Part shown: positions 1 through 38,664 of the stretch, piece after piece
How positions within the stretch are numbered: position 1 is the stretch's first letter
Layout of the letters: every line of letters begins with the position of its first letter
NCBI GenBank assembly: GCA_036493475.1
Contig: DASXPS010000122.1
Location: 1-38,664, forward strand
Length of the DNA stretch: 38,664 nucleotides
Origin: Sporichthyaceae bacterium
Lineage (GTDB): Bacteria; Actinomycetota; Actinomycetes; Sporichthyales; Sporichthyaceae
Direction: 5' to 3'
Notes under the pieces: model-generated
The model's input: the letters and a program-made list of their open reading frames with translations, nothing else
The model's database searches: none
Told to the model about the DNA's origin: nothing
Translations under genes and position numbers: made by a program

Positions 1-161
1 TGGTGACCGCAACGGGGGTGGAGTTTCACCCGGCGACGGCGATCCGGTGGACCGCCGGGCACGTCATGGTCTGCGTGGAGGACCACACCGGGCCGAAGGT
101 GCTCGCCGACTACGTCTGGCTGCGCGCCCCCGACGTGGTGCGCCTGCTGCGCTCCGGCTGA
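1..161 (+). CDS. C-terminal fragment of an unknown protein (5' end outside window)
   Basis: An open frame runs in from the window edge and ends at TGA 159-161, giving about 52 visible residues ending in VVRLLRSG. It contains a GTG at position 3, but nothing shows that this is the start, so I treat it as a truncated gene. The piece is Val- and Trp-containing with no motif that I recognise. The sequence after the stop has no further coding character up to the tRNA-Gly gene. The function is unknown. Confidence is limited because only the tail is visible. Confidence 0.45.
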   Translation, partial: VTATGVEFHPATAIRWTAGHVMVCVEDHTGPKVLADYVWLRAPDVVRLLRSG

Positions 162-515
162 TTCGCGGCGGAGGAGCAGATGCGACGAAGGCCCGGTTCG
201 ACACGCGACGGACCAACCCGGCGCAGGGCTGCGGGGGCCCGCCGGCCGCCCGGCGGTGCGGGAGGCCTTCGCACTGCCGGCACGGAAAGCTGACAGTGCG
301 CCCGGGGGCGTCGAGGTCTCTCGGTGGGGGCCCAGTCGAGTCGGTGGGCGGGGTTGAAGACCGGGCCGGGATGACCGAACTTGATCTTCGGCGTGTCCTT
401 AGCGTGTCCTTAGCAACGGCCAAAAGGGGGTTTTCAGGGGCTCCAGAGGCCAATTCCGCCTCACAGGAACGATCTTGAAGGCACTTGAAAAGGGGCTCTG
501 ATCTGGGGTTTTGCG
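162..515. other. Gene-free stretch beside tRNA-Gly with tandem 11-bp repeats
   Basis: No convincing gene is seen on either strand; the short open frames here lack ribosome binding sites and recognisable products. The one structured element is a perfect tandem duplication of GCGTGTCCTTA at 391-401 and 402-412, followed by GC. The stretch lies on the 3' side of the minus-strand tRNA-Gly gene, where tyrosine-recombinase elements commonly integrate, and short direct repeats can be integrase arm sites. No integrase gene is visible, so an attachment-site remnant is only inferred. Confidence 0.4.
391..412. repeat. Two tandem 11-bp direct repeats
   Basis: GCGTGTCCTTA occurs twice head to tail without mismatch, and the first two bases of a third unit follow. 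The repeat is about 100 bases beyond the 3' end of tRNA-Gly. It could be a protein-binding pair such as integrase arm sites, or chance slippage. Confidence 0.6.
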
Positions 516-589
516 TGGAGCGGGCGACCGGGATCGAACCGGCATGGCCAGCTTGGAAGGCTGGGGCTCTGCCATTGAGCTACGCCCGC
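516..589 (-). tRNA. tRNA-Gly (anticodon TCC)
   Basis: Read on the minus strand, the acceptor stem GCGGGCG pairs with CGCCCGC. The D arm is GCTC/GAGC and the anticodon stem CCAGC/GCTGG encloses the loop CTTCCAA, giving anticodon TCC. The T arm contains TTCGATC. The discriminator base is T, as expected for tRNA-Gly, and CCA is encoded at the 3' end (516-518 on the plus strand read TGG). A TAAACT hexamer on the minus strand at 602-607 is a plausible -10 box. Confidence 0.95.
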
Positions 590-611
590 ATTGCAACCGC
601 GAGTTTACCGG

Positions 612-1694
612 TCACCCGACGGTTGCGGTCTCCACACCGACAGGCGTGCCGTCTGCCCGGGCCGGCGCGATCGTGCGCACCAGGTCATCGAGCGCCGCCA
701 GGGTGGCGCTTGTCGGCCCGAGATCGGTGTCGGTGCCCTCGACGGTGACCACAGCCTGGTGGCCGGGGATGGCGAAGGCGTAGCGGACCGTCGTCCACTC
801 CTCGCCCGGTTGGAGCGGGTCACCGGGTCGGCGATTGACGCTGCCGTGGGTGATGGTCCGCCGGCCGGTGCCGAGGGACGCGGTGGTGAACGTCTCGGTC
901 TCCACCTGCCCGCTTCCCTGGACCTCGCTGGCCTTCGCCGCCGACAATCCCTCGAGGTCGTCAACCCACACCTGCACCGGCATCGGACGCCGCGCTGGGT
1001 CGGGCAGATACAAATAGGTGGCGATGTCGAACGGCTGAGTCGGGTCGAAGCCGCCGAATCTCTCCGCGTAGGACCTCAGTACCTGCGCGCTAGCCATCGG
1101 CGCCATCGCCTCGGCCCATTGCTGCGGGCCGGTCCAGCGCTCGTCCCAGGCCGTGGGAATGCTCAGCCACGGACGCTCATCGCCGCGCACCTTCGCGTGC
1201 ACGATTTGATCCAACGGCGTGCCGAACACGCTGTGGCCGCGTTCCTCCGCCCACGCCTCGATCTCCCGGACGACCTCGGCAGCGTATTTGGCGATGCCGG
1301 GAATCAGGTTGACGGCCGGCGTCCTGATAGCCGCCGACCGAATGGATGTGCCGTCTTTGGTCAGGATGATCAGGCCGTAGTAGCTCTGCTCGGCCGTCAC
1401 GACCTGCGACCGCGGCAGGCGTTGGGTGCTGAAGTTGTTCTGCGCCACCACCTCGGTCTCGCTCAGCCACAGGCAGGGTCGGAAGGCGGTGAAGTACCAC
1501 AGCACCACGATCAGGATGATGACGATCATCGACAGCCCCGCCGACTCGGGGTAGCGCACGGCGAGGACGACCATCCAGATGATCATTCCGCCGAGAAGTA
1601 CCCCCATGGCGATCTGTGATGGGAGATCGACGCCCCAACGCCGCAGCGCACGGCTGCCGTCCGGGAGGAGCGGAGCCGCCTGGTCATCCGTCAT
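612..1694 (-). CDS. Membrane protein with PH-like domain and soluble C-terminal domain
   Basis: This 360-residue protein has two close transmembrane segments (about residues 28-47 and 54-71). A beta-rich stretch of roughly 80 residues follows (WLSETEVVAQ... to about 150) and resembles bacterial PH-like domains. The soluble C-terminal half (about 160-360) has a pattern reminiscent of Mog1/PsbP-like lipoprotein domains. I chose ATG 1692-1694 (MTDDQ...) because the open frame upstream of it is low-complexity and overlaps the neighbouring wall hydrolase on the same strand. The gene reads toward tRNA-Gly. Its function is unknown; an envelope-associated role is inferred only from topology and from its rpf-like neighbour. 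Confidence 0.75.
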   Translation of the reverse strand: MTDDQAAPLLPDGSRALRRWGVDLPSQIAMGVLLGGMIIWMVVLAVRYPESAGLSMIVIILIVVLWYFTAFRPCLWLSETEVVAQNNFSTQRLPRSQVVTAEQSYYGLIILTKDGTSIRSAAIRTPAVNLIPGIAKYAAEVVREIEAWAEERGHSVFGTPLDQIVHAKVRGDERPWLSIPTAWDERWTGPQQWAEAMAPMASAQVLRSYAERFGGFDPTQPFDIATYLYLPDPARRPMPVQVWVDDLEGLSAAKASEVQGSGQVETETFTTASLGTGRRTITHGSVNRRPGDPLQPGEEWTTVRYAFAIPGHQAVVTVEGTDTDLGPTSATLAALDDLVRTIAPARADGTPVGVETATVG

Positions 1695-1734
1695 CCGGCC
1701 ATGATCGACGCCGGCCGGACGGACCGGCAACTCC

Positions 1735-2091
1735 TCAGCGCAGCCCAAGTTTGTCCGAGCACGCGGGCCAGGCATCCCAGCCCTGGGCGTGCAGCACCCG
1801 CTGCGCGACGTGGATCTGTTCGCGTTTGCTCGCCCGACTGGCCTTGTGCGCGAAGTGTTCTCCGCCGAAGGAGTCCCAGGTGCCGTCGTCGAACTGCAGC
1901 CCGCCGTAGTAGCCATTGCCGGTGTCCGCCCGCCAGTCGCCGCCGCTCTCGCATTTGGCGACCCGGTCCCAGACCCGGGTCGGGGCCGCGGCAGCGGGGC
2001 CGGCGGTGGCCAGGCCCACGACGGGCGCGAAGGCGAGAGTGAGCATCGGCAGTGCGGTGCGGGCGTGGCGGATCGAGGAACGCAACTTCAA
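1735..2091 (-). CDS. Resuscitation-promoting-factor-like secreted transglycosylase
   Basis: The 118-residue product starts with a signal peptide (basic n-region, hydrophobic stretch, cleavage near ATAGPAAAA). It then has a complete Rpf catalytic domain: WDRVAKCESGGDW, GYYGGLQF, W-x-S-F-GG and a terminal GWDAWPACSDKLGL. The lysozyme-like catalytic Glu is residue 48 in CESGG, and Cys47/Cys111 form the usual disulfide pair. Rpf enzymes cleave peptidoglycan glycan strands outside the membrane and stimulate regrowth or germination. No LysM or G5 domain is present, so this is a minimal Rpf. I prefer TTG 2091: GGAGAG (2101-2106) sits 9 bases before it. The upstream GTG at 2112 falls on the last bases of the riboswitch and has no ribosome binding site of its own. 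Confidence 0.9.
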   Translation of the reverse strand: MKLRSSIRHARTALPMLTLAFAPVVGLATAGPAAAAPTRVWDRVAKCESGGDWRADTGNGYYGGLQFDDGTWDSFGGEHFAHKASRASKREQIHVAQRVLHAQGWDAWPACSDKLGLR

Positions 2092-2111
2092 ACGATTGGC
2101 CTCTCCGGGCA

Positions 2112-2281
2112 CCGGCGGGGTCAGCCGGCGGTTCGGGCGAGAGGTTGGTGCTGCCCGGACACGCGCGTCGGCGCGGCTTCACCCCGCAGGCCGCTGTGCG
2201 CGGCCGGCCCTGCCGGTGCTCCGGCGGATGAGGTGGTTCCCCCGTCGCCGTCCCGTCGTGGATCGGGTCCGGATCCGCCGG
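2112..2281 (-). promoter_or_regulatory. c-di-AMP (ydaO/yuaA) riboswitch upstream of the Rpf gene
   Basis: On the minus strand the leader contains, in order: 5' P1 strand CCGGCGG (2281-2275) followed by ATCCGGA, the GGGGGAACC motif, the GGGGTGAAGCC motif, then CCCGAACC, GGCTGACCCCG and the 3' P1 strand CCGCCGG (2118-2112). These match the conserved blocks of the ydaO class, which in actinobacteria commonly precedes rpf genes. P1 pairs perfectly over 7 bp. The ribosome binding site GGAGAG lies just downstream at 2101-2106. In known examples ligand binding usually lowers expression of cell-wall hydrolase genes; the direction here is inferred. Further upstream, 2282-2472 shows no gene and presumably holds the promoter. 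Confidence 0.88.
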
Positions 2282-2472
2282 ACGGCGTTCGGTGTGCGGA
2301 TCCCGGGCCGCGCGGACCAGCGCGACGCCATCCACCGTAAGGGCGTCGCGCACGGTCAACCACCGGTCGGCGGGCGACCGCGGGGAGCCCGGTGTGACGA
2401 GGCCAACGTCGGTAAGCGGAACTCGCTGGTCAACCGGTCGCGCGGCCCGCAACCCGACGTGATCAGGATCTC

Positions 2473-3165
2473 TCAGTACGTCAGGCTCGGGTACCAGTCC
2501 GTACCGCGGCCACCGGGGGTGGTGTCCAGCAATGACCACAGCGGATCCATCTCGATGGCACCGCGGGCGTCCTCGCCCGGATCATTCATGTCCAGGCCGA
2601 TCTCCTCGCCCCAGAAGTGCCGCACTTCACCGTCCCGCTTGATGAAGACGTTGTAGCCGGCGTCATCGGCGTCCTCGGCATTGACATAGGTGCGCGTGTA
2701 CTCCCCCGAGGGGTCGCTGTAGACCGGGATGTCCGTCCACCCGCGTGTCCGCTTGGCGGCGATGAGCTTCTCGATCGGCGAGCGCGCCGTGAAGGCCAGG
2801 GCGACCCGCTGCTGGATATCCGCGACCTTGGTGGCGAAACCGCCCATCCACGAGGTGCACATCGGGCAGGGCGTCTGGCGCTGCGGACCGAACATGTAGC
2901 TGTAGACGACCAGGGTGTCGTGCCGGCCGAACAGTTCGCCCAGCGTGGTGTGACGGCCGTCCTCGGCGATGAAGTCGTAGTCGGCCGGTACCGGGCCACC
3001 GGGTGGCAGCTCGCGGCGCAGCTGCGCGACCCGCTCCTTGGCGCGGCGCAGTTCGATCTCCTCGACCAGCAGGGCCTGGCGGGCGGTGCGGTACTCGGCC
3101 GTCTCGTTGGGATGGCGGATCTTGTTGGTGGCGGCGAGGTCAGCCGCCGGGGTGAGGGTGCTCAT
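2473..3165 (-). CDS. DUF899 family thioredoxin-like protein
   Basis: This 230-residue protein has the DUF899 signature: a helical N-terminus (ALLVEEIELRRAKERVAQLRRELP), then LGELF...DTLVVYSYMFGP and a TPCPMCTSWM segment with Cys100 and Cys103. The C-terminal ...DMDPLWSLLD-type ending and GTDWYP are also typical of the family. The fold is thioredoxin-like, but no reaction is established. ATG 3163-3165 is preceded by GGGAGG seven bases upstream on the minus strand, which fixes the start against a longer open frame. It is divergent from the lysozyme-like gene. It is cytosolic, since no signal peptide is visible. Confidence 0.85.
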   Translation of the reverse strand: MSTLTPAADLAATNKIRHPNETAEYRTARQALLVEEIELRRAKERVAQLRRELPPGGPVPADYDFIAEDGRHTTLGELFGRHDTLVVYSYMFGPQRQTPCPMCTSWMGGFATKVADIQQRVALAFTARSPIEKLIAAKRTRGWTDIPVYSDPSGEYTRTYVNAEDADDAGYNVFIKRDGEVRHFWGEEIGLDMNDPGEDARGAIEMDPLWSLLDTTPGGRGTDWYPSLTY

Positions 3166-3242
3166 GTCGTTACCTCCCGATTCGGTGCCTATACCCACGA
3201 ACGAGTGGACTCCCAATTCCGGCATTCGGCTGCGCATCATTC

Positions 3243-3269
3243 GTCACACCAGTAACACTGGTAACACGA
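3243..3269. promoter_or_regulatory. Three 9-bp direct repeats GTMACAC (candidate operator)
   Basis: GTCACACCA, GTAACACTG and GTAACACGA follow each other with an exact 9-base period. The inner bases also form ACCAGT-AAC-ACTGGT. The site sits in the divergent region between DUF899 and the secreted lysozyme-like gene, about 55-80 bases before the latter. GTAAC-type direct repeats recall binding motifs of the MtrA response regulator, which controls wall hydrolases in actinobacteria. That link is inference; the repeat itself is seen. Confidence 0.45.
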
Positions 3270-3323
3270 CGCCGCGACCATTCGGGGGATCTGACGCGGC
3301 GTCGCAACCGGGGGGTTGCGCTC

Positions 3324-3902
3324 GTGAGACGCATGGTGGGGTCGATGGCGGCTGCCGTCGCACTGTTGTTGAGCTTCATGTTCATCGCGACGGTGACGTC
3401 GCAGGCGGGGGCGCAGGCGGCCTGCGCGAAAGCACCGAAACCGAAGGCGACGATCAACGCGCAGGCACGAAAGGTCGCCAAGGCCGCTCATCTGACGAGC
3501 ACTCAGCTGGGCAACGTGCGCACCATCGTGGCCATCGCGCTCAACCAGAAACTGCCCAAGCGGGCCGCGGTCATCGCCGTGGCCACGTCGATGCAGGAGT
3601 CGCGGCTGCGCGACCTGCCCTACGGGGATCGCGATTCCCTCGGGCTGTTCCAGCAGCGTCCCTCCTCCGGGTGGGGAAGCGGGGACCAGGTGGTGGACCC
3701 GCAGTACGCGACGAAGAAGTTCCTGGCCGCGCTGCGGCAGGTGCCGAAATGGCGCACCCTGCCGCTGACCAAGGCTGCCCAGGCCGTGCAACGCAGTGCC
3801 TTCCCGGACGCCTACGCGCGCTGGGAGCCCCTGGCCAAGAAGTTGGTCACTGCGGTGCTGCACCAACCGACCGCCGCGAAGACGGGCTCGTGTTCGCGGT
3901 AG
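3324..3902 (+). CDS. Secreted lysozyme-fold / transglycosylase-like protein
   Basis: The 192-residue product begins with an export signal (MRRMVGSMAAAVALLLSFMFIATVTS, cleavage near AGAQA). Its mature part resembles the small SLT/lysozyme-fold domains of actinobacteria: VIAVATSMQESRLRDLPYGDRDSLGLFQQRPSSGWG, with Glu92 as the probable catalytic acid. It probably cuts peptidoglycan outside the membrane. The start is GTG 3324; ATG 3333 is an alternative. A G-rich run ends a few bases upstream and may serve as ribosome binding site. Direct repeats in the upstream region may regulate it. The downstream small membrane protein gene follows after 18 bases and may be co-transcribed. Confidence 0.8.
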   Translation: MRRMVGSMAAAVALLLSFMFIATVTSQAGAQAACAKAPKPKATINAQARKVAKAAHLTSTQLGNVRTIVAIALNQKLPKRAAVIAVATSMQESRLRDLPYGDRDSLGLFQQRPSSGWGSGDQVVDPQYATKKFLAALRQVPKWRTLPLTKAAQAVQRSAFPDAYARWEPLAKKLVTAVLHQPTAAKTGSCSR

Positions 3903-3920
3903 ATCCGTTCGGCCCGCACC

Positions 3921-4385
3921 GTGAGAGTGTTGCGAATGATGACGCGCGGATTCGGTCGACTGTTGGCCCTCGTTGGCTCTGTGGGCGTGGTGGTGTCCAC
4001 GTTCCTGCCGTGGGTGACGATTCAGGGGCTCCCGCTGCACCTGGACCTGCTCGGCACCAACGTCTCGGCGATCCGCACCACCGTGTCGGGCACCGACACC
4101 AAGGCCTGGCCACCCCTGGTGGGGGTCGCCGGGGTGGCGGCGCTGCTGGCGCTGTTCGGCATCCTGCGCAAGCTGTTGGTGCTCATCGGCCTGCTCACGC
4201 TGATCGCCGGGGCGGGTCTCGTGTACTACGTCACGCACGTGATCGACATCGAGACCTCACACAACACCCTGCAGCGCACCGCCGCTCACCTGGCGGTGGC
4301 GAGCTCCACCGAGCCGGGGCCGTTCGTCCTGTTGGCGGCCGGCATCTGCATGTTCCTCGGCGGGCTGGCGGCCGCGGCCCGCTGA
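3921..4385 (+). CDS. Small integral membrane protein, four predicted TM segments
   Basis: This 154-residue protein has hydrophobic segments at about 13-32, 66-82, 86-105 and 131-150. Between the first two is an extracytoplasmic loop containing LPWVTIQGLPLHLDLLG. The FLPW element just after TM1 recurs in several actinobacterial membrane proteins of unknown function. I assign no family or role. The start is GTG 3921 with only a weak upstream purine signal; an ATG five codons in is possible. It follows the lysozyme-like gene closely on the same strand and faces the methyltransferase convergently. Confidence 0.65.
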   Translation: MRVLRMMTRGFGRLLALVGSVGVVVSTFLPWVTIQGLPLHLDLLGTNVSAIRTTVSGTDTKAWPPLVGVAGVAALLALFGILRKLLVLIGLLTLIAGAGLVYYVTHVIDIETSHNTLQRTAAHLAVASSTEPGPFVLLAAGICMFLGGLAAAAR

Positions 4386-4392
4386 CGCATCG

Positions 4393-5151
4393 TCAGGTGG
4401 TCGCGGTCACGATCCGGTAGCTGCTCGTCGTCCGGTAGGCGTCCGGATCCTCGTTGCCCTCCGCCAACGCCGCGAGCATGCGTTCCCGCAGCGTCGGCCA
4501 CTGCTCGCCGACCGTCGCGCGCACCGTGCGCCAGAACGGGTGCTCGGTCTCGAAGGCGACCATCAAGCCCTCGGCGGAGGCGTAGGAGAAGCGCAGGCTC
4601 CGCTCCACCGCGGTCACCGGTAGCCCCAGCAGACCGCCTGCCACCTCCGGTTCGTGCCATGCGGGGGGCGGTGCGGCCGGCGTCCCGGTGGTCGCGGCCA
4701 ACGCCTCCCCGGCCATCCGGCCAATGGTTGCGATCGGGCCCGCGGGCAGCCACGCGCTATAGGCGATGCGCCCGCCGGGACGGGTGACCCGGCGCAGCTC
4801 GGCCGCCGCCCGCTCCGCCGGCCGGGCGAAGACCACCCCGAACACCGAGACCACCACGTCGAAGGCCCCATCCTCCCAGGGCAGCTCGACGGCGTCGCCG
4901 ACGCGCAGGTCCAGGTCGCCCGACTGCTCGGCCGCCCGGGCCCGGGCCACGTCCAGCAGACGCACCGCGGGATCCACCCCCGCGGCGATCGCACCCATCC
5001 GGGCCGCAGCCAACGCCGCGTTGCCGGTGCCGCAGCCGACGTCGAGCACCCGCTCGCCGCGCTGCACCCGCGCCACCGCCAGCGTCTCGTCGGCCACCGG
5101 CGCCAACTCGGCCGCGGTCGTCTCGTAATGCCCGTCGCCCCAGTCCATCAC
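4393..5151 (-). CDS. Class I SAM-dependent methyltransferase
   Basis: The protein has 252 residues. Motif I is VLDVGCGTG (35-43), followed by an acidic motif II (AAGVDPAVRLLDVARARA), a motif-IV-like VELPWEDGAFDVVVSVFGVVFA and LRRVTRPGGRIAYSAW. This is the Methyltransf_11/UbiE-like arrangement. The substrate is unknown; small molecules or lipids are typical of the family. GTG 5151 or the adjacent ATG 5148 is the start, and no strong ribosome binding site is visible. The gene is convergent with the small membrane protein (7 bases between stops). A large inverted repeat lies immediately upstream. Confidence 0.85.
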   Translation of the reverse strand: MMDWGDGHYETTAAELAPVADETLAVARVQRGERVLDVGCGTGNAALAAARMGAIAAGVDPAVRLLDVARARAAEQSGDLDLRVGDAVELPWEDGAFDVVVSVFGVVFARPAERAAAELRRVTRPGGRIAYSAWLPAGPIATIGRMAGEALAATTGTPAAPPPAWHEPEVAGGLLGLPVTAVERSLRFSYASAEGLMVAFETEHPFWRTVRATVGEQWPTLRERMLAALAEGNEDPDAYRTTSSYRIVTATT

Positions 5152-5167
5152 CGGGCCACTAAATCAG

Positions 5168-5233
5168 CCGTCCGCTCACGGCGTGTGGGGCCATCAGCGG
5201 CTCGGGATAGCCCGACACGCCAGTAGCGGACGG
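5168..5233. repeat. Large imperfect inverted repeat between methyltransferase and MFS gene
   Basis: The left arm 5168-5190 (CCGTCCGCT..GGCGTGTGGGG) and right arm 5211-5233 are complementary at 19 of 23 positions around a 20-base loop. It fills the gap between the MFS stop and the methyltransferase start, both on the minus strand, so it could end MFS transcription. There is no T-run. Its outer bases CGTCCGCT are shared with the palindrome at 13171-13216, hinting at a related repeat family. Confidence 0.6.
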
Positions 5234-5237
5234 GGGG

Positions 5238-6500
5238 TCAGACGCGCTCGACGACCCGGACCCCGGCGGGCAGCCGGGGCAGCGGCGGTTGGATCACCAC
5301 CGACGACGGCCGCGCCGCTACCGGCCGGGTCAGTCCGGCCAACAGCACCGCGCCGATGCCCACGATCACCACCGCGACCACGGCGCTGAAGATCTCCCCG
5401 CCGGCCCGCAGGCCGATCTGATGCATGGCCACGCCGGCGCCGATCACCGGCACGGACAACCCCACGTACATGACCGCGAAGAACGTGGAGTTGGTCGCCC
5501 CCCGGTGCTCGGCGGGGCAGTGCTCGTTGATGGAGGACATGCCGTGCCCGATCGCCAGACCGGTCGCGACTCCCACCACCGGGCCGCTGATCACCAGCAG
5601 CTCGGTCTGGGTGAAGGCCAGCGCGGCCAGAATCAACACGCAGGAAAAGATCAGCCCGGCGCAGCACAGCGGCAACCGGGAACGCCCGGGCAGTCGCGGG
5701 CTGAGCAGTTGCCCGACCGCGATCACGCCGAAGCACGGCGCGATCATCAGCCCGGCCAGGAACGGGTTGTGAATACCGGCCAGGTGCCCCAGGTACAACC
5801 CGGCGACCGTATTGAGCAGGCCGCCGACCGCGAACCCGAGACCCCCACCCATCGCGGCCGGCCAGAAGTCCGCGCGCACCTCGGGCGGCACCATCAACCC
5901 GATGGGACGCAGCGACACCTCCCGGTTGCGTGGCCGGGACGGCACCGCGAACAGCGGCACCGCCACCACCAGGGCCAGCACGATCAGGTGCACGGCGTAA
6001 ACCAGGTGCAGCGGCTCCGGGCAGTACTCGGCGAACACGCCGCCCACCACCGGCCCCGCGGTCAGCCCGCCCATGTTGGCGGCCAGCGCCGTCATCGAGG
6101 CGCGCACCCGCAGGTGCGGCGGGGCCAGGTCGACCATCGTCGCCGTCGCGGTGCCCGCAATCAGGCCGGTGGCCAGCCCGGACACCAGCCGGGCCGCGAT
6201 CAGCGTCGGCAGGTTGCGGGAGAACAGGTAGCCGACGTCGGAGACCGCACACGCGGCCACCGCGGCCAGCAGCATCGGCCGCCGGCCCAGCGCGTCCGAC
6301 CAGCCACCGAGCCCCATCAGGCCGAACACCACGCCGGCCACGTAGATGGAGAAGATGACGGTGATCGTCAGCGGCCCGAACCCGTAGTCCGCAGCCCACA
6401 GCGCGTAGAGCGCGCTCGGCACGGTGGCCGAAGTCATGATCACGAACAGGATCAGGCCGACCAACAGGCACCGCGTGCCCAGGCCAAGCCGCGCAATCAT
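5238..6500 (-). CDS. MFS family transporter
   Basis: The 420-residue protein has about 12 hydrophobic segments and typical MFS features. These are the loop 2-3 motif GGWSDALGRRPMLL, the related TM4 region (LIAARLVSGLATGLIAGTATATMVDLAP) and a symmetrical second half beginning near VRADFWPAAMGGG. It is probably a proton-coupled exporter; the substrate cannot be told. ATG 6498-6500 is preceded on the minus strand by GGCGAGGAAAGGA, a good ribosome binding site. The frame stays open far upstream because of GC bias, but that part runs antisense to tig and tRNA-Pro and is not coding. The gene is divergent from tRNA-Pro. Confidence 0.9.
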   Translation of the reverse strand: MIARLGLGTRCLLVGLILFVIMTSATVPSALYALWAADYGFGPLTITVIFSIYVAGVVFGLMGLGGWSDALGRRPMLLAAVAACAVSDVGYLFSRNLPTLIAARLVSGLATGLIAGTATATMVDLAPPHLRVRASMTALAANMGGLTAGPVVGGVFAEYCPEPLHLVYAVHLIVLALVVAVPLFAVPSRPRNREVSLRPIGLMVPPEVRADFWPAAMGGGLGFAVGGLLNTVAGLYLGHLAGIHNPFLAGLMIAPCFGVIAVGQLLSPRLPGRSRLPLCCAGLIFSCVLILAALAFTQTELLVISGPVVGVATGLAIGHGMSSINEHCPAEHRGATNSTFFAVMYVGLSVPVIGAGVAMHQIGLRAGGEIFSAVVAVVIVGIGAVLLAGLTRPVAARPSSVVIQPPLPRLPAGVRVVERV

Positions 6501-6592
6501 GAGTTCCTTTCCTCGCCGGACGTTGGAGTGCACAACCACCGGAGGCCGTCCAGGCTTCCCTCGAGCGGCCACTAGACTCGTCCCCGCAGCTC

Positions 6593-6665
6593 CGGGGCGT
6601 AGCGCAGTGGCTAGCGCGCCTGCTTTGGGGGCAGGAGATCGGGAGTTCGAGTCTCCCCGCCCCGA
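6593..6665 (+). tRNA. tRNA-Pro (anticodon TGG)
   Basis: Acceptor stem CGGGGCG (6593-6599) pairs with CGCCCCG (6658-6664), and the discriminator is A. The D stem is GCGC, and anticodon stem CCTGC/GCAGG encloses TTTGGGG, giving anticodon TGG. The T arm contains TTCGAGTC. No CCA is encoded. A TAGACT hexamer at 6573-6578 is a plausible -10 box. Its position just before tig agrees with the gene order that I recall from other actinobacteria. Confidence 0.95.
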
Positions 6666-6740
6666 CAGCTGCACTCGTACCAAGATCCACCCAAATCCCG
6701 GTCCCGACCGGGCCGATGTCACGCAGGGAGACTTTTCGCT

Positions 6741-8213
6741 GTGAAGAGCGCCGTCGAGACCCTCAACCCCACGCGGGTCCGGCTCACCGTCGAGGTCCCC
6801 TTCGAGGAACTCAAGCCCAGCGTGGACGCGGCGTACAAGAAGATCGCCGGGCAGGTCAACGTGCCCGGCTTCCGCAAGGGCAAGGTGCCGCCACGGATCA
6901 TCGACCAGCGTTTCGGTCGCGGCGCGGTGCTCGACGAGGCGGTCAACGCCGCGGTGCCGCAGTTCTACGGCAAGGCGGTGGAGGAGGCCGAGCTCATGGT
7001 GCTCGGCCAGCCGGAGGTGGACGTCAAGGAGTTCGCCGACGGCGCCCAGCTGACCTTCACCGTCGAGGTGGACGTCCGTCCGGAGTTCGAGCTGCCGGAC
7101 TACGAAAGCCTCGAGGTGACCGTCGACCTCGCCGAGGTGACCGAGGAAGAGGTGGACGAGCAGCTGGAGCTGCTGCGCGAGCGGTTCGGCACCCTGGTCG
7201 GCGTGGACCGCCCGGCGCAGGTCGACGACCACGTGTCCATCGACCTGTCCGGCAGGACCAAGGAGGGCCAGGAGATCGAGGACGCCCAGGCCACCGGCCT
7301 GACCTACGTGATCGGCTCCGGCTCCCTGGTCACCGGCCTGGACGGGGCGCTCGACGGCATGGCCGTGGACGAGTCGAAGACCTTCGCCTCCACCCTGGTC
7401 GCCGGCCCGCGCAAGGGTGAGGACGTCGATATCGAGGTCAAGCTGGTCTCGGTGAAAGTCCGCGAGCTCCCCGAGTTGGACGACGAGTTCGCTCAGACCG
7501 CCTCTTCCTTCGACACTCTGGAGGAGATGCGCGCGGACATGACCACCCGCATGGGGCAGCAGAAGAAGCTGATGCAGGGCGGCGCGGCCCGGGACAAGGT
7601 CCTCGAGGTGCTGCTGGAGAAAGTCGAGATCCCGCTGCCGGCTGCCTTCCTGCACCAGGAGGTGCACTACCGGCAGGACTCCATCGCCCAGCAACTGCAA
7701 CAGGCGGGCGCCACGCTGGAGGACTACCTGGAGCACGAGGGGCAGACCGCGGAGGAGTTCCACGCCGACGTGGAGAAGCGGGCCGAGGAGGCCATGCGGG
7801 CCCAGTTCCTGCTCGACGCGATCGCCAAAAAGGAAGAAATCACCGTCGACCAGCAGGAGCTCACCCGGCACCTGATCCAGCGCGCGGCGGGTAGCGGCCT
7901 GACCCCCGACCAGTATGCCCAGCAGGTCGTGCAGGCCGGGCAGGCGAACATGCTGGTCGCCGAGGTGGTCCGGGCGAAGGCCCTGGCGGTGGTGCTGCGC
8001 GGCGCCAAGGTCACCGACACGTCCGGTGCCGAGGTCGATCTGGCCGCGCTGCGCCCGGAGGGTGCCGAGGAGGTCGACGCGCTGGTCCGCGAGGAGATGG
8101 AGAAGCTCAGCGAGGCCGGCGGCGACCCCAACGCGCCGCTCAATGAGGTCTCCGACGACGAGGCCACCGCGGCCGACCCGGCCAGCCCCACCATCCCGGC
8201 CGCTCCGGAATAG
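6741..8213 (+). CDS. tig: Trigger factor (ribosome-associated chaperone, PPIase)
   Basis: The 490-residue protein opens with the ribosome-docking domain, including the L23-binding loop GFRKGKVP at residues 43-50. A central FKBP-type prolyl isomerase domain (about 155-245: VDDHVSIDLSGRTKEGQEIE, YVIGSGSLVTGLDGALDGM) follows, then the helical C-terminal chaperone domain. An acidic, Pro/Ala-rich tail from about residue 455 is common in actinobacterial trigger factors. It binds nascent chains at the ribosomal exit. GTG 6741 has AGGGAG at 6725-6730. It leads the tig-clpP1-clpP2-clpX cluster, but the 114-base gap before clpP1 allows separate control. Confidence 0.97.
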   Translation: MKSAVETLNPTRVRLTVEVPFEELKPSVDAAYKKIAGQVNVPGFRKGKVPPRIIDQRFGRGAVLDEAVNAAVPQFYGKAVEEAELMVLGQPEVDVKEFADGAQLTFTVEVDVRPEFELPDYESLEVTVDLAEVTEEEVDEQLELLRERFGTLVGVDRPAQVDDHVSIDLSGRTKEGQEIEDAQATGLTYVIGSGSLVTGLDGALDGMAVDESKTFASTLVAGPRKGEDVDIEVKLVSVKVRELPELDDEFAQTASSFDTLEEMRADMTTRMGQQKKLMQGGAARDKVLEVLLEKVEIPLPAAFLHQEVHYRQDSIAQQLQQAGATLEDYLEHEGQTAEEFHADVEKRAEEAMRAQFLLDAIAKKEEITVDQQELTRHLIQRAAGSGLTPDQYAQQVVQAGQANMLVAEVVRAKALAVVLRGAKVTDTSGAEVDLAALRPEGAEEVDALVREEMEKLSEAGGDPNAPLNEVSDDEATAADPASPTIPAAPE

Positions 8214-8327
8214 ACCTGCGCCGTCAGCGAAATCGGCCTTCCGGCCCGGCGCGGGTAAATGCCATCGCGTTAGTGTCGGATTCACAGACCTAGATCGTCG
8301 GCAGGATCGGCCGAGGTGAGGACGACA

Positions 8328-8927
8328 GTGGAGAACAGGAACGGCGAGAGCGGCGGCGGGCTCGGCGAGCGCGTCTACGAGCGGCTGTTGCGCGAGCGCA
8401 TCATCTTCCTCGGCTCCGAGGTCCGCGACGACATGGCCAACGCCCTGTGCGCGCAGATGCTCCTGCTGGCCGCCGAGGACCCGGAGAAGGACATCTGGCT
8501 GTACATCAACTCGCCGGGTGGTTCGGTTTCGGCGGGCATGGCCATCTACGACACCATGCAGTACGTCAAGAACGACGTCGCCACGGTCGCGATGGGCCTG
8601 GCCGCCTCGATGGGGCAGTTCCTGCTCTGCGCCGGCGCCAAGGGCAAGCGCTACGCCCTGCCGAACGCGCGGATCATGATGCACCAGCCGCTGGGTGGCC
8701 TCGGCGGTACCGCGTCGGACATCAAGATCCAGGCCGAGCAGATGCTGTACACCAAGAAGCGGCTGGCCGCGCTGATCGCGGAACACACCGGCCAGCCGGT
8801 GGAGCAGATCGAGACCGACTCCGACCGGGATCGGTGGTTCACCGCCGACGACGCCAGGGAGTACGGCTTCGTCGACCACGTCGTCAACAACGCCCGCGAG
8901 GTTGCCGGCGCCGGAGGTACCGCATGA
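8328..8927 (+). CDS. clpP1: ATP-dependent Clp protease proteolytic subunit 1
   Basis: This ClpP has 199 residues and a complete catalytic triad: Ser94 in [11 protein letters not shown], His119 in [11 protein letters not shown] and Asp168 in SDRDRWF. It forms heptameric rings that, with ClpP2, make the proteolytic barrel fed by ClpX or ClpC. I prefer GTG 8328, which has GAGGTGAGGA at 8313-8322 as ribosome binding site. A GTG at 8316 lies inside that element and would give 203 residues. Its stop overlaps the start of clpP2 (ATGA), so the two subunits are translationally coupled. Confidence 0.96.
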
Positions 8928-9559
8928 TGCTGCCCGAGTCCCGCTATGTGCTGCCGCGGTTCGTCGAGCGCACCAGCCAGGGCTACCGCGAGTACGACCC
9001 GTACGCGAAGTTGTTCGAGGAGCGGATCATCTTCCTCGGCGTGCAGGTCGACGACGCCTCGGCCAACGACGTCATGGCCCAGCTGCTCACGCTCGAGTCG
9101 ATGGACCCGGACCGGGACATCCAGATCTACATCAACTCACCGGGTGGCTCGTTCACCGCACTGACCGCGATCTACGACACCATCCAGTTCGTCAAGCCGG
9201 ACGTGCAGACGATCTGCATGGGCCAGGCCGCCTCCGCCGCGGCGGTTCTGCTGGCCGCGGGCACCCCCGGCAAGCGGCTGGCGCTGCCCAACGCGCGCAT
9301 CCTGATCCATCAGCCCGCGCTCGAGGGCTCCGGTGGTCAGGCCTCGGACGTGGAGATCATCGCCAACGAAGTGCTGCGCATGCGGGCCAAGCTCGAGGAC
9401 CTGCTGGCCAAGCACACCAACCAGGACATCGAGATCATCCGCCGGGACATCGAGCGGGACAAGATCCTCACCGCGGAGCAGGCCAAGGAATACGGCATCG
9501 TCGATGAGGTAATCAGCTCTCGCAAGGCCTCCCTGTTGTCGCTGACCAAGGGCGCCTGA
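8924..9559 (+). CDS. clpP2: ATP-dependent Clp protease proteolytic subunit 2
   Basis: The 211-residue ClpP paralogue carries its own triad: Ser104 in [11 protein letters not shown], His129 in [12 protein letters not shown] and Asp179 in IERDKILTA. In actinobacteria ClpP1 and ClpP2 assemble into a mixed two-ring tetradecamer. The start ATG 8924 overlaps the clpP1 stop, with GGAGGT at 8913-8918 inside the end of clpP1. A hairpin follows the stop codon (9566-9582), so readthrough into clpX may be limited. Confidence 0.97.
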
Positions 9560-9565
9560 CCGGAG

Positions 9566-9582
9566 TTCCGCTTTGGGCGGAA
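9566..9582 (+). terminator. Short hairpin after clpP2
   Basis: TTCCGC (9566-9571) and GCGGAA (9577-9582) form a perfect 6-bp stem around TTTGG, seven bases after the clpP2 stop. There is no U-run, so it is at best a weak terminator or an mRNA-stabilising hairpin. A TAACGT hexamer at 9632-9637 could be a -10 box for a separate clpX promoter. Confidence 0.35.
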
Positions 9583-9678
9583 TCGTCCGACTCGCGCACG
9601 TAAGGTGATGTGAGGCGGGGCAAACGACAGGTAACGTCGGGGCACCCAAGGGCGGATCGGGCAAGGGAGACAGTCGGC

Positions 9679-10959
9679 GTGGCACGCATCGGTGACGGTG
9701 GCGACCTCCTCAAGTGCTCCTTCTGCGGGAAGAGCCAGAAGCAGGTCAAGAAGCTCATCGCGGGCCCTGGCGTCTACATCTGTGACGAGTGCATCGACCT
9801 GTGCAACGAGATCATTGAAGAGGAACTCTCCGAGTCCTCCGAGATGCGCTGGGACGAGCTGCCCAAGCCGATTGAGATCTGCGAGTTCCTCGACCAGTAC
9901 GTGGTGGGGCAGGAGACCGCGAAGAAGGCGCTCGCGGTCGCCGTCTACAACCACTACAAGCGGGTCCAGGCCGGCGAGGCCGCCAAGGGCACCGACTCCG
10001 TCGAACTGGCCAAGTCCAACATCCTGCTCATCGGCCCCACCGGGTGCGGCAAGACCCACCTGGCGCAGACGCTGGCCCGCATGCTCAACGTCCCGTTCGC
10101 AATTGCTGATGCCACCGCGCTCACCGAGGCTGGCTATGTCGGTGAGGACGTGGAGAACATCCTGCTCAAGCTGATTCAGGCGGCCGACTACGACGTCAAG
10201 AAGGCCGAGACCGGGATCATCTACATCGACGAGGTCGACAAGATCGCCCGCAAGAGCGAGAACCCGTCGATCACCCGCGACGTGTCCGGTGAGGGCGTGC
10301 AGCAGGCGCTGCTGAAGATCCTCGAGGGCACCACCGCGTCGGTCCCCCCGCAGGGCGGGCGCAAGCACCCGCATCAGGAGTTCATCCAGATCGACACCAC
10401 CAACGTGCTGTTCATCGTGGGTGGCGCCTTCGCCGGGCTGGAGAAGATCATCGAGGGCCGGGTCGGCAAGAAGGGCATCGGCTTCTCCGCGACGCTGCAC
10501 TCCAAGGTCGACCTGGACAAGACCGACTCGTTCGGTGACGTCATGCCCGAGGACCTGTTGAAGTTCGGCATGATCCCGGAGTTCGTCGGTCGCCTGCCGG
10601 TCATCACCTCGGTGCGCAACCTCGACCGCGACGCGCTGGTGAAGATCCTCAACGAGCCGCGCAACGCGCTGGTGAAGCAGTACCAGAAGCTCTTCGAGCT
10701 GGACAACGTCGGGCTGGAGTTCACCCCGGACTCGCTCGAGGCCATCGCCGACCAGGCAATCCTGCGCGCCACCGGCGCCCGCGGCCTGCGCGCGATCATG
10801 GAAGAGGTCCTGCTCTCGGTGATGTACGAGTTGCCCAGCCGCAAGGACGTGGCTCGTGTGGTGGTCACCCGCGAGGTGGTGCTGGAGAACGTCAATCCCA
10901 CGCTGGTGCCGCGCGAGGTCGAGCCCAAGCGCCGCGCCCCCCGCGAGAAGTCGGCCTAA
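9679..10959 (+). CDS. clpX: ATP-dependent Clp protease ATP-binding subunit ClpX
   Basis: This AAA+ unfoldase has 426 residues. The N-terminal zinc-binding domain has Cys13, Cys16, Cys35 and Cys38 (KCSFCGKS...[10 protein letters not shown]). The Walker A motif GPTGCGKT is at 119-126, Walker B is [11 protein letters not shown], and sensor/pore segments include [15 protein letters not shown]. The C-terminal small AAA domain ends in an Arg/Lys-rich tail. It recognises and unfolds substrates for ClpP1P2. GTG 9679 is chosen because the zinc domain begins at once and AAGGGAGA lies upstream; earlier in-frame codons give only an Arg-rich extension. Its TAA overlaps the stop of the convergent methyltransferase by four bases. 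Confidence 0.97.
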
Positions 10960-11882
10960 GGCAGCGAGCGCACGCCAATCTCGCCACGCTTGACCGCGAG
11001 GAAGATGTGGTAGCCACACAGCCCTTGCTTGAGCGCGAAGTACTGATTGCGGGCAGCTATGGCATTGCCGTGAGCGGACCTGCTGCGTAGGCGGAGCGCG
11101 TGGAGCAGGTAACCCAGAAAGCGCAGATGGGCCAAGCGATACAACCGCCTCGACGACGGCACCACGTTTTCGGTCGCATCTTGTTCTCGAGCAACGTCGA
11201 AGCCGGCGGCCTGAATATCGCGCCGGAACTGCTCCACGCTGTCGATGGATGGCACCGCCCAACCCTCCAGCCACGATCGCATGAGGGCGGCTTCATCCTG
11301 CGACAGCTCGTTCTTGATCGCGAAGCCGTCCGCAACGATGAGCCGACCGCCCGGCCGCAAAATGCGGTACGCCTCGCGGAGAAAGTCCAGTTTCTTCTCG
11401 GCGTGACAGACGCTCTCGATCGCCCACACCACGTCGAATGAGGCGTCCGGCAAACCTGTCGCCACGAAGTCCCGTTGCTCGAAGTGAGCCAGCTCGGAGA
11501 CCGTCGCCCGGGCCGCGTTCCGCTTGGCGGTCCGGACCTGAGACTCGCTCAGCGTGATTCCGAGAACGCGACAGCCGATATTTCGGCCGAGATAGATCGC
11601 GCTGCCGCCAACGCCGCAACCGGCGTCCAGGACACTGTCCGACCCGCGGATGCCCGCCCACTCGGCCAGGACCTGATTTTCTCGTTGCAGTGCTGCCGCA
11701 AGCGTCTTCGTCGATGAGTCCCAGTAGCCGAAGTGCATGGCCATTTGACTGCCCAGGCGCCAGACGAGCCGATAGTCCAGCTCGGCCGCGGCGTAATACC
11801 TGACGATCGACCGCGCATCGGCCGTCATCGACGTGGGCAGACGCGGCACTGTCTCCAACGCCGCGGGATCCGTGTCCGGCAC
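10956..11882 (-). CDS. SAM-dependent small-molecule methyltransferase
   Basis: The 308-residue protein has a HFGYWD segment before the SAM domain, then [16 protein letters not shown] (motif I), [18 protein letters not shown] and [39 protein letters not shown]. This layout matches the tocopherol/sterol/polyketide-type C- and O-methyltransferases; I cannot assign the substrate. GTG 11882 has GGGAGG just upstream on the minus strand. The gene is inserted between clpX and valS. Three sampled 60-base lines in it (11041-11220) average about 61% G+C, below most neighbours, which suggests transfer. It is divergent from a second, unrelated-looking methyltransferase, with a 210-base shared upstream region. 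Confidence 0.87.
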
Positions 11883-12092
11883 GTGGACCTCCCAGCAAGC
11901 CGGGACCTCGACGAATCTGTTCCGATGTCAATCCCGGGGTGGGCGGGCTGCGGAGGACGGCCGCGCTCATGCTGCCAGAGACGGGGCCGTGGTTGGAAGC
12001 GTTGGCGGTCCGTAAGCTACGCGCTCCTGTCCGGTAAGGCGGTTCGGTCCTACCGTCGTGCCATCAGCGGCACGTGACGGGAGGTCACGGCA

Positions 12093-13145
12093 ATGGACGA
12101 GGCGAAGCTCGAACAGTTCATGGGCGCGGTGGTCGGGCACATGACCGGCGCCGCGGTGTGCTTCCAGATCTGGCTCGGTGAACGGACCGGGCTGTGGCGG
12201 GCCATGGCGGGCGCCGGCCCGCTGACCGCAGCGCAACTGGCCGCGAAGGCGGGGACCCAGCCGCGGCTGACCGAGGAGTGGCTGAAGAGCAACGCCGCGT
12301 CGGGGTTGGTCGCGCACGACGTTGCCGCGGGAACGTTTTCGCTGTCCGAGGAGGCCGCGATGGCGCTGGCGATCGACACCTCGCCGGTGTTCGTTGCCCG
12401 GGGCATGGACGTCATCGGGTCGCTCTACACGGACATCGACAAGATCGCGGGCGCGGTGTGCGGTGATGGCAAGCTGGCCTGGGGCGATCACCATCCCCAC
12501 CTGTTCTCCGGCACCGAGTGGTTCTTCCGCACCGGCTACCAGGCGTTCCTGACCACCACATGGATCCCGGCGATGGACGGGGTCGCGGACCTGCTCAGCG
12601 CCGGCGGGACCGTCGCGGACATCGGCTGTGGGCACGGCGCCTCGGCGGTGGTGATTGCGCAGGGCTTCCCCGCCGCCCGTGTGCACGGCTTCGACTTCCA
12701 CGAGCCCTCGGTGCAGGTCGCGGGCAAGCGCGCCGCGGAGGCCGGGGTGGCGGACCGCACCACGTTCAGCGTCGCGACCGCGAAGAGCTACCCCGGCAGC
12801 TACGACCTGATCTGCTTCTTCGACTGCCTGCACGACATGGGCGACCCGGTCGGCATCGCCGCCTACGCCCGTGAACACCTCACCGATGGCGGCTCGGTGC
12901 TGCTGGTGGAACCGTTCGCGCTCGACGGCCCGGCGAACATCACCGACAACCCGATGGCCCCGATCCTTTACATGGCCTCGGCCAGCGTGTGCAGCCCGAA
13001 CTCGCTGTCCCAGGAGGTGGGTGCGGCCATCGGCGCCCAGGCCGGGCCGGGCAAGCTGCGCGAGGTGCTGGCCGAGGCCGGCTTCTCCCAGTTCGAGGTC
13101 GTCGCCTCCTCGCCGATGAACCTGGTCATCCAGGCCCGCGTCTGA
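12093..13145 (+). CDS. Methyltransferase with N-terminal winged-helix-like domain
   Basis: In this 350-residue protein the N-terminal ~100 residues are helical and winged-helix-like (LTAAQLAAKAGTQPRLTEEWLKSNAASGLV), as in dimerisation domains of O-methyltransferases. The SAM domain follows: VADIGCGHGASAVVIAQGFP, VHGFDFHEPSV, YDLICFFDCLHDM and LTDGGSVLLVEPFA. The family is widespread in actinobacteria without a known substrate. ATG 12093 is preceded by GGGAGGT. The palindromic repeat at 13171-13216 follows the stop by 25 bases and may end its transcript before valS. Confidence 0.85.
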   Translation: MDEAKLEQFMGAVVGHMTGAAVCFQIWLGERTGLWRAMAGAGPLTAAQLAAKAGTQPRLTEEWLKSNAASGLVAHDVAAGTFSLSEEAAMALAIDTSPVFVARGMDVIGSLYTDIDKIAGAVCGDGKLAWGDHHPHLFSGTEWFFRTGYQAFLTTTWIPAMDGVADLLSAGGTVADIGCGHGASAVVIAQGFPAARVHGFDFHEPSVQVAGKRAAEAGVADRTTFSVATAKSYPGSYDLICFFDCLHDMGDPVGIAAYAREHLTDGGSVLLVEPFALDGPANITDNPMAPILYMASASVCSPNSLSQEVGAAIGAQAGPGKLREVLAEAGFSQFEVVASSPMNLVIQARV

Positions 13146-13170
13146 CGTTCCACCCGCTACGCCACGACCC

Positions 13171-13216
13171 GGCGTCCGCTCAACCGTGAGGTATAGCTCA
13201 CGGTTGGACGGACGCC
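13171..13216. repeat. Palindromic dispersed repeat (copy 1, complete)
   Basis: The left arm GGCGTCCGCTCAACCGTGAG (13171-13190) and the right arm 13197-13216 pair at 18 of 20 positions plus one G-T wobble, around the 6-base loop GTATAG. The same 20-base arm recurs with one change at 38642-38661, so this is a repeat and not only a local terminator. It sits between a methyltransferase gene and valS. It could also act as a terminator, although no T-run follows. Confidence 0.8.
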
Positions 13217-13264
13217 CGGGCTGCGTGGGGGGAAACGGATTCGAAGGCGTGTCATCGCGCTCCG

Positions 13265-13277
13265 TAGACTCGGGCCG
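13265..13277 (+). promoter_or_regulatory. Leaderless-type -10 box for valS
   Basis: TAGACT (13265-13270) is separated by only six bases (CGGGCC) from the valS GTG at 13277, and no ribosome binding site is present. That spacing puts the transcription start on the start codon, a common leaderless arrangement in actinobacteria. The -35 region is weak (TTCGAA at 13240-13245, 19-base spacer). Confidence 0.5.
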
Positions 13278-15895
13278 TGAGTGACGCGCCCGCCAGTGAT
13301 CTGCCCACCCGTTACGCCCCGGCCGAGGTCGAGGCGAGCCTGTACGACCGGTGGGTGGCCGCGCGGTACTTCGAGGTGGACCCGAAGTCCGACAAGCCGC
13401 CGTACGCCATCGTCATCCCACCACCGAACGTCACCGGGTCGCTGCACCTCGGGCACGCCTTCGAGCACACGCTGATCGACGCGCTGGTGCGCCGCCGGCG
13501 CATGCAGGGCTACGAGGCGCTGTGGCTGCCCGGCATGGACCATGCGGGCATCGCCACGCAGAACGTCGTCGAGCGCGAACTCGGCAAGGAGGGCATCTCC
13601 CGCCACGACCTGGGCCGCGAGGCGTTCGTGGACAAGGTCTGGGAATGGAAGGCCGAGTCCGGCGGCAAGATCCTGGGCCAGATGCGCCGACTCGGCGACG
13701 GCGTCGCCTGGGAGCGGGAGCGTTTCACCATGGACGCCGGTCTGTCCCGCGCCGTGCTCACCATGTTCAAGCGGCTGTACTCCGACGGCCTGATCTACCG
13801 GGCCAACCGGATCACCAACTGGTGCCCACGCTGCCACACGGCACTGTCCGACATCGAGGTCGAGCACACCGAGGACGCCGGTGAACTCGTCTCCATCCGC
13901 TACGGCGACGGGGATAACGCGATCGTGGTCGCCACCACCCGGGCTGAGACCATGCTCGGCGACACCGCGGTCGCGGTGCATCCCGAGGACGAGCGGTACC
14001 GGCACCTGGTCGGCACCACCGTCGAGCTGCCGCTGACCGGGCGTCAGATCCCGATCGTCGCTGACGAGCACGTCGACCCGGCGTTCGGCACCGGCGCGGT
14101 CAAGGTGACCCCGGCGCACGACCCGAACGACTTCGAGATCGGCAAGCGGCACAACCTGCCGGAGCTGACGATCATGGACGACCACGCGGCGATCACCGCG
14201 CACGGTCCGTTCCTGGGCATGGACCGCTACGAGGCCCGCCCCGCGGTCGTCGCCGCGCTGCGCGCGCAGGGCCGCATCGTGGCGGAGAAGCGGCCGTACC
14301 TGCACGCGGTCGGGCACTGCTCGCGGTGCAAGACCGTGGTCGAGCCGCGGCTGTCGCTGCAGTGGTACGTCAACGTCGCGCCACTGGCCAAGGCCGCCGG
14401 CGACGCGGTGCGCGACGGGCGGGTCACTGTCCACCCCAAGGAGATGGAACCGCGCTGGTTCGCCTGGGTGGACAACATGCACGACTGGTGCATCTCCCGG
14501 CAGCTGTGGTGGGGCCACCGCATCCCGGTCTGGTATGGCCCCGACGGCGAATTACGCTGCGTCGGCCCGGACGAGGAGCCGCCCGGCGAGGGCTGGACGC
14601 AGGACCCGGACGTGCTCGACACCTGGTTCTCCAGTGGTCTGTGGCCGTTCTCCACGTTGGGCTGGCCGGAGCGCACCGCCGAACTCGAGCGGTTCTATCC
14701 GACCTCGGTGCTGGTCACCGGCTACGACATCCTGTTCTTCTGGGTCGCCCGGATGATGATGTTCGGCCTGTACGCCATGGATGCTGACGGGCCGTCAGGT
14801 TCGATGCCATTCCGGACCATCGCGCTGCATGGCATGGTGCGCGACCAGTTCGGCAAGAAGATGAGCAAGTCGTTCGGCAACGCCATCGACCCGCTGGACT
14901 GGATGGACGCCTACGGTTCCGACGCGCTGCGCTTCACGCTGGCCCGTGGCGCCAATCCCGGCACCGACGTGCCGATCGGTGAGGACTGGGTCGCGGGCAG
15001 CCGAAACTTCTGCAACAAGCTGTGGAACGCCACCCGCTTCGCGTTGATGAACGGCGCCAAGATCGCCGACCTGCCGCCGCGCGACCAGCTGTCCGCCGCG
15101 GACCGGTGGATGCTCTCCCGATTGCACGCCACCCTCGCCGAGGTCGACGCGTTCTACGAGGACTACGAGTTCGCCAAGGCCACCGAGGCGCTCTACCACT
15201 TGGTTTGGGACGAGTTCTGCGACTGGTACCTGGAGTTGGCCAAGGCCCCGCTGGCCGCCGGGGGAGCTGCCGCCGAAACCACCAGAATCGTGCTCGGCCA
15301 CGTGCTCGATGTGGTGCTGCGCCTGCTGCACCCCGTCGTGCCGTTCGTCACCGAGACGCTGTGGACCACGCTGACCGGGCAGGAGTCGGTGGTCATCGCT
15401 GCCTGGCCGCAGGTGCGCGCCGACCGCGCCGACGCCGACGCCGAGGCGCAGATCGCCGCGGTGCAGAACCTGGTTACCGAGATCCGCCGGTTCCGCGCCG
15501 ACCAAGGTGTGCCGCCGAGCAAGAAGGTCTCCGCCCGGATTGCCACCGACGGTTCGGTCGCGGGGCCGGCCGAGTACGCGGACCAGGTCGCTGCGCTCAC
15601 CCGGCTGACGCTCCAGGACGCCCTCACCGCCGGCGCCACGCTGACCGTGCCCGGTGCCCGGGTGGAGCTGGACCTGTCCGGCGCGGTCGACGTCGAGGCC
15701 GAGCGGGCCCGGTTGGCCAAGGACCTGGCCGCGGCGCGATCGGAGATCGAGGCGGCCAACACCAAGCTGGCCAATCAGGATTTCCTGGCCAAGGCACCCG
15801 AGCAGGTGGTGGCGAAGATCCGCGCCCGACTGGCCGCCGGCGAGGCCGACGTCGCCCGGATCACCGCCGCCCTTGACGCCCTGGGGTCCGCGTGA
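13277..15895 (+). CDS. valS: Valine--tRNA ligase
   Basis: This class I synthetase has 872 residues. The HIGH motif appears as HLGH at 57-60 after PPPNVTGSL, and KMSKS is at 528-532 in [10 protein letters not shown]. The CP1 editing domain includes [24 protein letters not shown]. The tRNA-binding anticodon domain (about 600-760) and a C-terminal coiled coil ([28 protein letters not shown]) complete a full-length ValS. It charges tRNA-Val and hydrolyses mischarged threonine. GTG 13277 seems to be a leaderless start. I see no T-box leader. folC follows after 52 bases. Confidence 0.97.
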
Positions 15896-15947
15896 GGTCC
15901 CAGCGTCCCGCTCGGGGTGGGGCGCGCGGTGTGGGGGTGGCGCCACA

Positions 15948-17315
15948 GTGACCGGACGAGGCCTGGAAGTGGTGCCCGAGATCGATGTGACCGCCGAACT
16001 CGCCGCGGTCGAGGCCGCGCTGCTGGCACGGTGGCCCGAGTCGAGGCTGGAGCCGTCGCTGGACCGCATCGCGGCGCTGTGCGACGTGCTCGGCTCACCG
16101 CAGCACGCCTACCCGGTGATCCACCTCACCGGGACCAACGGCAAGACGAGCACCGCGCGGATGATCGAGTCGCTGCTGCGCGCGTTCGGCCTGCGCACCG
16201 GGCTGTTCACCAGCCCGCACCTGCAGTCCCTGCGCGAGCGCATCGCCTTCGACGGCCGGCCGATCTCCGCCGAGCGATTCGTCGCGGCGTATCAGGACCT
16301 CGAGCCGTATCTGGGCCTGGTCGATGCCGCCCAGGATCACCCGCTGTCGTTCTTCGAGGTGATGACCGCATTGGCCTACGCCACGTTCGCGGACGCCCCG
16401 GTGGACGTGGCGATCATCGAGGTCGGCATGGGCGGGTCCTGGGACGCCACGAATGTGGCGGACGGTCAGGTCGCGGTGCTCACCCCGATCGCGGTGGACC
16501 ACGCGAAGTACCTCGGTGACACCGCGGAGGTCATCGCGGCGGAGAAGGCCGGGATCATCAAGTCCGGCGGGTTCGCGGTGCTGGCCGCGCAGTCACCCGA
16601 GGTCGCCGAGGTCGTGCTGCGTCGGGTAGCCGACGTCGGGGCGGCGATCGGCCGTGAGGGCGGCGAATTCGGGGTGCGCGGCCGGCTCGGCGCGGTCGGC
16701 GGCCAGGTGGTCGCGGTGGCCGGGCTCGGCGGGCTCTACGAGGAGCTGTTCCTGCCGCTGCTCGGCGCGCACCAGGCACACAACGCAGCCTGCGCGCTGG
16801 CCGCGGTGGAATCCTTCCTCGGCGGTGGCCGGGCCATGTTGGACCTCGACGTCGTGCGGGCCGGGTTCGCGGCGGCGAGTTCGCCCGGCCGGCTGGAGGT
16901 GGTGCGCCGCTCGCCGACCATCGTGCTGGACGCCGCGCACAACCCGGCCGGGGCGGTCGCCGTCGCGGCCGCGTTGCAGGAGGATTTCGCGTTCAGCCGA
17001 CTGGTCGGCGTGCTCGGCGTGATGGTCGACAAGGACACCGTCGGCATCCTCGAGGCGCTGGAGCCGGTGCTCGACGAGATCGTGATCACCCGGGTCAACG
17101 ACCCGCGAGCGCTGCCCGTGGACGAGTTGGCCGCGGTCGCCGTCGAGGTGTTCGGTGCCGACCGAGTGCAGGTCGAGTCCCGGCTGGACGACGCGTTGGA
17201 CGCCGCGGTCACCCTGGCCGAGGACGGCGACGAACCGGCCGGCGCCGGCGTGATCGTCATCGGCTCGGTGGTGCTCGCGGGCGCCGCGCGCACGCTGCTC
17301 AAGGGTCGCCCATGA
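15948..17315 (+). CDS. folC: Bifunctional folylpolyglutamate/dihydrofolate synthase
   Basis: The 455-residue Mur-ligase family enzyme has the ATP loop HLTGTNGKTSTARM (Lys66). It also has FFEVMTALAYATFAD, the metal-binding VGMGGSWDATN, the HAKYLGDTAEVIAAEKAGIIKSG segment with the modifiable Lys, AHQAHNAACALAAVE and VLDAAHNPAGA. It adds glutamate to folates and probably makes dihydrofolate from dihydropteroate. GTG 15948 is the first in-frame start after the valS stop. A G-rich stretch precedes it, but the ribosome binding site is not clear and the exact start is uncertain. It overlaps the next gene (ATGA-type junction at 17312). Confidence 0.95.
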   Translation: MTGRGLEVVPEIDVTAELAAVEAALLARWPESRLEPSLDRIAALCDVLGSPQHAYPVIHLTGTNGKTSTARMIESLLRAFGLRTGLFTSPHLQSLRERIAFDGRPISAERFVAAYQDLEPYLGLVDAAQDHPLSFFEVMTALAYATFADAPVDVAIIEVGMGGSWDATNVADGQVAVLTPIAVDHAKYLGDTAEVIAAEKAGIIKSGGFAVLAAQSPEVAEVVLRRVADVGAAIGREGGEFGVRGRLGAVGGQVVAVAGLGGLYEELFLPLLGAHQAHNAACALAAVESFLGGGRAMLDLDVVRAGFAAASSPGRLEVVRRSPTIVLDAAHNPAGAVAVAAALQEDFAFSRLVGVLGVMVDKDTVGILEALEPVLDEIVITRVNDPRALPVDELAAVAVEVFGADRVQVESRLDDALDAAVTLAEDGDEPAGAGVIVIGSVVLAGAARTLLKGRP

Positions 17316-17677
17316 GTCACGAGCCGCAGGGGCTGACCCGGGCGTCGCGGGAGAAGATGCAGCGGCGGCTGTGCAGTGTGGTGCTCGGCTTCGAGGGCCT
17401 GGTCGTCTTCTTCGGCGCGCTGGTCGCCTCCCGGATGTCCTCGCACGTCTCCGAGGGCGCCGCGCTGGCCGTCGGTGGGGGACTGGCGCTGGCCTGCATC
17501 CTGGCCACCGGGTCGCTGCGCTCCCCGTACGGGATCAAGGTGGGCTGGGCGGTGCAGGTGCTGGTGCTCGCCACGGGAGTGGTGGTGCCCGCGATGTTCG
17601 TCATGGGCGTGCTGTTCGGCGCACTGTGGATGAGCGCACTGCGCATCGGGGACTTGGTGGCCGAACCCACTCGATAG
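17312..17677 (+). CDS. DUF4233 membrane protein
   Basis: This 121-residue protein has four hydrophobic stretches (about 22-42, 50-68, 75-95, 97-113) and a basic N-terminus (RASREKMQRRLCSVVLGFEGLVVFF). That matches the actinobacterial DUF4233 family, which is regularly found between folC and ndk. Its function is unknown. ATG 17312 overlaps the folC stop, so it is translationally coupled to folC. Its stop codon TAG is part of TAGGCT (17675-17680), a possible -10 box for ndk. Confidence 0.88.
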   Translation: MSHEPQGLTRASREKMQRRLCSVVLGFEGLVVFFGALVASRMSSHVSEGAALAVGGGLALACILATGSLRSPYGIKVGWAVQVLVLATGVVVPAMFVMGVLFGALWMSALRIGDLVAEPTR

Positions 17678-17722
17678 GCTCGCCGGCGTCATCGAAAGCA
17701 CGCCGTCTGAGGAGAAGTGCCT

Positions 17723-18130
17723 GTGTCCGAGAAGACCCTCGTCCTCGTCAAACCGGACGGTGTCCGTCGTGGCCTGGTGGGCCAGATTCTCAGCCGCTTC
17801 GAGGCCAAGGGCTTCGCGATCGAGGCGATGAACCTGCGCACCCTGGACAAGCAGACCGCCGACCAGCACTACGCCGAGCACGTGGAGAAGGCCTGGTACC
17901 CGGAGCTGCGGGAGTTCATCACTTCCGGGCCGCTGATCTCGTTGATCCTGTCCGGCGACCAAGCCGTCGAGGTCGTCCGCCTGATGGTCGGCGCCACCGA
18001 CGGCCGCAAGGCCGGGCCGGGCACCGTGCGCGGTGATTTCTCGCTGTCCAACCAGGAGAACTTGATCCACGCCTCGGACTCCCCGGAGTCCGCCGCCCGG
18101 GAGATCGGCCTGTTCTTCCCGGAGCACTAA
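17723..18130 (+). CDS. ndk: Nucleoside diphosphate kinase
   Basis: The 135-residue Ndk starts with the standard SEKTLVLVKPDGVRRGLVG. The phosphate-accepting His116 lies in NLIHASDSPE, and GATDGRKAGPGTVRGDF is the nucleotide-binding stretch. It balances NTP pools by gamma-phosphate transfer. GTG 17723 is chosen over GTG 17717 because AGGAG (17710-17714) is then eight bases away instead of two. The TAGGCT box at 17675-17680 suggests its own promoter inside the end of the DUF4233 gene. Hairpins follow the stop. Confidence 0.97.
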   Translation: MSEKTLVLVKPDGVRRGLVGQILSRFEAKGFAIEAMNLRTLDKQTADQHYAEHVEKAWYPELREFITSGPLISLILSGDQAVEVVRLMVGATDGRKAGPGTVRGDFSLSNQENLIHASDSPESAAREIGLFFPEH

Positions 18131-18132
18131 CC

Positions 18133-18170
18133 CGGCCTTTCCGGCCGCGCCCGGGGGCAAAGGCGGGCGC
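18133..18170 (+). terminator. Two consecutive hairpins after ndk
   Basis: CGGCC/GGCCG (18133-18137 and 18143-18147) encloses TTTCC. GCGCCC/GGGCGC (18147-18152 and 18165-18170) encloses 12 bases. They lie directly after the ndk stop and before the mreB leader. No T-run follows, as is usual for terminator-like hairpins in high-GC genomes, so the function is uncertain. Confidence 0.35.
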
Positions 18171-18212
18171 GCCGTTGCGGGGTTTGCGGGGTGTGGCCGG
18201 CTATCGTCGCAG

Positions 18213-18231
18213 AGTGACCTAATCGGTCACT
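18213..18231. promoter_or_regulatory. Perfect 7-bp inverted repeat in the mreB leader (candidate operator)
   Basis: AGTGACC-TAATC-GGTCACT is a perfect palindrome with a 5-base centre, 32 bases before the mreB start. A TATCGT hexamer (18202-18207) just upstream could be the -10 box, which would place the palindrome over the transcription start, a typical repressor position. I cannot name the regulator. Confidence 0.5.
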
Positions 18232-18262
18232 CCAGTCACACCAGCACCTCGGAGGCCTCACG

Positions 18263-19354
18263 GTGGCCATGACCATCCCCAGGCCGACGGCCTCCAACGT
18301 CGGCTCCATCCCGTCGCAGCTGTCCTCCTTCATCGGGCGGGACATCGGCGTGGATCTGGGCACCGCGAACACGCTGATCTACGTCCGCGGACGCGGCATC
18401 GTGCTCAACGAGCCCTCGGTGGTCGCCGTCAACACCGCCACCGGGCAGGTCGTCGCGGTGGGCGCCGAGGCCAAGGCGATGATCGGGCGCACCCCATCGC
18501 ACGTGGTCGCCGTGCGGCCGCTCAAGGACGGCGTGATCGCCGACTTCGAGATCACCGAGCGCATGCTGCGCTACTTCATCCAGAAGGTGCACAAGCGGCG
18601 CTACTTCGCCAAGCCCCGCGTGGTGGTCTGCGTGCCGTCGGGCATTACCGGCGTGGAACGTCGCGCGGTGATCGAGGCCGCCACCCAGGCCGGTGCCCGC
18701 CAGGTGCACATCGTGCAGGAGCCGATGGCCGCGGCCATCGGCGCGGGCCTGCCGGTCGGCGAGGCCACCGGCAGCATGGTGGTGGACATCGGCGGCGGTA
18801 CCACCGAGGTAGCGGTGATCTCCCTGGGCGGCATCGTCTGCGCCCAGTCCATCCGGGTGGCCGGCGACGAACTCGACGACTCGATCATCGCCCACATCAA
18901 GAAGGAACACTCAATGCTGCTCGGTGAGCGCACCGCCGAGGAGATCAAGATCGGGCTGGGCAGCGCGCTGCCGCTGGAGTCGGAGGTGCACGCAGAGATC
19001 CGCGGGCGCGACCTGGTCTCCGGATTGCCGCGCACCATCGTGGTCAGCACCACCGACATCCGTCAGGCCATCGACGAGCAGGTCGGCCGCATCGTGGACG
19101 CGGTCAAGCTCACCCTGGACGGCTGCCCGCCCGAGCTCGCCGCCGACGTCATGGACCGTGGCATCGTGCTCACCGGCGGTGGCGCGCTGCTGCGCCGACT
19201 GGACGACCGGCTCTGCTGCGAGACCGGCATGCCGGTGGTCATCGCGCCCTCCCCGCTGGACTGTGTGGCGCTGGGCGCAGGCCGCTGCGTGGACGAGTTC
19301 GAGGCACTGCAGTCCGTGATGGCAGCCCACAACCCTTACCAAAAGCGATACTGA
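18263..19354 (+). CDS. mreB: Rod shape-determining protein MreB
   Basis: The 363-residue bacterial actin has the phosphate-1 loop [11 protein letters not shown] (27-37), phosphate-2 [19 protein letters not shown] and the adenosine motif [14 protein letters not shown]. The first ~23 residues (Pro/Ser-rich, ending SQLSSFIG) are a short extension before the conserved core. It polymerises at the membrane and directs wall synthesis by PBP2/RodA; in sporulating actinomycetes it acts mainly in spore wall formation. GTG 18263 has GGAGG at 18251-18255. A palindromic operator candidate lies in the leader. mreC follows after 10 bases. Confidence 0.97.
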
Positions 19355-19364
19355 GGCAACGTCA

Positions 19365-20231
19365 GTGATCCGCGACACCACGTCGAGCCGGATGCTGCTC
19401 GGCGCGCTGCTGGTCGGCGCGTTGAGTCTGGCGGCAGTCGACTCGCACTCCGGGCCGGTGAACTCGCCACTGCACCCCGTGCGATCCGCGGCGGCCACCG
19501 TGTTCGCCCCGGTGGAGTCCGGCCTGGTGTTCCTGGCCCGCCCGGTCACCGGCACCGTCTCGGGGCTCGGCGACGCCCGCGATCGGGACCGCCGCATCGA
19601 GGCGCTCAGCCGGCAGAACATGGCGCTGTCCGCGCAACTGCGCGCCGCGCTGCGGCACGCCGCGGACACCAAGCAGATCGCCTCGTTGACCGCGGCCGGC
19701 GGCGCGGCGGGTGCGTCCATCCGTCCGGCGCACGTGGTCGGCGTGGACCCCGATCACGCCTATTCCGCAACGATCTCCATCGACGCCGGTGCCCGCGACG
19801 GGGTCGCGCCGAACACCGCGGTGCTCGACGCGGACGGGCTGATCGGTCGGGTCACCACGGTGTACCCGACCACTGCCACCGTGTTGCTGCTCACCGACCC
19901 GTTGTCCTCGGTCGGCGTGCGGGTGGCCTCCACCGGGGAAATCGGCACCTTGGACGGCACCCACGACGGCTACGGCCGACTACGCATGTTCGATCCCCAC
20001 GCACAGCTCGCGCCGGGGGACAAGCTGGTCACCTATGGCTCGCCGGACGGTCAGCCGTATCCGGCCGGGCTGCCGGTGGGCGAGGTGCTCTCGGTGACCA
20101 ACGGCTCGGCCGCGGCGGGGCCGGTGGCGACGGTGCGCCCGTACAGCCGTTTCGGCACGCTGGACGCGGTCGGCGTGATCGTGCCGCACCCGGTTGCTCC
20201 GGCGGTGCGTGCCCGGGGCGCCGTGCGATGA
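19365..20231 (+). CDS. mreC: Rod shape-determining protein MreC
   Basis: This 288-residue membrane-anchored protein has an N-terminal transmembrane segment (about 10-27). A helical/coiled-coil region follows (DRDRRIEALSRQNMALSAQLRAAL), then the beta-barrel MreC core (ARDGVAPNTAVLDADGLIGRVTTVYPTTATVLLLTD, then GDKLVTYGSPDG-YPAGLPVGEV). It links MreB to PBP2 outside the membrane. GTG 19365 has only a short TGAGG upstream. Its end overlaps mreD by ATGA at 20228-20231. Confidence 0.95.
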   Translation: MIRDTTSSRMLLGALLVGALSLAAVDSHSGPVNSPLHPVRSAAATVFAPVESGLVFLARPVTGTVSGLGDARDRDRRIEALSRQNMALSAQLRAALRHAADTKQIASLTAAGGAAGASIRPAHVVGVDPDHAYSATISIDAGARDGVAPNTAVLDADGLIGRVTTVYPTTATVLLLTDPLSSVGVRVASTGEIGTLDGTHDGYGRLRMFDPHAQLAPGDKLVTYGSPDGQPYPAGLPVGEVLSVTNGSAAAGPVATVRPYSRFGTLDAVGVIVPHPVAPAVRARGAVR

Positions 20232-20764
20232 CCAAGGCACGTGCCGTCGCGCTCGGCGCGGTGCTGGTGTTGGCCGGGTTGATCCAGGTCGTGGTGTTGT
20301 CCCCGGTGGACTGGCCCGGTGCGGTGCCCGATCTGCTGGTGCCCATCGTCGTCGGGGTGGCGCTCGGCGTCGGTCCGCGTGGCGGTGCGGTTGCCGGCTT
20401 CACCGCGGGCGCCGTGCTCGACATCGCCCCACCGGCCGGCCACCCGCTCGGGCAATGGGCGTTCGTGCTGGCCCTGCTCGGCTACCTGGTCGCGCTGGTC
20501 GGCGACGAGGACACCGGCGTGCTGCACGGCGCGCTGCTGGCCGCCGGAATCGGCGCGGTCGCGCCGGCGCTGTTCAACCTGCTCGGCGTGGTGCTCGGTG
20601 ACCCGCGCGCCGGCGTGGGCGCGGCGCTGGAGCGGGTGCCCGCGATGGCCGCCTGGTCCGCGTTGCTCGCGCTCGGTGTGCTGCCCGGCACCCGGCTGCT
20701 GGTGCGTGGCCCGACCCGCGGGACCGACCCGCTGCCGCTCGCGCTGGGGATGGTAGGCAGATGA
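20228..20764 (+). CDS. mreD: Rod shape-determining protein MreD
   Basis: The 178-residue integral membrane protein has about five hydrophobic segments and a GGAVAGFTAGAVLDIAPP element resembling the conserved G-x-x-x-G-D region of MreD. Sequence conservation of this family is low, so the call rests largely on position between mreC and the PBP2 gene. ATGA overlaps occur at both ends (20228 and 20761), giving tight translational coupling within the elongasome operon. Confidence 0.9.
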   Translation: MTKARAVALGAVLVLAGLIQVVVLSPVDWPGAVPDLLVPIVVGVALGVGPRGGAVAGFTAGAVLDIAPPAGHPLGQWAFVLALLGYLVALVGDEDTGVLHGALLAAGIGAVAPALFNLLGVVLGDPRAGVGAALERVPAMAAWSALLALGVLPGTRLLVRGPTRGTDPLPLALGMVGR

Positions 20765-22857
20765 GGTCGCCGCGCGTGCTGGCGGTCCAGGTCGTGGTCC
20801 TCGCCATGATGCTGACGCTGGGCGGTCGGCTGGCTTACCTGCAGACCGTCGCCGCGCCGCAGTACATCGCCGCGGCCAACGCGAACACCGTGCGCGAGGT
20901 CATCTCCCCGGCACCGCGGGGGCTGATCCTGGACGACCAGGGCCGCCCGTTGGCCGGCGACCGCAGCCGCATCCAGTTGTCCGTGGACCGGGCCGCGCTG
21001 GCGGCCCAACCCGACCGCGGCGCGGCGGTGCTCAAGCGACTGGCCGGGGTGCTCTCCACCACACCGGGCGACCTGCGCCAATCGCTGCGGACCTGCACGG
21101 CCAAGGTCAAACAACCCTGCTGGAACGGATCGCCGTACCAGCCGGTGCCGGTGGCGGGCGACGTCGACCCGCAGGTGGCGCTGAGCATCTCCGAGCGCCG
21201 CGAGCTGTTCCCCGGCGTGCGCACCGACCAGATCGCGGTGCGCGAGTACACCGCGCCCTACGGCGCCAACGCCGCGCACGTGCTCGGTTACGTGTCCGCG
21301 GCCAACCCCGACCAGGCTGCCGCGCAACGCAACGCGGGCCGCCTCGACCCTCAGCTGGGCAACGCTGACCTGGTCGGGCAGACCGGTCTGGAACGGCACT
21401 ACGACGAGCTGCTGCGCGGCACCCCCGGCGTGACCCGACTGTCCGTGGACCACCTGGGCAACGTGCTCGGCACCGTCGGCCAGACCCCCGCCGCACCCGG
21501 CCACAACCTGGTCACGACCATCGACGCACGGGTGCAGGCGATCGCCGAACGCGAGCTGCTGGCGGCCATCGACCGGGCCCGCCACGTCAAGGACTTTCGA
21601 CACCGCACCTACCCGGCCGACTCCGGTTCGGTGGTGGTACTCGACGTGAACACCGGTGCCGTGGTCGCCATGGCCAGCGCGCCCACCTTCGACCCGGCGG
21701 TCTGGGTGGGCGGCATCACGCCCGGTGCCTACGCGATGCTCACCGACCCGAGCGCCAACTCCCCGCTGCTGCCCCGGGCCTACGGCTCCGGCGGCCCACC
21801 GGGATCGACGTTCAAGGTGGTCTCCTCCACCGCCGCGTTGGAATCCGGCTACTCCACGCACAGCCTCTACGACTGCAACCGCAGCTACCGCATCGCGGAC
21901 CGCGATTTCGGCAACTTCGAGTCCGAGGCATACGGACCGATCACCTTGCAGCAGGCCATCGAGGTCTCCTGCGACACGGTGTTCTACAAGATCGCCTACG
22001 AGATGTGGCAGAAGGACGGCGGCCTGGACCCCGTCCCGCACCCGGCCGACCCGATGCAGACGGTGGCCACGGCGTTCGGTCTGGGCCGGCTCACCGGCAT
22101 CGACCTACCGGGGGAGTCCGCGGGCCGGATCGCCGACCGGGACTGGAAGCAGCGCAACTGGCAGGCCACAAAGGAGCGCGACTGCGACCGGGCCCGCACC
22201 GGCTACCCGGACCTGGCCCAGACGCAGCCCACCCGCGCGGCGTTCCTGCAGCAGGTGGCCGCGGACAACTGTGCGCGCGGCTATCGGTTCGGCCCCGGAG
22301 ACGCGGCAAACTTCGCGATAGGGCAGGGCGACACCATCGTGACGCCCCTTCAGTTGGCTCGGATGTATGCGGCCGTCGCCAACGGCGGCACGCTGTGGCG
22401 CCCGCACGTGGCCAAGGCCGAACTGGGACCGGACGGCCGGGTGGTGCGCACGTTCTCCCCGGTGATTCAGGGGCGCGTGCCGATGAGCAAGGCGACGCTG
22501 GCCTACCTGCGTCAGTCGCTCGTGGGGGTGACCACCGCGGGCACCGCGGCGGGGGTCTACGCAGGCTGGCCGCTGGACGAGATCCCGGTGGCCGCCAAGA
22601 CCGGCACCGCCGAGCACTACGGGCAGCAGCCCAGCTCCTGGTTCGCCGGCTACCTGCCGGCCGGGCCGCACCCGCGCTACGCCGTGGTTATGACCGTGTC
22701 GCAGGGCGGCACCGGCAGCGGTACGTCCGGTCCGTCGGTGCGGGCCATCGAGGCCGCGTTGCTCGGCGTGGACCGCGCGCCGGTGCTGCCGCACGGCAAG
22801 CCGCCGGTCAACCTGCCCACGCTGCTCTCCGACGGCACCTATCGGAAACCGCAATGA
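20761..22857 (+). CDS. mrdA: Penicillin-binding protein 2 (peptidoglycan transpeptidase)
   Basis: The 698-residue class B PBP has an N-terminal membrane anchor (about 6-28), then the dimerisation/pedestal domain (PAPRGLILDDQGRPLA, GANAAHVLGYVSA). The transpeptidase domain has the active-site Ser349 in STFK (349-352), SCD at 403-405 as the second motif and KTG at 613-615. An insertion around 462-505 with several Cys (DCDRARTG...DNCARGY) is unlike proteobacterial PBP2. It crosslinks peptidoglycan laid down by RodA. ATGA junctions connect it with mreD and rodA. Confidence 0.95.
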   Translation: MRSPRVLAVQVVVLAMMLTLGGRLAYLQTVAAPQYIAAANANTVREVISPAPRGLILDDQGRPLAGDRSRIQLSVDRAALAAQPDRGAAVLKRLAGVLSTTPGDLRQSLRTCTAKVKQPCWNGSPYQPVPVAGDVDPQVALSISERRELFPGVRTDQIAVREYTAPYGANAAHVLGYVSAANPDQAAAQRNAGRLDPQLGNADLVGQTGLERHYDELLRGTPGVTRLSVDHLGNVLGTVGQTPAAPGHNLVTTIDARVQAIAERELLAAIDRARHVKDFRHRTYPADSGSVVVLDVNTGAVVAMASAPTFDPAVWVGGITPGAYAMLTDPSANSPLLPRAYGSGGPPGSTFKVVSSTAALESGYSTHSLYDCNRSYRIADRDFGNFESEAYGPITLQQAIEVSCDTVFYKIAYEMWQKDGGLDPVPHPADPMQTVATAFGLGRLTGIDLPGESAGRIADRDWKQRNWQATKERDCDRARTGYPDLAQTQPTRAAFLQQVAADNCARGYRFGPGDAANFAIGQGDTIVTPLQLARMYAAVANGGTLWRPHVAKAELGPDGRVVRTFSPVIQGRVPMSKATLAYLRQSLVGVTTAGTAAGVYAGWPLDEIPVAAKTGTAEHYGQQPSSWFAGYLPAGPHPRYAVVMTVSQGGTGSGTSGPSVRAIEAALLGVDRAPVLPHGKPPVNLPTLLSDGTYRKPQ

Positions 22858-24056
22858 CCTACCCGTCGCTGCCGTACGGCAGCCTGGTGCCCACCGTGGG
22901 TATCTCGCCGCTGCGTGAGCGGGATCCGCGGGCACTACCCGCGCTGGGACGCCGACTGACAGCCGGCGACCCGTTGCTGCTCACCGCGGTGCTCGGGCTG
23001 TGCGGGTTCGGTTCGGTGCTGGTGTACGCGGCCACCCGGGCGCAGGACCCCGATCGACACCACGATCATCTGATCTACCGTCACCTGGCGAGCACGCTGA
23101 TCGGTCTGCTGATCGCCGGGGTGGTGGCGGGCACCGATTACCGGCGACTGCGGGTCTTCGCCCCGGTGGCCTACCTGGTCGCGCTGGTCGGCCTGGTGTT
23201 GGTGCGCACCCCACTCGGCGTCACGTTGAACGGCTCGCACTCCTGGATCGTGGTCGGTGGGCTGTCCGTGCAGCCGGTGGAGTTCGCCAAGCTCGCGGTG
23301 GTGCTCGGGCTGGCGTTGTTGCTTGCTGAGCGTCGGGAGAACACCGTCCGGCAACGGCCCGGCCACACCGAGGTGTTCAGTGCGCTGGGCCTGGCCGCGG
23401 TGCCGATCGCACTGGTGTTGAGCCAGCCGGACCTCGGCTCGGCGATCGTGCTGGTCGCCGTGGTGGCCGGAGTGCTGGTGGTGGCCGCGGTCCCGGTGCG
23501 GTGGATTCTCGGCCTGGCCGGCGCCGCCGCGATGGGCGCGGTGGTCGTGGTGCAGGCGCATCTGCTCAGCCAGTACCAGATCGACCGGTTCGCCGCATTC
23601 ACCAACCCGGACCTGGACCCGACCGGCTTCGGCTACAACGCCCACCAGGCCCGCATCGCGGTGGCCAGCGGGGGCTGGACCGGCGCCGGGTTGTTCCACG
23701 GTTCGCAAACCGTCGGGCAGTTCGTGCCCGAACAGCACACCGACTTCATCTTCACCGTGGCCGGTGAACAGCTGGGCCTGATCGGCGCGGGCGCCATCGT
23801 GCTGGCGTTGGCGGTGTTGCTCTGGCGCGGCTGCGTGATCACCCGCCAGGCCCCGGACCTGTTCGGGTCGCTGCTGTGCACCGGGGTGGTGTGCTGGTTC
23901 GCCTTCCAGACCTTCGAGAACATCGGTATGGCGCTGGGCCTGATGCCGGTCACCGGTCTGCCGCTGCCGCTGGTCTCCTACGGTGGTACCGCGATGATGG
24001 CGAATCTGATCGGCGTGGGGCTGTTGCTCAACGTGCACGCCAACAGTCATGGCTGA
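22854..24056 (+). CDS. rodA: Peptidoglycan glycosyltransferase RodA (SEDS family)
   Basis: This 400-residue polytopic SEDS protein has about ten transmembrane segments. Family signatures are GSHSWIVVGGLSVQPVEFAKLAVVLGLA, LSQPDLGSAIVLVAVVAG, GYNAHQARIAVASGGWTGAGLFHGSQT, VPEQHTDFIFTVAGEQLGLIG and the C-terminal FENIGMALGLMPVTGLPLPLVSYGGTAMMAN. Pairing with PBP2 and mreBCD makes RodA more likely than FtsW. It polymerises glycan strands from lipid II. ATG 22854 overlaps the PBP2 stop. The next gene starts inside its last codons. Confidence 0.96.
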   Translation: MTYPSLPYGSLVPTVGISPLRERDPRALPALGRRLTAGDPLLLTAVLGLCGFGSVLVYAATRAQDPDRHHDHLIYRHLASTLIGLLIAGVVAGTDYRRLRVFAPVAYLVALVGLVLVRTPLGVTLNGSHSWIVVGGLSVQPVEFAKLAVVLGLALLLAERRENTVRQRPGHTEVFSALGLAAVPIALVLSQPDLGSAIVLVAVVAGVLVVAAVPVRWILGLAGAAAMGAVVVVQAHLLSQYQIDRFAAFTNPDLDPTGFGYNAHQARIAVASGGWTGAGLFHGSQTVGQFVPEQHTDFIFTVAGEQLGLIGAGAIVLALAVLLWRGCVITRQAPDLFGSLLCTGVVCWFAFQTFENIGMALGLMPVTGLPLPLVSYGGTAMMANLIGVGLLLNVHANSHG

Positions 24057-24822
24057 GGTGCCCCCCGGCCAACCCTTCCTCGGCTACGACGGCGTTGAAC
24101 TGGTCTACCGCGAAGTGGGTACCGGGCGTCCGCTGATTCTCATCCACGGCTACTTCTCCACCGCCGCGGTGAACTGGGTGCGCTACGGGCACGCCGCGGC
24201 GCTGGCCGCTGCCGGGCATCGGGTGATCATGCCGGACCTGCGCGGGCACGGGGATTCGGCCAAGCCACACGACGCCGCGGCCTGGACCCCCGACCTGCTG
24301 GCCGACGACGGCTTCGCGCTGCTCGTTCACCTGGGTTTGAACTGGTCCGACCCGTCCGGCTACGACCTGGGCGGCTACTCGCTGGGCGCGCGCACCGTGG
24401 TCCGCATGATGGTGCGCGGCGCGCGGCCGCGCCGGGCGGTGTTGGCCGGCATGGGCCTGGCCGGCGTCGTCGCCGCGAACGAACGCAGTGCCTACTTCCG
24501 TGCGGTGTTGACCAACCTCGGCCACCACGAGCCCCGATCGCCGGCCTGGATGGCCGAGGCGTTCCTGCACACGGTGGGCGGCGACCCATTGGCGTTGGAA
24601 CGCGTGCTGGACACCTTCGTGGACACCACCCCCGAGCAATTGGCCACCATCGAGGTACCCACGCTGGTGCTGCTCGGCAGCGAGGACGACGACAACGGTT
24701 CCGGCGTGGAACTGGCCCGGACCCTGCCGCACGGGCAGTACGCGTCGGTGCCCGGCAATCACATGGGCGCGGTCACCAAGCCCGATCTGGCCGCTGCGAT
24801 GGTGCACTTCCTCGCCGGGTAG
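24049..24822 (+). CDS. Alpha/beta hydrolase
   Basis: The protein has 257 residues with an alpha/beta-hydrolase fold: oxyanion-hole segment LILIHGYFST, MPDLRGHGDSAKP, the nucleophile elbow GGYSLGAR with Ser111, and His238 in VPGNHMGAV. LVLLGSEDDDNG probably holds the acid residue. It has no signal peptide, so it is cytosolic. The substrate is unknown. Its ATG lies within rodA and the overlap is 8 bases, so it is probably co-translated with the elongasome genes. It is convergent with the DNA methyltransferase, five bases between the stops. Confidence 0.88.
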   Translation: MAEVPPGQPFLGYDGVELVYREVGTGRPLILIHGYFSTAAVNWVRYGHAAALAAAGHRVIMPDLRGHGDSAKPHDAAAWTPDLLADDGFALLVHLGLNWSDPSGYDLGGYSLGARTVVRMMVRGARPRRAVLAGMGLAGVVAANERSAYFRAVLTNLGHHEPRSPAWMAEAFLHTVGGDPLALERVLDTFVDTTPEQLATIEVPTLVLLGSEDDDNGSGVELARTLPHGQYASVPGNHMGAVTKPDLAAAMVHFLAG

Positions 24823-24825
24823 CCA

Positions 24826-24840
24826 CCTCACGGGGTGAGG
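24826..24840. terminator. Small perfect hairpin between convergent genes
   Basis: CCTCAC-GGG-GTGAGG is a perfect 6-bp stem with a 3-base loop. It covers the stop codon of the minus-strand DNA methyltransferase and follows the hydrolase stop by three bases. It could serve as a bidirectional terminator; no T-run is present. Confidence 0.35.
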
Positions 24841-25679
24841 AATTGCGCCCCGGTGCCCAGACGTTTGCGCATGGTCTCGATCGCCTCCGGATGCGAGTCC
24901 ACCAATACATAGCGCCGGCCCAGCGCCTCCGCTGCCGCGCCCACCGTGCCGGAACCGGCGAAGAAGTCCCCGATCAGATCCCCCGGCCGTGAGCTGGCCG
25001 CCACCATCCGGCGCAGCACCCCGAGAGGTTTCTGCGTCGGATAGCCGGTCTTCTCCTTGCCGGTGGGCGAAACGATGGTGTGCCACCACACGTCGGTGGG
25101 TAACTTGCCCAGTGCTGCTTTCTCCGGTGTGACCAGACCGGGCGCCATGTACGGCTCGCGGTCCACCTCGGCGGAGTCGAAGTGATAGCGGTCCGGATCC
25201 TTCACGTACACCAACACGTTGTCGTGCTTGGTCGGCCACCGGCCCTTGGCCCGGGCGCCGTAGTCGTAGGCCCAGATGATCTCGTTGAGAAAACACTCCC
25301 GGCCGAAGATCCCGTCCAGACAGACCTTGGCGTAATGCACCTCGCGGTAGTCCAGATGCAGGTACAGCGTGCCGTCCGCGGTGAGCAACCGGTGTACGTG
25401 TTCCAGCCGCGGTGCCAGGAACGACCAGTAGTCGGCGAACACGTCGTCATAGCTGCGCATCCGCTCGCGCACCTGCTCATAGGTGTGCCCGCCGAACCCG
25501 ATCCGGGTGCCCTGCGCGGAACGCACCGTGCGCAGCGCCGCACGCTGCTGCTTGCGACCGGTGTTGAACGGAGGGTCCAGGTAGATCATCGTGAACGAGG
25601 AGTCCGGCCAGCCGGGCAGCACGGTGGCGTTGTCCGCATGGACGACCAAGCCGCCGGAGGTGGGCAGTGGGGGACTCAC
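24828..25679 (-). CDS. Solitary site-specific DNA methyltransferase (N4/N6, beta-type order)
   Basis: This 283-residue enzyme has the catalytic motif IV DPPF at 35-38 ahead of motif I FAGSGT at 240-245, the order of beta-class amino-methyltransferases. YPTQKPLGVLRRMV (motif X region) and TLYLHLDYREVHYAKVCLDGIFG support this. It methylates adenine N6 or cytosine N4 in DNA; the target is unknown. No endonuclease or specificity gene is adjacent, so it looks like an orphan. GTG 25679 lacks a ribosome binding site; TAACGT at 25688-25693 (minus) lies eight bases upstream, which suggests a leaderless start. A longer frame to 25781 is low-complexity. Confidence 0.87.
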   Translation of the reverse strand: MSPPLPTSGGLVVHADNATVLPGWPDSSFTMIYLDPPFNTGRKQQRAALRTVRSAQGTRIGFGGHTYEQVRERMRSYDDVFADYWSFLAPRLEHVHRLLTADGTLYLHLDYREVHYAKVCLDGIFGRECFLNEIIWAYDYGARAKGRWPTKHDNVLVYVKDPDRYHFDSAEVDREPYMAPGLVTPEKAALGKLPTDVWWHTIVSPTGKEKTGYPTQKPLGVLRRMVAASSRPGDLIGDFFAGSGTVGAAAEALGRRYVLVDSHPEAIETMRKRLGTGAQFLTP

Positions 25680-25807
25680 GGGCTGTGACGTTAGTGCGCG
25701 ACGCGGAGAAGGTCCGAATTGACCCGTTCGGCGGTTTCCTCCAAGGGGGCCGGCGGAACACGATGTCGTCCGATTGACCACTTCGGCCTAGATCGGACGG
25801 TAACGAT

Positions 25808-27853
25808 ATGAATCCGGTGAGCGCGACCGAATTCGCCGCAGTGTTGGCCAGCCCCGGGCTGCCGCACGAGCCGGCCCCGCCCACCGACGGCATCGGCCTG
25901 GTCCTGGTCGTCGGCGACGAGGCCGCCGAGTCGCTGGCCGCGACGCTGGCCTCGGTGCGTTCGCTGATCGACCACTGGGTGATCGTGCAGACCGGCTCGG
26001 GCGAGCCGATCGCCGCGGCCGTCCAGCAGGCGTTGGAAGGTGTCCCCGGCCGCCTGATCACCGCGGAGAGCTTCGGCTTCGGACAGGACCGCACCGAGGC
26101 ATTGCGCAGCGCGCGCTCGGCCGCCCGGTACAGCCTGCTGCTGGAAGCCGGCGAGACCTTGGAGCTCGCCGAGGGCGCCGCGCTGCCCGCACTGACCGGC
26201 GACGCGGTCTACCTGATGGCACGTCAGAACGGTCAGGTGTGCTGGCAGCCGCGGCTGGTGTCCAACCGTCTGGTCTGGCGCGACCACGGCGTGGTCCGCT
26301 CCCAGCTCGAGGGCGCCGAGGCAGCCGTCCGGCAGTTCGTCGTCGGGATCAGCGTGCTGGCCGCCCCGCTGGACGCCGACACCGCGCGTCGGGACGCGGC
26401 CGCGTTGGAAGCCGCGCTGCAGCTGGACCCGGAGAACACGCGGCTGGCTCACGAACTGGCTGCGGCCTACCGCCTGGCCGAGCAGTACGAGTCGGCGAGT
26501 GTGGCCTACCGCCGCGCGCTGGCCATGGGGGGCAGTGAAGAACTGACCGCCCAGTCCATGCTGTGGTCCGGGCGGTTGCTGGAGCGCGCGGGTGGGCGGC
26601 CCGACGACGTGGTCGCCGCATACCTGAAGGCCTTCCAGGCCCACCCGGCCCGCGCCGAGGCGTTGATCGACCTGGCCCGCTTCTGTCGCGAGCACAAGCT
26701 GTTCGACCTGGCCCGGATGGCCGCCGGTCACGCGTTGGGCATCCCGATGCCGCGCGAGGAGACCTGGGCCGACGAGGAGGTCTACGCCTGGCGCTGCCTC
26801 GACGAGTACGCCGTGGCCAGTTACTGGACCGGGCACGAGGCGGAGTGCGTGGCCGCCTGCCGGCATCTGCTGGACGACCCCGTGCTGCCCGAGCCGCACC
26901 GTGATCGGGTGGAGGCCAACCTCAACGCCGCGGTGGCCAAGTTGGGCGCCGAGGCCAGCCGTACCATCACCCCCGCGGTGCTGCCGCGACAGGCCAACCG
27001 GGACACCGCGGACAACCGGATTTTGGTTGCCGACGTCGCCCCGCTCGAGGCCCCGGTGCTGACCGACCTGCTGTCACCGACCCGTCGGGTGTACGTGACG
27101 CTGGTCGGCGTCGACGAGGCCGCCGGTGACCTGATGGAACGTCAGTTGTGCTGGGTGACCCGGTTCGAGCCGTTGCCGGAACGCTACGACGCGGTCCGTG
27201 AACTGGCCCTGCCGAACCAGACTGTGCTGCCGTTCGCGATCGGCGACGGTGCCGAGCGCAGCGTGTGGTCCGGGGTGCACCCGGCCGAGCCGCGGGTGCT
27301 GGAGACCTTCGGCTGGTCGGCGCCGCCCTCCGGGGACGCGCTCACCGTGGCCACCCGACGACTGGACGAGATTGCCGAGGTCGAGATCGTCGACCTGCTG
27401 CACATCGACCTGCGCAGCGCGGACCTGTCCGCGTTCAGGCACGGCCGCACCCGACTGGCCGAGGCCGTCGCGGTGCAGGCCCGGCTCGCGCTGATCGCGG
27501 TGCATCCGGATCAGCCCTCCCTCGGCGAGTTCGACCTCGCCGCGCGGGAGCTGGGCCTGGTTCCGCACGCGATCACCGAGGTCGAGCGCACCTCGATGGC
27601 CCCGTGGGGGGAGACCCTGCACCAGGTGCGCGAGGTCGAGGTCGTCTACGTCCGCGACTTCACCCGACCGGAGCTGATGAGCGACGCGCAGCTGACCCAG
27701 CTGGCGCTGCTCGCCCACCACTGCTGGGGCTCACACGACCTGGCGCTGCGTTGTCTGCTGCAACTCGAGCTGCGTGGCGCGGTCGCGCTGGGTGCCGCGG
27801 AGATCTACCGGCACCGGGTCGCCCCGAACACCGCGGCGGTGCTCGGCGGCTGA
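25808..27853 (+). CDS. Fusion protein: degenerate GT2 domain, TPR repeats, FkbM-like domain
   Basis: The 681-residue cytosolic protein has three parts. Residues about 28-175 follow the family 2 glycosyltransferase pattern (GLVLVVGDEAAESLAATLASVRSLIDHWVIVQTGS), but the metal-binding DxD is replaced by EAGE (113-116). Residues about 195-390 form TPR-like helical pairs (AALEAALQLDPENTRLAHELAAAYRLAEQYESASVAYRRAL). Residues about 440-660 resemble FkbM-family methyltransferases, with HIDLRSAD (532-539) in place of the usual KIDVxGAE. Both enzyme domains may therefore be inactive or altered. ATG 25808 has a weak GGACGG upstream. It is divergent from the DNA methyltransferase and convergent with the sigma factor gene. 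The function is unknown. Confidence 0.72.
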   Translation: MNPVSATEFAAVLASPGLPHEPAPPTDGIGLVLVVGDEAAESLAATLASVRSLIDHWVIVQTGSGEPIAAAVQQALEGVPGRLITAESFGFGQDRTEALRSARSAARYSLLLEAGETLELAEGAALPALTGDAVYLMARQNGQVCWQPRLVSNRLVWRDHGVVRSQLEGAEAAVRQFVVGISVLAAPLDADTARRDAAALEAALQLDPENTRLAHELAAAYRLAEQYESASVAYRRALAMGGSEELTAQSMLWSGRLLERAGGRPDDVVAAYLKAFQAHPARAEALIDLARFCREHKLFDLARMAAGHALGIPMPREETWADEEVYAWRCLDEYAVASYWTGHEAECVAACRHLLDDPVLPEPHRDRVEANLNAAVAKLGAEASRTITPAVLPRQANRDTADNRILVADVAPLEAPVLTDLLSPTRRVYVTLVGVDEAAGDLMERQLCWVTRFEPLPERYDAVRELALPNQTVLPFAIGDGAERSVWSGVHPAEPRVLETFGWSAPPSGDALTVATRRLDEIAEVEIVDLLHIDLRSADLSAFRHGRTRLAEAVAVQARLALIAVHPDQPSLGEFDLAARELGLVPHAITEVERTSMAPWGETLHQVREVEVVYVRDFTRPELMSDAQLTQLALLAHHCWGSHDLALRCLLQLELRGAVALGAAEIYRHRVAPNTAAVLGG

Positions 27854-27856
27854 GGC

Positions 27857-29065
27857 CTAGACCGACGCCCGACGGCTCGTCAGATGAGCGTGCTCGACCG
27901 CATTGTCGGTCAACAGCAACGCCCGGTCGTAGGCCTGGAGTGCCTCGACCGGGCGTGCGGCGCGCACGAGTAGTTCCGCGCGGGCGACCCAGTACGGCTG
28001 ATAGTTCGGCAGGTCCAGTTCGTCGACGATGGCCAGGGCCGCCTCCGGCCCGGCCAGTTCGGCCAACGCCACCGCGCGGTTCAACGCCACCACCGGCGTC
28101 GGCGCCACCGTCAACCACTGGTCGTAGAGCGTGACGATCTGCGCCCAGTCGGTATCTATCGCGGTCGCCGCGTCGGTGTGCACCGCGTTGATCGCCGCCT
28201 GGAACTGGTACGGCCCCGGAGCCCCGCGCCGCAGACACGTGCGCACCAGCGCGTGCCCCTCATCGATCAGTTCGCGGCTCCACCGGTTGCGGTCCTGATC
28301 CGCCAGCAGCACCAACGCCCCCGCGGCATCCGTGCGCGTCCCCCGGCGCGCCTCCAGCAGCAGCAACATGGCCAGCAGTCCGAGCACCTCGGGCTCGTCC
28401 GGCATCAATTCGGCCAGCAGCCGGGCCAGCCGCACCGCCTCCTCGCAGAGGTCGGCCCGGGTCAGCTCCGGCCCGCTCGGCGCGCAGTGCCCGGCGGTGT
28501 AGATCAGGTACAACACCGCGAGGACCCCACCCAGCCGCTCAGGTAGGTCGGCGTCGCGGGGCACCCGGTAGGGGATGCCCGCATCGCGGATCTTCTTCTT
28601 GGCGCGCACGATGCGCTGCGCCACGGTCGGCTCCGGCACCAGGAACGCCCGGGCGATCTCCGGGGTCTCCAGCCCGCCCAGGATGCGCAGCGTCAGCGCG
28701 ATCCGGGACTCCGCGGCCAGCGCCGGGTGGCAGCAGGTGAACAGCATGCGCAAGCGGTCGTCGCGCACCGGTCCCACCTCCTGCGCCTGCGGCGGTTCGT
28801 TCAACAACGCCGCCTCGACGTGCCGGGCGTCGCGGGTGGATTCCCGGCGCAGCCGGTCGATGGCCTTGCGGCGGGCGGTGGTGGTGATCCAGCCCCCCGG
28901 GTTGGGCGGTAACTGCGCCCATTGCTCGACGGCGACCAGGAAGGCCTCCGCCACCGCCTCCTCGGCGAGCGAGATGTCCCCGAGGAGGCCGGTCAGCGTG
29001 GAGACGCAACGGCCGTACTCGGCCCGGAACACCCGGGCGATGTCGGCTTCCGGAAGCGAGCTCAC
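27857..29065 (-). CDS. ECF42-type RNA polymerase sigma factor with C-terminal TPR-like extension
   Basis: The protein has 402 residues. Region 2 is recognisable at about 8-75 (VFRAEYGRCVSTLTGLLGDISLAEEAVAEAFLVAVEQW...GWITTTARRKAIDRLRR) and region 4 at about 105-165 (RLMLFTCCHPAL-type segment, LRILGGLETPEIARAFLVPEPTVAQRIVRAKKKI). The long helical extension (about 185-402) is the mark of the ECF42 group, which lacks an anti-sigma factor and pairs with DGPF proteins. GTG 29065 overlaps the stop of the DGPF gene (GTGA), so the two are co-translated. Target promoters are unknown. The stop is three bases from that of the convergent fusion gene. Confidence 0.93.
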   Translation of the reverse strand: MSSLPEADIARVFRAEYGRCVSTLTGLLGDISLAEEAVAEAFLVAVEQWAQLPPNPGGWITTTARRKAIDRLRRESTRDARHVEAALLNEPPQAQEVGPVRDDRLRMLFTCCHPALAAESRIALTLRILGGLETPEIARAFLVPEPTVAQRIVRAKKKIRDAGIPYRVPRDADLPERLGGVLAVLYLIYTAGHCAPSGPELTRADLCEEAVRLARLLAELMPDEPEVLGLLAMLLLLEARRGTRTDAAGALVLLADQDRNRWSRELIDEGHALVRTCLRRGAPGPYQFQAAINAVHTDAATAIDTDWAQIVTLYDQWLTVAPTPVVALNRAVALAELAGPEAALAIVDELDLPNYQPYWVARAELLVRAARPVEALQAYDRALLLTDNAVEHAHLTSRRASV

Positions 29066-29415
29066 CCCTCCGGCACGGGCTGGAACGGCCGCACCTCAAC
29101 CGGCACCCGGCAGGCCACGGTCGCGCGCCGGGCCAGTGCCAGCGCCGCGTCCAGGTCCGGCAGCTCGACGATCCAGAACCCGCCGAGCGCCTCCTTGGTC
29201 TCCAGGAACGGCCCGTCGGTCATGGTCACCGAGCCATCCGCGGAGCGCACCACGGTGGCGCTGTCCGGCGGTGTCAGCCCGCCCGCGAAGACCCACTGCT
29301 TGGTGTCCATGAGCTCTTTGTTCAGGGCGTCGACGTCGGCGAAGATCTGCTGCATCTCCTCGGGCTCGGGCTGGTAGTCCCGGGCGTGCCACACGGACAG
29401 CATGTACTGGGTCAT
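29062..29415 (-). CDS. YCII-related (DGPF) protein partnered with the ECF sigma factor
   Basis: The small 117-residue cytosolic protein has the DGPF signature at VTMTDGPFLETKEALGGFWIVELPDLDAALALARR. YCII/DGPF proteins have a ferredoxin-like fold. In ECF42 loci they are always next to the sigma factor, but their biochemical role is not settled. ATG 29413-29415 is preceded by GAGGAG on the minus strand, which excludes a longer frame starting at 29469. It is the first gene of the two-gene unit; a TGTGA-N6-TCACA site lies about 98 bases upstream. Confidence 0.92.
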   Translation of the reverse strand: MTQYMLSVWHARDYQPEPEEMQQIFADVDALNKELMDTKQWVFAGGLTPPDSATVVRSADGSVTMTDGPFLETKEALGGFWIVELPDLDAALALARRATVACRVPVEVRPFQPVPEG

Positions 29416-29512
29416 CTGACGTCTCCTCGCTCGTGGACCGACATCGTTGCCGGCCGCCACCCACTCCACGAACGTCGATCGCCCGGATCGACAGCGGTGC
29501 TCAGCCCATCGA

Positions 29513-29528
29513 TGTGATTCAGGTCACA
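29513..29528. promoter_or_regulatory. Perfect CRP/GlxR-type site TGTGA-N6-TCACA
   Basis: TGTGA (29513-29517) and TCACA (29524-29528) flank six bases (TTCAGG); the dyad extends to GATGTGA/TCACATC. This is the consensus for cAMP-receptor-protein family regulators, including actinobacterial CRP and GlxR. It lies just after the acyl-CoA synthetase stop and about 98 bases upstream of the DGPF-sigma unit. A role as operator for that unit is inferred. Confidence 0.55.
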
Positions 29529-29532
29529 TCAA

Positions 29533-31062
29533 CTAGTTGACCTGGCGCTCGTAGCCCTCCCAGTACGGCGCGCGCAGCTTGAACTTCTGCAACTTGCCGG
29601 TCGCCGTGCGCGCCAGCTCGGTGACGAAATCGATGCGCTTGGGGCACTTGTAGCCGGCCAGCAGAGTGCGGGTATGCGCGATCAGTTCATCGGCGGTGGC
29701 CGGGGTGTCCCCGAGCACGACCAGCGCGGTGACCAACTCGCCCCACTTCTCGTCCGGGATGCCGATCACCGCGACCTCGCGCACCGCGGGGTGCGAGTTC
29801 AGCGCGTCCTCCACCTCGATCGAGGACACGTTCTCGCCGCCGCTGATGATCACGTCCTTCTTCCGGTCGGCGATGACCAGGTAGCCCTCGTCGTCGAGGT
29901 AGCCGCCGTCGCCGGTGTGGAACCAATTGTCGGCCTGCGCCTTCGCGGTTTCCTCGGGCTGCTCCCAGTACCCGCCGAGGTTGTGGTTGGACGCGGTGAT
30001 CACCTCACCCTCCGCGTCAACCTGCACCCGCACGCCCAACGCGGGCACGCCCGCGCGCAGCAGCCGCTTCGCCCGCTCGGCGGAGGGCAGGTCGTCCCAC
30101 TCGCCGCGCATCCGGTTGACGGTGACCAGCGGCGAGGTCTCGGTCAGGCCGTAGATCTGGATGAACTCCCACCCGAGGTCGTCGAGCACCCGCTGGATGG
30201 TCCGGCTGGGCGGCGGCGCACCCGCGACGACCACGCGCAGTCGGTCGCGGCCGGGAATCGGGCCGTCCCAGGAGGCCGCCGCGTCCAGCGCGGCGTTGAC
30301 CACGGCCGGCGCCGCGCAGATCAGCGTCACGCCGTAGGTGTCCACGCGTCGCAGGATTTCCGCGCCGTCGATCTGGCGGATCACCACATGCTTGGCGCCC
30401 ACCCCGGTCAGTCCGTAGGGCATACCCCACCCGTTGCAGTGGAACATCGGCAGCGTGTGCAGGTACACGTCGCGGTCGGAGATCTGCGTGTGCATCCCGA
30501 ACACGGTCGCGTTCAACCACAGGTTACGGTGCGTCAGTTGCACCCCCTTGGGCCGCGCGGTGGTGCCGGAGGTGTAGTTGATGGTCGCGGTCGCGGACTC
30601 CTGCGGGTCGTCCCACGGCTGCGGCTCGGCGTCGAAGTTGTACAGCGCGTCGTCCTCGCCGAGCACGAACTTGTGCGGCGCGTCGAGGGAGTCCAGCGCG
30701 TCCTTCAACGACGGGTCGGCGTAGACGACCTGCGCGCCGGAATGGGCCACGATGTAGTCGATCTCCGGCTGGGCCAACCGGAAATTCACCGGCACCAGGA
30801 CGCGGCCATGGCCGGAGACACCGAAGAACGAGGTCAGCAACCGCGAGCTGTTCTGCGAGATGATCGCCACCCGCCCGCCGGACGGCACCCCGAGCTGGTC
30901 CAATCGCGCGGCCTGCGCGCGGGCCATCCGGGCCATCTCCCGGTAGGTGAACGAGCCCTGGTCGGGGGCCGGCTGGTCGGGTTCGTCCACCACCGCGATG
31001 CGGTTGGGGTAGACCGTCTCCGCGCGGTCCAGGAAGTCGGCGACGGTGAGCGGGTAGTACAT
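29533..31062 (-). CDS. Acyl-CoA synthetase (AMP-forming, FadD-like)
   Basis: The 509-residue ANL-superfamily enzyme has the P-loop YTSGTTARPKG (163-173), a FHCNGWGMPYG segment, IQIYGLTETSPLVTVNR and the hinge motif WFHTGDGGYLDDEGYLVIADRKKD. VIISGGENVSSIEVE follows, with the catalytic Lys490 in ATGKLQKF. It activates a carboxylic acid, probably a medium- or long-chain fatty acid, to its CoA ester; the exact substrate is not visible. ATG 31060-31062 has AGGAGGT eight bases upstream. It is divergent from the radical SAM gene, with an 88-base shared promoter region containing TATAGA on its strand. Confidence 0.92.
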   Translation of the reverse strand: MYYPLTVADFLDRAETVYPNRIAVVDEPDQPAPDQGSFTYREMARMARAQAARLDQLGVPSGGRVAIISQNSSRLLTSFFGVSGHGRVLVPVNFRLAQPEIDYIVAHSGAQVVYADPSLKDALDSLDAPHKFVLGEDDALYNFDAEPQPWDDPQESATATINYTSGTTARPKGVQLTHRNLWLNATVFGMHTQISDRDVYLHTLPMFHCNGWGMPYGLTGVGAKHVVIRQIDGAEILRRVDTYGVTLICAAPAVVNAALDAAASWDGPIPGRDRLRVVVAGAPPPSRTIQRVLDDLGWEFIQIYGLTETSPLVTVNRMRGEWDDLPSAERAKRLLRAGVPALGVRVQVDAEGEVITASNHNLGGYWEQPEETAKAQADNWFHTGDGGYLDDEGYLVIADRKKDVIISGGENVSSIEVEDALNSHPAVREVAVIGIPDEKWGELVTALVVLGDTPATADELIAHTRTLLAGYKCPKRIDFVTELARTATGKLQKFKLRAPYWEGYERQVN

Positions 31063-31138
31063 GCGAGGTACCTCCTGGCAGTCCGGGGCAGCTTCTGTCT
31101 ATAACTCACGCTCCTTCGGCGCAACGGCGGGCTCCGCG

Positions 31139-31151
31139 TAGGCTTGCCGGA
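31139..31151 (+). promoter_or_regulatory. Leaderless-type -10 box for the radical SAM gene
   Basis: TAGGCT (31139-31144) is followed by six bases (TGCCGG) and the ATG at 31151, with no ribosome binding site. The geometry is the same as at valS. This supports a leaderless transcript; the -35 region is not clear. Confidence 0.45.
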
Positions 31152-33079
31152 TGCCCGTGGAGTCGCTGTTTCCCCGCCTGGAGCCCTTGCTGGCCCGGGT
31201 GCAGAAGCCGGTGCAGTACATCGGCGGGGAGCTGAACTCCGTGGTCTCCGACTGGGAGTCCGCGCAGGTCCGCTGGTGTCTGATGTACCCGGACGCGTAC
31301 GAGGTAGGCCTGCCCAACCAGGGCGTGCAGATCCTCTACGAGGTGCTCAACGAGCGCGACGGGGTGCTCGCCGAACGCACTTACGCGGTGTGGCCCGACC
31401 TGGAGCTGCTGATGCGCGCACACGGCGTGCCGCAGTTCACCGTGGACGCGCACCGGCCGGTGGCCGCCTTCGACGTTCTCGGCGTCAGCTTCTCCACCGA
31501 GTTGGGCTACACGAACATGCTCAACGCGCTGGACCTGGCCGGAATCCCCCTGCACGCACGCGATCGCGGCGCCGAACACCCGCTGGTGATCGCGGGCGGA
31601 CACGCGGCATTCAACCCCGAACCGATCGCCGATTTCCTCGACGCCGCGGTGCTCGGCGACGGGGAGGAGATCGCGCTGGCCGTCACCGAGGTGGTCCGGG
31701 AATGGAAGGCCGAGGGCAGCCCGGGGGGCCGGGATGAGGTGCTGTTCCGCCTGGCCGCGAGCGGCGGGGTGTACGTGCCGCGCTTCTACGACGTGAGCTA
31801 TCACGCCGACGGCGCGCTGGCCGCGGTCGTCCCGAACCGGCCCGGCGTACCCGCGCGGATCACCAAGCACACCGTGATGGACCTGGACTCCTGGCCGTAC
31901 CCGCGCAAGCTGCTGGTGCCGCTGGCCGAGACCGTGCACGAGCGGTTCAGCGTGGAGATCTTCCGCGGCTGCACCCGGGGCTGCCGGTTCTGCCAGGCGG
32001 GCATGATCACCCGTCCGGTCCGCGAGCGCAGCATCACCTCGATCGGCGAGATGGTGCGCGAGGGTCTGGCCAACACCGGCTTCGAGGAGGTCGGTCTGCT
32101 GTCGCTGTCCTCGGCCGACCACTCCGAGATCGGTGACATCGCCAAAGGCCTGGCCGACCGCTACGAGAACGACAAGATCGGGCTGTCGCTGCCCTCCACC
32201 CGGGTCGACGCGTTCAACGTCACCCTGGCCGAGGAGCTGACCCGCAACGGCCGCCGCTCCGGCCTGACCTTCGCCCCCGAGGGCGGCTCCGAGCGGATGC
32301 GCAAGGTGATCAACAAAATGGTCACCGAGGAGGACCTGATCCGCACCGTGCGCACCGCCTACGAGCACGGCTGGCGGCAGGTGAAGCTCTACTTCATGTG
32401 CGGTCTGCCCACCGAGACCGACTCCGACGTGCTGCAGATCGCCGACCTGGCCCGCGAGGTGATCAAGGCCGGCCGCGAGGTCACCGGCAGCCGGGACATC
32501 CGCTGCACGGTGTCCATCGGCGGGTTCGTGCCCAAGCCGCAGACCCCGTTCCAGTGGGCCGCCCAACTCGACCACGAGACCACCGACGCGCGGCTGCGCA
32601 AGCTGCGCGAGGTGCTGCGCAACGACCGGCAGTACGGCAAGGCCATCGGCTTCCGCTACCACGACGGCAAACCCGGCATCGTCGAGGGACTGCTGTCCCG
32701 CGGCGACCGTCGGGTGGGCGCGGTGATCGAGGCCGTGTGGCGCGACGGCGGCCGCTTTGACGGCTGGAGCGAGCACTTCTCCTTCGACCAGTGGATGGAA
32801 GCCGCCCACTGGGCATTGGCCGGCACCGGGGTGGACGTCGACTGGTACACCACCCGCGAACGGGGAAAGGACGAGATCCTGCCCTGGGACCACCTCGACG
32901 CCGGCCTGGACCGCGACTGGCTCTGGCAGGACTGGCTGGACTCGATCAACCCGAAGGGTGCCGAGGTAGAGGACTGCCGCTGGGAGGGCTGCTACGACTG
33001 CGGCGTGTGCGGGGAGTTGGGCACCGCGATCCAGATCGGGCCCACGGGACGCGCGTTGCTCCCGCTCTCCGTCCTCTGA
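31151..33079 (+). CDS. TIGR03960 family B12-binding radical SAM protein
   Basis: This protein has 642 residues. The N-terminal ~200 residues look like a B12-binding-type Rossmann domain (FDVLGVSFSTELGYTNMLNALDLAGIPL, IAGGHAAFNPEPIADFLDAAVLGDGEE). The radical SAM cluster CxxxCxxC is at Cys274, Cys278 and Cys281 (RGCTRGCRFCQAGM), followed by LLSLSSADHSEI and TFAPEGGSERMRKVINK. A C-terminal Cys group (CRWEGCYDCGVCGELG) may hold another metal site. The reaction is unknown; the next gene is its usual partner and their order before rne is conserved in actinobacteria. The stop overlaps the next start by one base. Confidence 0.93.
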   Translation: MPVESLFPRLEPLLARVQKPVQYIGGELNSVVSDWESAQVRWCLMYPDAYEVGLPNQGVQILYEVLNERDGVLAERTYAVWPDLELLMRAHGVPQFTVDAHRPVAAFDVLGVSFSTELGYTNMLNALDLAGIPLHARDRGAEHPLVIAGGHAAFNPEPIADFLDAAVLGDGEEIALAVTEVVREWKAEGSPGGRDEVLFRLAASGGVYVPRFYDVSYHADGALAAVVPNRPGVPARITKHTVMDLDSWPYPRKLLVPLAETVHERFSVEIFRGCTRGCRFCQAGMITRPVRERSITSIGEMVREGLANTGFEEVGLLSLSSADHSEIGDIAKGLADRYENDKIGLSLPSTRVDAFNVTLAEELTRNGRRSGLTFAPEGGSERMRKVINKMVTEEDLIRTVRTAYEHGWRQVKLYFMCGLPTETDSDVLQIADLAREVIKAGREVTGSRDIRCTVSIGGFVPKPQTPFQWAAQLDHETTDARLRKLREVLRNDRQYGKAIGFRYHDGKPGIVEGLLSRGDRRVGAVIEAVWRDGGRFDGWSEHFSFDQWMEAAHWALAGTGVDVDWYTTRERGKDEILPWDHLDAGLDRDWLWQDWLDSINPKGAEVEDCRWEGCYDCGVCGELGTAIQIGPTGRALLPLSVL

Positions 33080-33861
33080 TGGCCCGGACCCCGGAAGGAC
33101 CGCCGCCACCGCCGACGGTCCAGCGGCTGCGGGTGCACTACGCCAAACGGGGGCGGTTGCGCTTCACCAGCCACCGGGACTTCCAACGCGCCCTCGAGCG
33201 GGCGCTGCGCCGGGCCCGGGTGCCGATCGCGTACTCCGCCGGCTTCAGCCCGCATCCGAAGGTGTCCTACGCCAACGCCGCGCCGACCGGGGTGGCCAGC
33301 CTGGCCGAGTACCTGGAGCTGGGTCTCGCCGAGCGGCGCGACCCCAAGGAGGTCGCGGCTGCGCTGGACGAGGCGCTGCCCGAGGGCTTCGACGTGCTCG
33401 AGGTGCTGGAGGCGGGCGGCGGGTCGCTGGCCGACCGACTGGTGGCCTCGGTCTGGGAGGTTCGGCTGGACGAGGTGGCCCTGGCCACCGCCGAGCAGGC
33501 CATTCGCGCGTTCCTGGCCGCCCCGGTGGTCGAGGTGGAGCGGCTGACCAAGAACGGTGTGCGCCGTTTCGACGCCCGGGAAGCCGTGGTTCTCGCTCAG
33601 GTTTTGGACGATCAAGGTCCGTTCGAGCGCGGCTCCGAACCGGGTTCGGTGCCCTGTGCGATACTTCAACTGGTCGTTCGCCACATGACACCGGCTGTTC
33701 GACCCGATGACGTCCTCTCCGGACTACGTCTGGTGGCTGACTTGATGCCGCCGCACCCCCCGCGGGTGACCCGGCTGGCGCAGGGGCCGCTGGATGCCAG
33801 TTCCGGCGAGGTGCACGACCCACTGGCTCCGGACCGATCCGGTGACGGATCGGTCGCTTGA
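33079..33861 (+). CDS. DUF2344 / TIGR03936 protein, partner of the radical SAM protein
   Basis: The 260-residue protein begins with the family signature VQRLRVHYAKRGRLRFTSHRDFQRALERALRRARVPIAYSAGFSPHPKVSYANAAPTGVASLAEYLEL. It has no transmembrane segment or signal. In some bacteria this domain is fused to the TIGR03960 radical SAM protein, which supports joint action on an unknown, possibly RNA- or ribosome-related, substrate. ATG 33079 overlaps the preceding stop (TGATG), so it is translationally coupled. The C-terminal ~50 residues are poorly conserved and acidic. Confidence 0.9.
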   Translation: MARTPEGPPPPPTVQRLRVHYAKRGRLRFTSHRDFQRALERALRRARVPIAYSAGFSPHPKVSYANAAPTGVASLAEYLELGLAERRDPKEVAAALDEALPEGFDVLEVLEAGGGSLADRLVASVWEVRLDEVALATAEQAIRAFLAAPVVEVERLTKNGVRRFDAREAVVLAQVLDDQGPFERGSEPGSVPCAILQLVVRHMTPAVRPDDVLSGLRLVADLMPPHPPRVTRLAQGPLDASSGEVHDPLAPDRSGDGSVA

Positions 33862-33921
33862 CTTAGGTTCCCGCGTGGCGCATTGACCTGCGCCCGGGAG
33901 CCGGAACGGCAGATACCCAAG

Positions 33922-36534
33922 ATGCTCGATGACGAGCCCACCAGCACCACTGAAGAATCCACCGCGCCCAGCACCCGCCGCCGTCGTGCGGCCGGTCGCC
34001 CGGCCGGACCGCCCACTGATGCGGCCGGGAGCAAAAAAGCCCCCGCCGGCGAGGCACCCGCCGCCGAGCCGGTGCCCGCCGACGAGCCCGCGCCCGCGCC
34101 GGCCCGGCGCACCCGGAAGAAAGCAGCAGCCGCCACCACCAAGGTCGACGAGGCTCCCGCCGCGGCCGACGACGCCGGCGCCGCCCCGGCCCCGCGCGCC
34201 CGACGCACCCGCAAGCGGGTCGCCGAGCCCGAGGACGCCGCGGCCACCGAGGACGGCGCGGTGACCGCGGGCGCTCCGCCCACCGCGTTGGTCTTCCAGG
34301 CCCCGACGATGGAGGCCACGCCGTCGCGCCGCCGCCGAGCCGCCGGTCGGGCCGCCGGTGAACCGAACGTGGACCCCGCCGAGGGTGACGCGCCCGTTGC
34401 CGACGCCACCCCCGAGGAGTCCGCCGCAAAGTCCGCCGCGGCGCCCGCCGCTGCCCGTCGTCCACGGCGCCGCAGCGGTGCCGGCACCCCGCCGGCCGAG
34501 CCCGAGGCCGAGTCGGCTGTTGAGAAGGTCGAGGACGCCGAGGACGGCGACGAGGACACCGAGGACGGCGAGGACGGCGAGGAAGGTGCCTCCGCCGCCC
34601 GTCGGCGTCGGCGTCGTCGTGGCGGCCGTGGTCGCCGGGGCCGTTCCGGACGCCCCGACGAGGAGAGCGGCGAGGCGGCCGAGGCCGACACCGCTGCTGA
34701 GGCCGCAGACGAGGCCGAGGCTGAGACCGAGGATGAGGACGCGGACGGCGCCGGATCCCGGCGTCGACGTCGCCGCCGGCGGCGCGGCGAGGACGGCGCA
34801 GCCGGGTCGGACGACCCCGAGCAGACGGTCACCCGGGTGCGGGCCAGCCGGGACGAGGTCACCTCGGTGCGCGGTTCCACCCGCCTCGAGGCCAAGAAGC
34901 AGCGTCGCCGGGAGGGCCGCGAGGCCGGCCGGCGGCGGGTGCCGATCCTGTCCGAGGCCGAGTTCCTGGCCCGTCGCGAGGCGGTCGACCGGGTGCTGGT
35001 GGTCCGCCAGGGCAGTGACCGCACCCAGATCGCGGTCCTCGAGGACGGAGTGCTGGTCGAGCATTACGTGAACCGGGCGAGCTCGTCCTCGCTGATGGGC
35101 GACGTGTACCTGGGCCGGGTGCAAAACGTGCTGCCGTCGATGGAGGCGGCGTTCGTCGACATCGGTAAGGGCCGCAACGCGGTGCTCTACGCCGGCGAGG
35201 TCAATTTCGAGGGGCTGGAGGGCCAGCCCAAGCGCATCGAGCACGCACTGAAGTCCGGCCAGTCGGTGTTGGTGCAGGTCACCAAGGACCCGATCGGGCA
35301 CAAGGGCGCCCGGTTGACCAGCCAGATCTCGCTGCCCGGCCGTTACCTGGTCTACGTGCCGGAGGGCTCGATGACCGGGATCAGCCGCAAGCTGCCGGAC
35401 ACCGAGCGCAACCGGCTGAAGAACATCCTGCGACAGGTAGTGCCGGAGGATGCCGGGGTCATCGTGCGCACCGCGGCGGAGGGGGCATCCGAGGCCGAAC
35501 TGCAGGCCGACGTGGAGCGACTGGCCGCGCAGTGGGAGCAGATCTCCAGCAGGGCCAAGTCGGCCAGCGCGCCAGCGCTGCTGCTCGGTGAGCCGGACCT
35601 GATCGTCCGCGTGGTCCGGGACGTGTTCAACGAGGACTTCACCTCGCTGATCGTGGCCGGTGACGCGGCCTTCACCGAGATCTCGGACTACCTCAACACC
35701 GTCGCCCCGGACCTGGCGGGCCGGTTGACCAAGTGGGCCGAGAACTCCGACGTGTTCGCCGCGCACCGCATCGACGAGCAGATCCTCAAGGCCCTGGACC
35801 GCAAGGTGTGGCTGCCCTCGGGCGGGTCGTTGGTCATCGACCGGACCGAGGCGATGACCGTGGTCGACGTGAATACCGGCAAGTTCACCGGCTCCGGCGG
35901 CAACCTGGAGGAGACCGTCACCCGGAACAACCTGGAGGCGGCCGAGGAGATCGTGCGTCAGCTCCGGCTGCGCGACATCGGCGGCATCATCGTGGTCGAC
36001 TTCATCGACATGGTGCTGGAGTCCAACCGCGAGTTGGTGCTGCGCCGACTGGTGGAGTGTTTGGGCCGGGACCGCACCAAGCACCAGGTCGCCGAGGTCA
36101 CCTCACTGGGCCTGGTGCAGATGACCCGCAAGCGGGTCGGTCAGGGTCTGCTGGAGGCCTTCTCCACCACCTGCGAGCACTGCAACGGTCGCGGAATCAT
36201 GGTGCGCACCGATGACCCGGACGCGCGGCAGCGGCCCAAGCCCGTCCCGCGGCCACCCCGCAACGGCCACAAGCCCGACGAGGAGGCCGGGCAGGCGCCC
36301 GCCGAGGAGGAGACGCCGGGTTCGGGTCGCAGCCGGTCCGCGCGTCGTCGCCGCGGCCGGGCCGCGGGTGAGGCCGCCGAAACGGCCGAGGTCGAGGCGG
36401 TGGTCGTGCATCCCCGGGAGGACGCCGACGACAAGACCACCGAGGCCGCCGAGGACAAGGACACCGCGGCGCCCGCCCCGGCGCGTCGCTCCCGGCGCCG
36501 GGCCAGCGCGCCGGCCCAGGAGGTTCCGGTTTGA
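33922..36534 (+). CDS. rne: Ribonuclease E/G
   Basis: The 870-residue enzyme has a long low-complexity N-terminal extension (about 1-330; Ala/Glu/Asp-rich with Arg clusters). An S1 domain follows ([39 protein letters not shown]), then the RNase H/DNase I-like catalytic core. The metal-binding Asp649 (VVDVNTG) and Asp693 (IVVDFIDM) align with E. coli Asp303 and Asp346. The Zn-link Cys751/Cys754 lie in CEHCNGRG, and a second disordered tail follows. It processes rRNA/tRNA and initiates mRNA decay; the arginine-rich tails probably bind RNA or partners. I chose ATG 33922; an in-frame TTG at 33883 would add 13 residues, and neither has a clear ribosome binding site. Confidence 0.93.
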
Positions 36535-36560
36535 GCCAACGTCGGGGCCTCCGGTAACGT
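36531..36560 (+). promoter_or_regulatory. Candidate promoter for rplU-rpmA
   Basis: TTGAGC (36531-36536) and TAACGT (36555-36560) are spaced by 18 bases, close to the housekeeping sigma consensus used in actinobacteria. The -35 overlaps the rne stop codon. Transcription would begin near 36567, giving a leader of about 90 bases before rplU. Confidence 0.45.
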
Positions 36561-36656
36561 TCAGTGCCCACGGCGGCCTCGCAGGCTCGGTCGCTGTCCG
36601 CGGCTGCGCGCGACGCAGTTCATCATGTTCGGAATCAGCAGAGAGTGAGTACCGCG

Positions 36657-36965
36657 GTGTACGCGATCGTCAGGGCCGGCGGCCGGCAGGAGAAGGTCAG
36701 CACCGGCGACGTGTTCGAGCTCGACCGGCAGTCCGGCGAGCCGGGCAGCACGCTGCAACTGCCCGCGGTGCTGGTGGTGGACGGCGACTCGGTGACCTCC
36801 GACGCGGCCGCGCTGGCCGGCGTCACGGTGACCGCCGAGGTGCTGGAACACACCAAGGGCCCGAAGATCGAGATGATCTTCTTCAAGAACAAGACGGGTC
36901 ACCGGGTGCGCCAGGGTCACCGACAGAAGCTGACCCGCGTCAAGATCACGTCGATCGAGAAGTAG
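36657..36965 (+). CDS. rplU: 50S ribosomal protein L21
   Basis: This complete 102-residue L21 starts with [23 protein letters not shown] and ends with [26 protein letters not shown], the conserved 23S rRNA-binding tail. GTG 36657 gives the standard length. The in-frame codons upstream would add a nonconserved Arg/Ala-rich extension. TGAG at 36646-36649 is the likely, weak ribosome binding site. rpmA follows after 11 bases, forming the usual L21-L27 pair upstream of obgE. Confidence 0.96.
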
Positions 36966-36976
36966 AGGCACGCGTC

Positions 36977-37234
36977 ATGGCACACAAGAAGGGCGCGTCC
37001 TCCACGCGCAACGGGCGCGACTCCAACGCCCAGCGCCTCGGCGTCAAGCGCTTCGGGGGCCAGCAGGTGAACGCCGGCGAGATCATCGTCCGCCAGCGCG
37101 GCACCCACTTCCATCCGGGTGACGGCGTCGGTCGTGGCGGTGACGACACGTTGTTCGCCCTCGTCGCCGGCGCTGTGCAGTTCGGTACCCGACGCGGCCG
37201 TCGCGTCATCAACATCGTCGCAGCCGCGGAGTAA
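36977..37234 (+). CDS. rpmA: 50S ribosomal protein L27
   Basis: The 85-residue protein starts [29 protein letters not shown] and continues with [29 protein letters not shown], a full-length L27. It begins directly at the mature N-terminus, which reaches the peptidyl-transferase centre, with no cleavable extension of the Firmicutes type. ATG 36977 is preceded by GAGG nine bases upstream. It is followed by obgE after 19 bases. Confidence 0.97.
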
Positions 37235-37253
37235 CCCTCCGCGCTTTCCTTAT

Positions 37254-38633
37254 ATGACCACCTTCGTCGACCGGGTCGTCCTGCACGCCGCCGCCGGCGA
37301 CGGCGGTGACGGCTGCGCGTCCATTCACCGGGAGAAGTTCAAGCCGCTGGGCGGGCCTGACGGCGGCAACGGGGGGCGCGGCGGGGACGTGGTGCTGGTT
37401 GTCGAGCCCGGCACCACCACGCTGCTCGAGTACCACCACGGTCCGCACCGTCGGGCCGCGTCCGGCAAGTCCGGTCAGGGCAACAACCGCAGCGGCGCCG
37501 ACGGCGGGGACGTCATCCTCCCGGTGCCCAACGGCACCTTGGTGAAGTCCATGGACGGGCGGATCATCACCGATCTGGTCGGGTCGGACATCCGTTACGT
37601 GTTGGCCCATGGTGGCCGCGGTGGCCTCGGCAACGCCGCGCTGGCCTCCCCGCGGCGCAAGGCGCCCGGCTTCGCCCTGCTCGGCGAGCCCGGCGAAACC
37701 GCGGACGTGGTGCTGGAGCTCAAGACGGTGGCCGACGTGGCGCTGGTGGGCTACCCGAGCGCGGGCAAGTCCTCGCTGATCGCGGCGATCTCGGCGGCCC
37801 GCCCCAAGATCGCCGATTACCCGTTCCCCACCCTGGTGCCGAACCTCGGCGTGGTGCAGGCCGGTGACGTCCGGTTCACCGTCGCCGACGTGCCGGGCCT
37901 GATCCCCGGTGCGAGCGAGGGCAGGGGCCTGGGCCTGGAGTTCCTGCGGCACGTCGAACGTTGCTCGGTGCTGGTGCACGTGCTGGACTGCGCCACGCTG
38001 GAGCCGAACCGGGATCCCGTCTCCGATCTGGACGTGATCGAGGCCGAGCTGGCCGCGTACGGGGGGTTGGTCGACCGTCCGCGCCTGGTGGCGCTGAACA
38101 AGGTCGATGTCCCCGAGGGCCGGGAGCTGGCCGACCTGGTCACCGCGGACCTGGAGGCCCGCGGGCTGCGGGTGCTCCCGGTGAGCGCGGTCAGCCACGA
38201 GGGGCTGCGAGCGCTCGGCTTCGCCATGGCGCAATTGGTCGCCGAGGCGCGCGCCGCCGCGCCGGCCGCCGATCCGGGACGACAGCTACTGCGACCGATC
38301 CCGGTGGATGAGACCGGCTTCTCGGTCACCCGCGAGGAGATCGACGGCGAACCCGCCTTCGTGGTGCGCGGGGAGAAGCCGCGCCGCTGGGTGTTGCAAA
38401 CCGACTTCAACAACCCGGAGGCGGTGGGCTTCCTGGCCGATCGGCTGGCCCGCCTCGGCGTGGAGGACCGCCTCTACGAGCTCGGCGCGCGCGAGGGCGA
38501 CCCCGTGGTCATCGGTGGGCGCACCGGGCACGACCGCGACGCCGTGGTCTTCGACTGGGAACCTTCCATCCGGGCCGGCGCGGAGCACCTGCACGGCCGG
38601 CGTGGCACCGACCTGCGGCTGGACGGCCGATGA
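37254..38633 (+). CDS. obgE: GTPase ObgE/CgtA
   Basis: The 459-residue protein has three domains. The glycine-rich Obg fold (1-158) contains [16 protein letters not shown] and [16 protein letters not shown]. The G domain has G1 GYPSAGKSS at 166-174, G3 [16 protein letters not shown] and G4 NKVD at 282-285. The C-terminal OCT domain follows (about 370-450, ending with [13 protein letters not shown]). Obg acts in 50S assembly and in stringent-type and developmental control. ATG 37254 has no visible ribosome binding site, so expression may depend on coupling to rpmA. A copy of the palindromic repeat starts eight bases after the stop. Confidence 0.97.
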
Positions 38634-38641
38634 ACACCTCA

Positions 38642-38664
38642 GGCGTCCGCCCAACCGTGAGCTA
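38642..38664. repeat. Palindromic dispersed repeat (copy 2, cut by window end)
   Basis: GGCGTCCGCCCAACCGTGAG at 38642-38661 matches the left arm of the repeat at 13171-13190 in 19 of 20 bases, and the complement of its right arm also in 19 of 20. The next bases are CTA, unlike the GTATAG loop of copy 1. The second arm would lie beyond the window. It begins eight bases after the obgE stop. Confidence 0.7.

Follow-up and report, generated by a model that had tools for sequence, protein, structure and literature searches.

The stretch of Sporichthyaceae DNA analysed here carries an intergenic hairpin ahead of valS, one arm of which recurs beyond obgE at the very end of the contig. From the letters alone, the preliminary description took the two sites for members of a REP- or MITE-like family placed at gene ends and pointed to a REP-associated Y1 transposase (TnpA-REP) as the enzyme to look for. 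The locus raises two questions: whether the hairpin belongs to a dispersed and mobile family, and, if so, which enzyme moves it.

A dispersed palindrome at gene ends

The window, meaning the whole stretch of 38,664 nucleotides, is an entire contig (C122) of a host genome (G000) of 4.27 Mb in 217 contigs. Searching the window for the arm with up to three mismatches returned 13171-13190 (+), 13197-13216 (-) and 38642-38661 (+), compared with 0.03 matches expected from shuffled sequence, which confirmed both the position of the hairpin and the second arm copy (Table 1). The upstream methyltransferase gene has its stop codon 25 nt ahead of copy 1; copy 2 begins 8 nt past the obgE stop codon. The second copy had been credited with a different loop; the contig end leaves it three bases of the usual CTATAG, and the centre that varies is that of copy 1, where GTATAG is one substitution away. 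Likewise, of the two arm differences reported for copy 1, one does yield the T-G wobble and the other yields an A-C mismatch. An Rfam search of the window found two tRNAs and nothing else. The window also contains an intergenic palindrome of a different dispersed family, with one relative in the fifth of the host genome that was sampled; it is the same kind of element as the window hairpins.

Table 1. Features of the window; coordinates count from its first nucleotide.
Feature	Coordinates	Strand	Remarks
Intergenic palindrome of a different dispersed family, CTCAYGGCGTGTGGGG...	5168..5233		Relative at L272:13839, score 38
Rv2258c-type winged-helix + SAM methyltransferase gene	12093..13145	+	3' end just ahead of copy 1
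Copy 1, complete 46-bp palindromic element, subfamily A	13171..13216		Pairing reaches ~13168-13219
valS	13277..15895	+	ORF, name from the preliminary description; 3' of copy 1; start conserved in G001
obgE	37119..38633	+	GTP1_OBG and DUF1967 domains; 5' of copy 2
Copy 2, left arm and first three centre bases, subfamily A	38642..38664		Rest truncated by the contig end

Across the host genome, the arm GGCGTCCGCCCAACCGTGAG gave 29 matches with at most three mismatches, compared with 0 for a reversed control. Alignment of the copies defined the element unit as a 46-bp palindrome, GGCGTCCG-N7-GTGAGCTATAGCTCAC-N7-CGGACGCC, often longer. Its core GTGAGCTATAGCTCAC has exactly 10 occurrences in the host genome and none in 39 relatives. 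The outer arms alone (GCGTCCG...CGGACGC) were found at 41 places in the host (4 for the control) and at 46 and 34 places in two genomes of the same family (5 and 6 for the controls), with matches that were mostly exactly 44 nt long and fell into several subfamilies: A, the window type; B, GCGTCCGAAGAAG.GTG...CAC; and others. A covariance model yielded 121 matches, equivalent to ~60 places, in the host and 10 matches, equivalent to 5 places, in the congener G001. Among 247 sampled Actinomycetes genomes its matches were almost confined to the host family and one f19 genus, which we infer to be Kribbella; a pattern scan of named genomes found matches in Sporichthya and Kribbella alone, where the symmetry reaches TTGCGTCC...GGACGCAA. 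Since contigs end within element copies (window 38642-38664; G000 C20:2-21), the assembly breaks at these repeats and the copy counts are lower bounds. Far from being limited to two copies or to a shuffled-level frequency, the palindrome clearly forms a genome-wide family, and the original observation was right and understates the case.

Placement was counted on gene calls made by a purpose-made codon-based caller, by which 50 of 60 copies are intergenic. With expected gene-orientation counts scaled by intergenic length, 21 of the 50 lie between convergent genes (4.9 expected), 24 between codirectional genes (28.0) and 5 between divergent genes (17.1; chi-square P 5e-14). Copies lie a median of 12 nt from a flanking stop codon, with 89% no more than 30 nt away, bearing out the proposed placement at gene ends. 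The remaining ten copies lie inside called ORFs, some of which are read-through at gene ends; two cases of in-frame insertion are convincing. The first is an aldehyde dehydrogenase (L130:1496-2923; G000 C187:12101), in which an in-frame element of ~16 extra residues occupies a loop that is longer than in the best PDB homolog. The second is a fused NapA-like/flavodoxin protein (L121:3-2891), which has an insertion in the linker joining its NapA-like and flavodoxin domains and carries two in-frame copies in linkers altogether (G000 C169:730 and C169:1-38). Elements also lie within the hisB-hisH, purQ-purL and carB-pyrD gene pairs, named from domains and context, in the host only when compared with G001.

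The convergent excess and the closeness to stop codons are what one would expect if the palindromes served the host as transcription terminators or 3'-end stabilisers of mRNA that had become repetitive by copying, their link to the nuclease described below being incidental. However, none of 66 hairpins was followed by a T-rich tail (>=6 T in 12 nt), copies sit within the three gene pairs and within reading frames, and codirectional copies in transcript orientation showed no excess of G-U over A-C mismatches (9 and 14, respectively). Nor would this explanation account for the bracketing of one protein family by lineage-specific sequences, and we consider it unlikely.

Over 32 sequences, structure covariation was 0.259, compared with 0.115 when shuffled, and this excess is mostly a difference between subfamilies. 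When whole arms were shuffled within a subfamily, B showed no excess pairing and A showed it at columns 8-10 only, the inner arm positions of A pairing no better than shuffled arms. The conserved pairing suggested earlier therefore holds between subfamilies and at columns 8-10, and fails for those inner positions and for any RNA wobble bias. Because there is little excess pairing within subfamilies and G-U mismatches are about as frequent as A-C, the symmetry seems to reside at the DNA level and not to reflect selection on an RNA hairpin. A function at the RNA level was rejected for want of a wobble bias and a T tail.

A predicted nuclease encoded between element copies

The host genome gave 0 matches to PF01797, the Y1 transposase family, for which control genomes were positive as expected; the partner that did emerge is a gene for a Vsr/DUF559-like nuclease. 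The REP- or MITE-like label was apt as regards dispersal, palindromic form and placement, and wrong as regards the Y1 partner. The GTAG or GT(A/G)G head of REPs is missing at the hairpin foot in the aligned flanks of subfamilies A and B. The same two results count against classical REPs moved by a RAYT (Y1/HUH) transposase from another genome. Such REPs would match the elements in size, gene-end placement and bracketing of an enzyme gene, but this explanation is already disfavoured and we give it next to no credence.

Two paralogous nuclease genes in the host, 58% identical and each encoding ~320 aa, are bracketed by element copies. One (G000:C49:11959-12888) lies between subfamily A copies at 11806 and 12906 and is the likely partner of the window's subfamily; the other (C50:4265-5257) is bracketed by subfamily B. 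Their product is predicted to be an AbiEi-type winged-helix protein with a Vsr/DUF559-like PD-(D/E)XK nuclease domain. The host proteins score 17.4 and 20.4 bits, just below the Pfam DUF559 cut-off of 20.6 bits, which is exceeded by one G002 and one Kribbella homolog. Homologs contain an AbiEi_4 winged helix, which scores above the Pfam cut-off in those from Kribbella; among 18 homologs E211, D242 and E253 are invariant and H259 is nearly so; and the nuclease matches an endonuclease-like protein in the PDB (3hrl, E 5e-7). Elements occupy both flanks of the nuclease gene in G000 (two of two close homologs), G002, G003 and G004. Homologs are present in 161 of 198 sampled Actinomycetes genomes, and most of those in Kribbella are accompanied by a pair of palindromes of their own, 40-75 bp long and different in sequence.

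The resemblance of the N-terminal domain to AbiEi_4 raises the alternative that the palindromes serve as operators for an AbiEi-like regulator that controls its own gene, the dispersed copies being either its regulon or decoys. Operators should lie at 5' ends, whereas the copies flank the nuclease gene on both sides and elsewhere lie near stop codons, rarely between divergent genes. We find this alternative very improbable.

Nuclease lineages and their own palindromes

The association between nuclease and palindrome is strong. In the first set, 22 of the 25 nuclease loci had matched flanking palindromes (score of at least 18), a bracket score that none of 100 control genes attained. In a class survey of other Actinomycetes genomes, whose statistics exclude the contig-edge double counts L183, L190, L197 and L203, 19 of 21 nuclease loci reached 18, each with its own palindrome, and two loci were without palindromes. 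Cross-pairing the left palindrome of one locus with the right palindrome of another reached 18 in 4.5% of cases for the first set and 9.5% for the class survey. For extra paralogs the count was 8/13 with the contig-edge double counts L207 and L213 included, the clean count being 6/11.

An unselected test took in 1,352 genes on 1.64 Mb of sequence drawn from three genomes; its host share came from copy-carrying contigs. The top three bracket scores (40, 38 and 38) all belonged to nuclease homologs and the next gene scored 19, so that at a score of at least 22 there were 3 of 4 nucleases compared with 0 of 1,348 other genes (Fisher P 1e-8); one of the four homologs had no palindromes.

Three further results concern the specificity of the association. 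First, the cognate palindromes of seven host nucleases recur as solo copies across the fifth of the host genome that was sampled, in small numbers (1-10), with few or none in G001 and G002; six palindromes of other families searched as controls gave 0. The G001 C88 family shows the opposite distribution, with 8 copies in G001 and 0 in the host. Second, the nuclease-cognate Kribbella CATGATCAT...ATGATCATG palindromes of near-constant length number 27-118 per genome (G101, G182, G209 and G226; control 0), and the host has none. Third, palindrome similarity and protein similarity were correlated over 43 loci (Mantel Pearson 0.70, 0 of 2000 permutations): below 45% protein identity the palindromes are almost always unrelated, and above 60% half of the pairs match.

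These patterns bear on another explanation, in which unrelated machinery spreads the palindromes and the nuclease is a selfish or defence passenger homing into sites that have two of them. The enzyme is a nuclease and not a known transposase, and homing endonucleases of Vsr-like type exist. Against this, each nuclease lineage has its own palindrome family, the two co-diverge, and no Y1 transposase was found; we regard a passenger role as quite unlikely. Carriage by phages or plasmids was also considered and rejected: viral contigs contained 0 pattern matches, one unannotated phage record showed 41% protein identity, and there was no plasmid match.

Empty sites in a congener

Fifteen gene 3' ends were matched in G001 and 0 of the 15 has this element, both window sites included; the two weakest matches (~49% identity) may be non-orthologs. 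At the counterpart of the copy 1 site, the upstream gene ends ~20 nt ahead of the valS start, and at that of copy 2, obgE runs directly into the next gene. A palindrome of a different family is present at 2 of the 15 sites, and the one after serC matches the palindrome bracketing a G001 nuclease (L209). None of the 15 comparisons revealed a regular target-site duplication; one site has ATGA on both sides, which may merely preserve a stop and a start codon.

Several observations on other loci can be added. The neighbourhood of the fumarase gene is a hot spot (L113, L146, L152): in G000 and G001 the gap between PhoH and fumarase contains elements that belong to different families. Next to fumarase in G000 lies the B-type nuclease unit, a fragment of which is found beside fumarase in G004, a Sporichthya MAG. 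At L143-L146 of G001 there are a few elements of the ACGTCAGCG...CGCTGACGT subfamily without a close nuclease of their own; this is the subfamily that brackets nucleases L156 and L160 of the sister genus.

A proposed nuclease-associated mobile repeat

The best explanation, to which we assign a probability of roughly two in three, is a mobile repeat system of REP/RAYT-like character whose partner is an unrelated nuclease, the window hairpins being solo, non-autonomous copies. We infer that the nuclease moves the repeat. The autonomous form would be the nuclease gene between two complete copies of the same palindrome. The winged helix would bind the palindrome, the nuclease would cut at or beside it in duplex, cruciform or single-strand hairpin form, and a palindrome copy would enter a new site by insertion or repair. 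Positions at gene ends might be favoured through target choice or because insertions elsewhere are harmful, and a mild effect on transcript 3' ends is likely as a secondary consequence. To our knowledge, PD-(D/E)XK enzymes do not transpose DNA by themselves, and a second factor from the host or the element may therefore be needed alongside the nuclease. Neither movement, an excision product nor a consistent target duplication was seen. Also counting against this explanation are the host nuclease scores just under the DUF559 cut-off, the nuclease loci that lack palindromes and the G001 elements of a related family with no close nuclease.

We give even odds to the broader proposition that widespread actinobacterial mobile palindromes are mobilised by a single winged-helix + PD-(D/E)XK nuclease, without a DDE, HUH, tyrosine or serine recombinase. 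Our searches of the open-access literature found no description of nuclease-associated palindromic repeats, and the results suggest a previously undescribed kind of small jumping repeat. We know of one dedicated enzyme family for REP-like repeats, the Y1 RAYTs, and of several large repeat classes without any. If the proposed system is real, a second, unrelated enzyme would be paired one to one with a palindrome and would be the likely partner of a large unannotated repeat class, many AbiEi/DUF559 'hypothetical' genes would gain a function, and the mobility of bare palindromes would become directly testable.

Comparison with known systems

The closest known system is REP/RAYT. In these 'REPtrons', short extragenic palindromes near gene ends number from tens to hundreds, two repeats bracket the enzyme gene, and enzyme families stand in one-to-one correspondence with palindrome families (PMC2817692, PMC3733652). 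The elements described here are likewise multi-copy extragenic palindromes near gene ends, with a lineage-matched enzyme gene between two copies. They differ in that the enzyme is a predicted winged-helix + PD-(D/E)XK-type nuclease rather than a Y1/HUH transposase, the palindromes measure ~46-75 bp and the hosts are Actinomycetes. Given an unrelated enzyme and the lack of a GTAG head, we do not file the elements as REPs. The CGTC-tagged REPs, including Neisseria dRS3 and Rickettsia RPE-4/RPE-6, are also dispersed palindromes, some of them intragenic, for which no dedicated transposase is known (PMC3733652); however, they belong to other phyla, have other sequences and are shorter than the elements here. 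MITEs are similarly small, symmetrical and non-autonomous and are presumably moved in trans, whereas here no linked DDE transposase and no consistent target-site duplication were seen. Finally, Vsr-like/EDxHD homing endonucleases of the I-Bth0305I type share the nuclease fold class and the logic of a selfish element, but in place of an intron, an intein or a fractured gene, the nuclease genes described here are bracketed by complete palindromes whose solo copies are dispersed.
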